A DNA stretch of 64,000 bases from Gemmatimonadota bacterium. Its GTDB lineage: Bacteria > Gemmatimonadota > Gemmatimonadetes > Gemmatimonadales > Gemmatimonadaceae. The stretch covers positions 1 to 64,000 of the forward strand of contig JAPLKU010000004.1 of NCBI GenBank assembly GCA_026387935.1. The letters are read 5' to 3'. The position numbers and the translations under genes were made by a program. The notes under the pieces are model-generated. The model saw nothing but the letters and a program-made list of their open reading frames with translations. It was not told where the DNA came from and did not search any database. This document shows, one piece after another, positions 1-64,000 of the stretch; position 1 is the stretch's first letter, and each line of letters starts with the position of its first letter.

Positions 1-318
1 GTGGTTATGTAGATGACTTAAATATAACCTATAAACCTGCTGCTGTCAAGTAGGCTAACTATAAGGTATTATTAGACTTACGATTAATTCCTGACGCTTT
101 AGTGACACTTTCCATAATATCCCCATTTTATGGTATAGGTTGTTTTGGACAGTGGAGTTTCTGGGTTTTTGGGTTTCGCCAAGTGCTTCTGCGTGCGGGT
201 GCGACGGCGCGACCTAGCCGCCGCGGGGCTGGCCACCCCATGTTGCAGGACCGCGCTGGCCGTTTGACCCGCGCCCATTGTCCATTCATCCCGCTGGTTC
301 AGCGGACGGACGGTTCTG
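1..318. other. AT-rich left margin without a convincing gene
   Basis: The first 140 bases are clearly AT-rich compared with the rest of the window, and the remainder becomes GC-rich before the start of the next gene. No open frame here has a ribosome binding site or a recognisable product. The 9-mer GTGGTTATG at 1-9 recurs at 2112-2120, just outside the integrase gene, and could be part of an attachment-site repeat cut by the window edge. It is too short to rely on. Confidence 0.5.
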
Positions 319-798
319 ATGTCGCTCCACACACGCTTGCTAGTGCTCGGAACGGTGCTGGCGGTTGCACTTCCTGCGGTGGCTGCTGCTCAAGCCACGG
401 ACGGACAGATGGGCACATGGGCGATGAACGTGGCCAAGTCCTCAAGCTCGACGGGCAAGGTGGGTAAGAGCGAGACCCGCATCTTTTCAGCGGTACCGAA
501 TGGGTACACCATGGCGCGGGCGTGGATCGATGCCGATGGGAACGCCCACGCAAGCAGCGGCACGGTTTTGTACGATGGCAAATTCCACGCCGGTAGCGCC
601 AACGGTGACTCAGCGAAGGCGACGCGCGTTGATGCCAATACGACGAAGGCGCAGAACTGGGATGGGACACTTCGGAAAATGGGGAATACCTGCACGCGAG
701 TGGTTTCGGCTGGTGGCAAGACTCTGACAAACACGTGCACGGACACTGATGCTGCGGGGAAACCCACCAAGTCGGTACACGTCTACGATAAGAAGTAG
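319..798 (+). CDS. Small secreted protein of unknown function
   Basis: A 159-residue protein. Residues 1-25 form a Sec signal peptide (hydrophobic core, cleavage after AAAQA), so the product is exported. The mature part has a GTWAMNVAKSS stretch near its start, which is common in short exported proteins annotated only as hypothetical, and two cysteines (in NTCTRVV and NTCTDTD) that could form a disulfide. The ATG at 319 is the natural start because it directly precedes the signal peptide, although the upstream SD is weak. An intrinsic terminator follows 28 bases after the stop, so it is transcribed alone. It may be cargo of the element marked by the neighbouring recombinase. Confidence 0.7.
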   Translation: MSLHTRLLVLGTVLAVALPAVAAAQATDGQMGTWAMNVAKSSSSTGKVGKSETRIFSAVPNGYTMARAWIDADGNAHASSGTVLYDGKFHAGSANGDSAKATRVDANTTKAQNWDGTLRKMGNTCTRVVSAGGKTLTNTCTDTDAAGKPTKSVHVYDKK

Positions 799-825
799 CT
801 CCGCACTCACAAGCACTCTTTACAA

Positions 826-860
826 GAAACGCCCCGATGATAAGTCGGGGCGTTTCGTAT
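826..860 (+). terminator. Intrinsic terminator between convergent genes
   Basis: A perfect 12-bp stem (826-837 with 845-856, GAAACGCCCCGA) with a 7-base loop, flanked by A/T-rich ends. It lies between the convergent secreted-protein and recombinase genes and can serve both. Confidence 0.85.
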
Positions 861-881
861 TACTTGGCGTGAACGCTGCTG

Positions 882-2081
882 CTACTCCAACACGAACACG
901 TGCTCCAAGTCCTTCATAAAACGCTGGGCCGTCGGTGACCACGTCCGAGGGCGCGTCTGTGGCTTGTTTGTTCTTTGGTCAAGCATCCACGCCCTGAACT
1001 TCTCGCAGTCCATATCAAGGTCAGCCTGCGTGGGCGTGCGCTTCTCGTAAAGACCAGTGATGTCCCGAGCGCCGTGCCCTAAATAATAAGAATATCTGGA
1101 TCGCGGAACACCAGCGGCTTCATAAAACAACGCAGCGGTTCTTCTAAAGTCTCTACATCTTACCGCAGTCGGTGGGTCAAGATTGATTAGGCGCATCTGC
1201 AGATTCGCTAAACGCCGTGGCTCGGCCTTAAGCCAAACAACATTTGGCACCACCCTGTTCGCGTTGATGGTTTTGGTTCCTTTGATGCGGACATGTCCAG
1301 TCTTGGCATCGCGCTCCCAAGCTCCGCGCTCAAATTCTGTCGGGCGGAGGCCTGTCAAAGCCATAAAGACTATCCAGCTCGCGTAGTCTACACCTCGGTT
1401 GCCCCAGCGCCCGCTTGAATTGACCCGACCAGCCAACTCTATGAGTTCAGCGAGATTTCCCAGCGGGTTGTGCTCTCTTCGCGAGCGGACAGGGACCAGC
1501 GGAACCTTCTTTACTTCCTTTAATAGGAAGCTGTCATTGTCATATCCAAGCCCATCTTTCAGGAAGCTGATTAGCATCTGTCGTATGGCTCTAAAATAGA
1601 CAGCTTTTGCCTCTCGGTTAAATTTTGTTCGCAGGTTTCTCGCGATATCTGGTAGTTGCCGAACCTCCGTTGCGGGTGTCAGCAGGCCAAGACGCAAGAG
1701 CCTGTTGACGTAGTGCGTGAAGGTGGTGGTAGTGTAGGTGCTCGCCGAATAGGTCTTTAACCATTTAACCATCGCTGGTAGGAGCTTGTCTCCAGCATAT
1801 GCTTCGGCGGCGTAAATCCGGCCAGCGCGATACGCACCCAAGGCGTCAAGTAACCTGACCTTGCCAAACTTTATCTGCGTGAGGCGGACTTCATCACGCT
1901 GCGTATCAAGGTCTTTGAGCATCACCTTGATCTGGTCGTAGGTGTCAGCCGAATTCTTGGTGTATGGAAACACGCCTGATGCTTTGACAATTCGTCCGAC
2001 CGTTTTCGTGACGATATCAACCAAATAGCTTCCCGCTGGCTGCCACTTTCCGTTAACTTTTTTTTTGGCACGAGTCGGCAC
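882..2081 (-). CDS. Tyrosine-type site-specific recombinase (phage integrase family)
   Basis: A 399-residue protein with a GTG start. The C-terminal catalytic domain shows the box I arginine in ALTGLRPTEFE, a likely catalytic lysine in IKGTKT, a degenerate HxxR box (RDFRRT: Arg where His is usual, second Arg kept), the box II histidine in YYLGHGARD and the nucleophile tyrosine in ITGLYEK. The N-terminal half resembles a core-binding (SAM-like) helical domain. Length fits the integrase family. Base composition is more AT-rich than the flanks and codon use is less GC3-biased, which suggests horizontal acquisition. A run of nine T at 2058-2066 encodes three lysines and does not break the frame. 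No phage structural genes are near, so this is likely an integrative-element remnant or the edge of an island that lies to the left. Confidence 0.85.
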   Translation of the reverse strand: MPTRAKKKVNGKWQPAGSYLVDIVTKTVGRIVKASGVFPYTKNSADTYDQIKVMLKDLDTQRDEVRLTQIKFGKVRLLDALGAYRAGRIYAAEAYAGDKLLPAMVKWLKTYSASTYTTTTFTHYVNRLLRLGLLTPATEVRQLPDIARNLRTKFNREAKAVYFRAIRQMLISFLKDGLGYDNDSFLLKEVKKVPLVPVRSRREHNPLGNLAELIELAGRVNSSGRWGNRGVDYASWIVFMALTGLRPTEFERGAWERDAKTGHVRIKGTKTINANRVVPNVVWLKAEPRRLANLQMRLINLDPPTAVRCRDFRRTAALFYEAAGVPRSRYSYYLGHGARDITGLYEKRTPTQADLDMDCEKFRAWMLDQRTNKPQTRPRTWSPTAQRFMKDLEHVFVLE

Positions 2082-2206
2082 GGCGTGCTCTCCGAACTAA
2101 TGAAGCGATATGTGGTTATGGAAATAGTTATGGGGAATGTACTTGTTTAGCTTCATATTGTTAGTCGTAACGCGTTGTCCTATAGAGACAAACAGAGGTG
2201 GTTAGT

Positions 2207-3880
2207 ATGGCACCGCAATTCATCTACGTCATGAAGGCGCTGCGGAAGGTCATTCCGCCGTCTCGCATCATCCTCGACGACATCTGGCTGTCGTTCTACC
2301 CGGGCGCGAAAATCGGCGTGCTCGGCGCCAACGGCGCCGGCAAGAGCTCGCTGCTGAAAGTGATGGCCGGCATCGACCAGGAGTTTCAGGGAGAGGCTTG
2401 GGCGCACAAGGGCACGAAGGTCAGCTACCTCTCGCAGGAACCGCATCTCGATGAATCGCTCGATGTGCGCGGCAACGTGGAGGTCGCGCTCAAGGAACAG
2501 CGCGCCAAGCTCGACCGCTACAACGCCATCGCCATGGAGTTCGCCGAACCCATGGACGACAAGAAGATGAATCAGCTGCTCGAAGAGCAGGGCAAGCTGC
2601 AGGAGTACATCGACCACCACGACCTCTGGAACCTCGACAACAAGGTTGAGGTGGCGATGGACGCGCTGCGCCTGCCGCCGCCAGACGCCGACGTCAAGAT
2701 CCTGTCCGGCGGTGAAAAGCGTCGCGTGGCGCTCTGCCGAGTGCTGCTCGAAGAGCCGGACATGCTGTTGCTCGACGAGCCGACGAATCACCTCGACGCC
2801 GAATCAGTGGCATGGCTCGAGCATCACCTCGAACGTTTCACGGGTACGGTGGTCGCGATCACGCACGATCGGTATTTCCTCGACAACGTGGCCAAGTGGA
2901 TCCTCGAACTCGACCGCGGCAAGGGCGTACCGTACGAAGGGAACTACTCAGGCTGGCTCGACCAGAAGCAGCAGCGGCTGGCGCTCGAGGAAAAAACGGC
3001 GAGCGTACGCCAGCGCACACTGGAAAAGGAACTGGAGTGGGTGCGCCTCGCGCCGCGCGCGCGACAGGCCAAGAGCAAGGCGCGCCTCCAGGCCTATGAG
3101 CAGCTGGCGAGTGAAGCGCAGCAAGACAAGATCGCGCAGAACGAGATTGTGATTCCGCCGGCGCCGCGCCTCGGCAATGACGTCGTTATTGCAACGAAGC
3201 TCAAGAAGTCGTTCGGCGACAAGCTGCTCTTCGAGAATCTGTCGTTCTCGCTGCCGCGCGCAGGTATCGTCGGCATTATCGGACCGAACGGCGCGGGCAA
3301 GACGACGTTGTTCAAGATGATCAACGGACTCGAGAAGCCCGACTCCGGCACGCTCAAGCTTGGCGAAACGGTTTTGATTTCCTACCAGGACCAGAACCGC
3401 ACGCTCGAGGGCAAGCGCACGGTGTGGGAAGAAATGACCGGTGGCCTCGAGATGCTTCAGGTCGGGAAAAAGGAAGTGAACTCGCGCGGCTACTGCTCGG
3501 CATTCGGCTTCAAGGGCTCGGACCAGCAGAAGATCGTGGCGAACCTCTCGGGCGGTGAACGAAACCGGCTGCACCTCGCCAAGACGCTGATGCAGGGCGG
3601 CAACCTGCTCATGCTCGACGAACCGACGAACGATCTCGACGTGGACACGCTGCGCGCGCTGGAAGAAGCGGTGCTCGACTTCAGCGGCTGCGCGGCGATC
3701 ATTTCACACGATCGGTGGTTCCTCGACCGCGTGGCGACGCACATCCTCGCGTTCGAAGGCGATTCCGAAGTGGTCTGGTTCGAGGGGAACTACGGCGCAT
3801 ACATCGAAGATCTCAAGAAACGAAAGGGCGCCGACGCCGATCAGCCCCATCGTATCAAGTACAAAAAACTGGTTCGTTAA
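2207..3880 (+). CDS. ettA: ABC-F translation factor EttA (energy-dependent translational throttle)
   Basis: A 557-residue cytosolic protein, close to the roughly 555 of E. coli EttA. It has two ATPase cassettes: the first with Walker A GANGAGKSS, signature LSGGEKRR and Walker B LLLDEPTNHLD; the second with GPNGAGKTT, LSGGERNR and LMLDEPTNDLD. Between them lies a charged, helical P-site tRNA interaction linker (around residues 240-320) ending in a QAKSKARLQAYEQL-type segment typical of EttA. No membrane domain is present, as expected for ABC-F. EttA binds the ribosomal E site and gates the first elongation steps according to ATP/ADP. I chose the ATG at 2207 over the in-frame GTG at 2198 because AGAGG at 2194-2198 is spaced 8 bases from it. 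The stop overlaps the next start (TAATG). Confidence 0.95.
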   Translation: MAPQFIYVMKALRKVIPPSRIILDDIWLSFYPGAKIGVLGANGAGKSSLLKVMAGIDQEFQGEAWAHKGTKVSYLSQEPHLDESLDVRGNVEVALKEQRAKLDRYNAIAMEFAEPMDDKKMNQLLEEQGKLQEYIDHHDLWNLDNKVEVAMDALRLPPPDADVKILSGGEKRRVALCRVLLEEPDMLLLDEPTNHLDAESVAWLEHHLERFTGTVVAITHDRYFLDNVAKWILELDRGKGVPYEGNYSGWLDQKQQRLALEEKTASVRQRTLEKELEWVRLAPRARQAKSKARLQAYEQLASEAQQDKIAQNEIVIPPAPRLGNDVVIATKLKKSFGDKLLFENLSFSLPRAGIVGIIGPNGAGKTTLFKMINGLEKPDSGTLKLGETVLISYQDQNRTLEGKRTVWEEMTGGLEMLQVGKKEVNSRGYCSAFGFKGSDQQKIVANLSGGERNRLHLAKTLMQGGNLLMLDEPTNDLDVDTLRALEEAVLDFSGCAAIISHDRWFLDRVATHILAFEGDSEVVWFEGNYGAYIEDLKKRKGADADQPHRIKYKKLVR

Positions 3881-6138
3881 TGCGCGGGTCGATGCGCGCG
3901 CGCTTGACGACGCTTGTCTTATTGTTGGCCGCCGTGCACGGCGAAACGCTCGGCGCACAAAACGGCGCTCAGGGTGGCGCTCAGGGTGGCGCTCGGGGTG
4001 GCACTCAGGGTGGCGCTCAGGGCAGTACCCGTCCGTCCGTAAAAGTGTCGCTCGTGCCAGGCGGTGCGCTGAAGATCGACGGTCGTCTCGACGAGGGCGC
4101 GTGGGCTACCGCGGACTCCATTGCGTCACTGACCCAAGTTGAACCGCGCGCTGGTGAAGCCGCGGGCTATCGCACGGTGGTGCGGGTGATCGCGACCGCC
4201 GACGCGTTGGTAATCGGCATTAGGGCCGACGACCCGGACCCCGCAGGCATCGTGGCCTTCACCCGTGCACGTGACGGGTTGCTTGACAACGAAGATCATC
4301 TCAAGGTGGTACTGGATACGTATCTCGATGGTCGCTCGGGGTACGTGTTCGCCGTGAACCCCAACGGCGCGCGTTACGATGCGCTGGTGGCGCGTCAGGG
4401 TGAAGGCGAGAACGCAAGCTGGGATGCGATATGGGAGGCCGGTGCCGTGCGCACCAGCACCGGGTGGTCCGCCGAGATTCTCATACCGGCGAAGAGCCTG
4501 TTGTTTCGATCCGGGCTCACCAGCTGGGGCTTCAACGTACAGCGTCGCGTGCAGCGATCACTCGAGATCGACCGGTGGGCTACGCCGCTGGTGCAGTTCA
4601 AGGTGACGCACGTGGCGCGGGCTGGCTTGCTCGAGGGTGTTCCGGCGTTCGATCTTGGGCGCGGGACGAGCGTCCGTCCGTCGGTGACCATGGGAACCGG
4701 GTATGATGCGCGTGGCACGCCGCTCAGGTCCGACGCAGCAGCCAGTCTTGATCTGACGCAGCGCCTCGGTGCCAACACGATTGGCTCCGTAACAGTCAAT
4801 ACCGACTTCGCCGAAACAGAAGTGGATGCGCGTCGCACCAACCTCACGCGTTTTTCACTGTCGTTCCCTGAAAAGCGCACGTTCTTCCTCGAAGGGGCGA
4901 GCACCTTCGACTTCGGGCTCGGCACGGGCGATGACGTGCGACCGTTCTTCAGCCGGACTATCGGCCTGCTTGGAGGCCGCGAAGTACCGATCAACGCGGG
5001 CGTGAAAGTGAATGGTCGCGAAGGGCGGACCTACTTTGGGGCGCTTGCGGTTCGGACTGGCGATATCGACACGCTACCCACTGCAAATACGATGGGCGTT
5101 CTTCGCCTGAGGCAGAACATCCTGAGCGAATCGAGCGTCGGAATGATCGCGACGTTTGGCGACCCGCTCGGCCGGGGCAACGCCCACACCACCGGCGCTG
5201 ACTTCACCTACCAAACATCACGATTCAGGGGAGACAAGAATCTCCTGGCGGGAGTGTGGGGGCTCGAGACCGCCCGCGACGGACTCACCGGCGATCGCAC
5301 GGCGTTCGGTGCAGCGGTTGACTATCCCAATGATCGCTGGGACATCTTCACGTCGTATCGTCGGCTGGGCGATGGATTTCAACCTTCGCTCGGGTTTGTG
5401 CCGAGGCGCGGCATTCAGTCCGCGTCGCTGAACGTGAACTTCCAGGCACGCCCCACTGAGCTGATCGGCCCATTCCGTGTGCGCACGATGCTACACGAAC
5501 TCCAGACCAGCGTGGTGTCGGGGCTCGACGGGGTATGGGAGAGCTATCGGTTGTTTACCGCACCAGTGAACTGGCGATTCGAGAGTGGGGATCGCTTTGA
5601 GTTGAACATTGTTCCGGTCGGCGAACGACTATCCAAGCCGTTTACGATTGCTGAGGGCGTGACGATACCCGCCGGCGCGTATCGCTGGACCCGGTTTCGG
5701 CTCGAACAGGGATTCGCCAGTAAGCGCGAGTTGAGCGGGCAGCTCACCTGGTGGTTCGGCGAGTTCTACACGGGTCACCTGAACGAACTGCAGCTCACCT
5801 CGTCCTGGAAGCCGAGTCCGCTCTTCATCGTGGACCTGACGGGTACACTGAACAGTGGCCACCTCGCGGAAGGCACGTTTACTCAAGTGGTAACCGGGAC
5901 ACGGTTCCGGGTAAACGTCTCGCCCGATCTTCAGGTGAGCAGTTTCGTGCAATACGACCGAGAAGCCCACGAGCTGACCACGAACTCGCGCGTGCGGTGG
6001 ACGTTCGCTCCGGCTGGAGAACTCTTCCTCGTGTACAACCACAACGCCACGGAACGGGACCCGATTTCCAAGCGTCCCGTCTGGGCGTTTGAGACGAACC
6101 GACTGTCGCTAAAAGTGCAGTACGCGTTCCGCTACTAG
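3880..6138 (+). CDS. DUF5916 outer-membrane protein with CBM9-like N-terminal domain
   Basis: A 752-residue exported protein. After a signal peptide (residues 1-26, cleavage near LGAQ) comes a low-complexity Gln-Gly-Gly-Ala repeat (about 27-48), then a carbohydrate-binding family 9-like beta-sandwich (about 55-235; KIDGRLDEGAWATAD opens it), then a long DUF5916 region. The latter holds the conserved block NTDFAETEVDARRTNLTRFS followed by FPEKRTFFLEG and ends in aromatic beta strands (YAFRY), consistent with an outer-membrane barrel. The function of DUF5916 proteins is not established; a role in binding glycans or peptides at the surface is inference. The ATG overlaps the ettA stop, so the two are translationally coupled, an unusual pairing of a translation factor with an envelope protein. 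It is convergent with its paralogue at 6191-8443. Confidence 0.85.
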   Translation: MRGSMRARLTTLVLLLAAVHGETLGAQNGAQGGAQGGARGGTQGGAQGSTRPSVKVSLVPGGALKIDGRLDEGAWATADSIASLTQVEPRAGEAAGYRTVVRVIATADALVIGIRADDPDPAGIVAFTRARDGLLDNEDHLKVVLDTYLDGRSGYVFAVNPNGARYDALVARQGEGENASWDAIWEAGAVRTSTGWSAEILIPAKSLLFRSGLTSWGFNVQRRVQRSLEIDRWATPLVQFKVTHVARAGLLEGVPAFDLGRGTSVRPSVTMGTGYDARGTPLRSDAAASLDLTQRLGANTIGSVTVNTDFAETEVDARRTNLTRFSLSFPEKRTFFLEGASTFDFGLGTGDDVRPFFSRTIGLLGGREVPINAGVKVNGREGRTYFGALAVRTGDIDTLPTANTMGVLRLRQNILSESSVGMIATFGDPLGRGNAHTTGADFTYQTSRFRGDKNLLAGVWGLETARDGLTGDRTAFGAAVDYPNDRWDIFTSYRRLGDGFQPSLGFVPRRGIQSASLNVNFQARPTELIGPFRVRTMLHELQTSVVSGLDGVWESYRLFTAPVNWRFESGDRFELNIVPVGERLSKPFTIAEGVTIPAGAYRWTRFRLEQGFASKRELSGQLTWWFGEFYTGHLNELQLTSSWKPSPLFIVDLTGTLNSGHLAEGTFTQVVTGTRFRVNVSPDLQVSSFVQYDREAHELTTNSRVRWTFAPAGELFLVYNHNATERDPISKRPVWAFETNRLSLKVQYAFRY
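3964..4023 (+). repeat. 12-bp tandem repeat, five units, coding
   Basis: Five consecutive 12-bp units (consensus GGCGCTCAGGGT) encode a repeating Gly-Ala-Gln-Gly directly behind the signal peptide of the DUF5916 protein. Multiples of 12 keep the frame, so copy-number changes would only lengthen or shorten a linker. Confidence 0.95.
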
Positions 6139-6190
6139 CGGCGCGTCGCACGCGGCCGGTACGCCGCGCTGCCGCTTCGCGCTGCCGGCG

Positions 6191-8443
6191 CTACCCGCGC
6201 GATCCGAACTGTTTGGTGAACTTCACCGTAAACGCATGCGTGACCGGGCGCGTCCAGTTGAAAAAGCCGTTCGCCTGCTCGGCGTCATTGAACACAATGA
6301 ACAGCCCCGTGCCGGCAGTGTTCAGCCAGCTGAAGCGCACATTTGCCGTCCAGATACGCGCCTGATCGTTGAACTGATTCAGCGTCTGAATGGACACGCG
6401 TGGCGTGAAGAAATACGCGAGCTTGAGCCCAATGAGCGACCGCGTGAAATCGCCCTGCGCGAGATGCACGTTGGAATAGTCAACGAGCAATGAGGACGAG
6501 AACGTCGCGCCGCTCCGTGCCGTGACCGTGACCGTCTGCGAGTTGCGGCTGCCGTTGTAAAACGGTCCGATGTCCGAGCGGAGCACCAGCGACACGGGCA
6601 AGCTTGGATCGCTCGTCCAATCGATGCCGAGTTCAGCATAGTCGTATCCACCAACCGGAAGCTTGATGCCGGGCGCGATTTCGAAGGGCACCTGCAGCCC
6701 CTCGTGGAAGACATTCAGCTCGGGTCCAAACCGCGTGCCGGACGACAGTTCGATTTCGGTGAGATCGACGTGCATCTGGCCGCTCTGGTAGTAGCCGTCG
6801 AGTCCGTAGAAGCCCTTATAGGTGAGATGCGGATTCCAAACCCGGAGCCATGGTAAATCCTTGTTGCGAACGAATCGCATCAACCCGACTTCGATGTTGC
6901 GATACCCTGGCGTGCGGCTGATGAACCCGAGCTCAGGGACGAAATCAGTTCCCGTCTGCAAGAACCGGATGTTGTTGTTCCAGACGTCATTGCTGTACGC
7001 GATGCGCGTACTCACGGCGAGGTTGTCGTTGCCGCGCGAATGCGCATCCGTGGCGGAGGCCCACCAGTCCGTGGTCCAGTCGTCGCCAACGCCAATGCGA
7101 CCATCGACGCCAAAGGTGCGACCGTAGTCCGCGGTGCTGTCACGGGCCATGCGTTGCACCGCGATGACGCCGATGCGAGAGCGCCGGCCGAGCTCGCGCG
7201 TGAGCCGGCCGACACTGTACGACTGGCCGCGCAGCGTGGCGAAATCATTCGTGAACATCTGCAGTGCGCCGACGGTTGTTCCGCCAACGCGGCCGGTGAG
7301 GCGCGTACCGCCGAGGAGCGGAAGGGGCGTGCCATTCGCATCGATGCCGATGCGGCGGCTGAAAAAGAGGTCCACCGCTTGTGGCGTGCCGGCGGAGAAG
7401 ATTCCCGCACCCTCGAGGAAGAACGGCCGCTTTTCGGGAAAGAAGAGCGGAAAACGCGTGAGGTTCACGCGCTGGTCATCCACTTCGACCTGCGCGAAAT
7501 CGGTGTTGAACGTGGCGTCGAGCGTGAGGCTCGAGGTGAGTCCGTACTTCGCGTCGACGCCAACATCCTGCTTGTTGCTCGTCTTCAGCGGCGAACCCGA
7601 CTGCGTCGTGGACGCAACCAGATAGGGCGTGACGGTCGCGATGCGATTGGTCGGCGGCGTGAGCCCACCGAGGGTTCCGGCGAGCGACAACCGATTGAGG
7701 TTGAAATGGCGCGGAATAGGCGCCCAGAACGATTCCTCGTTCTTGCGTCGCACGAGGCGCGCGATGTTGAGGCCCCACGTCTGTTGTGCACCGGCGCCGT
7801 ACCGCAGCGTGGTGAACGGAATCCTGAACTCGGCGTACCAGCCGAGTGAATCGCGGGAGGTGGCAACGGACCAGCTACCGTCCCAGTTGAGGTTGAAGCC
7901 GCCGATTGATCCCGATTGCGCGCGTGATTGACCGGTTTGGAATACGCCGCCGCCTTCACCCTCGCGCGTGACCTGCCCGTCGTATTCGATGGCGGCCGGC
8001 GTCGTGCCGAAAACGAACCCGTTCTGCTTGTCGTGAAAGGTGTCGAAGATGAGTGCGACGTAGTCGCTGTTGGTGAGCGTCCCGTCGCGGACCTTTTCAC
8101 CAGGAACGATGTCGCCGGCGCGCGAGTCGTAGAGCCAGGCACCCACATAGATCGCCTGATCGTCGGTGAAGATGCGGACTTCGGTTCGCTCAGACCCTGG
8201 CGCACCCTGCGAAGGTTCGCGCTGCACGAACCCGGTGAAGAGTTCGGCCTCACGCCAGACCGCTTCGTTCAGCTTGCCATCCACGACGACGTTGTGCTTG
8301 AGCGCGCGGACGGAGCCGGCCCGTGCGGGGGTGGCGCCGGTAGTGGAAATCACCTGAGCGGCGGCTGGCGCGGGCCCGGCGAGCGAGGCAGTGGCCAGGC
8401 ACGCGAGGATCATCGCGGTGCACGCGTGAGTTCGGCGGCGCAT
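6191..8443 (-). CDS. DUF5916 outer-membrane protein (second paralogue)
   Basis: A 750-residue exported protein with a signal peptide (residues 1-29, AAAQ). A CBM9-like domain follows (about 45-240; VVDGKLNEAVWREAELF), then a DUF5916 barrel-like region with the block NTDFAQVEVDDQRVNLTRFP and FPEKRPFFLEGAG, which matches the convergent neighbour. The two proteins are diverged paralogues of nearly equal length meeting tail to tail with about 50 bases between stops. This one lacks the GAQG repeat. An eight-G run lies directly upstream of its start (8453-8460). The substrate is unknown. Confidence 0.85.
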   Translation of the reverse strand: MRRRTHACTAMILACLATASLAGPAPAAAQVISTTGATPARAGSVRALKHNVVVDGKLNEAVWREAELFTGFVQREPSQGAPGSERTEVRIFTDDQAIYVGAWLYDSRAGDIVPGEKVRDGTLTNSDYVALIFDTFHDKQNGFVFGTTPAAIEYDGQVTREGEGGGVFQTGQSRAQSGSIGGFNLNWDGSWSVATSRDSLGWYAEFRIPFTTLRYGAGAQQTWGLNIARLVRRKNEESFWAPIPRHFNLNRLSLAGTLGGLTPPTNRIATVTPYLVASTTQSGSPLKTSNKQDVGVDAKYGLTSSLTLDATFNTDFAQVEVDDQRVNLTRFPLFFPEKRPFFLEGAGIFSAGTPQAVDLFFSRRIGIDANGTPLPLLGGTRLTGRVGGTTVGALQMFTNDFATLRGQSYSVGRLTRELGRRSRIGVIAVQRMARDSTADYGRTFGVDGRIGVGDDWTTDWWASATDAHSRGNDNLAVSTRIAYSNDVWNNNIRFLQTGTDFVPELGFISRTPGYRNIEVGLMRFVRNKDLPWLRVWNPHLTYKGFYGLDGYYQSGQMHVDLTEIELSSGTRFGPELNVFHEGLQVPFEIAPGIKLPVGGYDYAELGIDWTSDPSLPVSLVLRSDIGPFYNGSRNSQTVTVTARSGATFSSSLLVDYSNVHLAQGDFTRSLIGLKLAYFFTPRVSIQTLNQFNDQARIWTANVRFSWLNTAGTGLFIVFNDAEQANGFFNWTRPVTHAFTVKFTKQFGSRG

Positions 8444-8594
8444 TTTTGAAATTGGGGGGGGAAAAATTCGGTCGTGCGGCGCCGTCCGGGGAACCGCGCC
8501 GCGAGGAATCTATCCCACCGGCGACGGAGGCCGCCTAACGAGGGATGTTCAGTGTTTGTTCGGCACGAATTCCCCGTGAACCGCGCGAGAACAT

Positions 8595-8623
8595 TTGACG
8601 CCCGGCCGGGTTATGCATCTATC
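8595..8623 (+). promoter_or_regulatory. Possible sigma70-type promoter for the barrel/low-complexity gene pair
   Basis: TTGACG at 8595-8600, a 17-base spacer, then TCTATC at 8618-8623. The -35 match is good and the -10 weak. It lies about 100 bases upstream of the start at 8726 in an otherwise empty 282-bp divergent intergenic region. Confidence 0.3.
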
Positions 8624-8672
8624 AGTCAGGGTCGCACGGGGTACACTTGACCCTTCAGGCGTGACCAAGCGA

Positions 8673-8697
8673 AAGCTCAAGTGCAAGCTTCAAGTGC
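8673..8697 (+). repeat. 12/13-bp direct repeat in a 5' leader
   Basis: AAGCTCAAGTGC (8673-8684) is followed at once by AAGCTTCAAGTGC (8685-8697). It sits 28 bases upstream of the start codon at 8726. It could be a tandem duplication of the same 12-bp kind seen in coding regions of this window, or a pair of regulator half-sites. Confidence 0.6.
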
Positions 8698-8725
8698 AAG
8701 CGTCCCGCAGCGGCGGAGGATGGAT

Positions 8726-9484
8726 ATGCGTGTGAATCGTTTCACTATTTCTGGGACGATGGTGGTGGCCTGCCTGACGCTCGGCGCGGCCGCATCGTCG
8801 GCCCAGGAGTTGTCCGGAAACGGATTTCTCTTCGGTGCGCCGTCTGGGAGTTTCTCACTCCGCGCGGGGTATGCAGGTGCATCGGCCGGGAGCGACCTGT
8901 TTTCGCAGATGACGCGAGACCTGAGTCTCAACAAGAAGGACTTTTCATCGCTCGGGTACGGCTTCGACCTCTCGCTTGCGCTGCGTCCGCGACTCGACCT
9001 CGTCGTGAGTGCGGACCTGAGCGGCATGGAGAAGAAGTCGGATTTTCGGGACTGGCAGGACAACTCCGGCAAGCCCATCGAGCAGACCACGAGCTTTTCA
9101 CGACAGTCGTACCTGGCGAGCCTCAAGTACTACCTGCTGCCCTACGGCCGCACACTCGGTAAGCTCGCGTGGGTTCCGGCGCGGTATGCGCCATGGGTCA
9201 GTGCCGGTATAGGCCGCACGGAATACTACTTCAAGCAGACCGGCGACTTCGTCGATTTCAAGAAGAACAACCTGGTGTTTCACGACACGTTCAACTCATC
9301 GAAGTGGGGCAGCGCCGCGCAGGTGGCGGCTGGCGTCGACTGGAATCTCAGTCAGCGATTTGCCTTGACGACCCAGGCGAGGTATCTCTGGGGGCAGGCT
9401 GATCTTGGACTCGATTTTTCTGGCTTTGATCCGATCGACCTGTCGGGCATTGGGATGACCGGCGGTTTGACCATTCGGTTTTAG
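8726..9484 (+). CDS. Outer-membrane beta-barrel protein
   Basis: A 252-residue exported protein with a signal peptide (residues 1-23, ASSAQE). The mature part alternates aromatic/hydrophobic and polar residues (for example SFSLRAGYAGAS, ALRPRLDLVVSADLS, YLASLKYYLLPYG) and ends in GGLTIRF. A terminal phenylalanine is the usual BAM-recognition signature of outer-membrane barrels. I chose the ATG at 8726 because GGAGG at 8715-8719 is well placed; an ATG at 8720 in the same frame is possible. The next gene starts 12 bases after the stop, so the two form an operon. Porin versus enzyme cannot be told from the sequence. Confidence 0.75.
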   Translation: MRVNRFTISGTMVVACLTLGAAASSAQELSGNGFLFGAPSGSFSLRAGYAGASAGSDLFSQMTRDLSLNKKDFSSLGYGFDLSLALRPRLDLVVSADLSGMEKKSDFRDWQDNSGKPIEQTTSFSRQSYLASLKYYLLPYGRTLGKLAWVPARYAPWVSAGIGRTEYYFKQTGDFVDFKKNNLVFHDTFNSSKWGSAAQVAAGVDWNLSQRFALTTQARYLWGQADLGLDFSGFDPIDLSGIGMTGGLTIRF

Positions 9485-9496
9485 GGAGAGGACCAC

Positions 9497-10831
9497 ATGA
9501 ACTCGATACGGAACGCCCTGCTCGCGGTCACCGTACTTGCGTTGGGCACGAGCGCGCTCGGCGCGCAAGGTGCTGCGCAAGGCGCTGCGCAGAGTGGTGC
9601 CGCCGCGGATGTTCGCTGGCAGGCGTGGATTGGTTGCTGGGCGCCGGTGGCCGGAGAGAACGGCATGCCGCGCGAACTTGGCGCCATGACGTTGGCGCGC
9701 GTGTGTGTGACCCCCGCGGCTGGAACGTCGGCGGTCGAGGTTTCGACCATTGCATCCGGCAAGGTGGTGGATCGCCAGCGCATCGAAGTGGATGGCATGC
9801 CGCACCAGGTTTCGCGCGATGGCTGCACGGGAACGGAGACCGCGCGCTGGGCGAACACCGGCACGCGCGTGTATGTAAGCACGGACCTGTCCTGTGCCGG
9901 CGGCGTGACACGGCGCGGCAGAGGCGTCCTTTCATTCTCGCAGCGCTACGAGTGGCTCGATGTGCGTGGCATGGCGAGCGGCACCTCGTCCGGCGTGTCG
10001 GTTGCACGCTACGTGATTTCCGACGATACGGCGGGGCTGCCGGTCGAACTGCGGACCGTGGCCACGAGCCGCACGAAGGCCGAGAACAACTCCTTGCTGG
10101 CCGCTGCCGCTCCGCTGACCCTCGCCGATATCGCCGACGTCGCGGTGACTGCCGACAGCGGTGTGGCGACGACGTGGCTGATGGAGCGGACGCAGGGCGT
10201 GAGGCTCTCAATCAATGGCAAGCAGCTGGAAATGCTCGCTGACCAGGGTGTGCCGCCGGCCGTGATCGACGTGGTTGTTGCGATTGCGCATCCGAACGTC
10301 TTTGCGCTGAATCCGAATTCGCGTGATGCGCAGTTCAAGACGCGCGAAGTCACGAGCGGGATGCTGAACAGCAGCAGCGCGACGTACATCCCGGGAATCG
10401 GATTCACGTATGGTTGGTCGCCGTACTCGGGGATGTACAGCCCGTACTACAGCTCGTTCTACGGATACGGAAATCCGTACTATGGCTACAGCAATGGATA
10501 TGGCAATGGATATGGTTACGGCTACGGCGGCTACTCGCCGTACTACGGCTACTATCCCGGTTCGCAGCCTATCATCGTGGTGACGCGCGGATCGGACGCG
10601 AATCCGACAAGCGAGCCGCACGGCAGAGTGGCGAAGGGCGGCGGCTATTCAAGTGGATCGAGCTCGAGTTCAGCGGGCGGTTCGTCGTCCTCCTCGTCCG
10701 GGAGCAGCGGTAGTTCGTCCGGCGGTAGTTCGTCGAGCGGTAGTTCGTCCGGCGGAAGTTCATCGGGCGGTTCGGCGAGCAGCGGTGGTGGCGATGTGCG
10801 CACTGCGGTGCGGAAGCCGCCTCAGCCCTAG
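9497..10831 (+). CDS. Secreted protein with Tyr/Gly-rich and Ser/Gly-rich low-complexity tail
   Basis: A 444-residue exported protein. It has a signal peptide (1-22, LGAQ), a short QGAAQGAAQ repeat, and a domain of about 280 residues with four cysteines (IGCWAPV, ARVCVTP, RDGCTGT, DLSCAGG) that may form two disulfides. A Tyr-Gly-rich stretch follows (about 305-355; repeated YYGY/GYGYG) and then a Ser/Gly-rich stretch (about 385-432) before a short basic C-terminus. Such tails are typical of surface-exposed or adhesive, intrinsically disordered segments, but no family is recognised. An SD (GGGAGAGG) precedes the start, 12 bases downstream of the barrel gene, which suggests joint export or assembly. 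Confidence 0.75.
   Translation: MNSIRNALLAVTVLALGTSALGAQGAAQGAAQSGAAADVRWQAWIGCWAPVAGENGMPRELGAMTLARVCVTPAAGTSAVEVSTIASGKVVDRQRIEVDGMPHQVSRDGCTGTETARWANTGTRVYVSTDLSCAGGVTRRGRGVLSFSQRYEWLDVRGMASGTSSGVSVARYVISDDTAGLPVELRTVATSRTKAENNSLLAAAAPLTLADIADVAVTADSGVATTWLMERTQGVRLSINGKQLEMLADQGVPPAVIDVVVAIAHPNVFALNPNSRDAQFKTREVTSGMLNSSSATYIPGIGFTYGWSPYSGMYSPYYSSFYGYGNPYYGYSNGYGNGYGYGYGGYSPYYGYYPGSQPIIVVTRGSDANPTSEPHGRVAKGGGYSSGSSSSSAGGSSSSSSGSSGSSSGGSSSSGSSSGGSSSGGSASSGGGDVRTAVRKPPQP
10663..10791 (+). repeat. Ser/Gly-coding low-complexity repeat
   Basis: Imperfect repeats of GGTAGTTCGTCC-like units encode a polySer-Gly tract near the C-terminus of the secreted protein. The near-identity of adjacent units suggests recent expansion by slippage. 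Confidence 0.8.
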
Positions 10832-10845
10832 CCAACAGACAAAAA

Positions 10846-10886
10846 CGAGCGGCCGGCGGAGAAATCCGCCGGCCGCTTTGTTTTGT
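10846..10886. terminator. Bidirectional intrinsic terminator
   Basis: A perfect 13-bp stem (10848-10860 with 10865-10877) capped by a GAAA tetraloop, followed by a T-rich run on the plus strand and preceded by AAAAA, which is a T-run on the minus strand. It lies between the convergent low-complexity protein and M14 carboxypeptidase genes. Confidence 0.9.
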
Positions 10887-10897
10887 CCTCTGCTTGC

Positions 10898-13573
10898 CTA
10901 CGGAACGATCGGCGGGCTCCAGAAGCCTGGTGTGTTCTTCGCGTTCGCGCTCACTTCCCCAGAGAACATCAACGAGTTGAAGATCATCCGGAACGTGCCG
11001 GTCGGTTGGCCGCGCCACTGCGGCTGAAATCCGAACAGCACCACGTGGCCCTTGCCCTTCTTCACGTCGAGTGCAGCGGCCTGACCCTGCATGTACTTCG
11101 CGCCGCTGAGATAGCCGGAGCGAAGTGGAGCGGCCGGGTACTTGGCGATGACCGAGCCCTCGAAGCCATCGAGCGTCGTGAATACCGGGCTACCGCTGAC
11201 GACAACGTCGGCCGTCTCGGGCATACCGGCCATGACCGGATGCAGCGGATCGACATTCACCTGCATGATGGAGACGCCGGTGAAGTACTCGCTGCGCTGC
11301 AATCCGCCGACCACGTTGCGCACAGGCAGCTTGAGCGCCGTGATGGCGCCTGTCGCGCCCTGATTCCAGGCGACGACGGTGCCGCCGCCGGAAACGAACG
11401 AATCAACGGCACGCGTGCGCGATTCACCGGCGAGGAGGGCGGTGCTGTCCACGCCGCCGCGTCCACCTCTCCCGCCACCAGCCCCGCCACCGCCACCGCG
11501 CCCACCGCCGCCGGCACCAAATGCCTGCGAGGCCATGACGACCACATCAAACTTTGACGCGAGGTCGCCGGCCTGAAGGTCCGCGGGACCGATGAGCTTG
11601 TACGAGTAGCCGTGGGTGTCGAAAAGCCACTCGGTCCACCCTTCATCCATGTTGCCGGGCGCCGCCTTGTAGAGCGCGATGCGCTTGGGCGCGACGGATG
11701 ATGCCGGCAGCGTCGCAACACGTTCGGCGCGCACTGAAAGCTCAGCTGCCCACGCATCGGCTTTCGCCGCCGCGATGCCAGAGACCGCCCAGCGCTCGGT
11801 GCCGCGGCCCGTGTTGGCGACGTATCGCACCGTAGCGCCTTCGCTGAGGGCCTTAGTCACGAAGCGGAACGAGTTGTTCTGCTTCGGGTCGAGCAGCACG
11901 TGCTCGCCGGTGCCGGAGATTGCGCCGGCAGAACTGACGATGCCCGCCGCGACGGCATTGGTCGTGAGCGGAAACTCCGCCGACTTGCCCCACACGTCCG
12001 GCGTGCCCTTCACGGGCTTCATCGCGGCGCGAAAATCGGCAGAGAGCGGCGTCTTGGCTTCAACAACCTTCACTCCCATCTGGAAGGGGAGCGTCCATCC
12101 TGCCGCGTCATACGGAAGATCATCGCCCAGCTCCGGATACTTCTGCACTTCGAAGATCTCGCGCACGAGCTCGCCGAACTCCTGGTCCATCGGCACCACC
12201 CAGGTGCCCTTGGGATAGCTGGTGCCATCCACCGTGGCGTCACGCTCGAGCTGGCTGATGCGCACGCCGTGAAACGCAAACCGCCGCAGCAGTTCGACCG
12301 GCGCCATCGGGTCGTGCTGTTGCTGAGCGACGATGTAGGCGTACGGCGCCGAATTGCGGTACTTCTTGATGACGTCGCGGCCGGACTGATAGCGATTGTA
12401 GAGCAGCTCCTCGCGGAACTTCGCGGCGAACTTGAGCGTCGCGCGCGAGGCGGTGACCATGTAATCCACGGCGTCGCGCAGTTTCCAGGGGCCGCCGGCC
12501 CAGGGACTCAGGTAGAGCGCCTGCGGGCGGAGTTCGCGGTATTCCGCAGGGAAGGTTTCGGGACGCCCAGGTGTCTTTGGTGTTGCGCAGTTGCCGCCCT
12601 GCGTCTCAGTCCACCATGAAGGAATGTTCTGATACACCGGCATGTAGTCGATGTAGCCCGGGTAGTAGGCGTCGAAGGTGGCGAGCATGTGCACGCCGCC
12701 GGGCTGTCCGTGGGCGTCGAGTTCCTGTGCGATGTAGGTGCCGATCGAGTTGATCGTGCGTGCCGGAATTGGCGGTGCGCGCAGGCCGACCGGGTCGGCA
12801 AAAGGCGGAATCCACATCCGCGTCGGTTCCGGCGACGATTGGTGGTGGACGTAGATGATGTTCGGCTCCCACTCGCGCCAGACTTTTTGGATGACGCGCG
12901 ACTCCACGACGTTCAGCATGTAACTGTCGCGATTGTTGTCGTGGCCGATGTACTTCTGGTAGAGCTCCATCGGGCCGGTGTTCTTTCCGGTGTACTGATC
13001 GCGGCACCAGTTCACGACGATGTCCTGACCATCCGGATTGATGGACGGCCAGAGGACGAAAATCACGTTGTCGAGGATGTCGCGCACTTCGGGTTCATTT
13101 GCGCGCGCGAGCAGCGAGTACGCGAGGAGTGGCGTGTGCTGCGAGCCGGCGATCTCCGATGCGTGCAAGCCACCACTGATGTCCACGATGGCGCGGCCTT
13201 CACGCGCCAAGGCCCGGGCGGTGCTGTCAGTGAGCCCTTCGGGGTGCGCCAGTCGCTGCGCGATCTGCCGATAGTGGTCGAGCTTCGCGAGGTTCGCGGG
13301 CGACGAGATAACCGCAATCGTCCATGGCCTGCCGGTCGATGTCTTGCCGACCTCGATCAGTTTGATCCGGTTCGTCGCGGCCGCGAGGCGCTTGAAGTAG
13401 GTCATCGACTGGCCGTAGTCGAAGAGCTGGCTGTCGGCGCCGACGGCAAACCCGAGGCTGGATTCCGGCGTCGGGATCGTTGATTTGGATTGCTGTGCGG
13501 CAGCCGCAGAAACGATCGCGAGGCTCAAAAAGAGCATGCGACCGAGCGGTCCTGAGAGGTATCGCGCCGACAT
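10898..13573 (-). CDS. Secreted M14-family zinc carboxypeptidase
   Basis: An 891-residue exported protein with a signal peptide in residues 1-26. The M14 domain lies at about 35-380: zinc ligands His and Glu are in SGGLHASEIAGSQ, followed by INPDGQD and YVHHQSSP. The downstream region of roughly 500 residues contains a ThuA/glutamine-amidotransferase-like segment (KRIALYKA, DVVVMASQAF) interrupted by a long Gly/Arg-rich insert (GAGGGGRGGGGG and on). M14 enzymes remove C-terminal residues from peptides, here probably outside the cytoplasm. The frame stays open upstream to 13708, but the ATG at 13573 directly precedes the signal peptide. It is divergent from an S9 peptidase with about 110 bases between starts, suggesting linked peptide catabolism. 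Confidence 0.85.
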   Translation of the reverse strand: MSARYLSGPLGRMLFLSLAIVSAAAAQQSKSTIPTPESSLGFAVGADSQLFDYGQSMTYFKRLAAATNRIKLIEVGKTSTGRPWTIAVISSPANLAKLDHYRQIAQRLAHPEGLTDSTARALAREGRAIVDISGGLHASEIAGSQHTPLLAYSLLARANEPEVRDILDNVIFVLWPSINPDGQDIVVNWCRDQYTGKNTGPMELYQKYIGHDNNRDSYMLNVVESRVIQKVWREWEPNIIYVHHQSSPEPTRMWIPPFADPVGLRAPPIPARTINSIGTYIAQELDAHGQPGGVHMLATFDAYYPGYIDYMPVYQNIPSWWTETQGGNCATPKTPGRPETFPAEYRELRPQALYLSPWAGGPWKLRDAVDYMVTASRATLKFAAKFREELLYNRYQSGRDVIKKYRNSAPYAYIVAQQQHDPMAPVELLRRFAFHGVRISQLERDATVDGTSYPKGTWVVPMDQEFGELVREIFEVQKYPELGDDLPYDAAGWTLPFQMGVKVVEAKTPLSADFRAAMKPVKGTPDVWGKSAEFPLTTNAVAAGIVSSAGAISGTGEHVLLDPKQNNSFRFVTKALSEGATVRYVANTGRGTERWAVSGIAAAKADAWAAELSVRAERVATLPASSVAPKRIALYKAAPGNMDEGWTEWLFDTHGYSYKLIGPADLQAGDLASKFDVVVMASQAFGAGGGGRGGGGGAGGGRGGRGGVDSTALLAGESRTRAVDSFVSGGGTVVAWNQGATGAITALKLPVRNVVGGLQRSEYFTGVSIMQVNVDPLHPVMAGMPETADVVVSGSPVFTTLDGFEGSVIAKYPAAPLRSGYLSGAKYMQGQAAALDVKKGKGHVVLFGFQPQWRGQPTGTFRMIFNSLMFSGEVSANAKNTPGFWSPPIVP

Positions 13574-13622
13574 TCGGAACTCCGTGGCGGGGTGGCGGCG
13601 CCGGAATGGGCGCCGGTCGTCG

Positions 13623-13651
13623 TGGAAAAGCAGGTGACACCGTCGTATGAT
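13623..13651 (+). promoter_or_regulatory. Likely sigma70-type promoter of the S9 peptidase
   Basis: TGGAAA (4 of 6 to TTGACA) at 13623-13628, a 17-base spacer, and TATGAT (5 of 6) at 13646-13651. Transcription would start near 13658, giving a leader of about 28 bases before the ATG at 13686. Confidence 0.5.
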
Positions 13652-13685
13652 GCTTTCCTCTCCATCCTTTCGGGAGTAGGTCACC

Positions 13686-16529
13686 ATGCGTGGCATGCAG
13701 ACGATCATCGGGTTGGCGCTGGGTCTTGCGACAACCGCAGCACTTCAGGCACAGGCCCCCAAGGGCCGAGTACCGGCCTCGGACTACGGCAAATGGGAAA
13801 CGCCAGCTGGCGGTGAGCTGTCGCCCGACGGAAAATGGGTGGCCTATGAGCTGCGCCGGGTGAGCGGGAGCAACGAACTCCGGTACCGGCAGATTGGGGC
13901 CGCGCAGGAGCAAACGGTGCGGATGGCGACCGCGCCGCAATTCACCCGCGACAGCCGATGGCTCGTGTACACGATCGCACCGGATACCGGTGGCGCAGGC
14001 GGGGCAGGAGCCGCCGGTGGTCGAGGTGGACGCGGCGGGCGCGGCGGCGGCGATGGTGCAACTCGCAGCAAAGTGGGCATTGTGGACCTGCGGAGTGGCG
14101 CCACGCTCGCGTTTGATGACGTGCAATCATTTGCCCTGTCGCAGAACGGGGCGCAGGTGGCACTGAGGCGATACCGTGCGCCGGGCGCCGCCGGCGCACC
14201 TGCGCCACGCGGGGCTGACCTCGTGGTGCGCGACCTGGACAAGGGAACCCAGGTGACGTTTGGCAATGTGGCGGACTTCGCCTGGAGCGACGAAGGAACC
14301 TTGCTTGCCATGACCGTGGACGTTGAGGGACGCACGGGCAATGGCGTGCAGGTGCTCGACGCCTCCACCGGCACGCTTCGGTCGCTCGACGGCGGGGATC
14401 ATACGTACTCGGGAATCCTCTGGCGCGCCAAGAGCGCCGACCTCGCGCTCTTCCGCAGTCGCACCGACACCGCGTTCGCCGACACGAGCCAGGTGGTGGT
14501 GACCTGGAAGAACGCCGGCTCGGCAAATCCCGCACGTGCCATCTACGACTTTTCAACCGACAATCGCTTTCCCGAAGGGATGCGCGTAGCGTCGTATCGC
14601 GCGCTCCAGTGGAATGGCGATGGCAGCGCCCTGATGTTCGGCATGGCGCCGAGAGAACCGAAGCCAGTTCCGGCTGGGCGTGGCGGTTCCACGCCGGCGC
14701 GCGTGCAGGTCTGGCACTGGAAGGACGTGCGTCAGTTCCGTCAGCAGGAAGTGAATGCCGCGCAGGATCGCACCCGCACGCTGCCGGTGAGCTGGCATGT
14801 GGGCACGAATGCCGTCGTGAAGCTGTCTGATGATCCCTACGAGACGCTTCAGTTCTCGGAGCAACGGAACGCCGCGCTCGCGGTGGACCCGTCCGCGTAT
14901 TTCAAGGAAATGCTGTCGGGCCGCTCGTACCGCGACATCGTTCGTGTGGATGCCGCAACGGGAAAGCGCGAGCCGGTCATCAGCCGCACCGCCGGTACGG
15001 CCACGATCAGCCCAAGTGGGCGCTACGTGCTCTACGCGCAGAAGGGTCAGTGGTGGAGTTACGACGCGCAGAGTGGGAAGCGCGCGAACCTGACGGACAA
15101 ATCAAAGGGCAACTTCGTTGATGTCGAAGACGACCATCCGACCGCCGAACGTGCGCTGTACGGCGTCGCGGGCTGGGCACCGGCAGAGAATGCGGTGTTC
15201 GTGTATGACCAGTTCGATATGTGGCGCCTGAACGTCGATGGGTCTGGCGCGGAACGCCTGACGCGTGGCCGCGAAGATTCTACCGTGTACCGGCACGTTT
15301 CGGTTGACGCGGACCGAGCCGTTGGAGGCGGTCGGGGCGGACGCGGTGGCGGCGGGGGTGGCGCCGCGACGATCGACTTGTCGAAGCCGGTGATGCTGTC
15401 GTCGACCGGCGAGTGGAACAAGAAGGCCGGGTACGCCAAGCTCACGGGCGGAAAGGTCCAACGGCTGGTTTGGCGCGACAAGGCAATCGGCGGGCTGCAA
15501 AAGGCGCGCGACGCGGAGAGCTATCTCTTCACGGAGCAGAGCTATGCCGACTCACCCAACTATCTGGCGGCGACGTCGGACGCGCTGTCGACGGCGGCGC
15601 CCGTGTCGAAGACGAACCCCTTCCAGGGTGACTACGGGTGGGGCAAACAGGTGCTGATGGACTACAAGAACAAACGTGGCGACAAGCTGCAGATGATGCT
15701 GACCTACCCGGCCAACTATCAGCCGGGGAAGAAGTATCCGATGCTGGTCTACTACTACGAAAAACTTTCGCAGGGCTTTCATCAATACGTTGGACCCAGC
15801 GACCGCACAGTATACAACACACAGAACTTCAGCCAGGAGGGTTACTTCGTCCTCCGTCCTGACGTGGTGTTCCAAAAACGGAATCCCGGCTGGTCCGGAC
15901 TCGACTGCGTCACCTCGGCGGTAAAGACGGCCGTCGCTGCCGTCGCCGAGATTGACGCCAAGAAAGTCGGCGCGATGGGACACTCATGGGGTGGCTACCA
16001 GACGGCGTTCTACGCCGTGCATGCACCGGAAACGTTCGCCGCAGCGATCGCCGGCGCACCACTCACCGACCTCGTGTCGTTCTACGGCTACACGTCGGGG
16101 AACTCAGGGCTCGCCGAGGCTCAGCACTTTGAAACCGGCCAGGAGCGGATGGACGTTTCGCTCTGGGAGGATCGCAACGCATTCATCCGAAACTCCACGG
16201 TATTCGCGATGGACTCGCTGCGTATCCCGCTCTTGCTCGAAGAAGGCGACGCGGACGGCAACGTGAACGCATTCCAGAGTCAGGAGTTGTACAACTTCGG
16301 GCGTCGTCTCGGGAAGGAAGTGGTGTATCTCGTGTACGAGGGCGAGAACCACAACGTGGCCCGCGTCGAGAGCCAGCGTGACTACCACAACCGGCAGATT
16401 GAGTGGTTTGGCCACTACCTGAAGGGCGAACCCGCGGCGGACTGGATCGCGAATGGCGAGACCTATCTGCAACGCCAGAAGATTCTGAAGGGACAGGTGC
16501 CGCAACCAACGACGCCCATTCGGCCGTAA
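13686..16529 (+). CDS. Secreted S9-family serine peptidase (prolyl oligopeptidase type)
   Basis: A 947-residue exported enzyme with a signal peptide in residues 1-22 (LQAQA). A beta-propeller of about 600 residues (SPDGKWVAYE and similar blades) contains two Gly/Arg-rich inserts near residues 100-122 and 545-560. The C-terminal alpha/beta-hydrolase domain carries the catalytic serine in GHSWGG (Ser767), an acid in EGDADGN (Asp855 or 857) and histidine in GENHN (His889). S9 enzymes cleave short peptides after proline or other residues; specificity cannot be read here. It is divergent from the M14 gene, and GGGAG precedes the ATG. Confidence 0.9.
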   Translation: MRGMQTIIGLALGLATTAALQAQAPKGRVPASDYGKWETPAGGELSPDGKWVAYELRRVSGSNELRYRQIGAAQEQTVRMATAPQFTRDSRWLVYTIAPDTGGAGGAGAAGGRGGRGGRGGGDGATRSKVGIVDLRSGATLAFDDVQSFALSQNGAQVALRRYRAPGAAGAPAPRGADLVVRDLDKGTQVTFGNVADFAWSDEGTLLAMTVDVEGRTGNGVQVLDASTGTLRSLDGGDHTYSGILWRAKSADLALFRSRTDTAFADTSQVVVTWKNAGSANPARAIYDFSTDNRFPEGMRVASYRALQWNGDGSALMFGMAPREPKPVPAGRGGSTPARVQVWHWKDVRQFRQQEVNAAQDRTRTLPVSWHVGTNAVVKLSDDPYETLQFSEQRNAALAVDPSAYFKEMLSGRSYRDIVRVDAATGKREPVISRTAGTATISPSGRYVLYAQKGQWWSYDAQSGKRANLTDKSKGNFVDVEDDHPTAERALYGVAGWAPAENAVFVYDQFDMWRLNVDGSGAERLTRGREDSTVYRHVSVDADRAVGGGRGGRGGGGGGAATIDLSKPVMLSSTGEWNKKAGYAKLTGGKVQRLVWRDKAIGGLQKARDAESYLFTEQSYADSPNYLAATSDALSTAAPVSKTNPFQGDYGWGKQVLMDYKNKRGDKLQMMLTYPANYQPGKKYPMLVYYYEKLSQGFHQYVGPSDRTVYNTQNFSQEGYFVLRPDVVFQKRNPGWSGLDCVTSAVKTAVAAVAEIDAKKVGAMGHSWGGYQTAFYAVHAPETFAAAIAGAPLTDLVSFYGYTSGNSGLAEAQHFETGQERMDVSLWEDRNAFIRNSTVFAMDSLRIPLLLEEGDADGNVNAFQSQELYNFGRRLGKEVVYLVYEGENHNVARVESQRDYHNRQIEWFGHYLKGEPAADWIANGETYLQRQKILKGQVPQPTTPIRP

Positions 16530-16559
16530 CGCCATGGGTGTTCGCGGCGATGGTCACGC

Positions 16560-17978
16560 GTGACCGATGTTCGTGCGCTCCTGACTGAACCAACGCCCCG
16601 CGCGGCTCGCGCGGTGGCGTTGCAGCTGCTTGACGTACTCGACGCGTCGTACACGCGTCTCGACCAGCCCGGCGACCTCGAGGCGCTGCACGACTTTCGT
16701 GTAGCGCTCAGGCGGTTGCGGAGTTGGTTGCGGGCATACCGGCGCGACGTCCGCGATAGCGTTGGCAAGAAGGGGATGCGAAGTCTCGCGACACTGGCGG
16801 ACGTTACCACGGACAGTCGAGACATCGAAGTACATCTCGAGTGGCTCACGGCGCAGGAGGCCAAGCTCAAGCCGGCTGATCTTGTCGGCGCACATTGGCT
16901 GCGCGACCGCCTGATCACCGACAAGCGCCGCGCCGATGCCGCGCTCAGCGAAGGCCTGGCCGCGGATTTTACGGCACTGTCGGCGCGGCTCCGAAAGAAG
17001 CTCTCGCGCTACGCTGTGGCGGTGTGGGACCAGGAAGCGAGCGACCGGTGGGCGATCACCGCGGCGAATCAGATCCAGGACGCGTTTCTCTCTCTGCGCC
17101 GGCGACTCACGGCCGTTGAGAGCATGGATGACGACGAGAATGCACATCGGGCGCGGATTGCCGGTAAGCGACTCCGATACCTGCTCGAGCCGCTGACCGA
17201 TGTCCTCGCTGCGGTCCCAAAGAGTGTAGGGCTCCTAAAAACCGTGCAGGACCAGATCGGCTCAATTCACGACGCGCATATTTTTTCGCGGTTGGTGCGG
17301 CGACATGTGCCAACACCCGCGCGCACGCCCGCGCGCACGCCCGCGCGACGAAAGCCGAAAACCGATCCGCGCAAAGGGCTTCGCGCGCTGGCAAAACGAC
17401 TCGAACTCCGGCGCGAGGAGTCGTGGCGCGCGTTTACCGAAGTCTGGCTCGAACGCGATTTCACGCAACTCGCGGCGCTGGTGCACGGCATCGTGCGCGA
17501 GTTGCGGGAGATTGGTGGTGCGGGTGTCGAGATCGAGCGGAAATATCTGCTCCGCAAACTTCCACCCGAAACCAAACGCGCGCCGTTCGCCAAAATCGAA
17601 CAGGGCTATCTGCCCGGGAAATCCCTCATCGAGCGGCTGCGCCGGGTGACCGCCTCGGGCAAAACGAGCTATCTCCGAACAGTGAAACTTGGACGTGGGC
17701 TCGTGCGAACAGAAGTCGAGGAGCCAGCGTCCTATTCAGTGTTCAAGGCGATGTGGCCGCTCACCAAGGGCAAGCGCCTGACGAAAAAACGGTATCAGCT
17801 CGCTGATGCTGGGCATGTCTGGGAAATTGACGAGTTCACTGATCGCGAGCTCATCCTTGCCGAAGTCGAGCTCGCATCCGCGCATGATCAGGTGGTCGTA
17901 CCGGAGTGGCTGGAACGGTGCGTTGTTCGCGAAGTCACGAACGAACCGGAGTACCTGAATCACACCTTGGCACGATGA
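16560..17978 (+). CDS. CHAD-CYTH fusion protein (polyphosphate/triphosphate-related)
   Basis: A 472-residue cytosolic protein with a GTG start. Residues about 5-310 are a CHAD domain with conserved basic helices (LHDFRVALRRLRSWLRAYRR; AHRARIAGKRLRYLLEPL), which in other proteins bind polyphosphate. A Pro-Ala-Arg-Thr repeat (about 253-263) interrupts it. Residues about 318-470 are a CYTH (triphosphate tunnel metalloenzyme) domain opening with the hallmark ExExK motif in VEIERKYLL. CYTH is usually N-terminal when fused to CHAD; the order here is reversed. The likely role is hydrolysis or binding of inorganic triphosphate or polyphosphate. The stop overlaps the start of the VOC gene (ATGA), so the two are coupled. 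Confidence 0.85.
   Translation: MTDVRALLTEPTPRAARAVALQLLDVLDASYTRLDQPGDLEALHDFRVALRRLRSWLRAYRRDVRDSVGKKGMRSLATLADVTTDSRDIEVHLEWLTAQEAKLKPADLVGAHWLRDRLITDKRRADAALSEGLAADFTALSARLRKKLSRYAVAVWDQEASDRWAITAANQIQDAFLSLRRRLTAVESMDDDENAHRARIAGKRLRYLLEPLTDVLAAVPKSVGLLKTVQDQIGSIHDAHIFSRLVRRHVPTPARTPARTPARRKPKTDPRKGLRALAKRLELRREESWRAFTEVWLERDFTQLAALVHGIVRELREIGGAGVEIERKYLLRKLPPETKRAPFAKIEQGYLPGKSLIERLRRVTASGKTSYLRTVKLGRGLVRTEVEEPASYSVFKAMWPLTKGKRLTKKRYQLADAGHVWEIDEFTDRELILAEVELASAHDQVVVPEWLERCVVREVTNEPEYLNHTLAR
17313..17348 (+). repeat. 12-bp tandem repeat, three units, inside the CHAD domain
   Basis: Three 12-bp units (ACACCCGCGCGC, ACGCCCGCGCGC, ACGCCCGCGCGA) encode Thr-Pro-Ala-Arg repeated three times in a linker between CHAD helices. 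Confidence 0.9.
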
Positions 17979-18862
17979 CGGCTCCGAACCTCAGCGATGC
18001 GGCGCATATAGGGGGTGTCACGCTCCAGGTGGCGGACCTCGGCCGGTCCGTGGCGTTCTACCGCGACCTGCTCGGATTCACGGAACTCGAGCGACCTGCC
18101 GGCGGCGCGTCGCTCGATGCCTCGCTCGACGCCTCGCTCGGCGCGCCGAACGGAGAACGACCGCTGGTCACGCTCGTCGAGCGGCCTGGTGCGAGTCCGG
18201 TGCCTCCGCGCGGCCGTCTGGGACTTTTTCATTTCGCGATTCTGTTGCCGACGCGACAGGCGCTTGCCGCTGCGCTCGTCCATCTCCATGCCCGCCACGT
18301 GCCACTCGGCATGTCGGATCATCTCGTCAGCGAAGCGCTCTACCTGAGCGATCCGGACGGACTCGGCATCGAGATTTACGCCGATCGGCCGCGCGCGTCG
18401 TGGCCGCGAGACGGCAACGAATTGCGAATGGCAACCGATCCGCTAGACGTAGAGAGTCTGCTTCGCGAAGCGGGCGCAGATGCGTGGCGTGGGATGCCGG
18501 AAGGAACAACGATCGGTCACGTGCACCTGCATGTCGGCGATATTCCTGCCGCCGAGCAGTTCTACTCAGCCGTTGTTGGCTTTGATGTTGTCGTGCGCCG
18601 CTATCCCGGTGCGCTCTTCATGAGTGCCGGCGGCTACCACCACCACCTCGGCGCGAACACCTGGGCGCGCGGTGCTACAGCCCCGGCGCCGGATGAAGCG
18701 CAGCTTCTGCACTGGGAACTGATTGTTCCTGACGATGCCGAGGTGCGCGCCGTTGGCGATCGCATTCGTGCAACAGGTGCCACCGTCACCGATGAAACCG
18801 CTGCCGCGGTGATGGCGCGCGACCCGTTCGGTACCGCGATGCGGGTGCGTGCTGCGAGCTAG
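17975..18862 (+). CDS. VOC-family protein, catechol-2,3-dioxygenase (CatE)-like
   Basis: A 295-residue cytosolic protein with two vicinal-oxygen-chelate modules. Module 1 (about 12-140) opens with GGVTLQVADLGRSVAFYRDL and ends in LYLSDPDGLGIEIYADRP, a block typical of CatE-type proteins. Module 2 (about 175-293) opens with GHVHLHVGDIPAAEQFY and contains LHWELIV. Histidines for metal binding are visible, but the usual glutamate at the end of module 2 is absent (DPFGTAMRVR), so metal binding there may differ. Extradiol ring cleavage is the family activity; the substrate is unknown. The start overlaps the CHAD-CYTH stop, a pairing with no obvious biochemical link. A 12-bp repeat inserts SLDASLDASLGA in module 1. 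Confidence 0.75.
   Translation: MTAPNLSDAAHIGGVTLQVADLGRSVAFYRDLLGFTELERPAGGASLDASLDASLGAPNGERPLVTLVERPGASPVPPRGRLGLFHFAILLPTRQALAAALVHLHARHVPLGMSDHLVSEALYLSDPDGLGIEIYADRPRASWPRDGNELRMATDPLDVESLLREAGADAWRGMPEGTTIGHVHLHVGDIPAAEQFYSAVVGFDVVVRRYPGALFMSAGGYHHHLGANTWARGATAPAPDEAQLLHWELIVPDDAEVRAVGDRIRATGATVTDETAAAVMARDPFGTAMRVRAAS
18110..18145 (+). repeat. 12-bp tandem repeat, three units, inside the VOC gene
   Basis: TCGCTCGATGCC, TCGCTCGACGCC and TCGCTCGGCGCG are contiguous and encode Ser-Leu-Asp/Gly-Ala repeats in a surface loop of module 1. Confidence 0.9.
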
Positions 18863-18874
18863 CGTTCCGGCGGA

Positions 18875-20983
18875 CTAACGTCCCGGCGACGGAGCGAGTG
18901 CGAGCGCGACAATAAGTCGCGAGAGCGAGTGCACGTCGCGCAGGTCGAGCACCTCGGCCGGCGAGTGCGAGTACCGCCCCGGCCACGAGATTGAGGTGTT
19001 CACGGGCCCGAATGCCGTGATAGCCGAACCGTCGGTGCTGCCCATCGTTGTGCCGACCTGAATCGGGATCTGCTGCGCGCGCGCGATTGCGAGAATGCGC
19101 TCGCGCTCACCGGGCGGTGTGAGCGCGCCGTTGTCGAGTCCGCGCAACACCATGCCTTTGCCGAGCGGCGCGTAGGCGAAGTGCGGTGACTCGAGCGGCG
19201 TATCGCTGGAGACAAAGGTGTCGATGCTGTAGATACGCGTCAGTTCGCGGCCATGATCGTTGCCGAATGCGCGCGCGCCGTTGAGTCCGCCCTCCTCGCG
19301 CACCGACCAGACGAAGTAGGTCTTCTTCGTGAACTTGGTTGGATCGAGTTTTTGCACGGCGAACAGGAGCGCAGTGGAACCGGAGCGATCGTCGTTGGCG
19401 CGTGCGACGACGCGCGTGCCGCCGAGTCGTTCGCCACGCTTGTACGCGAGCACGGGGAGGCCAACGCGCACGCCGCGCGCGACGAGCGAGGCGGAATCCA
19501 AACCGAACCATGCGCTGAGCGGGCCCGGCGCGCGAAGGCGCGCGGAATCACGCGGGATGTAAACGCCGCGGAGGGATTCCGGTGTACGGCCGTCTGCGCC
19601 TTTATTGAAATGGAGATAGGCGGGCCGGCCTTCCCACGCAGTGACCACCGCGCCGCCCACGCCACGCAACGTGACGCGTCCGTCGGGAAGAATGCGGTCA
19701 ACCTCGAACCCAACTTCGTCCATGTGCGCGATGATCGCTTCTGGGTTTTTGTCTGGCCCGGCTGCGACAATCAGGTTACCAGCCGAATCCACCGTGGCGA
19801 TGTCGCGCGCCCACTTGGGGAGCGCGGCCATGAGATTGTCGCGCACACGCCATTCGCTGCCCGGAGCGCCGGGAAGATCGGCGAGTGTAAGGAATTGTTT
19901 CTCAAGTGCGCCGTACGTGTCGGTGCGAGCCGCGAGGACTCGTGCGGTGTCGACAGGAAGTGCGAGCCAAGGATCGCCGCTGAGGGGAACATCGGCTGCG
20001 GTGGCCGCTTCGTCGAGGAGCTTCAGTGCCTCACTCGAGTGGATCGACTCCACCAGAGTTCCGGCCCAACGCACCTGCGGCGCCGAGGCGCGCACGGAAT
20101 CGGCGCGGGCACCCTGCATCACGCCACGGAGCGCATTCTGGCCACCACCACGACCGCCACTGGCCGTCACGGCGCGAAGATGATACGGCGTCGTGCGCCC
20201 TTCGTCGAACACGGTGACGGCATCCACCGGCCCGAGCTGCGAGAGGAAGGCGCCGAGCCCGACCCAGCCGAAGATGCGTTGCGTGGAGAGCACAAAAATC
20301 GTTTCGCCTGAACGCGGCGTGCCTTTCGCTGCGCTGGCAACGGCCGCACAACCGGCGCGCGCGCCCGCGTTCGGTCCGGTGGCGTATCCCTCGAACATCC
20401 ACATCGGCCGGTCGTAGAGCACGGCATCAAGCATCGCGATGCCCAAGTGCTCGACGTCTGCGCGGGTTGAGGCGCCGACATCCACCCAGAGCTGATCAAC
20501 TGTTGCGGCAAGTGAGTCGGCGCGATGGAGCGGGGCGAAATGTCCGTTGGCGACCGCCGTCGTGGCTTTCACGACGCCCGTCTTCGTGAGAATGCGAACG
20601 CGTTGCCCTTCGTGAAACTGATCCCAGAGTTGATGCGGAACACCCTGGCCGGTGCGGCGGAGGCGCAGGTAGCCGTCATCGGTGATCTGACTGACGACGT
20701 AGCCGGACTGGTCGAGCGCGCACGCCACGACGCGGCGCGGTTTTCCACTGCCGGCGCGCTTGGAGTAGTTGCCCCATGCGTCGACGGACCAGCCCGAGAG
20801 AATCTTGTTCGTTGCGGTGCGGCCTTCGGAACCGGGTGGTGCGTCGAGCAGAATCCACGACGATACGGCGCGTGCGACCGCGTCTGTTGCCTGCGCGTCA
20901 ATCTGGCGCGGCGCAAAAGCGGTGAGCAGCGCGATCGCCATGACGGCGCGCACGCAGGGCAGGGTACGGACGTGCATTGTCAT
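18875..20983 (-). CDS. Secreted M42-type aminopeptidase with duplicated architecture
   Basis: A 702-residue exported protein with a signal peptide of about 30 residues (RQIDAQA). The C-terminal half (about 355-700) is a recognisable M42/M28-like metallopeptidase: APGSEWRVRDNL, metal ligands in AIIAHMDEVGFEVDR, ARANDDRSGSTAL, VREEGGLNGARAFG and SIDTF. The N-terminal half (about 35-340) follows the same plan (APPGSEGRTATNKIL, VACALDQSGYVVSQI, FVLSTQRIFGWVGLGAF) but lacks the metal-binding His, Asp and Glu, so it is probably a non-catalytic, degenerate copy. The ATG at 20983 is preceded by AAGAGG. It lies 25 bases downstream of an M20 peptidase gene on the same strand, forming a peptidase operon. 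Confidence 0.75.
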   Translation of the reverse strand: MTMHVRTLPCVRAVMAIALLTAFAPRQIDAQATDAVARAVSSWILLDAPPGSEGRTATNKILSGWSVDAWGNYSKRAGSGKPRRVVACALDQSGYVVSQITDDGYLRLRRTGQGVPHQLWDQFHEGQRVRILTKTGVVKATTAVANGHFAPLHRADSLAATVDQLWVDVGASTRADVEHLGIAMLDAVLYDRPMWMFEGYATGPNAGARAGCAAVASAAKGTPRSGETIFVLSTQRIFGWVGLGAFLSQLGPVDAVTVFDEGRTTPYHLRAVTASGGRGGGQNALRGVMQGARADSVRASAPQVRWAGTLVESIHSSEALKLLDEAATAADVPLSGDPWLALPVDTARVLAARTDTYGALEKQFLTLADLPGAPGSEWRVRDNLMAALPKWARDIATVDSAGNLIVAAGPDKNPEAIIAHMDEVGFEVDRILPDGRVTLRGVGGAVVTAWEGRPAYLHFNKGADGRTPESLRGVYIPRDSARLRAPGPLSAWFGLDSASLVARGVRVGLPVLAYKRGERLGGTRVVARANDDRSGSTALLFAVQKLDPTKFTKKTYFVWSVREEGGLNGARAFGNDHGRELTRIYSIDTFVSSDTPLESPHFAYAPLGKGMVLRGLDNGALTPPGERERILAIARAQQIPIQVGTTMGSTDGSAITAFGPVNTSISWPGRYSHSPAEVLDLRDVHSLSRLIVALALAPSPGR

Positions 20984-21008
20984 GGTGGCCTCTTGCAGAT
21001 GATGTTCG

Positions 21009-22430
21009 TTACGCGGCCGGCTTGCCGGGAGCGAGCAGCTTGGTGAGGCGGAGCAGGAACTCCTGGCCATCGAAGAAGCTCTTGATGCGCATGCGTTCGT
21101 CGCGGCCGTGCGAGCGAATGTCTTCCGGATCGCTCATGATACCGGAGACGCCATACGACGGAATCCCGATCGCGCGCAGCGGTTGTGAATCCGTCGCGCC
21201 CGTGGACATCGTCGGAATCACGGGAATGTTGCCGAAGAGTTCCTTCGTCACCTGCTCCACCGGCTTCATGATTTCCGTGCCGATGGACGACGGCTCGACG
21301 AAGTTGTGGTTGCCCGCGGCAGACACTTCGAGGCCCGTATCGGCAACGGCCTTGATGATGCCGTTGCGAACTTCGCTTGGCACCGCATCAGGGAGGATGC
21401 GGCAGTTGATGCCGACCTCTGCCGTCTGAGGCAGTGCATTGGCGGCATGCCCACCAGAGAGCATCGTCGCCACACAGGTGGTGCGGAGCATGGAGTTGTA
21501 GCGCGGGTCTTTCGACACGATCGCCGCAGCGGCCAGATCGTTCTCATTCTTGAGCAGCGCCTTCATGGCGCGGCCCACTTCCGGCGTTTCGACTTCGGCA
21601 GTCTTCTCGAAGAAGGCGCGCGTGACGGCGTTGAACTTCACGGGGAAACTGAATTTCGAGAACCGCGCGAGTCCATCGGAGAGCTGATAGATGGCGTTGT
21701 CGGGGCGGGGCACCGACGAATGGCCGCCCTTGTTCTTCGCGATGACCTTGAAGTTCACGCTGTTCTTCTGCGTGGCCTGAATGGAGTTGAGGAAGGGCTT
21801 GTCGCCGCGGAGTGATCCGCCGCCGCCTTCGTTGATCACCATGCCAGCGTCAATCAGCTCCTTGTGATTCGCGATCAGCCAACGGACGCCATTGCAGCAG
21901 CCTCCTTCTTCATCGGCCGTGAGGGCGACGATGATGTCGCGATCGGAGACATAGCCCTCTTTCTTCAGCCGAATCAGGTTGGCGACGAAGATCGCGGCCA
22001 TTGATTTGTCATCGGCCGACCCGCGCGCATAGAAGTAGCCGTCGCGCTCGATGAACTTGAACGGATCGAGATCGGGCGACCAATCGGTCTTGAGCGCCTC
22101 GACCACATCGATGTGGGCGAGCAGCAGGAGTGGCTTTGGCGCGTTGGCGCCCCCGCGGCCATGGTAGCGCACGACGAGGTTGTGCTTGTCGGCGCGGACG
22201 CCGCCGAGGAAAATGTCCTGCTCGGGGAATCCCGCGTCGCGGAACCGCTTGGCCATCGCATTGGCCGCGACGGTCGTGCCGGAGGTCATGTTCGACGAGT
22301 TGATCTCAAGGAGTTCCTTGTAGACCTCTTTCGCGAATTGCTGGTTGGCATCGAGTTGTTGAGCCGCGAGCGGTGCGTTGAGGACAGCGAAGGCCGCGGC
22401 GGCAGAAATAAAGGCGTGGCGAAAGCGCAT
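21009..22430 (-). CDS. Secreted M20-family zinc peptidase
   Basis: A 473-residue exported protein with signal peptide MRFRHAFISAAAAFAVLNA and cleavage near AAQQ. The full M20 signature is present: AHIDVVEA (His ligand and Asp), ARGSADDKS (bridging Asp), TADEEGGCCNG (catalytic Glu and Glu ligand) and the distal His in SHGRDER. A dimerisation-type insert sits in the middle (KGGHSSVPRPDNAIYQL). M20 enzymes are di-zinc amino-, carboxy- or dipeptidases. The ATG at 22430 is the start that exposes the signal peptide. It is first gene of the minus-strand operon with the M42-type gene and divergent from the gene at 22516. Confidence 0.9.
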   Translation of the reverse strand: MRFRHAFISAAAAFAVLNAPLAAQQLDANQQFAKEVYKELLEINSSNMTSGTTVAANAMAKRFRDAGFPEQDIFLGGVRADKHNLVVRYHGRGGANAPKPLLLLAHIDVVEALKTDWSPDLDPFKFIERDGYFYARGSADDKSMAAIFVANLIRLKKEGYVSDRDIIVALTADEEGGCCNGVRWLIANHKELIDAGMVINEGGGGSLRGDKPFLNSIQATQKNSVNFKVIAKNKGGHSSVPRPDNAIYQLSDGLARFSKFSFPVKFNAVTRAFFEKTAEVETPEVGRAMKALLKNENDLAAAAIVSKDPRYNSMLRTTCVATMLSGGHAANALPQTAEVGINCRILPDAVPSEVRNGIIKAVADTGLEVSAAGNHNFVEPSSIGTEIMKPVEQVTKELFGNIPVIPTMSTGATDSQPLRAIGIPSYGVSGIMSDPEDIRSHGRDERMRIKSFFDGQEFLLRLTKLLAPGKPAA

Positions 22431-22515
22431 GGAACACCCTGGTGGGGAGGGGAATGGGCGGATTGCCGCCACCCGAGATTCTAGCGAATGGGACTGGAGT
22501 TGGTGAGGTTATCTG

Positions 22516-23067
22516 ATGACCCAAGACCTGTTCGTCCGCGCGGGCCTGATCGCGACGGCCTCCGCCCTGTTGGCCATGACGGTTGCGGCTCAGCAGCCGG
22601 CCGTACGGGTGCGGGTGGTGCTCCCGGCGTTCCGAAACGCCATTGCGATCGACACCGTGATGCTCGTGACCGACCACGAGGTATCTGCGGGGGCGCTCTG
22701 GGCTGCGGCAGCGCGGGTCTTTTACGACTACAAAATGCCCACCGATCTTCGAGATTCTGTGGGTGGTGTGGTAGGGACGACCAGGTATGTGAAGTCCACC
22801 TACATGCAAAACTTTCCAATGTCGAAGGTGCTCAACTGCGGCACCTCGATCACCGGTCCGAATGCCGACAATTACCGCATCAGCCACGTCCTGGTGGCGA
22901 TCATCTCACCGGTGTCGGCGACCAAGTCGAAGCTGGGGGTTGGGTACGTGGCGTCGGGGCTCGACATGCGCGGGAGCTCGTCTGACCCGGTCGCTTGCGG
23001 GTCGACGGGCAACTTTGAAGCCGATTTTGCGGACCGGGTCAAAAAGCTCCTCAAAGCCGGTTCGTAG
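22516..23067 (+). CDS. Secreted protein of unknown function
   Basis: A 183-residue protein with a signal peptide (about residues 1-26, TVAAQQ). The mature part is mixed alpha/beta by appearance, with two cysteines (LNCGTSI, VACGSTG) that could pair, and a charged C-terminal helix (FADRVKKLLKA). No family is recognised. Codon use is typical of the neighbourhood. It starts 85 bases from the divergent M20 gene. Confidence 0.6.
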   Translation: MTQDLFVRAGLIATASALLAMTVAAQQPAVRVRVVLPAFRNAIAIDTVMLVTDHEVSAGALWAAAARVFYDYKMPTDLRDSVGGVVGTTRYVKSTYMQNFPMSKVLNCGTSITGPNADNYRISHVLVAIISPVSATKSKLGVGYVASGLDMRGSSSDPVACGSTGNFEADFADRVKKLLKAGS

Positions 23068-23221
23068 GAGGTCTCTGACGGCTCACGGTCCGTTTCTCCG
23101 GGCTAGCGCCTTCCGCACCGTGCGATCCGGTGCCACATTGGGAGGTGTTCTAGGACAGGCCGGCCCTCCAATCCGCGGTTTCGCGCAGTTATTTCCCATA
23201 TTCTTTCCACTTATTTCTCCG

Positions 23222-23632
23222 ATGAATCACTGCTTCATGTACCAGGGCGGTTTCGAGCGCAACTTTCCGAACCTGAAGCCCGGCACAACGACTTTTGAAG
23301 GGACCGACGGTACCGCCCACCCGGTTCCGGCTTGGCCGGCTGGCGCTGACGGCGTGTGCATCGGGTACATGGAAAAGGCGGGCAAGAAGTTCTGCGCCGT
23401 GCGCGTGGTGCACGGCACGACGGAAGTCGTGCTCAAGGATGAAGTCGTCCTCGACGCCGCCCGTCACATGGGTCATGGCAAGCGCTTTGACGCGGCACCG
23501 ACGCTCGTGGATGACGACGGGATCGTGATCACGCTCCTCGAAGACATCATGAAGAAGAACGCTGGCCAGGGCGACGCCCTGATGCCGATCCGACAGCTGC
23601 TCAAGGCGCCGGCGAAGCCGTTGCAGAAGTAG
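23222..23632 (+). CDS. Small cytosolic protein of unknown function
   Basis: A 136-residue protein starting MNHCFMYQGG. It has no signal peptide or membrane segment and three cysteines. It ends in a Lys-rich tail (LLKAPAKPLQK). A frame open further upstream (to 22862) overlaps the previous gene in another frame, so the ATG at 23222 is preferred although no clear SD precedes it. The 150 bases before it are AT-richer than average (TATTTCCCATATTC region) and may hold its promoter. No family is recognised. Confidence 0.6.
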   Translation: MNHCFMYQGGFERNFPNLKPGTTTFEGTDGTAHPVPAWPAGADGVCIGYMEKAGKKFCAVRVVHGTTEVVLKDEVVLDAARHMGHGKRFDAAPTLVDDDGIVITLLEDIMKKNAGQGDALMPIRQLLKAPAKPLQK

Positions 23633-23674
23633 CGAACGGCTCGCTGGACTTTTACCACAATCGAAGGAGTTCCC

Positions 23675-24955
23675 ATGTTCGGCGCGAGAGTGAAGGCCCT
23701 CTTCTTGGTCCTCTGCCTCGCGCCGTCGTGCGTAGAGGTCCTTCAGGCACAGCGTGGTGCCGGCGCCACGTCCGGTCCGCCGCGCCAGACGCAGTCCGAC
23801 GATTACACGCGCTATGAGCTGCTCGCGCCGGGCACGGGAAAGTTCCGGATTCTCTACGAAGTGACCGCGACAACCCCTGGTGCGACGCAGTTCTTCAATG
23901 CGATTCGCCAGGGCAGCGTGGCGAGCGACGAGTCGGTGTGGGACCGGATGACCGGCAAGGCGCTGAAGTTCGACGAAGTGGGGGCCGAAGTCGCGCGCGC
24001 CGGTGGCGTCGGTAGCGGGCGCGGCGCGGTGGACACGCTGCAGAAGTACATCCGCGTGTACCTCGCGCGCACCGTGCCCGAAGAGGGCGAGGGCCGCGTG
24101 CTCATCGACAAGACCTACTACGATCCCAAGTCGTACTTCGAAGAGAACGGGCAGATTGTTTTCAATCGCTCACTGGGAATCGTGCGCAACGCCGTCGTCC
24201 TGCCGCTCGGCTACGAAATGGTCTCGTCGAACTATCCGGCGCAGGTACTCCAGGAAGCCGATGGTCGCATCGCGATCGCCTTCTGGAACAACACGCCTGC
24301 CGCGGCGCCGGTGCTTTTGCGCGCGCGAAAGTCGGCGGCAGTGGCTGGTGGCGCGCCGGCTGCGAATGCGAATGCGAAAGAACCGGCTGATCGCGCCGGG
24401 CGCCTCGACGAACGCGCGCACCAGAATCGCGAGATCGTCTATTTCCTGCAGCAACCCGAGACGCACGCCTTCGATCTGTACCACGACTACACCGAATTGC
24501 GTGAAGGCGTGAGCTACTACGTGAACGAGGTGCGAGCCGGGAGCACGGTATCGAACCCGCGCGCGCGTGTGCTCGATACGGGCGAAGAGCTCAAGCACGA
24601 AGTGATCAAGGGCGAGGCGATCACCAAAGCCAACGTTGGGGTGCGCAACGTGACGCCGGCGAGCGAGATCGTCGTCTTTCGGTTCGCGCCGGTGCCGAAG
24701 GGTGGATCCACGCGGCTCCGGATGTACGAGACGTACACCGATACGGCGCGGTACAAGGTGCTGAACGGCGAACTCATCTGGAATCGCGCCTTTGGCCGGC
24801 CGACGAATGCCGTGGTGTTGCCGGCAGGATGGGCGCTCACGAACAGCTCGATTCCGGCGGCGGTCACCGAACTGCCCGACGGGCGCACGCGGCTCGATTT
24901 CATCAATTCGCGACCGGACGAAGTGAACGTCCTGATTACGGCGCGGAAGAAATAG
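23675..24955 (+). CDS. Secreted protein built of two homologous halves, function unknown
   Basis: A 426-residue exported protein with a signal peptide of about 27 residues. Reading the translation against itself shows a two-fold repeat. The first half carries FRILYEVTATTPGATQFFN, IRQGSVASDE, IVFNRSLGIVRNAVVLPLG and PVLLRARKS. The second carries FDLYHDYTELREGVSYYVN, VRAGSTVSN, LIWNRAFGRPTNAVVLPAG and NVLITARKK. Each half is probably a beta-rich domain; the conserved core is NAVVLPxG. No named family is recognised. The SD AAGGAG is well placed. The 3' end runs into a truncated antitoxin-like frame. Confidence 0.7.
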   Translation: MFGARVKALFLVLCLAPSCVEVLQAQRGAGATSGPPRQTQSDDYTRYELLAPGTGKFRILYEVTATTPGATQFFNAIRQGSVASDESVWDRMTGKALKFDEVGAEVARAGGVGSGRGAVDTLQKYIRVYLARTVPEEGEGRVLIDKTYYDPKSYFEENGQIVFNRSLGIVRNAVVLPLGYEMVSSNYPAQVLQEADGRIAIAFWNNTPAAAPVLLRARKSAAVAGGAPAANANAKEPADRAGRLDERAHQNREIVYFLQQPETHAFDLYHDYTELREGVSYYVNEVRAGSTVSNPRARVLDTGEELKHEVIKGEAITKANVGVRNVTPASEIVVFRFAPVPKGGSTRLRMYETYTDTARYKVLNGELIWNRAFGRPTNAVVLPAGWALTNSSIPAAVTELPDGRTRLDFINSRPDEVNVLITARKK

Positions 24956-25305
24956 GCACGTACCGGCTGGCCAAGCAGCTGGACCGCTCGCGCAGTTGGG
25001 TAATTGCGGAAGCCGTGCGCCGGTTTTCGGATCACCGGGAGTCCGCGGCTCCTGTGCGCGGGGCCGCGTTACGCGTGGCCGAGCCCGCATCGGCCTATGC
25101 GGTTGCTTCGGACGGAGAACTCGACCCTTATCGCCTTGCCCAGCTCGTGAGTGACATGAAGCTGACGCCGGAGCAGCGGGTGTTGGCAGCCGAGGAAACG
25201 CTGCATCAAGTGGGCCCACTACGCCCGCGGCGGCACCAAGTACTGGCGTTCGACCGGTACGAGGATTTCCTCGACTGGAAGAAGTTCAGCGCAATCCGCC
25301 CGTGA
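24952..25305 (+). pseudogene. 5'-truncated ribbon-helix-helix antitoxin-like reading frame
   Basis: In frame +1 the translation YRLAKQLDRSRSWVIAEAVRRF matches the helix-turn-helix part of RHH (CopG/ParD/VapB-type) DNA-binding antitoxins. It continues through a second domain (LDPYRLAQLVSDMKLTPEQR, then AEETL) to a stop that overlaps the next start (GTGA). The N-terminal beta strand and half of helix 1, about 12-15 residues in the family, are missing. No ATG, GTG or TTG lies at the right place, and the sequence upstream is the 3' end of the preceding gene in another frame. Either recombination removed the 5' end, or translation starts at a rare codon such as ATA at 24952. The boundaries given are those of the recognisable part. 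Confidence 0.6.
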
Positions 25306-25769
25306 AACAGTACAAGAGCAGGGTTGCGCTCGTGTGCAGTCGGCTTCACGCGGAGCGAGCCCGTTACGTGATGGTTGGCGTGACGGCGATGCAACTTTGG
25401 GGGACGAGCCGGGCCACAAACGATATCGACATCCTCATCGAACCAACGGTGAAGAACGCCAAGTGCGTTCTTCGCGCGCTCGGGTCGGTTGGATTCGGGC
25501 TGGCCAACGAACTTTTGGCGGAAGACGTGGCTTCGCGTCCAGTGACAGTTGTCGGTGATGCGCCCAACGTGGACATCCTGACCAGCGCCCGGAACCTGAA
25601 ATGGACACAGGCCCAGGCGCACGCGACGACGTTCACGGTAGAAGGTGTACGGGTTCCGGCGGCGTCGATTGAGGATCTCATTGAGTCCAAACGAACGGGC
25701 CGTCCGCAGGACGCAGCCGACATACTGGTATTGGAGGCAATGCTCAGAATTCAGGGCGGTGGAGGGTAG
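25302..25769 (+). CDS. Nucleotidyltransferase-fold protein, toxin-antitoxin type (AbiEii/MNT-like)
   Basis: A 155-residue cytosolic protein with a GTG start overlapping the RHH-like stop. Residues about 22-48 read YVMVGVTAMQLWGTSRATND then IDILI, the minimal-nucleotidyltransferase pattern with the two metal-binding aspartates in DID. The C-terminal part (SIEDLIESKRTGRPQDAADI) is typical of AbiEii/MNT-like toxins and the DUF6036 group. Such proteins are usually encoded with a small DNA-binding antitoxin, which fits the truncated RHH frame upstream. Target unknown. Compared with intact relatives the polymerase-beta core looks complete, so it may persist without its partner's operator-binding domain. 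Confidence 0.75.
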   Translation: MKQYKSRVALVCSRLHAERARYVMVGVTAMQLWGTSRATNDIDILIEPTVKNAKCVLRALGSVGFGLANELLAEDVASRPVTVVGDAPNVDILTSARNLKWTQAQAHATTFTVEGVRVPAASIEDLIESKRTGRPQDAADILVLEAMLRIQGGGG

Positions 25770-25774
25770 TGCCG

Positions 25775-25806
25775 CTCGGCCGCTCGGCCACTCGGCCTTC
25801 TGGCCG
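25775..25806 (+). repeat. 8-bp tandem repeat upstream of the kinase gene
   Basis: CTCGGCCG, CTCGGCCA, CTCGGCCT and TCTGGCCG are contiguous, four units of 8 bp, in the 96-bp gap before the Ser/Thr kinase. The units contain the GGCC palindrome and can pair with each other. Confidence 0.8.
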
Positions 25807-25865
25807 GATTCGGCCCCTGTTCATGCATTAGAACGCTTGTAGGCTCCCCCCCCACCGGGCCTCAC

Positions 25866-28800
25866 ATGAGCGAGCAGATTCGCGATCAACTGCAGGCCAC
25901 ACTCGGCAGCGCCTACACACTCGAACGCGAGCTGGGCGGCGGTGGCATGTCGAAGGTGTTCGTGGCGGAGGAGACCGCTTTACGGCGTAAAGTGGTCGTG
26001 AAGGTGTTGCCACCCGAGCTCACCGCAGGCGTCAATGTCGAGCGGTTCAATCGCGAGATTTTGCTCGCTGCCAAACTGCAGCACCCGCACATCGTGCCGG
26101 TGCTCGCCGCCGGCGAGACGAACGGGCTTCCGTATTACACGATGCCGCTGGTGGAAGGCGAATCGCTCCGCGCGCGACTCGCGCGCGGCGGCATGCTGCC
26201 GATCACCGAGGCGGTTGGATTCCTGCGCGATGTATCGCGCGCGCTGGCCTATGCGCACGAACGGGGAATCGTGCATCGCGACATCAAGCCCGACAACGTC
26301 CTGATCACCGGCGGCTCGGCGACGGTCACGGATTTCGGCATCGCGAAGGCCATCAGCGCGTCGCGCACGCAGGGAAGCACTGAGATGCTCACGCAGGTGG
26401 GGACGAGCATTGGCACGCCGACGTACATGTCGCCCGAGCAGGCGTCGGGCGATCCGGACACCGATCATCGCGCCGACATCTACTCGTTCGGCTGCATGGC
26501 GTACGAGTTGCTGGCGGGCCGGCCTCCGTTCGTGGAGAGTGCGCCGCGCAAGCTGCTCGCGGCGCACATGGGCGAGAAACCGAAGCCGGTCACCGAGTTC
26601 CGGCCGGATACGCCGCATGCCCTCGCCGACCTCGTGATGCGCTGCCTGGCGAAAGAGGCGGAAGACAGGCCGCAGCATGCGACTGATCTGGTGCGCGGGC
26701 TCGAGACGGTGACGAGTTCTGGTTCCGGCAACGCCATGCCGGCCGTGTTGCTTGGCGGGCCGGGCATGTTCAAGAAGGCCCTGGCGATGTACGCCGGCGC
26801 GTTCGTGGCGGTGGCGATTCTCGCGAAGGCCGCGATCGTTGGCATCGGTTTGCCCGATTGGGTATTCCCGGGCTCGCTGATCGTCATGGCGCTCGGGCTT
26901 CCCATGATCCTGTGGACCGGCTACGTGCAACGCGTGGCGCGCCGTGCGATGACCATGACGCCGACGTATACGCCCAGCGGCAGTCCGTCGATGATGCAGG
27001 GCACGATTGCGACGATGGCGCTCAAGGCCGCGCCGAGGATGAGCTGGTACCGCACCGCGCGCGGCGGGATGTACGTGTTCGGCGCGTTCGTTCTGCTCAT
27101 CGCCGCGTTCATGGCCATGCGGCAGTTCGGCATCGGGCCGTTCGGGTCGCTGATTGCGGCCGGCCAGCTCAGGGCGAAGGATCCGCTCATTATGACCGAC
27201 TTCACGGTCTCGAGCGGCGACACGGCCCTCGGGCGCGTGGTGAGCTTTGCCGTGCGCACGGCGCTCGGCCAGTCGCAGGTGATCGCCGTGATGAACCAGA
27301 GCGCGGTGGCCGGAGCGCTCGCGAGAATGGACCACTCACCGAAGGAGCGCGTAGATCTTCCGCTCGCGCAGGGCATCGCCACGCGCGAGGGCGTCAAGGC
27401 CATTGTGGATGGTGAAGTCACCGCGGTGGGCGGTGGGTACGTGCTCACGCTCCGCCTCCTCACCACCGATTCAGCCAAGGTCCTCGCGACGGTGCAGGCC
27501 AGCGGCAACGGACCGCAGGGGCTGATAGAAGCGGCCGACAAGGTGGCGCGTGACTTACGGGCCAAAGCGGGTGAATCGTTGCGCATGGTCCAAGGCGCGA
27601 TCCCGCTGGCCCGCGCGCGGACGGCGTCGCTCGAGGCGCTCAAGAAGTACAGCGAAGGCGCCACGGCAGTCGACGTCGAGTTGGACAACGCGAAGGCGAT
27701 CCGCCTGCTGAAGGAGGCCGTGACGATCGACACGGCATTCGCCGAGGCGTGGCGCAAGATGGGAATCGCTCAGAAAAATCATGGGCTGCCCCGCAGTGTG
27801 GTTGACTCTTCGCTGGCACACGCGTACCTGTTACGCGGCCGCTTGCCGGAAGGAGAGCAGGCCTCGATCGCCGCGACGTATTTCAGCGACGGCCCGGGGC
27901 GGGACCGAGTCAAGGCGATCGCCGCGTACGAACGCGCCATCCAGTTGATGGATCTCCGCAACAACAACATGGCCAATGGATTGATGTCACGGCGGGAATT
28001 TGCCAGGGCGGAGTCGTTGTTTCGCGCCGATGTCCGTCGTGACTCCAGCTTCCAGATCGCTCACAACAACCTCGTCACCGTGCTCACCCTCGAGGGCAAG
28101 TTCGCCGAGGCGGATTCGATGATACGGGTGAGCCTGCGTCGATTTCCCAAGGCCTCGGTCCCTCGCCGGAAAGCCATCGCCCTGATGTACTTCCGAGGAC
28201 AGGTGGACTCGGCCCGCCGGGCGGTGGACAGCTCACGGGCTGCGTCGCGCGGAGCCGACTTTTCAGAAGCGTTGCAGATGACCGGTTCCCTCGAATTGCT
28301 CGGCGGGCGGGTGGAAAAGTGGAAACAGGTTCGGTCGCAGCTTCTTGGCGTGGATTCCTCGCTTGGCCGAAAACCTTCGTCGGCGAACGATGCGGCGGCC
28401 ACTCTGGCATTGCTGACGCTGGTGCGCGGCAAGGCAGATCCGGCCGGACTGAAGGCGCTCGACGCCGCGCTTGCGAAGCAACCGTTGCGCACGATGCCCG
28501 ATGGTGAGCGTCCTGACCTTTCAGTCGCCACCGCCTACGCGGTTGGCGGAAACCCCGAACGCGCACGTGCCGTCCTCGCCGACTTCGAGTCGTCGGTCCG
28601 GGACACGGCGCTCAAGCGATCGCTCCAGCCGGACTTGCACACGGCGCGCGGTTGGATCTCGCTCGCTGACCACAAGCCGCAGGACGCCATCGCCGAGTTC
28701 CGGAAAGGCGATGTGGCGCCCGACGGGCCAGCGAATTCGTGTTCGATCTGCCTGCCCATGCTGCTGGCCCGGGCATTCGACGCCGCCAACCAGCCGGATT

Positions 28801-29066
28801 CCGCAATCGCGGCGTACGAACGCTACGTCTCGACACCGTCCAACGAGCGCCTTTTCGACTACCTCGACCCGAGTGTGCTTGCCCCAACCCACGAACGTCT
28901 CGGCCAGCTGTACGAGGCCAAGGGGCAGAACGACAAAGCCGCCGAGCACTACCGCGCGTTCATCGAGCTTTGGAAGAACGCAGATCCCGAGTTGCAGCCC
29001 CGCGTGACCGCGGCGAAGGAGCGGCTAAAGAAGTTGACGCCCGTCGAAAAACCCAAGCAAGACTGA
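25866..29066 (+). CDS. Membrane-anchored Ser/Thr protein kinase with TPR domain
   Basis: A 1066-residue protein. The kinase domain (about 15-285) is complete: glycine loop [14 protein letters not shown] lysine, HRDIKPDN catalytic loop, DFG in [13 protein letters not shown] in [10 protein letters not shown] and [13 protein letters not shown]. Two hydrophobic segments (about 300-325 and 333-352) and a third (about 400-418) anchor it in the inner membrane. A FlgO/TolB-like region follows ([20 protein letters not shown]), then TPR-like helical repeats to the end (for example [10 protein letters not shown] and [20 protein letters not shown]). This layout is common in Gemmatimonadota and Acidobacteriota. 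The signal and substrates are unknown. The gene stands alone between a repeat-rich leader and a terminator. Confidence 0.9.
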
Positions 29067-29083
29067 TCGCTGGTCCTGATCGG

Positions 29084-29122
29084 AATAAAAAACGGGGCCG
29101 CGGCTGATTCGCCGCGGCCCCG
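29084..29122. terminator. Intrinsic terminator, strongest for the minus-strand PepSY gene
   Basis: A perfect 12-bp stem (29093-29104 with 29111-29122, CGGGGCCGCGGC) with a 6-base loop. The A-run at 29087-29092 becomes a T-run after the hairpin on the minus strand. On the plus strand the T-tract is weak, so it mainly ends the PepSY transcript but also lies just behind the kinase gene. Confidence 0.85.
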
Positions 29123-29144
29123 CGCTTCATTAAGAGAGTACGCG

Positions 29145-29594
29145 TTACGGCTTCTTGACCGGCGCGGGAACCTTCTTGGCTTCCTTCTTCCCTTCGGCCG
29201 CCTCTTCCTTCGCGGACGTCGGGTCTTCGTGGACCGACTTCAGGATCTTGCCGGTCATCGCGTCCACATGCACTTCCTCGACGCCCTTCTTCCCCGCGAT
29301 CTTGATGTCGTAGGAATAGATGAAAGCGCCGTCTTCCTCTTCCAGTTCCACGCCTTCGATCTTTCCGCCTGGAACACTGGCCAGCGCGATGGCGGCAGCG
29401 GCGGCCTCAGCGACCTTCGCCTTGGCGGCGAGCTTGGCGGGGACTTCCTTTTTATAGGATGCGGCGGCGGCCGGGGCCTTGGTGGCCTCCTTCGTGGCAG
29501 CCGGCGCCTGAGCCTTCGTGGCAGCCGCAGGTGCCTGCGCACCAGCAACGCTCGCGGCAACAACCACTGCACCGAGCAATGACTTGAGTTGCAT
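29145..29594 (-). CDS. Exported PepSY-domain protein
   Basis: A 149-residue protein with a signal peptide (1-19, VAGAQA), an Ala/Lys-rich linker (about 20-60) and one PepSY domain (about 60-130; the end block VHVDAMTGKILKSVHED is diagnostic). A Lys/Pro-rich tail follows. PepSY domains are periplasmic and often inhibit peptidases or accompany two-component sensors. It is divergent from the response regulator gene with 123 bases between starts, and a PhoB-box-like site (29668-29685) lies between them, so it is probably a target of that regulator and may modulate the sensor. Confidence 0.85.
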   Translation of the reverse strand: MQLKSLLGAVVVAASVAGAQAPAAATKAQAPAATKEATKAPAAAASYKKEVPAKLAAKAKVAEAAAAAIALASVPGGKIEGVELEEEDGAFIYSYDIKIAGKKGVEEVHVDAMTGKILKSVHEDPTSAKEEAAEGKKEAKKVPAPVKKP

Positions 29595-29667
29595 ATCAAC
29601 CTCTGGTTCGAATGATTGACGCGCTGCACAGGGGTGCGGCGCTAGGCATGCAAGATAGGCCGGCCGG

Positions 29668-29685
29668 CTGACAGGACGATGACAA
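29668..29685 (-). promoter_or_regulatory. Candidate response-regulator box A (PhoB-box-like)
   Basis: On the minus strand this reads TTGTCATCGTCCTGTCAG, two TGTCA-type half-sites 11 bp apart as in OmpR/PhoB-family direct repeats. It matches box B at 31712-31729 in 15 of 18 positions. It lies in the divergent promoter region of the PepSY and response-regulator genes. Confidence 0.65.
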
Positions 29686-29717
29686 CGGCGCCTCGCGGCA
29701 GGAACTAGATTCGGCGC

Positions 29718-30386
29718 ATGAGGCTGCTGCTCGTCGAAGACGACCGCGAAATCGGCGCGACCCTGGAATCGGGGCTGCAGGAACAGGGCATCCGCGTCGA
29801 GCGTGCTGAGTCATATAAGGAAGGCCGCACCCGGGCGCTCGGCGCCCCGTTCGACCTGATCATCCTCGATGTGATGCTGCCCGGTGGCTCCGGATTCGAT
29901 CTCTGCGGTGAACTGCGCACGCGCGGCGTGGCAACGCCGATTCTGATGCTCACGGCGCGAGACGCGGTAGCCGACCGTGTCACCGGACTCGAGCGCGGCG
30001 CCGATGACTATCTGACCAAGCCGTTTGCTTTCGCCGAACTGCTCGCCCGCGTTCGCGCGCTCGCTCGGCGACCGCCCGCGATTGAGTCAGAGCAGGTGCG
30101 CATCGCCGACCTCGAGGTCCACATGGCCAGCCGGCGCGTCACCCGCAGCGGACACGCGATAGAACTCACGGCGAAAGAATTCGCGCTGCTCGAGTGTTTC
30201 ATTCGCCACGTGGGCCGTGTGGTTGACCGTGCGACCATCACCGCGCACGTCTGGGATGACAACCACGATCCCTTTACGAACGTGCTCGAAGTTCTCGTGC
30301 GCCGGCTCCGCAGAAAAATCGACGACGGCTACGCTTCGCCTCTGATTCACACCGTGCGTGGCGCGGGATACCGGTTCGGCGAATGA
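29718..30386 (+). CDS. OmpR-family response regulator
   Basis: A 222-residue cytosolic DNA-binding protein. The receiver domain (1-115) has the acidic pocket LLLVEDDRE, phosphoacceptor aspartate in IILDVMLPGGSG, threonine in LMLTARD and lysine in YLTKPF. The winged-helix output domain (about 125-220) has the OmpR block ELTAKEFALLECFIRHVGRV and ends TVRGAGYRF. The stop overlaps the start of the histidine kinase (ATGA). It probably binds the two matching boxes at 29668-29685 and 31712-31729, which would give autoregulation and control of PepSY and efflux genes. Confidence 0.95.
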   Translation: MRLLLVEDDREIGATLESGLQEQGIRVERAESYKEGRTRALGAPFDLIILDVMLPGGSGFDLCGELRTRGVATPILMLTARDAVADRVTGLERGADDYLTKPFAFAELLARVRALARRPPAIESEQVRIADLEVHMASRRVTRSGHAIELTAKEFALLECFIRHVGRVVDRATITAHVWDDNHDPFTNVLEVLVRRLRRKIDDGYASPLIHTVRGAGYRFGE

Positions 30387-31726
30387 ATCCGATTCGCACC
30401 ACCAGCGTGGTCCGGCCGCTCGCCGCGTTACGTTTTCGCCTCACCCTCTGGTACGCGGCCACGCTCTTTGGGATTCTGCTCTTGCTCGGCGGCGGTCTGT
30501 TCGTCACGGTACGCAATCAGTTTGCCGAACAGCTCGACAAGTCACTCGCGCAGGCGACAACGGAGATTGAGCGCGCCGCGCGCATTCGTGAAATGGAAAC
30601 CGCTTCGGCGCGCGGGCAGGTGGTGGATGCCGTCGAAGAACTACGCATCCCTGATCGCACACTCTATCTGCTCGACGATCATGGCGCTGCCGTTATTCCG
30701 AAACAGGTGCCTGCGTGGATTGCCGATGCCGCACTGCGCGCGCTGAAATCCGGCGAGGTCAATGAAGATCACCAGCTCGACGACGAACATGCACTTCGCA
30801 TTCGCGCCGCACGTATCCAACTCGCGAGTGGCGCGACCATGGTCGCCGTTGCCGTCGCCGACAAAGTGGAACTCGAAGACCGCTTTGCCTCGCTGATCGC
30901 CGCGTTCGGCTCGGCGGCTGCACTGGCGCTGCTGCTCGTCTCTGCCGGCGGCTGGTTTCTGGTGCGAAAGGCCACGGAGCCAGCCGAAGCATCGATGGAA
31001 CAGATGCGCCGCTTCATGGGTGATGCGGCGCACGAACTGCGCACACCGCTCACCGTGTTGCGCACCCACGCCGAGGTGGCGTTGCAGCAGCCGCGCGATG
31101 TGGCGCGGTACACAGAAGTGCTCCGCGCGATTGACACGGAATCACTGCGCCTTGGAAGAATTGTGGACGACTTGTTGACGCTCGCCCGCGCAGATGCCGG
31201 AGAGCGTGCGGTCGAACATCAGCGCCTCTCACTCGATGATATCGCCCTCGACGCCGCCGAGACCGCACGCACGATGGCCGGCCAGCGTGGCGTCGAGATC
31301 CAGATAGAGGAATTCGAAGAAGCGCGCGTGGACGGCGACCCGGCGCTGCTGCGCCAACTGGTGATGATCCTGCTCGACAATGCGGTGAAGTACACTCCCA
31401 AGGGTGGCACGGTGCGGCTCAAGGTGGGGTCGGCAGATGGAGCAGCCGTGCTCGACGTGGCCGACACGGGCGTTGGGATTGAGGCACCGGATCTGCCGCA
31501 CGTGTTTGAACGGTTCTTTCGCGGCGATCCAGCGCGTGCCAAGGGAGGCGCGAGCGCGGAAGCCGTTACTGGCGCCGGTCTTGGTCTGGCCATCGCCAAG
31601 TGGATTGCCGATGCGCACCGCGCCGTCATCTCCGCCGAATCTGTGCCTGGCGCGGGTTCGCGGTTTACCGTGCGGTTTACTCCTGCGACAAGCGCGCCAC
31701 CGAGGAGCTCCCTGTCATCCTCCTGA
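30383..31726 (+). CDS. Sensor histidine kinase, partner of the upstream regulator
   Basis: A 447-residue inner-membrane protein. TM1 is at about residues 22-45 and TM2 at about 170-195, with a periplasmic sensor of about 125 residues between them. The dimerisation/phosphoacceptor helix contains the histidine in AHELRTPLTVL. The ATPase domain shows the N box LLDNAVKYTPKGG, G1 VADTGVGIEAPD, the F box FERFFRGD and G2 GAGLGLAIAKW. Translation is coupled to the regulator (ATGA overlap). The last codons overlap the second operator-like box. Confidence 0.95.
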   Translation: MNPIRTTSVVRPLAALRFRLTLWYAATLFGILLLLGGGLFVTVRNQFAEQLDKSLAQATTEIERAARIREMETASARGQVVDAVEELRIPDRTLYLLDDHGAAVIPKQVPAWIADAALRALKSGEVNEDHQLDDEHALRIRAARIQLASGATMVAVAVADKVELEDRFASLIAAFGSAAALALLLVSAGGWFLVRKATEPAEASMEQMRRFMGDAAHELRTPLTVLRTHAEVALQQPRDVARYTEVLRAIDTESLRLGRIVDDLLTLARADAGERAVEHQRLSLDDIALDAAETARTMAGQRGVEIQIEEFEEARVDGDPALLRQLVMILLDNAVKYTPKGGTVRLKVGSADGAAVLDVADTGVGIEAPDLPHVFERFFRGDPARAKGGASAEAVTGAGLGLAIAKWIADAHRAVISAESVPGAGSRFTVRFTPATSAPPRSSLSSS

Positions 31727-31729
31727 CAG
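31712..31729 (+). promoter_or_regulatory. Candidate response-regulator box B upstream of the efflux genes
   Basis: CTGTCATCCTCCTGACAG, also a perfect inverted repeat CCTGTCA-6-TGACAGG when extended by one base each side (31711-31730). It overlaps the histidine kinase stop codon and lies 57 bases before the TolC-like start. It matches box A in 15 of 18 positions including both TGTCA/TGACA cores. It is consistent with a second, regulator-dependent promoter for the pump genes. Confidence 0.65.
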
Positions 31730-31785
31730 GTACGGACGCTAAAATCGCCCGTAGGGCGAAATCCGTCGTCCGGCTGGTCTTTTGC

Positions 31786-33006
31786 ATGGAGCCGATGCGC
31801 GCGACTCGTCTGATCCTCACGGTTCTTGTGGCCGCGCCGTCGCTGCTGGCCCAACCACAACGATTGACCCGGGCCGCCGCGATCGACGCTGCGGTTTCGC
31901 GCGGCGCGCGCCTCGCGTTTGCTGCCGCGGACACCAACGTCGCCCGCGCACTGGGACTTTCGGCGCGGGCATTTCCGAACCCAACGTTTGGCGCGGCCTA
32001 CTCGAAGGACACCCCGCAGTACCATCTCACGGTTGACCTGCCGGTGGATTATCCCTGGCTGCGCGACACGCGCGTCAAAGTCGCGACCGCTACGCAGCAG
32101 GCGAGCCGGTACCGCTTCCGGTTCGAACGTGCCGCCGCCGCACTCGATGCGGATACGCTCTATACACACGCACAGGCGCAACTTGCGCACCTGCAGCTCT
32201 CGCGCCGCAATGCGCTCGACGCCGATTCGCTGCGCCGAATTGCCGTCGCGCGGCGCGATGCCGGCGACGCGAGCGATCTCGATGTTGAACTCGCGGCGCT
32301 TGTTGCCGGCGAACAACGGAATGCAGCGGCCAACGATTCTCTCGCGTACCTCGATGTTGTGCTTTCGCTCCAAACGGTGATGGGGTTGCCGGCTGATTCG
32401 GCGCGTTTGGTGATTGCCGACTCACTCGGGGTTCCGGCGGCTTCAGACGCGCGTGCCACGATGGGGACTCCCCTCACTGTGGCGGCCGCGCAGGCGGGTC
32501 TCGAAGCTGCCGAGTTGCTCACGAAACTCGAGCGACGCAATCGCTGGGCGCCACCGAACATCATGGCAGGATTTGACACCCGCGATCCGGGCGGCACAGG
32601 CAATAAGCTGCTCCCGACATTCGGATTGTCTCTGCCGATTCCGTTGCTCGACGGCAACCGTGGACCGATCGCACTGGCCGACGCTGAGCGCGACCGGGCG
32701 CAGGCGGAGCTCGCCCTCTCACGATCAGGGTCGCAGGCGGCCATTGCGCGCGCTTCGCGCGAACGCGAATCGGCGCTCGCCCGTGTACAGCGCGGCGGTC
32801 AGCTGGTGGCGAGCGCAAACCGGGTCGCGGCAATGTCGCTCACCGCGTTCCGCGAAGGGGCGGCGACGCTCGCCAGTGTGCTCGAAGCACAGCGCACCGC
32901 ACGTGACGTGCTCGGCAACTATGTAGACGACCTCGCGCGCGCCTGGATTTCCATTGCGACGACGCGAGTGCTTACCCTCACGGTCACACCGGACGGCCTG
33001 CAATGA
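31786..33006 (+). CDS. TolC-family outer-membrane efflux protein
   Basis: A 406-residue exported protein with a signal peptide of about 22 residues (SLLAQ). Long amphipathic, Ala/Arg-rich helices dominate, including ALGLSARAFPNPTFGAAYS near the start and LSLPIPLLDGNRGPIALADA in the second half, a block typical of the outer-membrane factor repeat. The family forms a trimeric channel across outer membrane and periplasm. The ATG at 31786 is followed by a second possible start at 31795. The stop overlaps the next start (ATGA), so outer-membrane factor, fusion protein and pump are coupled. Confidence 0.85.
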   Translation: MEPMRATRLILTVLVAAPSLLAQPQRLTRAAAIDAAVSRGARLAFAAADTNVARALGLSARAFPNPTFGAAYSKDTPQYHLTVDLPVDYPWLRDTRVKVATATQQASRYRFRFERAAAALDADTLYTHAQAQLAHLQLSRRNALDADSLRRIAVARRDAGDASDLDVELAALVAGEQRNAAANDSLAYLDVVLSLQTVMGLPADSARLVIADSLGVPAASDARATMGTPLTVAAAQAGLEAAELLTKLERRNRWAPPNIMAGFDTRDPGGTGNKLLPTFGLSLPIPLLDGNRGPIALADAERDRAQAELALSRSGSQAAIARASRERESALARVQRGGQLVASANRVAAMSLTAFREGAATLASVLEAQRTARDVLGNYVDDLARAWISIATTRVLTLTVTPDGLQ

Positions 33007-34157
33007 ACTGGATGACTTCGCGCGCACTGCACCCAATCGCGGTCGTGCTGCTTGGCGCATTTGCGGCGTGCAAAGCGGCGGCGCCGGACGAAGGCCCCGC
33101 GGTGCCGCACGTGACGGCGACCACGGGTGTTGCCGCGTCGGGACCGTTTCGTGAAACGATCACGATGATCGGTTCCGTTGTCCCGCGTTCGGGTTCGGTG
33201 GCGCTCCTGAGCGCACCGGCGCCTACGCGTGTGGCCAACGTGCTCACCGTTGTGGGCCAGGCCGTGAAGAAGGGCGCTCCACTCGTGGAATTCGAGCGAG
33301 CGCCATTCGAAGCCCGTGCCGCCAGTGCCGATGCCGCCGTCCAGGCCGCCGAGTCGGCACACACCCGTGCACAGCGGCTTGTCGCGCAGGGCATTGCCGC
33401 ACGAAAGGATGAAGAGCAGGCCGCCGCAGATCTCGCCCGCGCCAAAGCCGACGCCGTTGCCGCGCGACGCGAAGCCCAACTCGCGCGCCTCGAATCGCCG
33501 ATTGACGGCGTCGTCACGAAAATGAATGCCGTGCTCGGCGCGTCGGTCGACGCGAGTCAGCCGCTGATTGAAGTGGCCGATCCGCGGGCGCTCGATTTGC
33601 TCTTTCTCGTGAGCCCAGAAGACGCCGCGCGCATCCACGCCGGTGCCCCGGTGACGGTCTCCGTTGGGCAAAACTCGGATGCTGCGGTGATTGGCAAGAC
33701 CGTTGTGCGCGAAGTTAGCGGCGCCGTGGATCCTGATTCCCGGGCCGTCTCCGTGCGCGCACGCGGTAGCGATCTGAAGCGCGCGTTGCGGATTGGTGAG
33801 AACGTGACGGCCGAAGTCACCGTAGCGGAGTTTCCGAAGGCCGTGATGGTGCTGATCAAGGCGCTCGTGCCGGATGGGGAAGGGTTCAAGGTGTTTGTCG
33901 TTGATGAAGAGGGCGTTTCCCATCAGACGCCCGTCAAAGTCGGTGGTCGCACCGCGACGTCGGTTCGGATCGCGGAAGGACTCAAGGCCGGGCAGATCGT
34001 CGTCGTCGAAGGGGCCTTCGGCATGACCGACGGTGGCAAGATCAACGGCATCTCCGACGACGAAGACGACGCGGGCGGCGATCCTGCGCCGGCTGCAAAG
34101 GCGACAACGCCGAAGGGTGACAGCGCCAAGAAGCCTGACGCCGCGAAGAAGCCGTGA
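33003..34157 (+). CDS. RND efflux periplasmic adaptor (membrane fusion protein)
   Basis: A 384-residue exported protein. A hydrophobic N-terminal segment ends in AFAACK, possibly a lipobox with an atypical Phe at -3. It has the adaptor layout: lipoyl half-motif (VANVLTVVGQAVKKGAPLVE), an alpha-hairpin (about 95-160, Ala/Arg-rich), second lipoyl half (ARLESPIDGVVTKMNAVLG), a beta barrel (VSPEDAARIHAGAPVTVSVG) and a membrane-proximal domain. The acidic then Lys/Pro-rich tail (DDEDDAGGD, KKPDAAKKP) is unusual. It bridges the TolC-like channel and the RND pump. Overlaps both neighbours (ATGA, GTGA). Confidence 0.9.
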   Translation: MNWMTSRALHPIAVVLLGAFAACKAAAPDEGPAVPHVTATTGVAASGPFRETITMIGSVVPRSGSVALLSAPAPTRVANVLTVVGQAVKKGAPLVEFERAPFEARAASADAAVQAAESAHTRAQRLVAQGIAARKDEEQAAADLARAKADAVAARREAQLARLESPIDGVVTKMNAVLGASVDASQPLIEVADPRALDLLFLVSPEDAARIHAGAPVTVSVGQNSDAAVIGKTVVREVSGAVDPDSRAVSVRARGSDLKRALRIGENVTAEVTVAEFPKAVMVLIKALVPDGEGFKVFVVDEEGVSHQTPVKVGGRTATSVRIAEGLKAGQIVVVEGAFGMTDGGKINGISDDEDDAGGDPAPAAKATTPKGDSAKKPDAAKKP

Positions 34158-37100
34158 GCGAAGCCGTGAAGTCCCGCAGGTCGCTGTTTGGGCTCCTCGC
34201 GGAGCAGCGGAGGTTCGTCTACCTCGCGGTCGCGCTGCTCTCCGCCGCCGGCATCTGGGCAGCGTTCTCGCTGCCATCGGCGATCTATCCCGAGCTGGCG
34301 TTCTATCGCGTCACGATTGTCGCTGAAGGATCATCGCTCGGCGCGCGGCAACAACTGTTCGGTATCACGCGCACGCTCGAGGAAGCGGTCAGTATCGTGC
34401 CCGGCGTCGTTCGCGTGTCGTCGAAATCCATTCGCGGCGCCAGCGAGATCAACGTGATGTTCTCGCCGAGCACCGACATGGTGGACGCCCTGCAGCAGGT
34501 GCGCGCCCGCGTGACGCAGGCTCAAGCCGATCTCCCAGCCGGAATGGATATCGTCACTGAGCGCCAGGTGCCGTCGCTCTTCCCGATCCTGTCGTACAAC
34601 CTCGAGGGTGGCGATCCGGCCGCCCTGTTCGACATTGCCCGCTATCAGGTGAAGCCGGTGTTCTCACGCGTTCCCGGCGTGGGCCGCGTGGAAGTGCTTG
34701 GCAACGACATGCGGGAGATTGAAGTCGTTGCCGATCCGGCTCGTCTCGCCGCGCAGGGCATGACCTACGCTGATCTCGCTGAGGCCATCACCAAGGCCAC
34801 GTCGGTAAAGGTGGTGGGCCGTATGCCGGCCAACTACAAGCAGTACCTGATTGTGAGCGCCACCGAGGCGCATTCCATAGAAGACATCGGCAACGTCGTG
34901 ATCGGTCACGGGTTGCGCGTGCGTGACATTGCAAAGGTCTATGCGGGCACTGAGGACCACCTGCGCATCATTGCGGGTGACGGCAAACCGGTGGCGCAGC
35001 TGAACATCACGCGTCGCGTCGGCGGGAATACGCTCGAAGTGGCAGACAGCATCGCAGCGCTCGCGCGCTTCCTCAAGCCAACGTTGCCGCCTGGCGTTCA
35101 CTTGAAGCCGGTGTACGATCAAGCCTCGCTCGTACGCGAAGCCGTGAAGTCGGTGCGCGATGCGATGCTCATCGGCGCCGTGCTGGCGATCATCGTCTTG
35201 CTGCTTTTCCTGCGCCACGCCCGCATCACCGCGATCAGCGCATCCGCAATTCCGCTGACGATGGTGATCACGATTTACGTGATGTCGGTGACGGGGCAGA
35301 CGTTCAACCTGATGACGCTTGGCGCGATGGCCATCGCCATTGGCCTGGTGATTGATGACGCCGTGGTGATCACCGAAAACATCGTTCGCCATCTGCACCT
35401 GAACGCCGATCGGCGCGCGGCCATTCGTGACGCGGTTCAGGAGCTTATCTGGCCGGTGACCACGTCCACCATCACGACGGTAGTGGTATTTCTGCCGCTC
35501 GGTCTCCTCGAGGGCGTCGTCGGCCAGTTCTTCCACGCACTTTCGATCACGCTGACAATCGCCGTCCTGGTGTCGCTGGTGCTAGCACTCACAATTATTC
35601 CGCTGCTGTCTGAACAGTTCCTCACCGCCGCCGACGCAGAGCAAACTGAGGGCACGGCGCCCGCGCCCACCGGTGCGCTCGCCGGCCTCGGCCGGATGAT
35701 CGATTCGCTCTCGGATTTCTATGAGCGCTCGCTTGGTGGCGTGCTGCACCAGGCGCGCCTGATGATTGTGGCCGGCGTGGTGCTCGTAGCGGGCGGCTGG
35801 TTCGCGTATCGAAGCGTCGAAACCGGCTTCATGCCGGAAATGGACGAGGGCGCATTTGTCCTCGACTACTGGAGCCCCGGCGGCAGTTCGCTCGTGGAAA
35901 CCGACCGGATGCTGAAGATCGTGGACGGCTTTCTCGCCACGACGCCTGAAGTAATCGGCACCTCGCGGCGAACCGGCGCCGAACTCGGATTGTTCGCCAC
36001 CGAACAGAATCGTGGTGACTACGTCGTGCGTCTCGCGCCCGGGAACAAGCGCAAGCGCGAGATTGCCGAAGTGATGGAGGACGTTCGAAGCCGGATCGAG
36101 CGTGACCTCCCACGACTCCGGGTGGAGTTTCTGCAGATCCTTTCGGACGTGATTAATGATGTCGCCGGTAATGCGCATCCGGTGGAAGTGAAGCTGTTCG
36201 GTGCGGACCTCGTCGCGCTCGAGGCGTATGGCACGCAACTTGACTCAGCGATGACGAAGATTGCCGGTATTGAGGACCTCTACAGCGGCGTGAGTGAGCC
36301 AACAGCCGAAATCGCGATGACGATCAACGCGGCTGAGGCCAATCGCGCGGGACTGACGCCCGCCGCGGTGAGCGATGCCGTCGGCGGCGCGCTGCTTGGT
36401 GTGGAAGCTGGGGAGGTTCGCCTCGACGACCGCTCCGTTGGTGTGCGCGTGCGGGCGCCGGACTCCGTGCGATTCAATCCGGCCCTGCTGGCCTCGCTTC
36501 CATTGGTCGGTCGCGAGCACGGCGGTCCGGTGCCGCTCGGATCGCTCGCCCACTTCACCTCGATGGATGCACGCGCCGAGTTGCTGCGCGAAAACCAGCA
36601 ACAGATGATCATGATGACGGCCGAACTCGGCAAGCGCGACCTTGGGTCGGTGATGGTGGAGATCAAGGATGTATTGAAGAAACATCCTGCGCCCGCCGGC
36701 ATTCGCCTCGAGCTCGGCGGGCAGTACGCCGGGCAGCAGACGGCGTTTCGCGCGCTGCTGCTCGTGCTGGCGCTGGCGGCTGCGAGCGTTGTGGCGGTGA
36801 TGGTGATTCAGTTCCAGTCGTTCGTGGAGCCCTTTGTCGTGCTGCTCGCCGCGCCGCTGTCGTTCGTTGGGGCGCTCGTGCTGTTGCTCGCGACCGGGAC
36901 GGCACTGAACGTGTCATCGTTCATGGGCCTGATTCTGCTCGTCGGCTTGATTGTCAAAAACGGAATTATCCTGCTCGACTTTACGCGCCTGCGGATGCGC
37001 GATGGCCTCGCGCTCGAGCCGGCCATTCGGGAGGCGGCGCGCATTCGGTTACGGCCCATCCTGATGACGACGCTCTGCACGCTTTTTGGTTTGCTGCCAC

Positions 37101-37261
37101 TCGCGCTCGGCCTCGGCGCCGGGAGTGACATGCAGCGTCCGCTCGCGCTGGCCGTGATCGGCGGGCTCGCGCTCTCGACGCCGATCACGCTGTACCTCGT
37201 CCCGACGTTGCTCGTTGCCGTGCGCGGCCGCGACTACCGGCTCCCGACGACGGTTGCCTGA
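34154..37261 (+). CDS. RND-superfamily efflux pump (inner-membrane permease)
   Basis: A 1035-residue inner-membrane protein, normal for the family, with a GTG start. TM1 at about 20-40 is followed by the first periplasmic porter loop. The TM4 proton-relay motif is present in AIAIGLVIDDAVVITENIVRH with two aspartates. The second half repeats the layout (VLLAAPLSFVGALVLLLA; GLIVKNGIILLDFTRLR; PILMTTLCTLFGLLPLALG). Two aspartates in TM4 resemble drug-type (HAE1) pumps more than CzcA-type metal pumps, but the substrate is open. Coupled to the adaptor gene by overlap (GTGA). Confidence 0.9.
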   Translation: MSEAVKSRRSLFGLLAEQRRFVYLAVALLSAAGIWAAFSLPSAIYPELAFYRVTIVAEGSSLGARQQLFGITRTLEEAVSIVPGVVRVSSKSIRGASEINVMFSPSTDMVDALQQVRARVTQAQADLPAGMDIVTERQVPSLFPILSYNLEGGDPAALFDIARYQVKPVFSRVPGVGRVEVLGNDMREIEVVADPARLAAQGMTYADLAEAITKATSVKVVGRMPANYKQYLIVSATEAHSIEDIGNVVIGHGLRVRDIAKVYAGTEDHLRIIAGDGKPVAQLNITRRVGGNTLEVADSIAALARFLKPTLPPGVHLKPVYDQASLVREAVKSVRDAMLIGAVLAIIVLLLFLRHARITAISASAIPLTMVITIYVMSVTGQTFNLMTLGAMAIAIGLVIDDAVVITENIVRHLHLNADRRAAIRDAVQELIWPVTTSTITTVVVFLPLGLLEGVVGQFFHALSITLTIAVLVSLVLALTIIPLLSEQFLTAADAEQTEGTAPAPTGALAGLGRMIDSLSDFYERSLGGVLHQARLMIVAGVVLVAGGWFAYRSVETGFMPEMDEGAFVLDYWSPGGSSLVETDRMLKIVDGFLATTPEVIGTSRRTGAELGLFATEQNRGDYVVRLAPGNKRKREIAEVMEDVRSRIERDLPRLRVEFLQILSDVINDVAGNAHPVEVKLFGADLVALEAYGTQLDSAMTKIAGIEDLYSGVSEPTAEIAMTINAAEANRAGLTPAAVSDAVGGALLGVEAGEVRLDDRSVGVRVRAPDSVRFNPALLASLPLVGREHGGPVPLGSLAHFTSMDARAELLRENQQQMIMMTAELGKRDLGSVMVEIKDVLKKHPAPAGIRLELGGQYAGQQTAFRALLLVLALAAASVVAVMVIQFQSFVEPFVVLLAAPLSFVGALVLLLATGTALNVSSFMGLILLVGLIVKNGIILLDFTRLRMRDGLALEPAIREAARIRLRPILMTTLCTLFGLLPLALGLGAGSDMQRPLALAVIGGLALSTPITLYLVPTLLVAVRGRDYRLPTTVA

Positions 37262-37304
37262 GAAGACACCGAACTTTACGCAGTTCTTTCACCATGGAGA
37301 TTCA

Positions 37305-38351
37305 ATGAAGTCCGCTCGCCATACTCCCCTCATTGCTGCCAGCGTGTTTGCGCTCGTCGCTGCCGCGCCGGCGATTCGGCAGGCCGCCACCACGTATCAT
37401 GTCACCAAATCGGTGCCCCTCGGCGTAGATGGTGGATGGGACTATCTCACCGTCGATCCTGATGCGCAGCGCGTCTACATTTCGCGCGGCGGTGCGAATC
37501 TGGTGCAGATCGTTGACCTCAAGACGAACACGCCGATTGGCACGATCGATGACACCCGCGGCGTGCACGGCATCGCGCTTGCACCGGAGTTCAACAAGGG
37601 TTTCACGAGCAACGGCGGCGATTCGACGGTCACGATCTTCGACATGAAGACGATGAAGGAAACGGGACGAGTCACCGTCACCGGCAAGAACCCCGACGCC
37701 ATCCTGTACGACCCGTTCAGCAAGCGCGTGTTCACCTTCAATCACACGGGCAAGAGCACCACGGCGATTGATGCCGCAACCGGGAAAGTAATTGGGACCG
37801 TAAAAACGGAAGGGGTTTTGGAAACCGGCCAGTCCGACAATGCCGGCACCATCTTCGTGAACGACGAAGAAGGGAACCGTCTCTTCGTGTTCGACGCGAA
37901 GACCCTCGTTGTAAAGGCCACCTGGGCGCTCGACGGCTGCAAGGCGCCCACCGGACTGGCCATTGACCGAGCGCATAAGCGACTCTTTGCGGGCTGCAAT
38001 GAAAGCAAAACAGTGACCGTCGTCGACTACACCAACGGAAAGACGGTTGCGAGCATTCCGATCTGCGCCGGCACGGACGCCGCGGCGTTTGACACCGCCC
38101 TTCAGCTCATCTTCGCCTCGTGCAGCGACGGCAACATCGCGGTCATCCATGAGGATTCGCCGGACAAGTACACGTCGCAGGGCCTGGCCAAGACCGAAGA
38201 CCGTTCGCGCACGATGACGATCGACGAAAAGACGCACAAACTCTATACGGTCACGGCCCAGTACGGGGCCGCGCCCGCTCCGGTGAACGGCCGCGCTGGC
38301 CGCCCCCCCATGGTCCCGGGCTCGTTCCACCTGCTGATTCTCGAGAAGTAA
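37305..38351 (+). CDS. Exported YncE-like beta-propeller protein
   Basis: A 348-residue protein with an N-terminal signal segment (1-27) and YncE/NHL-type propeller blades: WDYLTVDPDAQRVYISRGG, VHGIALAPEFNKGFTSNGG, IDAATGKVIGTV, LAIDRAHKRLFAGC. The three cysteines cluster in the C-terminal half. An SD (GGAG) precedes the ATG. It follows the RND gene by 43 bases on the same strand with no terminator between, so it is probably the last gene of the efflux operon; a strong hairpin follows. The role is unknown, perhaps ligand binding in the periplasm. Confidence 0.85.
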   Translation: MKSARHTPLIAASVFALVAAAPAIRQAATTYHVTKSVPLGVDGGWDYLTVDPDAQRVYISRGGANLVQIVDLKTNTPIGTIDDTRGVHGIALAPEFNKGFTSNGGDSTVTIFDMKTMKETGRVTVTGKNPDAILYDPFSKRVFTFNHTGKSTTAIDAATGKVIGTVKTEGVLETGQSDNAGTIFVNDEEGNRLFVFDAKTLVVKATWALDGCKAPTGLAIDRAHKRLFAGCNESKTVTVVDYTNGKTVASIPICAGTDAAAFDTALQLIFASCSDGNIAVIHEDSPDKYTSQGLAKTEDRSRTMTIDEKTHKLYTVTAQYGAAPAPVNGRAGRPPMVPGSFHLLILEK

Positions 38352-38393
38352 CTGCCAACAGGCTCGCCAAGGCGGGCCAAACGAGCGAGATAT

Positions 38394-38425
38394 GGGGGGT
38401 GGGGGCCTTCGGGCTCCCACCCCCC
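38394..38425 (+). terminator. Strong hairpin with UUCG loop ending the efflux operon
   Basis: A 14-bp GC stem (38394-38407 with 38412-38425, one G-T pair) closed by a C(TTCG)G tetraloop, 43 bases after the YncE-like stop. There is no T-tract, so it may be a transcript-stabilising end rather than a classical terminator. Confidence 0.65.
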
Positions 38426-38592
38426 AACGCTTTCCATAATCGCGGTGAAGGCCTCTCGACGCTTATCGGGTTCGCCTCTGACGGCGGCAACTGGATCGCG
38501 AATCAGGCAATGCAGATACTGTCACGCTCCGGCGATCCGCGCGCTCACCTGGAGAAGTAACGGTCGGCCATACCGGCTGGTAATTTCCCGCG

Positions 38593-39735
38593 GTGACCAA
38601 CACGGCTTCAACGTATGACGTGATTGTGGTGGGGCTCGGTGCCATGGGCAGCGCAACCGCGTATCATCTTGCGGCGCGCGGTGCCCGGGTGCTGGGCCTC
38701 GACCAATTCAAACCGCCACATGAGCTCGGTTCGTCACATGGTGAGAGCCGCATCATTCGCCAGCTCTACTATGAGCACCCGCTGTACGTGCCGCTCGTGC
38801 AGCGGAGCTACGAACTCTGGCGCCGCCTCGAGCAGGACGCCGGCCAGCCCCATTTGATGCAGATCAACGGCGGCTTGATGCTCGGCCGCGAAGAGAGCGG
38901 GCTCATCAAGGGCGTTCGTCGCGCGGCGGCGGAACACCACCTGCCGCTCGAAGAGATTCCGCGGTCGCGACTGCAGGAACGATTTCCGCAGTTCATTCCC
39001 ATGGCGGGGGTGAGCGCACTGTTTGACCCACACGCCGGATTCCTCGATCCCGAGCGCTGCGTGGCGGCGCACCTCACACTCGCTGCGGCGCGCGGCGCGA
39101 CGCTCAAGAATGGCGAGAGGGTCCTGAACTGGGCGCAACAAGGTGACGGCGTTCGTGTGCGTACGACGCACGGGACCTACGAGGCCGGCAAGCTGGTATT
39201 GTGCGCCGGGCCGTGGATTACTGAGCTCCTTGGAGCCATGGGACCGACGTTCAACGTCGAGCGCCAGACCGTGACCTGGTTTGAGCCCCCGGGTGAACGC
39301 GCCATGTGGATGCCTGATCGCTTTCCGATCTTCATGTGCGAGTTCGAAGATGGGCAGCTCATCTATGGATTTCCCGTCGGGCCGCGCGGATGGAAGGTCG
39401 CCGTGCACTACGAAGGTGAGCCGGTCACGGACATGCGGAATCTGAGGAGGACGATCGAGCCGCACGACATCGCGCGCGTTCGCAACGCGGCGGCGCGGCT
39501 CTTCGACTGGGTCAGTTCGGCCAAATTGCTCGATGCGGCATCCTGTCTCTACACCGACACCCTCGACCTGCGTTTCGTCATCGACTTCCTTCCCGGCATG
39601 CCGCAGGTGCTCGTGTCGAGTCCCTGCTCAGGACACGGATTCAAGTTTGCCGCCGCCGTCGGAGAACTTCAGGCGCAGCTGTTGCTCGATGAAAAATCAG
39701 ATTTTGATGTGGCGCCTTTTCGGATCGACCGGTAG
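38593..39735 (+). CDS. Monomeric sarcosine oxidase / N-methyl amino acid oxidase family flavoenzyme
   Basis: A 380-residue cytosolic protein with a GTG start. The N-terminal Rossmann motif VVGLGAMGSATAYHLAARGA binds FAD. SSHGESRIIRQ matches the active-site His/Arg segment of monomeric sarcosine oxidases and N-methyltryptophan oxidases. SCLYTDTLDLRFVID aligns with the region of the flavin-linked cysteine, and SGHGFKFAAAVGE is the conserved C-terminal block. The enzyme would oxidise an N-methyl amine, giving formaldehyde and hydrogen peroxide. The exact substrate cannot be chosen. It is followed after 15 bases by the TonB-plug gene on the same strand. Confidence 0.9.
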   Translation: MTNTASTYDVIVVGLGAMGSATAYHLAARGARVLGLDQFKPPHELGSSHGESRIIRQLYYEHPLYVPLVQRSYELWRRLEQDAGQPHLMQINGGLMLGREESGLIKGVRRAAAEHHLPLEEIPRSRLQERFPQFIPMAGVSALFDPHAGFLDPERCVAAHLTLAAARGATLKNGERVLNWAQQGDGVRVRTTHGTYEAGKLVLCAGPWITELLGAMGPTFNVERQTVTWFEPPGERAMWMPDRFPIFMCEFEDGQLIYGFPVGPRGWKVAVHYEGEPVTDMRNLRRTIEPHDIARVRNAAARLFDWVSSAKLLDAASCLYTDTLDLRFVIDFLPGMPQVLVSSPCSGHGFKFAAAVGELQAQLLLDEKSDFDVAPFRIDR

Positions 39736-39750
39736 CTGGTACCGTTTGGT

Positions 39751-42204
39751 ATGAGCCTTCGCACCGCCGTTGCCATGCTTGCCTTGGCCGTGCCGTTGGC
39801 GATTCCGCTGGCGCTTCCGTTGGCGCGGCCGCTCGGCGCCCAGGTTGTGCGCGGCACGGTGACGATGCCAGACGGTGCGACGCGCGCGGCTGGCGTGATC
39901 GTCACCGCGGTTCGTGACTCATCGCAGCCGGCACGGACACTCACAAACCAGCGCGGTGCCTTTACACTCCGCCTCGACGCAGCCGGCAGGTACACGATCA
40001 GGGTCCTCCGGATTGGCTTTCGGCCGACGGATGGGCCGACGGTCACTGTCGCTACAAGCGACACTATTTCGGTACAGGTCACCATCACTGACGTTGCAGT
40101 GTCGTTGCAGGCCGTAAGCGTGAAGGGTGACGATGTCTGCCGGACGCGTCCGGATTCAGGTGCCCTCGTCGCCCGCGCCTGGGAAGAGGCGCGCAAGGCG
40201 ATCATGTCGTCGCAGCTTGCTGCCGCCGACGCGCCGCTCGTCGCGGACTGGATTGAGTACAACCGCACGCTTGATCCGAGTGGTCGCATTGTGCGCGGGC
40301 TGCGTGTGAAGAGCACGACGAATCCCACGACGCACGCCTTCAAGAGCGCGCCTGCCGAATCACTCGCCGCGCGGGGCTATGTCGTCGCCGAAGGGGGCGA
40401 GACGACGTATCACGCGCCTGATGGCGATGTGCTGCTCTCCGACTCGTTCGCCTCGACGCACTGCTTTCAGATCGTGCCGTCTGCGCGCGGCGCCGACACG
40501 CTTGTCGGTGTTGGGTTCCGCCCAGCGAAAGATCAAAAAGACATTCGCGATATCGAGGGCACCTTCTGGCTTGATCGGCGCAGCGCCGAACTGCGCTGGA
40601 TGGACTACACGTACACGAACATGCCGGCGATTGCGGAAAAGGCGTCGCCGGGCGGTCGCGTGGAGTTTCTTCGTGCCGGCACGAGCGGCTGGCTGATTGG
40701 CCGTTGGAGCATTCGCATGCCGGAGATCGGGCGCGCGCCCATTGGCAACGATCCTGGAGTGCGACGTGTCGTGCGTCCAACGGCGGTCGGCTCGCTCCGC
40801 GCGATCCAGGTGACGGGTGGGCAGGTCACGAAAGTCAGTCGCGGCGATACCGTGGTCTATCAGGCAGCGGGCGCACGGCTCGACGTACAGGTCGTGGCGC
40901 GCGACCAATCGGTGAATCCCGCGCGCGCCATCGTGGAACTCGTTGGCACGGACTATGTCGCCACGGCGGATGCCAGTGGGCGCGCCCGAATTACTCCGGT
41001 ACTCGAAGGGCGATATGAAGCGCGCGTTCGTACTCCGCTCATGGACACGCTCCACGTCACGCCGGTGATGCGGGAGGTGGACGTGACGGTGCGCTCACAC
41101 ACGGACAGCGTGCGCCTTCCGTCGGCAGACGAGATTCTCACCGCGGTGTGCAGGGATTCAATCCACGCCGGTGAATCGCTCGTGCGGGGACTGGTACGCG
41201 ACTCGTTGGGCAATCCGCTGGCCGGCGTCGCCGTGACGTTTACCTGGCTTGGACGGGTCAAGGTCGGCGTGGAGAACAACGCGGACCGGGTGTCGTTCAC
41301 CGAGCAGTCCGTGGGGTCCATGACCGACGACGCTGGGCGATACAAGGTGTGTGGCGTGCCACGCGACGTGCTCCTCATTGCGCGCGTCCGCATGGACAAG
41401 GTGAGTGATGCCCGGCGGCTGACGCTTGATGCCGATCAGGCCTTCGGCGCCGTGGATCTTGTGCCACACCGGGTTGCGGCGACCACGGACCTCCTGCTGC
41501 CCAAGGCGAACCGCGCGATGGTGGAGTTCACGGTCACGGACGACGACGGCGCGCTGGTTCCAGGAACGACGCTCGATGTGGAAACGCCCGACGGGTTGGC
41601 GCGCACGTTCAACACAGGGACGACAGGTCGCGTCCTGCTGGCAGACGCGGCGCCCGGGCGCCTGACGGTGCGGGCGCGCAAGATCGGATTTCGGCCGGGG
41701 CAGATCGTTGTGTCGATCGCGCCGGGACGCAACACGATTCCGATCATCGTGAGTTCAGCGGGCTTTCCCACGCTCGACACGGTGCGGATCGTCGGAGATG
41801 AGCGCAAGCGCAACGACCGGTTTGACGATTTTGAAACGCGGCGCCTGAATGGGGCGGCAACTCGATCAATCACCAGGGCGGAGATCGAAAAACGAAATCC
41901 GCCGGATGCGTGGCATATGCTCACGAACCTGTCGTCCATCGCGATCAGCCAGATGGGGGGCGATGTTCGTGCGACTCCAACCCGCTCGATCCAGGTAAGT
42001 CTGCTCAACAACCGGCCCTGCTTTCTCAAGGTCGCTGTGGATGGCGTACTCTGGCAGGACGATCCGCCGAACCTCGCCAACCTTCCACCGCCGGACGCGA
42101 TTCATGGGATCGAAGTGTTCTCCGGGCCGGCGTCCATTCCCCTTCAGTACGGCGGAACGGGAAGAGACAAATGGTGCGGCCTGATCGCGGTCTGGACGCG
42201 GTAG
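39751..42204 (+). CDS. Exported carboxypeptidase-regulatory-like / TonB-plug protein lacking a barrel
   Basis: An 817-residue exported protein. The signal peptide (1-30, PLGAQ) contains a 12-bp tandem repeat. Carboxypeptidase-regulatory-like beta domains occur at about 31-125 (VRGTVTMPDGATRAAGVIVT and RVLRIGFRP), about 470-560 (VRGLVRDSLGNPLAGVAVTF) and about 585-665 (KIGFRPGQIV). The last 150 residues look like a TonB-receptor plug (ITRAEIEKRNPPDAWHMLTN, then IHGIEVFSGPASIP) but the protein ends there with no 20-strand barrel. Such plug-only proteins recur in Gemmatimonadota. The role is unknown; it may dock to a partner receptor. It is convergent with the aminotransferase. Confidence 0.75.
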   Translation: MSLRTAVAMLALAVPLAIPLALPLARPLGAQVVRGTVTMPDGATRAAGVIVTAVRDSSQPARTLTNQRGAFTLRLDAAGRYTIRVLRIGFRPTDGPTVTVATSDTISVQVTITDVAVSLQAVSVKGDDVCRTRPDSGALVARAWEEARKAIMSSQLAAADAPLVADWIEYNRTLDPSGRIVRGLRVKSTTNPTTHAFKSAPAESLAARGYVVAEGGETTYHAPDGDVLLSDSFASTHCFQIVPSARGADTLVGVGFRPAKDQKDIRDIEGTFWLDRRSAELRWMDYTYTNMPAIAEKASPGGRVEFLRAGTSGWLIGRWSIRMPEIGRAPIGNDPGVRRVVRPTAVGSLRAIQVTGGQVTKVSRGDTVVYQAAGARLDVQVVARDQSVNPARAIVELVGTDYVATADASGRARITPVLEGRYEARVRTPLMDTLHVTPVMREVDVTVRSHTDSVRLPSADEILTAVCRDSIHAGESLVRGLVRDSLGNPLAGVAVTFTWLGRVKVGVENNADRVSFTEQSVGSMTDDAGRYKVCGVPRDVLLIARVRMDKVSDARRLTLDADQAFGAVDLVPHRVAATTDLLLPKANRAMVEFTVTDDDGALVPGTTLDVETPDGLARTFNTGTTGRVLLADAAPGRLTVRARKIGFRPGQIVVSIAPGRNTIPIIVSSAGFPTLDTVRIVGDERKRNDRFDDFETRRLNGAATRSITRAEIEKRNPPDAWHMLTNLSSIAISQMGGDVRATPTRSIQVSLLNNRPCFLKVAVDGVLWQDDPPNLANLPPPDAIHGIEVFSGPASIPLQYGGTGRDKWCGLIAVWTR
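39793..39840 (+). repeat. 12-bp tandem repeat, four units, inside a signal peptide
   Basis: CCGTTGGCGATT, CCGCTGGCGCTT, CCGTTGGCGCGG and the degenerate CCGCTCGGCGCC are contiguous and encode a Pro-Leu-Ala-X repeat making up the hydrophobic core of the signal peptide. Copy number would set the length of that core. Confidence 0.9.
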
Positions 42205-42227
42205 CGTCCGAGCTACGGTAACTGCTG

Positions 42228-43445
42228 CTACCCGCCGAGTTCCTTCGCGGCCTTGGTGAGCAGCTCGATGCCGCGATCGAGTTTCGGCGCGGCGGTCGCA
42301 AACGAAAAGCGCACGAACCCTTCGCCGGCCGCGCCAAAGTCCGTGCCCGGGCATCCGGCCACGCCAAACTCCTGCAGCAGGCGTGACTGAAACTGCTGCG
42401 TGGTAAGCCCGGACTTCTTGAGCAGGGCCCGCACGTCAGTAAGCGCGTAGAACGCGCCAGCCGGCAGCGCGCACGTCATTCCCGGCACAGAGTTGAGTCC
42501 CGCAACAAAACGATCGCGGCGCTCGTGGAGTGATTTGCGCAGCGCATGCACTACATCCTGCGAGCCTTCAACCGCCGCGAGTCCGCCGCGTTGAACGAAC
42601 GGCGGCGTGCACGACGTGTTGTTGATGATCAGTGCAACAAAATCTTCGTAGAGCGCCTTTGGCACCACGCCAAAGCCAAGACGCCAGCCGGTCATGGACC
42701 AGCGCTTGGAAAATCCGTCAATGATCACTGTGCGGTCGAGCAATCCCGGAACGGCGGCCGCCGACGGCGACGCTCCATCGGGATAGTCGTAGGCGAGGCC
42801 GCTATAGATCTCGTCGCTGATCACCCAGATGTTGTGCTTCTCGGCCATGCGACCGAGCCGCTCCATTTCTTCGCGCGTCGCGGTCCAGCCGGTGGGATTG
42901 TGCGGCGAGTTGAGAATGATCGCGCGCGTGCGTGGCGTGATGCTGCGCTCAATCGCGTCGAAGTCCACCTGCCAGCGACCGTCCTTCAGTTCAATCGCGT
43001 ACTCGCGCTCGGTTCCACCAGCAAGCCGCACAGCCGAGGGATAAATCGGGAAACCAATGTTCGGGATGAGCACTTCATCGCCGGGATTCACCGTGGCGAG
43101 GAGCGCGTACTGCAACATCGGCTTGGCCGCCGACGTCACGACGATGTTGTCGAGCTCCGCTGGAATGCCGCGCCCACGCACGTAACCGAGCAGCGCGGTG
43201 CGCAACTCGGGCAAGCCCGCCGGAGCAGTGTACTTCGCATCATCGGCCTCGAGCGCGCGAATGCCAGCCGCCGTCGCATGTGACGGCGAGGGAAAGTCAG
43301 GTTGGCCGAGTTCGAGGTGAATGACTTCGCGGCCGGCGAGGTCGAGCGCTCGCGCGGCCGCGGCTACCGCGAACGCGCCTTCGATGGCGAGCGTGCCGAG
43401 GCGCGCAGCCTTTGTTGGTATTGCTAGTGTCGTTGGCACGGTCAT
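42228..43445 (-). CDS. PLP-dependent class I/II aminotransferase
   Basis: A 405-residue cytosolic protein. Fold-type I features are clear: LELGQPDFPSPSHA near the start, NSPHNPTGW with the Asn contacting PLP, ISDEIYSGLAYD with the Asp/Tyr pair, and the Schiff-base lysine in IDGFSKRWSMTGWRLGF. The C-terminal VRFSFAT carries the substrate-carboxylate arginine. It resembles aspartate/aromatic aminotransferase subgroup I-gamma; the substrate cannot be assigned. It starts 18 bases after the lipoprotein gene stop on the same strand, so the two are co-transcribed. Confidence 0.9.
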   Translation of the reverse strand: MTVPTTLAIPTKAARLGTLAIEGAFAVAAAARALDLAGREVIHLELGQPDFPSPSHATAAGIRALEADDAKYTAPAGLPELRTALLGYVRGRGIPAELDNIVVTSAAKPMLQYALLATVNPGDEVLIPNIGFPIYPSAVRLAGGTEREYAIELKDGRWQVDFDAIERSITPRTRAIILNSPHNPTGWTATREEMERLGRMAEKHNIWVISDEIYSGLAYDYPDGASPSAAAVPGLLDRTVIIDGFSKRWSMTGWRLGFGVVPKALYEDFVALIINNTSCTPPFVQRGGLAAVEGSQDVVHALRKSLHERRDRFVAGLNSVPGMTCALPAGAFYALTDVRALLKKSGLTTQQFQSRLLQEFGVAGCPGTDFGAAGEGFVRFSFATAAPKLDRGIELLTKAAKELGG

Positions 43446-43463
43446 GGGTGCTGAGTTCGTGAA

Positions 43464-43979
43464 CTAACGCGGCGTGAGGTGCACCTGCTGGCCACCCTGT
43501 GCGATGGAGATGACGAGTTTGTCGAACACCGGTGCTTCTTTCGAAGCCGGCGGATATGGATTCGAGTCAGGCAACGAAATGACGTACACGTCCTTGTCTG
43601 TCTCGGCCAGCTTCGAGCCGATTGGTCCGCCGGGGCGCTTGGCAGCAGCGGCCCACGCGGCCTTGGTGAAAATTCGAACGTTGATCAGCGTGAACGACGG
43701 CGCCTTGGATCCACTGTCGGGCAGGAATTTGAATTCAACGGCGAGATAGGCGCCGGCAGTGGTGTCCTTCTTCTCGCCGGCGCGATAGCGGCCTTTCCAG
43801 ACGCCCGGCAACTGCAGATCAAAACCGGCCGTGGTACTGGTGAAGGTTTCTGGCGGAAGTGACTTGGCAGCGGCCACTTCGGCGATGGCCTCGGCGCCCG
43901 TCGCGGGACGCGGCGCGTCGCTCTTTCCTGAACAGGCGATTAACACGAGCGCGGCCGATGCGACGGCAATGGTTTTCAT
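43464..43979 (-). CDS. Predicted lipoprotein of unknown function
   Basis: A 171-residue protein whose N-terminus MKTIAVASAALVLIACSGKS carries a classical lipobox (LIAC), so it is likely an acylated envelope protein. The mature domain (about 50-170) reads as beta-rich (FDLQLPGVWKGRYRAGEK, YLAVEFKFLPD, VYVISLPDS). No family is recognised. The frame is open upstream to 44129, but the ATG at 43979 gives the lipoprotein signal. It is first gene of an operon with the aminotransferase and divergent from a small basic ORF. Confidence 0.7.
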   Translation of the reverse strand: MKTIAVASAALVLIACSGKSDAPRPATGAEAIAEVAAAKSLPPETFTSTTAGFDLQLPGVWKGRYRAGEKKDTTAGAYLAVEFKFLPDSGSKAPSFTLINVRIFTKAAWAAAAKRPGGPIGSKLAETDKDVYVISLPDSNPYPPASKEAPVFDKLVISIAQGGQQVHLTPR

Positions 43980-44040
43980 GTGTAGAAGATACGACGGACG
44001 CGAGCGAGTTGTGTCTGCCGGCGGTTGCAAGGGCACCCGG

Positions 44041-44154
44041 ATGGAAAAGCAGGGGGCCGCCACCCACAAGGTGGGCGAGCACCGCGAAACCCGCGGCGTG
44101 CGCACCGAAAAGCGCGGCGATTCGCTCAAGGCGAAGGTAACGAAGAAGCCGTAG
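44041..44154 (+). CDS. Possible small basic protein (37 aa)
   Basis: An ATG-started frame of 37 codons encoding a very charged peptide beginning MEKQGAATHKVGEH and ending LKAKVTKKP. An AAGGG-type SD lies about 9 bases upstream. A hairpin with a T-tract follows at 44207-44236, and the gene occupies the otherwise empty space between the divergent lipoprotein and tRNA-Asn. The composition (about one third Lys, Arg or His) would suit a nucleic-acid or ribosome contact, but this is speculation. Length alone does not prove it is coding. Confidence 0.4.
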   Translation: MEKQGAATHKVGEHRETRGVRTEKRGDSLKAKVTKKP

Positions 44155-44206
44155 GGCAGCCGAAGCGATGGAAATCGGCCTGAAACCGGCTAGCTTTACC
44201 TGCATG

Positions 44207-44236
44207 AATCCCGGCCAGTCCTTCGGCCGGGATTTG
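44207..44236 (+). terminator. Hairpin with short T-tract upstream of tRNA-Asn
   Basis: A perfect 10-bp stem (44207-44216 with 44225-44234, AATCCCGGCC) with an 8-base loop, ending in ATTTGTG. It probably ends transcription of whatever reads through 44041-44154. Confidence 0.6.
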
Positions 44237-44262
44237 TGTCCTCAGGACTGGGTTTTTCACCT

Positions 44263-44335
44263 TGGGGTGTAGCTCAATCGGCAGAGCGCCGCACTGTTAA
44301 TGCGGATGTTGGTGGTTCGAGTCCACCCGCCCCAG
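44263..44335 (+). tRNA. tRNA-Asn (anticodon GTT)
   Basis: A 73-base cloverleaf. The acceptor stem is 44263-44269 with 44328-44334 (one G-T pair), the discriminator G at 44335. AGCTCAATCGGCAGAGC forms the D arm, the anticodon GTT lies at 44296-44298 in loop CTGTTAA, and GTTCGAGTC is the T loop. CCA is not encoded. A strong terminator follows 14 bases on. Confidence 0.97.
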
Positions 44336-44348
44336 CGTTCGGCATAAG

Positions 44349-44382
44349 AAAAGGGCCCGGCAAACTGCCGGGCCCTTTTTTC
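44349..44382 (+). terminator. Intrinsic terminator of tRNA-Asn
   Basis: A 14-bp stem (44349-44362 with 44366-44379) with a 3-base loop and a run of six T ending at 44381. The A-run on the left arm allows use from the minus strand too, where the DUF411 gene ends at 44418. Confidence 0.95.
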
Positions 44383-44417
44383 GTTTCGCGCGCCCTGACG
44401 TGGGGTGTTTGCCGTTC

Positions 44418-44897
44418 CTACCGCCGCGCGTACACCGTCGACTTTCCGCCCTTCGTGAATGCCATCACGTTGTACGGTTGTTTCATGGATCCCTGTTCCA
44501 TTCCAGGTGAACCCACCACCATCCCGCCAACAGCGAGTCCGGTGAGTTTGGTTTTGTCCGTCAGGAGTTTTTGCACGAGCTCGGCGGGCACGTGGCCTTC
44601 TATTACATACGTGCCAATCAGCGCCGTGTGGCAGCTCTGCAGATCTTCCGGAACGCCGGCGTCTGTCTTCACCTGCGTGAGGTCGTCCATGTCAACGACC
44701 TTCGTTTTGAAGCCGGCCGCCTGCACATGCTTCACCCATTCCTTGCAGCATCCGCACGACGGCGACTTATAGATCGTCATCAGTGGGAGTGGCGCGACTG
44801 ACGCGCGTGCGCTGCCTGCCGCGCGCGCGACGCGCGGTGCGAGAACAACACCCGCTGCGAGGGCGGCGAACGATCCGACAAACTCTCTGCGTTCCAT
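44418..44897 (-). CDS. DUF411 metal-binding exported protein
   Basis: A 159-residue protein. Its N-terminus MERREFVGSFAALAAGVVLA has a twin-arginine-like RREF start and a hydrophobic core, so Tat or Sec export is likely (cleavage near ARAAG). The DUF411 domain follows, with the cysteine cluster SPSCGCCKEWVKHVQAAGF, a third conserved cysteine in LQSCHTALIG, and the ending GSPGMEQG. DUF411 proteins are linked to copper or other soft-metal handling in known operons. It lies 25 bases downstream of an M20 peptidase gene and is probably co-transcribed with it. No other metal gene is nearby. Confidence 0.85.
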   Translation of the reverse strand: MERREFVGSFAALAAGVVLAPRVARAAGSARASVAPLPLMTIYKSPSCGCCKEWVKHVQAAGFKTKVVDMDDLTQVKTDAGVPEDLQSCHTALIGTYVIEGHVPAELVQKLLTDKTKLTGLAVGGMVVGSPGMEQGSMKQPYNVMAFTKGGKSTVYARR

Positions 44898-44922
44898 CGT
44901 GTGGGTCTCCGTGTGACGTCTT

Positions 44923-46206
44923 CTACGGGGTCGTCGTGCGTGCGATCCCCGCGAGTGCGGCCACAATCAACAGGGCCCACTGCGGTCCTTTGTACCCAGT
45001 CGGTCCATCATCGTACCACTCACCGGCGGCGTGCGCGTTGCCGCCTTTGCCTCCGCCGCCAATGGTCATGGCGGGAATACCCATGCTCATCGCAAGGTTG
45101 GAGTCGGTGCTGCCTGCGTCGGTGCCCGACGTCTCGCCGATCGCCTTGGCGGCATCGAGCGCCACCTTGATGATGGGCGTGCTGTCCGATTGCGGCACGC
45201 GACCCACGGGACGAATGCCAATCGTGTCGTACTTCACCTTGATCTTTTCGGTTGCTGCGGTCCATCGCGCATTCTCAGTCGCGAGGCCCTTTTCGATGGC
45301 GCTGTGAATCAACTGATCCATCTTCTCGAGGTTGTCCACCGACTCCGAGCGCATGTCCACTTCCATAGAAGCGTCAGGCGAGATGGTGTTCACCGACGTG
45401 CCGCCCTTGACGATACCGACATTGAACGTGGTCTTGATGCCGGTCGGCGGCACGAGGTCGCCGATGTTCGCAACCGCGCGTCCCATGGCATGAATCGCAC
45501 TTGGCACACGCGCGAAAGCGCCGTAGCTGTGCCCGCCCGGGCCCGTGAACACGACGTTGTAGCGCTTGCTGCCCACCGCACGCGCGGCAACGCGGAAGCC
45601 CAGTCCGTCAACCGAGATGAACTGGTCGACCTTGCCCTTGTAGCGGTTGTTGAACAGCTCGCGCATGCCGCGGAGGTTGCCTGGCCCCTCCTCGCCCACG
45701 TCGGCGACGAGAATCACCTTGCCCCGCGTCTCGATCTTGGCCTCATTGAGCGCGCGCGCGATGGACAGAATCACCACGAGCCCGCGGCAGTCATCACCGA
45801 TGCCGGCGCCGTCCATGCGAGTGCCGGTGCGTTTCACTTTTACGTCGGTGCCTTCAGGGAACACGGTATCGAGATGCCCAGCGATCATGATCGTAGGTCC
45901 GCCGCCCTTGCCGGCACGCTCGGCGATCACGTTGCCGGCCGCGTCGATCTTCGTGTCGCGGTAGCCGAGCGCGATCATCCGTTTACGGAACTCAATGCCG
46001 CGCGCCTGTTCCTTGAAGGGCGGGGCAGGGATTTCGCAAAGCTGAACCTGATTCTCGACAATCCAACTGTTCCACGACTTGATGGCTTCAAAGGCCTTCT
46101 TGATGCCGGGGTCGTCTGAGGGAATGTTGCCCTGCGCTGAGAGTGCAGGCCCGGCGAGGAGGATGGCAGCGCAAGCAGCTAGTTGATAACGAGCACGGAG
46201 ATGCAT
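44923..46206 (-). CDS. Secreted M20-family zinc peptidase (second copy)
   Basis: A 427-residue exported protein with a signal peptide (1-24, ALSAQG). M20 motifs: AGHLDTVFPEGTDV, GAGIGDDCRGLV (bridging Asp), ADVGEEGPGNLRG (catalytic Glu pair) and the distal His in NAHAAGEWYDDG. The GGHSYGAFARVPSAIHAMG block is the dimerisation domain. It is closer to PepT/ArgE-like dipeptidases than to the M20 protein at 21009-22430, so the two are not recent duplicates. The ATG at 46206 precedes the signal peptide. Divergent from the acyl-CoA ligase. Confidence 0.9.
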   Translation of the reverse strand: MHLRARYQLAACAAILLAGPALSAQGNIPSDDPGIKKAFEAIKSWNSWIVENQVQLCEIPAPPFKEQARGIEFRKRMIALGYRDTKIDAAGNVIAERAGKGGGPTIMIAGHLDTVFPEGTDVKVKRTGTRMDGAGIGDDCRGLVVILSIARALNEAKIETRGKVILVADVGEEGPGNLRGMRELFNNRYKGKVDQFISVDGLGFRVAARAVGSKRYNVVFTGPGGHSYGAFARVPSAIHAMGRAVANIGDLVPPTGIKTTFNVGIVKGGTSVNTISPDASMEVDMRSESVDNLEKMDQLIHSAIEKGLATENARWTAATEKIKVKYDTIGIRPVGRVPQSDSTPIIKVALDAAKAIGETSGTDAGSTDSNLAMSMGIPAMTIGGGGKGGNAHAAGEWYDDGPTGYKGPQWALLIVAALAGIARTTTP

Positions 46207-46315
46207 ATTCGGCTGATGGAAATGATTGGGAAATGCGGCGCGAAGGACGCCCATCGTATCTCCGGAAACTACCGTTCCACCCGGGGCCCCGCCCGGGCCC
46301 CCGGATGGAGCGCTT

Positions 46316-48031
46316 ATGAGTAACTCCAGTGAAGGGCGCTGGCTCCCCCACTACGACCCTGGCGTTCCGGCGACGCTCGAGCCTTATCCCAACCGGACCC
46401 TCCTCGACTACCTCGCTGAGGCGGCTCGCGATGTGCCGGCCGCCACAGCACTCTGGTTCAAGGGGCGGACCATTTCGTGGAGCCAACTCCAGCGTGAAGC
46501 GAACGACTGCGCGTCGGCCTTCGCCGCGATGGGCGTCAGACGCGGCGACCGCGTGGCTCTCCTCCTGCCGAATTGCCCGCAGTTTTTGATCGCTGAATAC
46601 GGCGCCTGGATGCTCGGCGCGGTGGCCTGCCCGCTCAACCCGATCTACACCGAAGAAGAACTCGTCGAGAAATTTCAGACGCTCAAGCCGCGCATCGTGG
46701 TCACGCTGAGCGCGTTCTACGAACGGGTTTGCACGGCGCGAGCCGGAACGTCAGTGGAACGGGTGGTCTCCACAAGCATCAAGGAGTTCTTTCCGCCGCT
46801 GATCAAGTTGGTGTTCACGCTGTTCATGGAAAAAAAGCTCGGTCACCGTGTGACGATTCGCCCGGGCGATCTCGATTGGCATTCATGGCTGGCGCCGCAT
46901 CGCGGAAAAACGGTTTCCACGCCGCGACCCGGGCCGCAGGACGACGCCATGATTCTGCTCTCTGGTGGAACGACCGGCACGCCCAAGGGCGTGATGGCTT
47001 GGCATCAGGCGTTGGTGATGACGGGCCTGCAGTTCCGCGCCTGGTTCGGCACGTCGCTCGTGGATGGCGTCGATTCCGTGCTCTTGCCCCTGCCGCTCTT
47101 TCATTCGTACGGTGCCTGCCTCGTGCAGAGCGTGTACCTGATGGGCCGGTTTCCGCTCGGGCTCGTGCCGAACCCGCGCGATCTCGATGATCTCGTGAAG
47201 TCCATCGCCGGGTTCAAGCCCGCGCTTTTTGCCGGCGTGCCGACGCTCTACAACGCGCTGCTCAATCACAAGGACGTGAAGAGCGGCAAGGTGAACTTCC
47301 GCTCGCTCAAGGTGTGCGGATCAGGTGCGGCGCCATTGATGGCCGAAACCAAGCGACGCTTCGAGGAAATCACTGGCGCGACGATCACCGAAGCGTACGG
47401 CATGACCGAGTCGCTCATTGCCGGCGTGGCGAACCCAATCGTCGGCCCACGCAAACTCGGCTCGGTTGGCATGCCGCTTCCTGATGTGCATGTGCGCATT
47501 GTCGACGCGGACAACGCCGAGAAAGAATTGCCCGGTAGTGAGGTGGGCGAAATCCTGCTGCGCGGTCCGCAGATCATGAGGAGCTACTTCAACAATCCCG
47601 TTGAAACAGCCGGGATGATCGTGACGCACGCCGACGGCCGTACCTGGCTGCACACTGCCGACCTCGGCTACCTCGACGAAGAGGGCTACCTCTTCATTGT
47701 TGATCGGAAGAAAGACCTTATCAAGGCGAATGGCATGCAGGTGTGGCCGCGCGAGCTGGAGGAAACGCTCGCGAAGCACCCGGCGGTTGCCGACGTGGGA
47801 GTGCGCGGATTCGCTGATGCGGCGCACGGTGAGATTGCCGTGGCGTTCGTCGTGCTCCGCACGGGAATGAACGCGACCGAGGCGGAGCTGCGCGATTACT
47901 GCAAGCAGCACCTGGCGTACTACAAGGTGCCGACGCGGGTGATGTTCCGGGCGGAGCTACCGAAGACGATGATCGGGAAGGTGCTGCGGCGGATGCTGAC
48001 GCTCGACGAGCCGCACCCCGCGCAAACCTGA
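46316..48031 (+). CDS. AMP-forming long-chain acyl-CoA ligase
   Basis: A 571-residue cytosolic or membrane-associated enzyme of the ANL superfamily. Motifs: the P-loop ILLSGGTTGTPKGVM, AYGMTES, the ATP-binding TWLHTADLGYLDEEGYLFIV with DRKKDLIKANGMQVWP, and the acylation lysine near KTMIGKVLRR. It activates fatty acids to acyl-CoA through acyl-AMP for beta-oxidation or lipid synthesis. The start at 46316 is preceded by GGAG. It stands alone, divergent from the M20 gene and convergent with the small gene at 48048-48224. Confidence 0.9.
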   Translation: MSNSSEGRWLPHYDPGVPATLEPYPNRTLLDYLAEAARDVPAATALWFKGRTISWSQLQREANDCASAFAAMGVRRGDRVALLLPNCPQFLIAEYGAWMLGAVACPLNPIYTEEELVEKFQTLKPRIVVTLSAFYERVCTARAGTSVERVVSTSIKEFFPPLIKLVFTLFMEKKLGHRVTIRPGDLDWHSWLAPHRGKTVSTPRPGPQDDAMILLSGGTTGTPKGVMAWHQALVMTGLQFRAWFGTSLVDGVDSVLLPLPLFHSYGACLVQSVYLMGRFPLGLVPNPRDLDDLVKSIAGFKPALFAGVPTLYNALLNHKDVKSGKVNFRSLKVCGSGAAPLMAETKRRFEEITGATITEAYGMTESLIAGVANPIVGPRKLGSVGMPLPDVHVRIVDADNAEKELPGSEVGEILLRGPQIMRSYFNNPVETAGMIVTHADGRTWLHTADLGYLDEEGYLFIVDRKKDLIKANGMQVWPRELEETLAKHPAVADVGVRGFADAAHGEIAVAFVVLRTGMNATEAELRDYCKQHLAYYKVPTRVMFRAELPKTMIGKVLRRMLTLDEPHPAQT

Positions 48032-48047
48032 ACCAGCCAGCAACCGC

Positions 48048-48224
48048 CTAGAACTCGCGCTTCTTCATCTCTTTGAAGAACCGGTCGCGTTCGATGTCAT
48101 TCTCATCAGTGACGCGTTGCGGCGCCGTCTTGTCGTAGACCTTGGCAAAATCGGTCTTCGGCTTGGGCGTCTTCGTCATTTTCTTGACGAGGTTCAGGAT
48201 TTTCTTGTCGTCGTACATCGCCAT
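48048..48224 (-). CDS. Small conserved-looking protein (58 aa), function unknown
   Basis: A 58-residue cytosolic protein starting MAMYDDKKILNLVKK and ending in RFFKEMKKREF. It has a strong SD (GGAGGA, spacing 7) in front of the ATG at 48224, normal codon use and fills the gap between convergent and divergent neighbours, so it is very likely a real gene although short. It is highly charged, Lys/Asp-rich, probably helical with a central proline-rich hinge (KTPKPKTD). No family is recognised. A divergent promoter region of about 70 bases separates it from the O-antigen-ligase-like gene. Confidence 0.7.
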   Translation of the reverse strand: MAMYDDKKILNLVKKMTKTPKPKTDFAKVYDKTAPQRVTDENDIERDRFFKEMKKREF

Positions 48225-48295
48225 CGGGTGTCCTCCAGCGTCAGGATCGCTCCAGCAATGTAGCGCAGCCGGGCCCGCGCGGCGACATTCCGACC

Positions 48296-49930
48296 GTGGA
48301 CACGACGCCTTCCGAACGCACGGGACGGGAACTCAGCCCGGTTGGGCGGGGACTGATTCTTCTCGGAATTTGGGTCGCTGCCGCCGGCGCGGCCTTGGCG
48401 GTCGTGAGCTACCGGTCGTTCGACCTCGACCGGTTCTTCGTCCCCAAGGAGTTGGCGCTTCACGCCGGGGCGACGCTGATCGTCATCTCGCTCGCGGCGG
48501 CTGGGTGGCGAGCCGGGGCCACGCGAGTGAACGTCGTGCTCTCCGTCTGGCTGGCGCTCTCCGTGATTTCGGGCTTTGGCGCCGCCAGCGGTTGGCACGC
48601 CGTCCGCGCGGTGGAACTCTCCTTGAGCGCGGCGGCCCTCTTCTGGGGCGCGACGGCGCTGCGCCATGCGGGTCGAGAGCGATCAGTGGTCATCGCACTC
48701 GGCGCGGCGGTAACACTCGCGACGGCATCGTCGCTCGCGCAGGCGTACGGATTCAAGCTCGATATTTTCGCGGTCAATCGTGCGCCGGGCGGCACACTGG
48801 GCAATCGCAATTTCATTGCGCATGTCGCGGCGATGGGTCTCCCGTTGCTGGTCTGGCTTTCGGCCACCGCCCGATCGTCCGCGCGCGCGCTGGTTGGGTC
48901 AGTCGCGATTCTCATGCTCGCTGCGGCGCTTGTGCTCTCACGGACGCGCGCCGCCTGGCTCGCGCTGGGCATCTGGGCCGTCATCGCGCTGCCAGTTGCG
49001 TGGGCTCGTCGCGACGTGATTGTTCCCGCTCTCGCGCCGCGCCGCGTTTGGCTGCTGGGCGGAGCCCTCGGTACTGGCGTCGTGCTGGCGCTGCTGCTCC
49101 CGAACGGGCTCGACTGGAAGAGCGACTCGCCCTACCTCGACTCCGTCCTCGGCGTGGTGAACTACCGCGAAGGAAGTGGGGCGGGCCGTCTCAAGCAGTA
49201 CCAGAACTCATTCAAGATGGCGGCGGCACATCCGGTACTTGGTGTGGGGCCGGGCAATTGGGCAGCGGAGTACCCGGGGTTTGCCGCGCGGAATGATCCG
49301 TCTATTCTCGAAACGAACGGCATGACAGCCAATCCGTGGCCAAGCAGCGATTGGGTGGCCGCGCTGGCAGAGCGGGGTGCGATTGCGACGTTGGGGCTCA
49401 TCGCATTTGTCGGCTTGCTGTTGCTGGCGGCATGGCGCTGCTGGCGTGACGACTCGCAACCGGCGCGCGAGCGACTCGGCGCGCTTGCCGGTGGCAGCGT
49501 GGTGTTGATCGGGGCCATTGAAGGCACGTTCGATGCCGTGTCGTTGCTCGCATTTCCTTCGGTGATTCTGTTGGGTGCCGCTGGCGCACTCGTTCCGGCA
49601 AGCGACGGTTCCACGGTGCGGTGGATCAGTGGGCGCGCCCGAGCGTATATGACGGCACTCGGTGCAGTGGTCTGGCTCGTGTTCGTCGCGATGTCCACAC
49701 GAAAAATTCAGGCGATGCGACTCTATACGAATGGGACATACGACGCAGTGCGAGACGCGGCGTCATTCGATCCCGGGTCGTACCGAATTCAATTGCGCGC
49801 GGCGGAAGTCGCCGCTGCGCGTGGGTACTGCAAGCTTGCGTACCACAACGCGATGAATGCCGCGGCGCTCTTTCCGCGCGCAGTGGCCGCGCAGGCACTC
49901 GTGGCCAAGTGCGCTGCCGCTGAAAAGTAA
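48296..49930 (+). CDS. O-antigen ligase / polymerase-like membrane protein
   Basis: A 544-residue inner-membrane protein with a GTG start. About ten to twelve hydrophobic segments are spread over residues 20-470, with a large periplasmic loop (about 265-355) containing KQYQNSFKMAAAHPVLGVGP followed by GNW, the hallmark of the Wzy_C/O-antigen-ligase (WaaL) group. NRNFIAHVAAMGLPLLVWL is another conserved-looking block. The C-terminal 70 residues are soluble and Ala-rich with TPR-like helices. The family joins or polymerises surface glycans, or glycosylates proteins. No polysaccharide cluster is near, so the acceptor is unknown. Confidence 0.8.
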   Translation: MDTTPSERTGRELSPVGRGLILLGIWVAAAGAALAVVSYRSFDLDRFFVPKELALHAGATLIVISLAAAGWRAGATRVNVVLSVWLALSVISGFGAASGWHAVRAVELSLSAAALFWGATALRHAGRERSVVIALGAAVTLATASSLAQAYGFKLDIFAVNRAPGGTLGNRNFIAHVAAMGLPLLVWLSATARSSARALVGSVAILMLAAALVLSRTRAAWLALGIWAVIALPVAWARRDVIVPALAPRRVWLLGGALGTGVVLALLLPNGLDWKSDSPYLDSVLGVVNYREGSGAGRLKQYQNSFKMAAAHPVLGVGPGNWAAEYPGFAARNDPSILETNGMTANPWPSSDWVAALAERGAIATLGLIAFVGLLLLAAWRCWRDDSQPARERLGALAGGSVVLIGAIEGTFDAVSLLAFPSVILLGAAGALVPASDGSTVRWISGRARAYMTALGAVVWLVFVAMSTRKIQAMRLYTNGTYDAVRDAASFDPGSYRIQLRAAEVAAARGYCKLAYHNAMNAAALFPRAVAAQALVAKCAAAEK

Positions 49931-49963
49931 ACGCCAAACGCGCGCCCACTGCGGCGCGCGGGG

Positions 49964-51121
49964 TCAGCCCGTCAAGATTGCAACGATCGCGCGCAGTGCC
50001 GTTGCATCGGGCGCCGTGCCCTGCGCCACTTTCTGGTTACCGCCGCCGCGCCCGCCATGTGCTGCGAGTGCTGGTTTGAGCAACGCGCCGGCATTGAGTC
50101 CACTGTCTTCGCTCGCCGCAAAGACAATCGTATTCGGTGATTCGCAGCTGCCGATGAACGCGGCTTTGGGCAGCGACGTGATTGCCGTCGCAAGGGCACG
50201 CAGTTCTTCCGGCGCGGCGCTGACGACGATCCATCGCACGTCGGCGGCGGATGGCGCGGTCGCGTCGTAGTGCTCGCGCGCGCGATACGCGGCGAGAGAC
50301 TCCACGAGTTTGCGCTTCTCCGATTCCATCGCGCGCAGCGATTCGTTCTGCGAAGCGACAAGCGTGGGAACTTCATCGATGCCCGTGGAAAGCACGGCGG
50401 CAATTCCCGTGAGTGCTTCGTAGTCCGCTCGTGCGCGCGCAATAGCCCGAGCGCCGCAGATGAACTCCACGCGCGTCTGCTTCTTGTATTTCTCGAGTTT
50501 CCTGATGAGTACGCCGCCGATTTCGCCTGTCGCGCGCACATGTGTGCCACCGCAGGCGCTGCGGTCGATCTCGGCGATCGACACAATGCGAATCTCGCCG
50601 GTCCGATCGCTCGGCTTGCGGAGCCCTGACGCCGTAGCCGCGTCTTCGAAGGCCACGCTCACCGCACGATTCTCGGCCACGATCTGATTCGCCCGCGTCT
50701 CGATCCGGATTGCTTCGGTACGCGTGACGGATTCGACTTCAATGTCCACTGTGGCCGAATCAGCGCCAAAATGCACGCTGGCTGTTTTTGCCTTGAGCAA
50801 ATCTTCGAACAACGCGGAGAGGAGGTGCTGGCCGGTGTGTTGCTGCATGTGGTCGAAGCGTCGCTTCCAGTCCACTGCGCCCTTGACCGTCGCGCCAACC
50901 GCAAACGAGGGCGCCGACTCGAGGAGGTGCATGATTCCGGCGTCCTCGTCAATCACCTCCACCACGCGAACCCCGCCGAGCGTGCCCAGGTCGAATTGTT
51001 GGCCCCCGGAGGTGGGATAAAACGCCGTCTTGTTCAACCGGACGCGCGTGCCCTCCACCGATTCGACGGTGCCTTCGAAGGCGGTCAGGTACGCATCGGT
51101 GAAATAGAGGCGATCGGTCAT
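49964..51121 (-). CDS. Alanyl-tRNA editing protein (AlaX-L type) with DHHA1 domain
   Basis: A 385-residue cytosolic protein homologous to the editing and C-terminal parts of AlaRS without the synthetase core. AYLTAFEGTVESVEGTRVRL opens a beta-barrel domain. Zinc ligands are in HTGQHLLSALF (HxxxH) and CGGTHV (CxxxH). The C-terminus GGRGGGNQKVAQGTAP is the DHHA1 motif. It would hydrolyse mischarged Ser- or Gly-tRNA(Ala) in trans. Single gene, convergent with the O-antigen-ligase-like gene. Confidence 0.92.
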   Translation of the reverse strand: MTDRLYFTDAYLTAFEGTVESVEGTRVRLNKTAFYPTSGGQQFDLGTLGGVRVVEVIDEDAGIMHLLESAPSFAVGATVKGAVDWKRRFDHMQQHTGQHLLSALFEDLLKAKTASVHFGADSATVDIEVESVTRTEAIRIETRANQIVAENRAVSVAFEDAATASGLRKPSDRTGEIRIVSIAEIDRSACGGTHVRATGEIGGVLIRKLEKYKKQTRVEFICGARAIARARADYEALTGIAAVLSTGIDEVPTLVASQNESLRAMESEKRKLVESLAAYRAREHYDATAPSAADVRWIVVSAAPEELRALATAITSLPKAAFIGSCESPNTIVFAASEDSGLNAGALLKPALAAHGGRGGGNQKVAQGTAPDATALRAIVAILTG

Positions 51122-51608
51122 CTGGCAGAGAGGGTTCGGGTCATGGATGGTACCGCCCCGTAGGGGGTCGGCGCGAGGCGGGCCCGAGAAGTGGTTTCAA
51201 AACCCATTGTGGGGTCTCGGCGCTAACGCGTCATCGGACAAGCGCCGGATGAATCGGAGACCAGCCGGATACGGCAACGGACTGGGGGTACTACACCGAC
51301 GGTGCCCTTCGAGGCAGTTCGCCCAGGTAGTTGCAGTGGTCGCACGCACGAAGCATCCGATCCAGTCCGGCGGTGTTCCGCGCACGCGATAGCGCCGAGA
51401 CACCGGTCGATCGCGCAGTGACTCGAGTCATGACGCGTCGAGCCGGTGTTGAAACCACTTCCACGCCGGCGCAAAATCACGGCGGTGCCCGGCGGTCCTC
51501 CGTCGTCGCCCCAGCGCCCAGCCCCTTTTAGCCGTAAGTTCTGCATGCAGGTCGCCGGGCGACCCCCGGCCGCGGAATCATAGGCCACCACATCGCGAGG
51601 GACGTAGC
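51122..51608. other. 487-bp intergenic region, no gene recognised
   Basis: Frames here (for example 51223-51624 minus) are Arg/Pro-rich, lack ribosome binding sites and run through the start region of the S9 gene. No repeat, tRNA or convincing riboswitch is visible. The last part presumably holds the S9 promoter; GAGGG at 51597-51601 is the SD of that gene. The region is slightly less GC-rich and may contain decayed coding sequence. Confidence 0.5.
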
Positions 51609-54323
51609 ATGATGCGGACTCCACGTTTTATCCGCCTGGCTTCAGGCGCCCTGTTCACCCTGCTTTTTGTAGCCGGCCCCGTCTTGGCGCAGGCCAATGA
51701 TCCGGCGGCGGCCATCGCGGCCGACAAGGCACTGCTCGCCAAGGAGACCTACCAGCTCCCGCCCGCCGAAATCGCAAAGCTGGTCACGGCGCCGCGGCAC
51801 CTGAATATCTCGCTCTCCCAGCCGAGCCCCGACCGGAAGTATTTCCTCAAGGCCGAGAGCGAAGGGCTGCCCAGCGTTACGACGTACGGAAAGCCGCATA
51901 ACTACTACGCCGGCCTTCAGGTTGATCCCAAGGCGAATCGTGTGCGCACGCTGACCACGCGCGGAAGCACGGGTCTTTCGCTGATTGATCCAGTGACCGG
52001 CAAATCGACGTCGATCGCCATCCCGGCCGGCTCCACAGTGAGCAGCCCGGCATGGTCGCCGGACGGCAAGCAGCTCGCCTACGTCGCGAACTTCGACGCG
52101 GCGTCGCATGTGTTCGTCGCCGACATCGCGACTGGCAAGTCCGTGCAGGTTACGAGCGCGAAGAATTCGCTGCTTGCGACGCTCGTGACGTCGATCGAGT
52201 GGACGGCGGACGGCAAGAACATCGTTGCGGTCGTGCTGCCTGATGGTCGCGGCACCGAGCCGAAGAAGCCGGACATCGCGACGGGACCGCAGGTTCGCCT
52301 CTGGCTCGATCCGGTCAAGTCGCCGCAGCGCCAGTTCGCCAGTCTCATGGAAGAGCCCTGGGAATTTGAGCAACTCAAGTTCTACACCACGGGCCAGCTC
52401 ACGGTGATCGACGTCAAGACGAAACTCGCGAAGAAGATCGGCGCGCCGGCGATGATCCAGAGCGTGGATGCGTCGCCCGACGGTCAATTCTTCCGCGTGT
52501 CGGTGATGCAGGAGCCGTTCTCGTACGTGGTGCAGTACTCGAGCTTCGGCAATGTCGAACAGATCTGGGACGCGACGGGTAAGGTTGTCGCCGAACTGCA
52601 GAAGCGTCCGCTCCGCGAAATGCCGGATTCCACGCAGGGTGGCGCGGGGTTTGGTGGCCGCGGTGGCGCCGCGGGCCCGCTGGGCAAGCGGCTGCTCTCC
52701 TGGATGCCGGCCGGAAGCGGCATGTACTACATCGCCGGTGACTCGGCGGCCGCTGGTGGCGGTCGCGCTGGTGCTGCAGGTGGTGCAGCGCCTGCCGGTG
52801 GTCGTGGTGGACGGGGCTCAGGTGGTGCCGGCGGACGCCAACGGGTGGTGCTCTGGAAGGCGCCCTTCGGCGCGGCCGACACAACGACGCTCTATCAGGC
52901 CGACGGCGCCATCAGCTCGCTGACGTTCACGGACGACGCCAAACAGGTTTTCATTGGCACGACCGCGAACAGCACTGGCGAGATCTATCACGTTGACCTC
53001 GCCACGCCCGCGGAGAAGCACACGATCGTGCGCGCACGCGCTTACACGCCGACGTTTACGGCAGGCGGCGGTGGCGGACGTGGCGGTGTGGGCGGTGGTG
53101 GCGGTGCAAGCCGTGGCGCGGCCGCAACCGATGACTCGCTGATGTTCTATGCGAATCCGGGCGGCATGATGACGAAGCGCGGCACGCTCGGCGGACAGGT
53201 GGCGATGGTCTCGTCGGACCACGCGGTGTACCTCTCCGGCACGCAGTTCAGCCCGAACTATCTGCAGAATGCGCCGCGCGCGTTCGTGGATAAGGTGGAC
53301 GTCAAGACGGGCACCAAGACCCGCATCTTCCAAAGCGCAACGGATGCTGTTGAAACCGTGGCTGCTCCGCTCGACGATGATTTCGCGAAGGCCATTGTGC
53401 ATCGCGAGTCGTCGAAGGAAGTGCAGGACTCGTACTTGCGCGACATGAAGGCCGGCACGATGACAAAGCTCACGGCGAACAAGGATTTTGCGCCGGAGTT
53501 CACGAATGCGCTCCGCAAGCGCATCACGGTCACTCGCCCGGACGGATTCAAGTTCGTCGTGAAGCTGACGCTCCCGGCGGACTACAAGGCGGGAACGCGG
53601 TTGCCGGCGTTCTTCTGGTTCTATCCATATGAATACACGGAGCAGGCCAACTACGACCGGACGTTGCGCACGGAGAACGTCAATGCGTTCCCGACGGGCG
53701 GTCCGCGCACGATGGAGTACTTCACGCAGCTCGGCTACGCCGTCGCGAACTTCGATCCTCCGATCGTCGGCCAGGACGGGCGGATGAACGACAACTATGT
53801 CACCGATCTCGTGACGAATCTGTCCGCGGTCATCGACGAGCTCGACAAGCAGGGGTATATCGACCGCACGCGGCTTGGAATTGGCGGACACAGCTACGGC
53901 GGATTCAGCACGATGAATGCGCTGACGCACACGCCCTTCTTCAAAGCCGGCATTGCCGGCGACGGCATGTACAACCGCACGCTGACGCCGACGTCATTCC
54001 AGAACGAGCGTCGCGACTTCTGGCAGGCGCAGAAGACGTACACGGAAATGTCGCCGTTCTTCTATGCCGACAAGATGCAGGGTGCGATCCTGATGTATCA
54101 CTCGATCGAGGACCAGAACGTCGGCACCGCGCCGGAGAGTTCAATTCGCATGATGCAGGCGATGCGGGCGAACGGAAAGACCGCGGCGCTCTTCATGTAT
54201 CCGTACGAGGACCATGGCCCGGCCACGAAGGAATCGGACCTGGACCAGTGGGCCCGCTGGACGGCGTGGCTCGACATGTATGTGAAGCACGCAAACGACA
54301 AGAAGCCGAACGTAGTGCCGTAA
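51609..54323 (+). CDS. Secreted S9-family serine peptidase (second)
   Basis: A 904-residue exported enzyme with a signal peptide (1-28, VLAQA). Propeller region about 60-620 (SSPAWSPDGKQLAYVAN), with three Gly/Arg-rich inserts near residues 340-350, 380-410 and 485-505. The hydrolase domain shows the nucleophile in GGHSYGGFST (Ser762), an acid in HSIEDQNVGT and histidine in YEDHGPA. The YPYEYTEQANYDRTL stretch resembles glutamyl endopeptidase-like S9D members, so cleavage after acidic residues is possible. Transcribed alone and followed by a terminator. Confidence 0.9.
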   Translation: MMRTPRFIRLASGALFTLLFVAGPVLAQANDPAAAIAADKALLAKETYQLPPAEIAKLVTAPRHLNISLSQPSPDRKYFLKAESEGLPSVTTYGKPHNYYAGLQVDPKANRVRTLTTRGSTGLSLIDPVTGKSTSIAIPAGSTVSSPAWSPDGKQLAYVANFDAASHVFVADIATGKSVQVTSAKNSLLATLVTSIEWTADGKNIVAVVLPDGRGTEPKKPDIATGPQVRLWLDPVKSPQRQFASLMEEPWEFEQLKFYTTGQLTVIDVKTKLAKKIGAPAMIQSVDASPDGQFFRVSVMQEPFSYVVQYSSFGNVEQIWDATGKVVAELQKRPLREMPDSTQGGAGFGGRGGAAGPLGKRLLSWMPAGSGMYYIAGDSAAAGGGRAGAAGGAAPAGGRGGRGSGGAGGRQRVVLWKAPFGAADTTTLYQADGAISSLTFTDDAKQVFIGTTANSTGEIYHVDLATPAEKHTIVRARAYTPTFTAGGGGGRGGVGGGGGASRGAAATDDSLMFYANPGGMMTKRGTLGGQVAMVSSDHAVYLSGTQFSPNYLQNAPRAFVDKVDVKTGTKTRIFQSATDAVETVAAPLDDDFAKAIVHRESSKEVQDSYLRDMKAGTMTKLTANKDFAPEFTNALRKRITVTRPDGFKFVVKLTLPADYKAGTRLPAFFWFYPYEYTEQANYDRTLRTENVNAFPTGGPRTMEYFTQLGYAVANFDPPIVGQDGRMNDNYVTDLVTNLSAVIDELDKQGYIDRTRLGIGGHSYGGFSTMNALTHTPFFKAGIAGDGMYNRTLTPTSFQNERRDFWQAQKTYTEMSPFFYADKMQGAILMYHSIEDQNVGTAPESSIRMMQAMRANGKTAALFMYPYEDHGPATKESDLDQWARWTAWLDMYVKHANDKKPNVVP

Positions 54324-54337
54324 AGCAGGGTTCTGTA

Positions 54338-54377
54338 AAAAGAGCGGGGGTGCGGCGACTGCCGCACCCCCGCTTTG
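54338..54377 (+). terminator. Intrinsic terminator of the S9 peptidase gene
   Basis: A perfect 14-bp stem (54343-54356 with 54361-54374) with a 4-base loop, A-run before and TTT after. Confidence 0.9.
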
Positions 54378-54587
54378 CGTCTTACGGTTGACCATGTGCG
54401 TGGCCGGCACGCCGTCGTCCCGATGGGCGGCAGCGCCTCCATCTGGTAGATCGCTGCACGAATTCGATGTCGCAAGCGAGGGAATGTTGACGTGTCCCTG
54501 CGGAGGCAACCCTACCTTGGCCATCGACTCGCAGCGCGTGCATCACAGTGCACGCGTCGTTTTCACCGACTCTTCGGTGACGACCCG

Positions 54588-54671
54588 GCCTGGGTGGTGG
54601 AACTGGTAGACGCGCGGGACTGTGGATCCCGTCCTCTAACGAGGGTCCGAGTTCGATTCTCGGTCTAGGCA
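54588..54671 (+). tRNA. Class II tRNA with leucine-type body and GTG (His) anticodon
   Basis: An 84-base cloverleaf: acceptor stem 54588-54594 with 54664-54670 (two G-T pairs), discriminator A at 54671, D arm with the GTGGAACTGGTAGACGC pattern typical of tRNA-Leu, perfect anticodon stem CGGGA/TCCCG (54615-54619, 54627-54631), loop CTGTGGA with anticodon GTG at 54622-54624, a long variable arm (54632-54646, stem CCTC/GAGG) and T arm CCGAG-TTCGATT-CTCGG. A true bacterial tRNA-His has a short variable loop, an extra G at -1 and C73; none is present. One base change (T54623 to A) would give the ordinary Leu anticodon GAG. It may insert leucine at His codons, be a regulatory tRNA, or be an inactive copy. 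A class II tRNA is certain; its amino acid is not. Confidence 0.8.
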
Positions 54672-54720
54672 GGGGCGAGTCGCTGTTGACGGCATCACGC
54701 AATCGCGACAACGTTCAGTT

Positions 54721-54745
54721 CTCGTTAGAGGACAGTGGTTCACAG
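54721..54745 (+). other. Trailer element complementary to the upstream tRNA
   Basis: These 25 bases pair with 54620-54643 of the tRNA (anticodon loop, 3' anticodon stem and variable arm). There are 13 contiguous Watson-Crick pairs (54631-54643 with 54721-54733), then a one-base bulge, then 10 more pairs (two of them G-T) with one mismatch. Sequences on both sides of this segment show no similarity to the tRNA, so it is not simply an inverted duplicate of the whole gene. In the primary transcript it could compete with tRNA folding. Confidence 0.7.
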
Positions 54746-54749
54746 CTTG

Positions 54750-54790
54750 AAACGGGGTAGCGCTATTCACACGCGCTACCCCGTTTCTTG
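54750..54790 (+). terminator. Intrinsic terminator of the class II tRNA transcript
   Basis: A perfect 14-bp stem (54750-54763 with 54773-54786, AAACGGGGTAGCGC) with a 9-base loop followed by a T/C-rich stretch. It sets the trailer of the tRNA at about 80-115 bases. Confidence 0.9.
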
Positions 54791-54919
54791 TCTTCCCTCC
54801 TGCGGCGACGAACGAGACAGTTGGCCGTGGAGGTGCGTTTTCGCTATCTCTGACAGGCGGCCCAGCCGCGCACCCGCCTAAAAGCCGTCCATAGGCCGCC
54901 CACGCCGGAGCAGACGATC

Positions 54920-56944
54920 ATGCGTTCCCTATCGCTCAAGCTGATTCCACTCGGCTTTGCCATTCTCGCAGCCGGCGCCACGGTCGCGGCGCAGCAACCA
55001 GCGGTGGCCGCCGCCGCCATTCGCGCGCGCCGCCCGTTGGCCATCGAGGATTACTATCGCATCAAAACGATTGGCGGCGTGTCCATCTCGGCGGATGCCA
55101 GGTGGGTCATGTTCACGGTCAGCACACGCCTCGAGGAGACCAACGGGAACGCGACCGAGTTGTGGCGCGTGCCGCTCGACGGCTCAGCCAAGCCCGAGCG
55201 GGCGCCTGAAGGCACGGCGGAAGGTGGCCGTGGTGGGCGGGGCGGTCGCGGTGCTACAGCCGTAGGCGTGGAGGTACCAAGCCCGGACGGCCAGCGCGTG
55301 TTCGTGGTGCGCGACGCGCCGCCGCCCAAGCGCGACAAGACCTACGAATCGGATTTCGAGAAGCGCCACCAGGAGCGCTTCAAGGGCGTGCAGTTCGACT
55401 GGCTCGATTTCCATCGCGACGCGCAGCCCTTCCCGCTGCCGAACAACAAGGATCCGTACGTCAGCCCGGCGCAGGAGATTTTCATCGGCCGAGCCGGTGC
55501 CGCCGATCAGCAAATCACCAAGCTCGGCTTCCGACCGACCGGCGTGCAGTGGAACAAGGACGGGAACACGATCCTGTTCACAGCGGATTCGTCATACCGC
55601 GCCGAACGGTCGTATGGCGCGACCCAGGCATGGACGGTTTCAACCGACGGGAAAATTCGGCGCGTCACACCGAGCGCCGACTACAACTACACCGGCGCGC
55701 GCTACTCGCCGGACGGCAAGTGGATTCTCACGACGCGGCAGTACACCACGGACTACGTGATCGCGAAGAAGCTCAACCATGGCGGCGCGACAGATCTCGT
55801 CGTGATTCCTGCGGCTGGCGGCCCAGAAAAGAATCTCACCGCCGACTGGGACTATCTGCCGGCAGGCTCGCAGTGGAGCCCCGACGGGAAGTACATCTAC
55901 TTCACCGGTGGTGTGGGCGGTACGAACCACTTGTTCCGCGTGTCGCCCGAAGGCAGCGCGGTGCAGCAGATGACCAAAGGGCAGCGCCGCATCGGCGACC
56001 TGCAGTTCGACAAGACGATGACGCACATCGTCTACAGCGCCGGCACATTCGACGCGCCGTCCGAACTCTGGTCGGCCAATGTCGACGGGAGTGGCGAGAA
56101 GCAACTCACGCTTGTGCACGATGCCTTCACCACCGAAATCGAACTCTCCCGCGCAGATCGTCTGCAGTTCAAGAGTCTTGATGGCACGCCGATCGAGGGA
56201 TGGCTCACGCTTCCGTACGGATATCGCCCGAATGGCGGCCCCTATCCGCTCCTGGTCAGCAATCATGGCGGCCCGCACAGCGCCATCGAGTACGGCCTCA
56301 ACTTCAAGAACCAGTATTTTGCCGCGAATGGCTACGCGGTGCTCGAGGTGAACTTCCGCAGCTCAACCGGCTACGGCGAAAAACATCTTTGGGGCACTTG
56401 GGGCGCATGGGGCACAAAGGACGGCCAGGATGTGATGGCCGGTGTTGACCTCGTCCTCAGCAAGTACACGCTCGACAAGAAGCACGTCGCGAGCATCGGC
56501 CACTCGTACGGTGGCTTCATGACCAACTGGCTCATCACACAGTATCCTGATCGCTTCCAGGCGGCCGCGTCGGGCGCCGGCATTGTGAACTGGACGAGCG
56601 ACTACGGCAATGCCGACATCCCGCGCACCAAGGAGACTGAGTTCGGTGGCGCGCCCTGGGAAGCGAAGGCCCGCGAGATCATGATCAAGCAGTCGCCGCT
56701 TACGTATGCGGACAAGGCAAAGGCACCGACGCTCTTCATAAATGGTGAGATCGATCAGCGCGTGCCCTTCTCGGAAAACGAGCAGCTCTATGTGGCGCTC
56801 AAAAAGAACGGCATTCCCGCCAAGATGATTCGCTACGACGGCCAGTCGCACGGCATCTCGGGCAACTGGAACAACGTGCACCGCATGCTGAACGAGCGGC
56901 AGTGGTTTGATAAGTGGCTCAAGCCGCCGAAGCTGGTGCCGTAG
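54920..56944 (+). CDS. Secreted S9-family serine peptidase (third)
   Basis: A 674-residue exported enzyme with a signal peptide (1-24, VAAQQ). Its length is that of acylaminoacyl/dipeptidyl-peptidase-like S9 proteins. The propeller (about 40-420) has one Gly/Arg insert (EGGRGGRGGRGAT, about 95-107). Catalytic residues: Ser529 in GHSYGGFMTNW, Asp in NGEIDQRVP and His in GQSHGISG. The stop codon lies inside a 12-bp tandem repeat. The next gene begins 127 bases on, same strand. Confidence 0.92.
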   Translation: MRSLSLKLIPLGFAILAAGATVAAQQPAVAAAAIRARRPLAIEDYYRIKTIGGVSISADARWVMFTVSTRLEETNGNATELWRVPLDGSAKPERAPEGTAEGGRGGRGGRGATAVGVEVPSPDGQRVFVVRDAPPPKRDKTYESDFEKRHQERFKGVQFDWLDFHRDAQPFPLPNNKDPYVSPAQEIFIGRAGAADQQITKLGFRPTGVQWNKDGNTILFTADSSYRAERSYGATQAWTVSTDGKIRRVTPSADYNYTGARYSPDGKWILTTRQYTTDYVIAKKLNHGGATDLVVIPAAGGPEKNLTADWDYLPAGSQWSPDGKYIYFTGGVGGTNHLFRVSPEGSAVQQMTKGQRRIGDLQFDKTMTHIVYSAGTFDAPSELWSANVDGSGEKQLTLVHDAFTTEIELSRADRLQFKSLDGTPIEGWLTLPYGYRPNGGPYPLLVSNHGGPHSAIEYGLNFKNQYFAANGYAVLEVNFRSSTGYGEKHLWGTWGAWGTKDGQDVMAGVDLVLSKYTLDKKHVASIGHSYGGFMTNWLITQYPDRFQAAASGAGIVNWTSDYGNADIPRTKETEFGGAPWEAKAREIMIKQSPLTYADKAKAPTLFINGEIDQRVPFSENEQLYVALKKNGIPAKMIRYDGQSHGISGNWNNVHRMLNERQWFDKWLKPPKLVP

Positions 56945-56970
56945 ACGGTGCCGTAGACGGTGCCGTAGGC
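56935..56970 (+). repeat. 12-bp tandem repeat, three units, spanning the stop codon
   Basis: GGTGCCGTAGAC twice, then GGTGCCGTAGGC. All three units carry TAG in the same frame, so the S9 protein has three in-frame stops 12 bases apart, each preceded by Val-Pro codons. Confidence 0.95.
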
Positions 56971-57070
56971 GAAACCGACGCCAGTCCCGACCACGCTGAG
57001 CGGTGCCGCGAGACAATCTCGTGACACCGGGTCGGTCGCGCGCCGGCGGTGACAGCCGCAACTTCCAGCC

Positions 57071-59821
57071 ATGCTGATTGCCACTCTGTTCGCCCTGCAG
57101 GCGGTGCCCACGCCGCCCCGGAAGCCGGATCGTGAAATCGCCGATCCGGGCATCGTCGCAACCAATCAGCGCATCACGCCCGCGGGCGTGCAAAGTGTCT
57201 TCAACGGTCGCGTAGCCGGTGTGCGATTCGCAGCAGCGCCGGGTGAACTCTGGGTCTCGGTGCCCGGTGCTGCGTATCGCATTGGATGGAAGGACAATGT
57301 TCTGCGCGGTAGCGCGCGCTTCGACGGCCGTCCCGGCGTGCAGGGCGTCGCGATCGACCCGGTAAACGGCCGGGCGCTCATTTCCACCGTTGGCCGGCTT
57401 CCCGCCGACCTTGTGAAGGCGAGAGCGCCGGGCGGCGACAAGCTCCCACGCACCAAATCGTTCGCCCAGCTCTTTGTCTATGACGGCGACTCGCTCGCCG
57501 GGCGTACCGGTGGACGTGACAGTCTCGTGGTCCGCGCCGCATCACCCGCTCTCGGCGAATACATGGCCGGCGGTATGGCCATCGCCCGCCGCGCGAACGC
57601 GTCCGGCCGGCGCGTGATCGCGCTGCCGCTCCCGGCCAACGACGAACTCGCGATTCTCGACGCGGAAAACGGCTCCCTGCTCAAGAAAGTTGCGCTCGGT
57701 GTTTTGCCATTTGCTGCGGTGATCAACGACGATGGCACCACGGCGTACGTCAGCGTGTTCGGCGGTCCGAAACCCACCGCCACGGATCGCGCCGCCAAGC
57801 AGTTCGGCGATCCATTTGCCGAACCCGTGCGCATTGATGCGCGAGGCATTGCGCTGGCGGGAACCGTCACGAAGGTGGATCTCGTCGCCGGTACCGTGAG
57901 CAAGGTGATTCCGGTCGGCCTGCACCCAACCGGCCTCGCCTGGGACGCCAAGGGAGAACGGCTCTACGTCGCCAACGGCAACTCCGACGCGGTGAGCGTC
58001 ATCGATACGCGCCGCGATTCGGTGGTCGGCACAATCACGATCACTCCGTTCCGCGAGCGAAAGGCGGGACTCACACCAACGGCCGTGGCCACCTCACCCG
58101 ATGGCGGAACCCTCTTCGTGACGCTCGGCGGCGCCAACGCCGTGGCGGTCTACTCGCTTGCGCCGGACCGGAGCGCGTCTGGCGCGCGCCTGCGCGGGAT
58201 GATCCCGACCAGCTGGTATCCGTCCAGCATCGACGTGAGCGCGGACGGACGCACCATTGCCGTCGGTACGCTGTTCGGTGTCGGCGCGGGTACCGGCCGA
58301 ACTTCGGGGATGGACGGTCGGTACGTCTTCGCCGAGCGCGGCGCCGTGAGCGTTATCGCGGTACCGAGTGAGGCCGAACTCTCGGCGTTCACCACGTCAG
58401 TGGCGCAGAACAACCGGCTGCACCTGGCCACCGGACCGCAAGCGCCTTCCATCGAGCCCCGCGCCAACGTTGCCGCGCGCGCCGTGCCCGAGCGGCCCGG
58501 CGAGCCGTCGCTCATCAGGAACGTCGTCTACATCATCAAGGAAAACCGCACCTACGACCAGGTGTTCGGCGACATCGGCAAGGGCGCGAGCGATCCGTCG
58601 CTGGTGCAATACGGTCGCGACGTGACGCCCAATGCGCACGCACTGGCCGAGCAGTTCGTACTCATCGATCACTTCTTTGCATCGGGCGGCAACTCGGCTG
58701 ATGGCCATCAGTGGCTCACGCAGGCGGCCGAGACCGAGTATCCCATGTGGCCGCTGTACTATGGAAGGACGTACCCGTCCGAGGGCAACGATCCTCTGGC
58801 CTATGCATCGGGCGGCTTTCTCTGGGAGGCCGCGCGCGCGAAAGGCCACACGGTGAGTATTTTCGGCGAATACGCTCCAGCCCCACCACGCGACGATGCG
58901 TCGGTGCGCTCGAAGCTACTGGCCATGTACCGCGATTCGCAGCCGCACAATGCCGCGTTCTTCCGCGCGCAGCTCGCCAAGCAGTTCAACACGCACAGTG
59001 ACATTCCCTCGCTCGACTCCCTGCTCGTGCGCGAGTACCCGGGGTGGACGCAGGAGATTCCGGATGTCGTGAAGGCCGACGTCATCCTCGAGCACCTGAA
59101 GGTGTGGGAGTCGGGGAAGGTGATGCCGAACCTCGTGATGATCATCTTGCCGAACGACCACACGCAGGGCACGAGCGCCGGTTGGTGCGCGCCCAAGTCG
59201 TGCGTGGCAGACAATGATCGCGCGCTCGGGCTCATCGTCGAGGGGCTCTCGAAGAGCAGCTTCTGGAAATCGATGGCGATCGTGGTGGTCGAGGACGATG
59301 CGCAAAACGGAGTGGATCACATCGACGGGCACCGCACGGTGGCGATGGTGGCAAGTCCGTACGCGCGGCGTGGCACGATCGACGACACGTTCTACAGCCA
59401 GCCGAGCATGGTGAAGACGGTGGAGCTGATGCTCGGCTTGCCGGCCCTGAGCATGTTCGACCTCGTGGCGACCGACATGCGCGCGAGTTTTATCGGGCCA
59501 GATGAGAAGCCCGATTTCACTCCTTACTCGGCGCTCGTTCCCAAGCAGTCGCTTTATGAAGTCAACCAGCAGGTGGGCGCAATCAAGGGCGCATTCGCGG
59601 CCGAACGGCGAAGTGCTGCGCTGGCTTCGGGACGAATGAACTTTCGCGAACCCGACGCGGCGCCGTCGGACAAACTCAACAAGATTCTCTGGCACGATGC
59701 TCGAGGGTACGACACTCCGTATCCCGGCGTGAAGCAGTCGCTCTTCTTTCCGTTGTCGGTGACGATCGACGATGACGACCGCGAGGACGTGAAGGACAAG
59801 GCAAAGAAGAAGACGCCGTAG
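57071..59821 (+). CDS. Fusion of YncE-like propeller and phosphoesterase (alkaline-phosphatase fold)
   Basis: A 916-residue protein. The N-terminal propeller (about 30-450) shows blades such as LHPTGLAWDAKGERLYVANGN and VATSPDGGTLFVTLGG. The C-terminal half (about 480-860) is a phosphoesterase of the phospholipase C/alkaline phosphatase clan: VVYIIKENRTYDQVFGDIGK, IDHFFASGGNSADGHQWL, MIILPNDHTQG and VVVEDDAQNGVDHIDGHR, the last with metal-binding Asp/His. A short hydrophobic N-terminus (MLIATLFALQAVPTPP) may act as a signal peptide. It would hydrolyse phosphate esters outside the cytoplasm; the substrate is unknown. The tail is Asp/Lys-rich (IDDDDREDVKDKAKKK). Confidence 0.85.
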   Translation: MLIATLFALQAVPTPPRKPDREIADPGIVATNQRITPAGVQSVFNGRVAGVRFAAAPGELWVSVPGAAYRIGWKDNVLRGSARFDGRPGVQGVAIDPVNGRALISTVGRLPADLVKARAPGGDKLPRTKSFAQLFVYDGDSLAGRTGGRDSLVVRAASPALGEYMAGGMAIARRANASGRRVIALPLPANDELAILDAENGSLLKKVALGVLPFAAVINDDGTTAYVSVFGGPKPTATDRAAKQFGDPFAEPVRIDARGIALAGTVTKVDLVAGTVSKVIPVGLHPTGLAWDAKGERLYVANGNSDAVSVIDTRRDSVVGTITITPFRERKAGLTPTAVATSPDGGTLFVTLGGANAVAVYSLAPDRSASGARLRGMIPTSWYPSSIDVSADGRTIAVGTLFGVGAGTGRTSGMDGRYVFAERGAVSVIAVPSEAELSAFTTSVAQNNRLHLATGPQAPSIEPRANVAARAVPERPGEPSLIRNVVYIIKENRTYDQVFGDIGKGASDPSLVQYGRDVTPNAHALAEQFVLIDHFFASGGNSADGHQWLTQAAETEYPMWPLYYGRTYPSEGNDPLAYASGGFLWEAARAKGHTVSIFGEYAPAPPRDDASVRSKLLAMYRDSQPHNAAFFRAQLAKQFNTHSDIPSLDSLLVREYPGWTQEIPDVVKADVILEHLKVWESGKVMPNLVMIILPNDHTQGTSAGWCAPKSCVADNDRALGLIVEGLSKSSFWKSMAIVVVEDDAQNGVDHIDGHRTVAMVASPYARRGTIDDTFYSQPSMVKTVELMLGLPALSMFDLVATDMRASFIGPDEKPDFTPYSALVPKQSLYEVNQQVGAIKGAFAAERRSAALASGRMNFREPDAAPSDKLNKILWHDARGYDTPYPGVKQSLFFPLSVTIDDDDREDVKDKAKKKTP

Positions 59822-59837
59822 GTCCAGGTACGCCCGT

Positions 59838-60239
59838 CTACCGCCGCCGCTTCTTCACGTTCGCCCGCAACCAGTCGGCCAGCGCCTTTTCTTTGATCGT
59901 CCCGTCCGCAACGCCGATCATGGTGGTGACGGCGTCGGGTTCAGGGGCGATCAGGTCAAGACCGTTCTGCGCGAGGAATACGAACATCGACTGAAACGCC
60001 GTGCGCTTGTTTCCGTCCGAGAACGCGTAATTGTTTGCGATCGCGAATCCGTACGCGGCAGCACAATCCGGAATGTCTTCGATGGACTTGTAGTGCCACT
60101 GGTGCTGCGGGCGGCCGAGTGCGGACTCGAGCGCCCCAACGTCGCGAACGCCGGGCAGCCCGCCATGTTGTTCGAGTTGGATGGCGTGAATCGCCTCCAC
60201 CACATCACGCGTCAGCCAATTGGGGTCGCGACGGGGCAT
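59838..60239 (-). CDS. doc: Fic/Doc-family toxin with altered active-site motif
   Basis: A 133-residue cytosolic protein of Doc length. VVEAIHAIQLEQHGGLPGVR and ALESALGRPQHQWHYK are typical Doc helices. The signature reads NYAFSDGNKRTAFQ where Doc/Fic proteins have HxFxDGNKR: the histidine is replaced by tyrosine, while Phe, Asp, Gly, Asn, Lys and Arg are kept. Doc phosphorylates EF-Tu; the His is important for Fic-fold catalysis, so activity may be reduced or changed. The start lies 12 bases downstream of an AbrB-type antitoxin gene, forming a toxin-antitoxin operon in which AbrB replaces the usual Phd. Confidence 0.85.
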   Translation of the reverse strand: MPRRDPNWLTRDVVEAIHAIQLEQHGGLPGVRDVGALESALGRPQHQWHYKSIEDIPDCAAAYGFAIANNYAFSDGNKRTAFQSMFVFLAQNGLDLIAPEPDAVTTMIGVADGTIKEKALADWLRANVKKRRR

Positions 60240-60251
60240 AAGCGTCGCCGC

Positions 60252-60485
60252 TCAGCGCCTGGAGAGTTCGCGCATCGCGTTGCGATATCGCTTGGCGCCT
60301 TCCTGCGCGATCTCCATCGTCTTGGCGAAGTCGGCATCGTAGGCCGTGATGAGGATGCCATCCGGCGTCTCCCGGAGCGCGACGGTGTCGCCCTTGGCGA
60401 GGGAATACTTCTCCAGCATCTCCTTGGGAATCGTGACACCGGCGGAGTTGCCGAAGGGGCGGATCACAGTCTCTTTGACGCGCAT
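60252..60485 (-). CDS. AbrB/MazE-type antitoxin
   Basis: A 77-residue protein. The swapped-hairpin AbrB domain is at residues 3-48 (TVIRPFGNSAGVTIPKEMLE, then GDTVALRETPDGILI). A C-terminal helix (about 50-77; FAKTMEIAQEGAKRYRNAMR) would wrap the Doc toxin. It likely represses its own promoter through the palindrome at 60494-60530. First gene of the operon. Confidence 0.9.
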   Translation of the reverse strand: MRVKETVIRPFGNSAGVTIPKEMLEKYSLAKGDTVALRETPDGILITAYDADFAKTMEIAQEGAKRYRNAMRELSRR

Positions 60486-60493
60486 TTTGGCTG

Positions 60494-60530
60494 CCTGAAG
60501 ATGTTATGACAAATGTAATACAGATTCAGG
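60494..60530 (-). promoter_or_regulatory. Imperfect palindrome, likely antitoxin operator
   Basis: A 37-bp region with perfect outer arms CCTGAA/TTCAGG and partly matched inner TGT/ACA steps, AT-rich in the centre (ATGACAAATGTAAT). It ends 9 bases before the antitoxin ATG and so overlaps the promoter, as is usual for autoregulated toxin-antitoxin operons. Confidence 0.55.
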
Positions 60531-60573
60531 CGGCGCCCAAGCAGGCAAGCGTTACGGCCAAGGTGATCCGTCG

Positions 60574-60789
60574 TCACCCCGCCGCCGCGGCCGCCGCTTG
60601 ATCCTGCAGCCAGATGGCATTGGCAATCCAGATCACGAAGATCCGGGTCGCGGTGTCGATGTAGTCGTCGAACGTTCCTCCCGTCTGCGTTCGAAAAATA
60701 CCGGTGCGCGTCATGGTGCCAACCTGCGAGTCGCCGGCAAACAGGACCAGATTCCTCGAAAAGATCCTGGGCTGGTGCACCGTGATCAT
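60574..60789 (-). CDS. Small protein (71 aa), possibly C-terminal remnant of a larger family
   Basis: A 71-residue protein starting MITVHQPRIF with a good SD (GGAGAG, spacing about 7). The middle (GDSQVGTMTRTGIFRTQTGG) is beta-like, and the segment ATRIFVIWIANAIWLQD near the end is hydrophobic enough for a membrane anchor, followed by polyAla. The layout resembles the end of LURP/scramblase-like (tubby-fold) proteins, so it may be a truncated copy; this is a weak resemblance. Its promoter region is shared with the divergent S9-M1 operon and contains the 11-bp repeats. Confidence 0.5.
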   Translation of the reverse strand: MITVHQPRIFSRNLVLFAGDSQVGTMTRTGIFRTQTGGTFDDYIDTATRIFVIWIANAIWLQDQAAAAAAG

Positions 60790-60808
60790 CGGGCGCTCTC
60801 CTCGCTAT

Positions 60809-60848
60809 ACCGGTTGTACACCGGTTCTAAACCGGTTGCCGAACCGCT
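60809..60848. promoter_or_regulatory. 11-bp direct repeats (ACCGGTT) between divergent genes
   Basis: ACCGGTT occurs at 60809, 60820 and 60831, exactly 11 bp apart, with a degenerate fourth copy (AACCGCT) at 60842. Each core ACCGGT is itself a palindrome. The array ends about 64 bases upstream of the S9 start and begins about 20 bases upstream of the 71-aa gene. Helical phasing suggests cooperative binding of one regulator on one DNA face. Confidence 0.65.
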
Positions 60849-60911
60849 GTCTGACGGGTCAACTTGGTTGGGTTCCCCCGCAGACTTTTGGACTTCTTCC
60901 CGCGACCGAAT

Positions 60912-63161
60912 ATGCGACGCAAAGCGTTCTTCAGTGTTGCCCTGGCGGTAGCGTTGGCTGCCCCAGCCTTCGCGCAGCAGCCCTACGCGCCCAAGACCGT
61001 TGGTGCCGACGCCTACGCGCACGCTGAGCGTGCGCTCGCACCGGCCCTGACGCCGCTCGCGGGCGTCGGATTTGGCGTCACCGCCAACTGGCTGCCCGAT
61101 GACCGGATGTGGTACCGCAACACGACGGCGACCGGCACGGAAATCGTGCTCGTCGATCCAGCGAAGAAGACGCGAACCGTCTGCGACGCCACGATGAGCA
61201 ACTGCCCCGGCGTTCCCGCCGATGCGGCCACGAGCGCTGGTCGCGGTGGTGGCGGACGAGGTGGACGAGGTGGCCCACCAGGTGGCGCCCCAGGTGGTGG
61301 TCGCGGCGGTCCCGCCGCCGGCCCTCCGCTCACCACATCACCCGATGGCAAGCTCGGCGCCTTCATTAAGGACTACAACCTCTGGGTTCGCGACATCGCG
61401 TCTGGTCGCGACAAGCAGCTCACCACAGATGGTATCAAGGACTTCGGTTACGCCACGGACAACGCAGGCTGGGCGTCGAGCGACCGCGCGATTCTCCTCT
61501 GGTCGCCGGACTCGAAGAAAATCGCCACGCAGCAGCAGGACGAGCGGAAGGTCGGCGAATGGCACCTGATTGAAACGAAGGCCGGTCACCCGAACCTGAA
61601 GTCGTGGAAGTATCCGCTCCCGGGCGACAGCGTGGTGCAGATGATCTTCCACGTCGTGATCGAAGTTGAACCGGCGAAGGTGATTCGCCTCAAGATGGGC
61701 GCCGATTTCCATCGCGCCACGATCGGCGACAACATCAGCATGAGCGACTACAAGTGGAGCCCCGATGGCGCGAAGCTCGCGCTCGCCTCCACATCGCGTG
61801 ATCACAAGGGCGCAGTGGTACGCGTGGCGGATGCCGTCACCGGCGACGTGCGCGACGTGATGGAAGAGACTGTCACGACACAGTTCGAGTCGCGCACCGG
61901 TTGGCAGGTGCTCTGGGGCTCGAACGAACTGCTCTGGTATTCGCAGAAGGACGACTGGGGCCAGCTCTACCTGCACGACCTGACCACTGGCAAACTCAAG
62001 AACAAAGTCACGACGGGTGAAGGCCCGGTGACGGCGGTCATCAAGCTCGACGAAAAGGCGCGCACGCTCTACTACATGGCCAACGGCCGAGAGCCGGGGC
62101 AGGATCCGTACTTCGGTCACGCGTACCGCGTGGACCTGGACGGCAAGGGAGCGGTTTCGCTCTCGCCGGACGTTGGCGATCACCAGGTGCAAGTGTCGCC
62201 GAGTGGGAAGTATCTGGTAGACACGTACTCGAAGCTCGATGCGCCGCCGGTCGTCGCGCTGCGCGATGATGCGGGCAAGCTGGTCGTTGCGCTCGAGAAG
62301 ATGGACATCGCGAAACTCGTAGCCGCAGGCTGGAAGGCGCCGATCGCCATCAAGGTCAAGGCCGACGACGGCAAGACCGATCTCTATGGCATGATGTTCG
62401 TGCCGTACAATCTCGATAAAACCAAGAAGTACCCGATCGTCAATAACGCCTACCCCGGCCCGCAGAGCGGCAGCGTCGGTGGCCGCACATTCACATCGGC
62501 GCGCGGCGACAAGCAGGCACTGGCCGACCTCGGCTTTGTTGTCGTGTCAATCGACGGGCGTGGCACGCCGGGTCGGTCGAAGTCATTCCACGACTACTAC
62601 TACGGCCGCATGGGCCGCGACAACACGATTCCTGATCAGGTGTCAGGAATGAAGGATCTCGCGAAGCAGTATCCGTATATCGACATCGACCGCGCGGCCA
62701 TGTGGGGGCACTCAGGAGGCGGGTTCATTACGGCCGATGCGATGTTCCGCTTTCCGGATTTCTTCAAGGTTGGCATCGCCGAGTCGGGGAACCATGACCA
62801 GCGGTTGTACGAAGACGATTGGGGCGAACGCTATCAGGGCCTGCTCGTGAAAACGGCGGATGGCAAGGATAGCTATGAGCAGGAAGCCAACCAGTCCATG
62901 GCCAAGAACCTGAAGGGCAAGCTGCTGCTCGCGCATGGCACGATGGACAACAACGTGCCGCCGGACAACACGCTGCTCGTGGTGGACGCGCTCATCAAGG
63001 CAAACAAGTCGTTCGACCTGCTCATGATTCCGAACGTTGCCCACGGATACGGCAACGCCTCCAACTATATGATGCGCCGCCGCTGGGACTACTTCGTGCA
63101 AAACCTCCTCGGCGCAGAACCGCCGAAGGATTATGAGATTGGCAAGCGGCCGGTGCCATGA
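60912..63161 (+). CDS. Secreted S9-family peptidase, dipeptidyl-peptidase IV type
   Basis: A 749-residue exported enzyme with a signal peptide (1-22, AFAQQ). The N-terminal DPP IV-like propeller (about 100-490) contains KWSPDGAKLALAS and a Gly/Arg/Pro-rich insert (about 112-140). Catalytic residues: Ser601 in GHSGGGFIT, Asp in HGTMDNNVP and His in NVAHGYG. DPP IV releases X-Pro dipeptides from N-termini. The frame is open back to 60864, but the ATG at 60912 exposes the signal peptide. The stop overlaps the M1 start (ATGATG), so the two are coupled and probably act in sequence on the same peptides. Confidence 0.92.
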   Translation: MRRKAFFSVALAVALAAPAFAQQPYAPKTVGADAYAHAERALAPALTPLAGVGFGVTANWLPDDRMWYRNTTATGTEIVLVDPAKKTRTVCDATMSNCPGVPADAATSAGRGGGGRGGRGGPPGGAPGGGRGGPAAGPPLTTSPDGKLGAFIKDYNLWVRDIASGRDKQLTTDGIKDFGYATDNAGWASSDRAILLWSPDSKKIATQQQDERKVGEWHLIETKAGHPNLKSWKYPLPGDSVVQMIFHVVIEVEPAKVIRLKMGADFHRATIGDNISMSDYKWSPDGAKLALASTSRDHKGAVVRVADAVTGDVRDVMEETVTTQFESRTGWQVLWGSNELLWYSQKDDWGQLYLHDLTTGKLKNKVTTGEGPVTAVIKLDEKARTLYYMANGREPGQDPYFGHAYRVDLDGKGAVSLSPDVGDHQVQVSPSGKYLVDTYSKLDAPPVVALRDDAGKLVVALEKMDIAKLVAAGWKAPIAIKVKADDGKTDLYGMMFVPYNLDKTKKYPIVNNAYPGPQSGSVGGRTFTSARGDKQALADLGFVVVSIDGRGTPGRSKSFHDYYYGRMGRDNTIPDQVSGMKDLAKQYPYIDIDRAAMWGHSGGGFITADAMFRFPDFFKVGIAESGNHDQRLYEDDWGERYQGLLVKTADGKDSYEQEANQSMAKNLKGKLLLAHGTMDNNVPPDNTLLVVDALIKANKSFDLLMIPNVAHGYGNASNYMMRRRWDYFVQNLLGAEPPKDYEIGKRPVP

Positions 63162-64000
63162 TGCGGTTCTCGTGCCGCACCTTCGCTGTTCTCACCGCGA
63201 TCAGTGCGTTCAGCGCACCGGCAAGCGCCGGCGCACAGACCAACACACCCACTGGTAATCGGCCAGCCGAACCGGCCCGTAAATATTCGCACGCCGATTC
63301 GCTCCGTGGCAGCAACGGGCCCGGCCGTGCCTGGTGGGACGCGACGTACTACGACCTCAACGTTGCGATCACGCCAACGGACTCGAGCATCCGTGGCTGG
63401 AACGCGATCACGTACATGGTGCTGAGCGCGAGCAAGCCGATGCAGATGGACCTGCAGCCGCCGCTCGTGGTGGACAGCATTCGTCAGGATGGCCGCGACG
63501 TGAAGTACACGCGCGACGGTAACGCGCTCATGCTCGCGCTGACCGCCGCGCAGAAGGTTGGCGACTCGAAAACCGTGACCGTGTACTATCACGGCAAGCC
63601 GGTGGCGGCCAAGCGTCCTCCCTGGGACGGCGGTTACATCTGGCGCACCGACTCAGTTGGAAATCCCTGGGTGGCCACCGCCAACGAAGGACTCGGTGCG
63701 AGTGTCTGGTGGCCCAACAAGGATTACTTCGGCGACGAACCCGACAGTCAGCGCGTGGCCATCACCGTACCCGACTCGATGATCAACGTGTCGAACGGTC
63801 GGATGCGCGGTCGCAAGCGCAACGGCAACGGCACCACCACGTACGAGTGGTTCGTCAACGAACCGATCAACAACTACAACATCGCGGTCAACGCCGGATC
63901 GTACGAGCGTTTCTTCGATGTGTACCAGGGCGAGGGCGGCACGCTCTCACTCGACTATTACGCTCTGCGATATCACGTCGCCGACGCGCGCAAGCAGTGG
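63158..64000 (+). CDS. M1-family metallopeptidase, N-terminal part (cut by window end)
   Basis: The frame from the ATG at 63158 (or the adjacent ATG at 63161) is open to the window end, giving 281 residues. A signal peptide occupies about the first 26 residues (SAGAQT). The rest is the M1 N-terminal beta domain: AWWDATYYDLNVAITPTDSS, then GLGASVWWPNKDYFGDEPDS and NNYNIAVNAGSYERFF, blocks typical of secreted M1 aminopeptidases. The catalytic HExxH region lies beyond the window. It overlaps the DPP IV-type gene by 4 bases. Confidence 0.88.
   Translation, partial: MMRFSCRTFAVLTAISAFSAPASAGAQTNTPTGNRPAEPARKYSHADSLRGSNGPGRAWWDATYYDLNVAITPTDSSIRGWNAITYMVLSASKPMQMDLQPPLVVDSIRQDGRDVKYTRDGNALMLALTAAQKVGDSKTVTVYYHGKPVAAKRPPWDGGYIWRTDSVGNPWVATANEGLGASVWWPNKDYFGDEPDSQRVAITVPDSMINVSNGRMRGRKRNGNGTTTYEWFVNEPINNYNIAVNAGSYERFFDVYQGEGGTLSLDYYALRYHVADARKQW

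Follow-up and report, generated by a model that had tools for sequence, protein, structure and literature searches.

A leucine-type tRNA gene with a histidine anticodon and, directly downstream on the same strand, a predicted small RNA complementary to its anticodon region form a two-RNA locus in the window (the whole 64,000-nt stretch of Gemmatimonadota DNA that we analysed). The architecture of the locus, the matched complementarity, the promoter and terminator signals and the retained leucine identity can all be read from the DNA itself. Our preferred reading, to which we give roughly an even chance, is that the pair forms a toxin-antitoxin-like module made of RNA only and serving addiction or abortive infection, in which a leucyl missense tRNA would be the toxin and the antisense RNA would mask its anticodon. 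That such modules constitute a widespread RNA-only toxin-antitoxin class directed against abundant codons, with Gemmatimonadota, Planctomycetota and tailed phages as its carriers, is a broader claim that we hold tentatively, at slightly less than even.

The tRNA occupies 54588-54671 of the forward strand, an assignment based on ARAGORN, Rfam family RF00005, orthologues, covariation and identity positions. ARAGORN called tRNA-His(gtg) at exactly these coordinates, and the RF00005 match scored 45.5 bits against a gathering score of 29, in agreement with the initial annotation, which had described a complete class II, leucine-like cloverleaf with a GTG anticodon. The gene has a 7-bp acceptor stem, a 4-bp variable arm and a leucine-type D arm (GGTGGAACTGGTAGACGC), and its anticodon loop, CTGTGGA, places GTG at 54622-54624. 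Both class II leucine identity elements, A73 (at 54671) and U48, the partner of A15, are present, and GTG stands where a leucine anticodon would be NAG or YAA. The G-1:C73 pair and class I body of tRNA-His are missing, as had been noted from the outset: base 73 is A, not C, and the body is class II. The serine identity and the 8/4 or 9/3 acceptor/T branch of allo-tRNAs are likewise missing; the acceptor stem is 7 bp, with A73, in 39/39 tabulated copies of the gene, and the T stem is 5 bp in the covariation set.

The source genome (28 contigs, 2.8 Mb, 95% complete) yielded 50 tRNA matches above the Rfam cut-off, and 48 distinct tRNAs were read. The listing of its tRNA-Leu and tRNA-His genes that had been called for revealed one normal class I tRNA-His with C73 (L007) and five normal tRNA-Leu genes (CAA, CAG, GAG, TAA and TAG). 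The GTG leucine-type tRNA is therefore an additional gene, and the normal tRNA-His rules out a role as the sole decoder of histidine codons. A search of related genomes for the same gene, also proposed at the start, recovered GTG orthologues in three congeners, with compensatory stem changes that rule out a sequencing or assembly error in the anticodon. The window also holds a tRNA-Asn at 44263-44336; the second tRNA-Asn of the genome (L025) has a quite different body.

The closest sequences to the window tRNA are those of the three congeners (G001, G003 and G010, all GTG) and one from another genus of the family (G029, GCG). The tRNA alignment contains compensatory changes in the acceptor, anticodon, variable and T stems, with two-sided changes in 11 pairs and 99.2% of cells paired, a level reached in 0/500 shuffles. 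A silent copy, one of the alternatives raised initially, is unlikely given the covariation seen over many genomes. To survey the phylum we used a pattern consisting of the leucine D arm and an anticodon without A35, with D arm and anticodon-loop shape fixed, which matched in 20/179 genomes of the family and 33/395 of the phylum; the reversed control pattern had no match in the family and phylum tables. Thus, about 8-11% of the sampled Gemmatimonadota genomes have leucine-type tRNAs with non-leucine anticodons, almost always within the two-RNA arrangement, although a few of the phylum-wide matches (L129, L139, L140) are of another kind and most copies come from fragmented draft MAGs. Anticodons found with the module were GTG, GCG, CGC, GGC, GCC, GTC, TTC and CGG, to which a separate search added CAC and GAC, such that related subfamilies vary among His, Arg, Ala, Gly, Asp, Glu, Pro and Val. 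We had considered an avoidance of conservative substitutions, visible as a lack of valine anticodons; a search directed at valine anticodons found them with the module and disposes of this idea.

In E. coli, leucylation is independent of the anticodon and relies on A73 and on tertiary contacts, among them A15-U48 (PMC9976931). Since A73, U48 and a fully paired acceptor (7/7 pairs) are kept in 39/39 tabulated copies, window-type tRNAs are probably charged with leucine. U33, R37 and A14-A15 are also kept in all 39 but belong to the search pattern, which A73 and U48 do not. The earlier proposal of a leucine-identity tRNA with a histidine anticodon is thus supported by the identity positions, the separate tRNA-His and the orthologues. 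The codons that these tRNAs would read are mostly common ones. Ranked by use among the 55 non-leucine codons (29,908 codons of predicted ORFs in the source genome), GCG (Ala), GGC (Gly), GCC (Ala) and CGC (Arg) stand first to fourth, GTG (Val), GAC (Asp) and CCG (Pro) fifth, sixth and eighth, and GTC (Val), GAA (Glu) and CAC (His) 14th, 18th and 31st. High-GC composition accounts for part of this anticodon bias; still, none of the three GC-only anticodons for less-used codons (CCG, CCC, GGG) occurred with the module. If unmasked, a leucyl missense tRNA would be expected to be harmful, which fits a guarded toxin.

The antisense segment lies at 54718-54749 of the forward strand (complementarity score 19.9), where 54721-54733 is complementary to the variable arm of the tRNA and CACAG at 54741-54745 to its anticodon loop. 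Across copies, the complementary stretch lies within about 45-100 nt downstream of the tRNA and its partner is either the loop and anticodon stem or the loop and variable arm. Cognate complementarity averaged 15.9 (n = 33 copies) compared with means of 8.8 when tRNA and segment were non-cognate and 8.6 after shuffling, using scan ranges that, as for the promoters below, were picked after the sequences had been inspected. Scores fell between 10 and 20 in 32/33 copies, the lowest true copy (L123) scoring 10.3, and the highest values among ordinary tRNAs were 12.0 (47 tRNAs of the genome) and 11.9 (42 tRNA-Leu). Together, the non-cognate, shuffle and ordinary-tRNA controls rule out chance complementarity. 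The segment tracks the anticodon through GTG, GCG, CGC, GGC, GTC, TTC and CGG, and copies with valine anticodons (GAC, CAC) likewise have a matched antisense. The exception is L116 (G156:C110), an intact leucine-type GCC tRNA with a mismatched downstream segment, possibly a switch in progress, a recombinant or an assembly chimera. Its downstream stretch resembles the antisense of a GTC copy (L243).

The antisense would be carried by a small RNA of about 75 nt (54721-54795, forward strand), whose ends are predicted from the positions of a promoter and a terminator. The sigma70-like promoter spans 54686-54714, with TTGACG at 54686-54691, a 17-nt spacer and CAACGT at 54709-54714. The -10 of this copy is poor, and the promoter does not appear in a generic scan that requires 4/6 matches in each hexamer. 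In the wider set of 39 elements, TTG and A2/T6 were found in 39/39 and the 17-nt spacer in 35/39. Because the promoter score rewards exactly these features (TTG, A2, T6 and 17 nt), comparison with shuffles is the fair measure, and by it 38/39 elements reached at least the 95th percentile. The promoter scan gave mixed results when anchored at the start of the extended alignment and was later anchored at the longest exact complementary core; the -10 ends 5-8 nt before this core in 31/39 elements. As the promoter directly precedes the antisense stretch, that stretch coincides with, or adjoins, the point where the small RNA is predicted to start. A Rho-independent terminator follows at 54749-54787 on the forward strand, with a hairpin (GAAACGGGGTAGCGC...GCGCTACCCCGTTTC) and the T-rich stretch TTGTCTTC; a stricter scan, in which the loop is at most 8, does not list it. 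Terminators were found in 29/39 elements compared with 3% of shuffles, and promoter-to-terminator distances predict small RNAs mostly of 65-80 nt in these 39 elements. Promoters, terminators and structure support the prediction of two adjacent non-coding RNAs.

The first of these RNAs would begin upstream of the tRNA, with a structured leader of about 60 nt (54526-54587, forward strand) that is supported by folding and by an alignment of 10 leaders. The 5' strand of helix P1 (54526-54531) is followed by hairpin P2 (54535-54556), hairpin P3 (about 54563-54580) and the 5' strand of P4 (54584-54586). The 3' strands, placed by pair counts at 54673-54681, lie beyond the tRNA: P4, a short extension of the acceptor stem, is completed at 54673-54675, and P1 is closed by CGAGTC at 54676-54681. 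Over 10 copies, the leader-tRNA structure has two-sided changes in 26/47 pairs and 97.9% of cells paired (0/500 shuffles); P3, known from folds only, was left out of these counts. P2 has two-sided changes in 7/8 pairs and is 100% paired in the 10 leaders, helix 1 is paired in 96.7% of cells, and the acceptor together with P4 in 95.5%. The P2 loop carries CACAG (54544-54548, forward strand), the complement of CTGTG in the anticodon loop. The four GTG copies have CACAG and the six GCG copies CGCAG, matching CTGTG and CTGCG, so that the one variable loop-anticodon pair is A-U in the former and G-C in the latter (10/10 paired). In other subfamilies, leader complementarity to the anticodon loop is less regular.

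A putative promoter of the leader-tRNA unit lies at 54485-54518 of the forward strand (TGTTGACG, a 20-nt spacer and TACCTT), and the motif TGRTGACG-N20-YANNNT precedes the leader in many Gemmatimonadaceae copies. A TGATGACG-like element (at least 6/8) followed by N20 and NANNNT was found in 16/44 elements, compared with at most 5 at any other spacing from 12 to 27. Relaxing the match to 5/8 gave 23 elements (next best spacing 12, shuffle mean 4.4). None of the genome's 47 ordinary tRNA genes has the motif; it has 23 matches genome-wide and alone is therefore a weak signal.

These features suggest how the locus may work. RNA 1 would be the structured precursor, which, once transcribed, would be matured by RNase P and CCA addition to a tRNA that LeuRS would charge with leucine and whose anticodon would read a non-leucine codon, histidine in the window. 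RNA 2, the small RNA made from its own promoter immediately downstream, would pair through its 5' region with the anticodon loop together with the stem or variable arm next to it, leaving the tRNA unable to decode; in the window's subfamily, the leader loop that matches the anticodon is probably a further lock within the precursor. Because both the small RNA and the leader loop are complementary to the anticodon region, decoding by the window tRNA is probably blocked most of the time. If transcription stopped or the locus were lost, the short RNA would decay, the stable tRNA would be freed and leucine would be misincorporated, with toxic effect. The missense suppressor first suggested for this gene, if taken as free-running, thus falls short as a full account, the tRNA being one half of a two-RNA locus whose leader, downstream promoter, antisense segment and terminator had gone unnoticed in the initial annotation. 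Some observations weigh against the toxin-antitoxin reading. An intact tRNA with no matching antisense, as in L116, is unexpected unless it is silenced otherwise, the P4 extension of the acceptor might hinder RNase P processing, and the GTG anticodon of the window reads a codon of middling rank, part of the overall bias being due to GC composition.

The pairing is what visibly covaries, and this might be expected if the two RNAs formed a regulatory pair without decoding, the tRNA-like domain acting as a stable scaffold or a sponge for the small RNA, or the small RNA for it, with the anticodon loop as no more than a pairing seed. The nesting of the tRNA in P1 and P4 of a larger RNA, and copies in which pairing is mainly with the variable arm (L186, L338), are in keeping with such a pair. 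We nevertheless regard it as unlikely, at perhaps one chance in five, since decoding and charging features (A73, U48, A14-A15, U33 and R37) are all retained and the anticodons read common codons.

Similar modules were found in two Gemmatimonadota records at chromosome level (CP070666, CP070792) and in at least two Planctomycetota-labelled MAGs (L156, L186), as well as in MAGs labelled Zixibacteria (L208) and Chloroflexi (L196) whose sequences look Gemmatimonadota-like, so that these two labels may be wrong; matches outside Gemmatimonadota are lower bounds. An alphaproteobacterial candidate (L219, score 14.4) was left uncounted because its flanks lack a clear promoter. Among the IMG/VR matches listed, L338, L284 and L304/L388 combine a leucine-type GCC tRNA with a complementary downstream stretch, and L388 encodes a portal and L304 a major head protein; most phage leucine-type tRNAs with other anticodons among those matches have no antisense. 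On the reverse strand of L304/L388, about 250-800 nt into L304, leucine-type tRNAs with GCC and ACC anticodons stand in a tandem array, and behind each one lies a segment that complements its variable arm, as GCTGGTCGCCG does CGGCGACCAGC. Gene neighbourhoods differ among the five closest copies, and no conserved chromosomal site was seen for them. No partner family is shared among the 82 flanking ORFs, in which only common Pfam families recur (PD40 in 7/82, kinases in 3), and a PADLOC defence search of these ORFs gave, among the families shown, only kinase-type matches, in 3 members. Patchy presence, differing neighbours, truncated copies and modules on phage contigs speak for the toxin-antitoxin reading.

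The same patchiness, together with the free switching of anticodons, does not fit a conserved proteome programme, as would be expected if leucine were deliberately placed at certain codons under some condition and the antisense were an off switch with no killing. Such regulated mistranslation would account for the fully kept tRNA structure and for the different promoter-like motifs of the two units (N20 spacing for the tRNA unit, N17 for the small RNA), and we consider it improbable, though worth keeping in mind. More doubtful still is that the locus is a mobile or phage-derived tRNA element in decay, now without function in the source genome. Broken copies do exist (L264, L266, L179 and L118, in which the T arm is interrupted, the 3' half is lost, in two, or the 5' half is lost), as do copies on phage contigs, but in the window and in its congeners all helices of the element are preserved, with compensatory changes. 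A plain missense suppressor or extra tRNA with incidental downstream complementarity is very improbable, since complementarity is far above controls in 32/33 copies and positioned at a promoter, even if other phyla and phage contigs do have antisense-less leucine-type tRNAs with non-leucine anticodons. Among the matches listed, many such tRNAs were seen (L141-L258 and IMG/VR loci), with anticodons TGG, TTA, CTA, GTT, TCC and others, including stop-codon anticodons.

Type I antitoxins of the sok kind are likewise short antisense RNAs that stand guard over a stable RNA, the mRNA for a toxic peptide; the target in the module would be a tRNA. Our search of the open-access literature turned up no bacterial tRNA gene accompanied by an antisense RNA of its own directed at the anticodon, nor do we know of one. 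The nearest relatives among toxin-antitoxin systems are of type VIII (creTA, SdsR-RyeA), in which both partners are RNAs and the creTA RNAs may share a strand (PMC10767807). Here, too, two RNAs predicted from sequence lie side by side within 200 bp, but the toxin would be a wrongly decoding tRNA, the antitoxin would pair directly with the anticodon region, and there is neither a CRISPR effector nor an opposite-strand overlap. It is by analogy with type VIII and type I systems that we favour a toxin-antitoxin or abortive-infection role. Allo-tRNAs (Mukai et al., 2017) also combine one identity with many mismatched anticodons, and a link of some irregular ones to transposons or toxin-antitoxin systems has been suggested (PMC7609411). 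They are serine-type with 8/4 or 9/3 branches, whereas the module tRNAs are ordinary 7/5 leucine-type, and the section of that review devoted to them mentions no antisense RNA or anti-anticodon leader (PMC7609411). The nev-tRNAs of nematodes, leucine-type with a long variable arm and a non-leucine anticodon, are leucylated in vitro without detectable mistranslation in worms (PMC4300185); these are eukaryotic, and no antisense partner is mentioned in the abstract.

The module thus appears to be an RNA-only system of a kind not described before, for toxin-antitoxin action or for guarded mistranslation. If toxicity is borne out, it would best be placed as a new class among RNA-RNA toxin-antitoxin systems. 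If the masking works, the module would be a simple means of switching codon meaning with two RNAs, and would offer a natural reason for tRNAs with mismatched identity and anticodon, which could be stored, guarded weapons and not decoding errors. The module makes the purpose of mismatched tRNAs a testable question.
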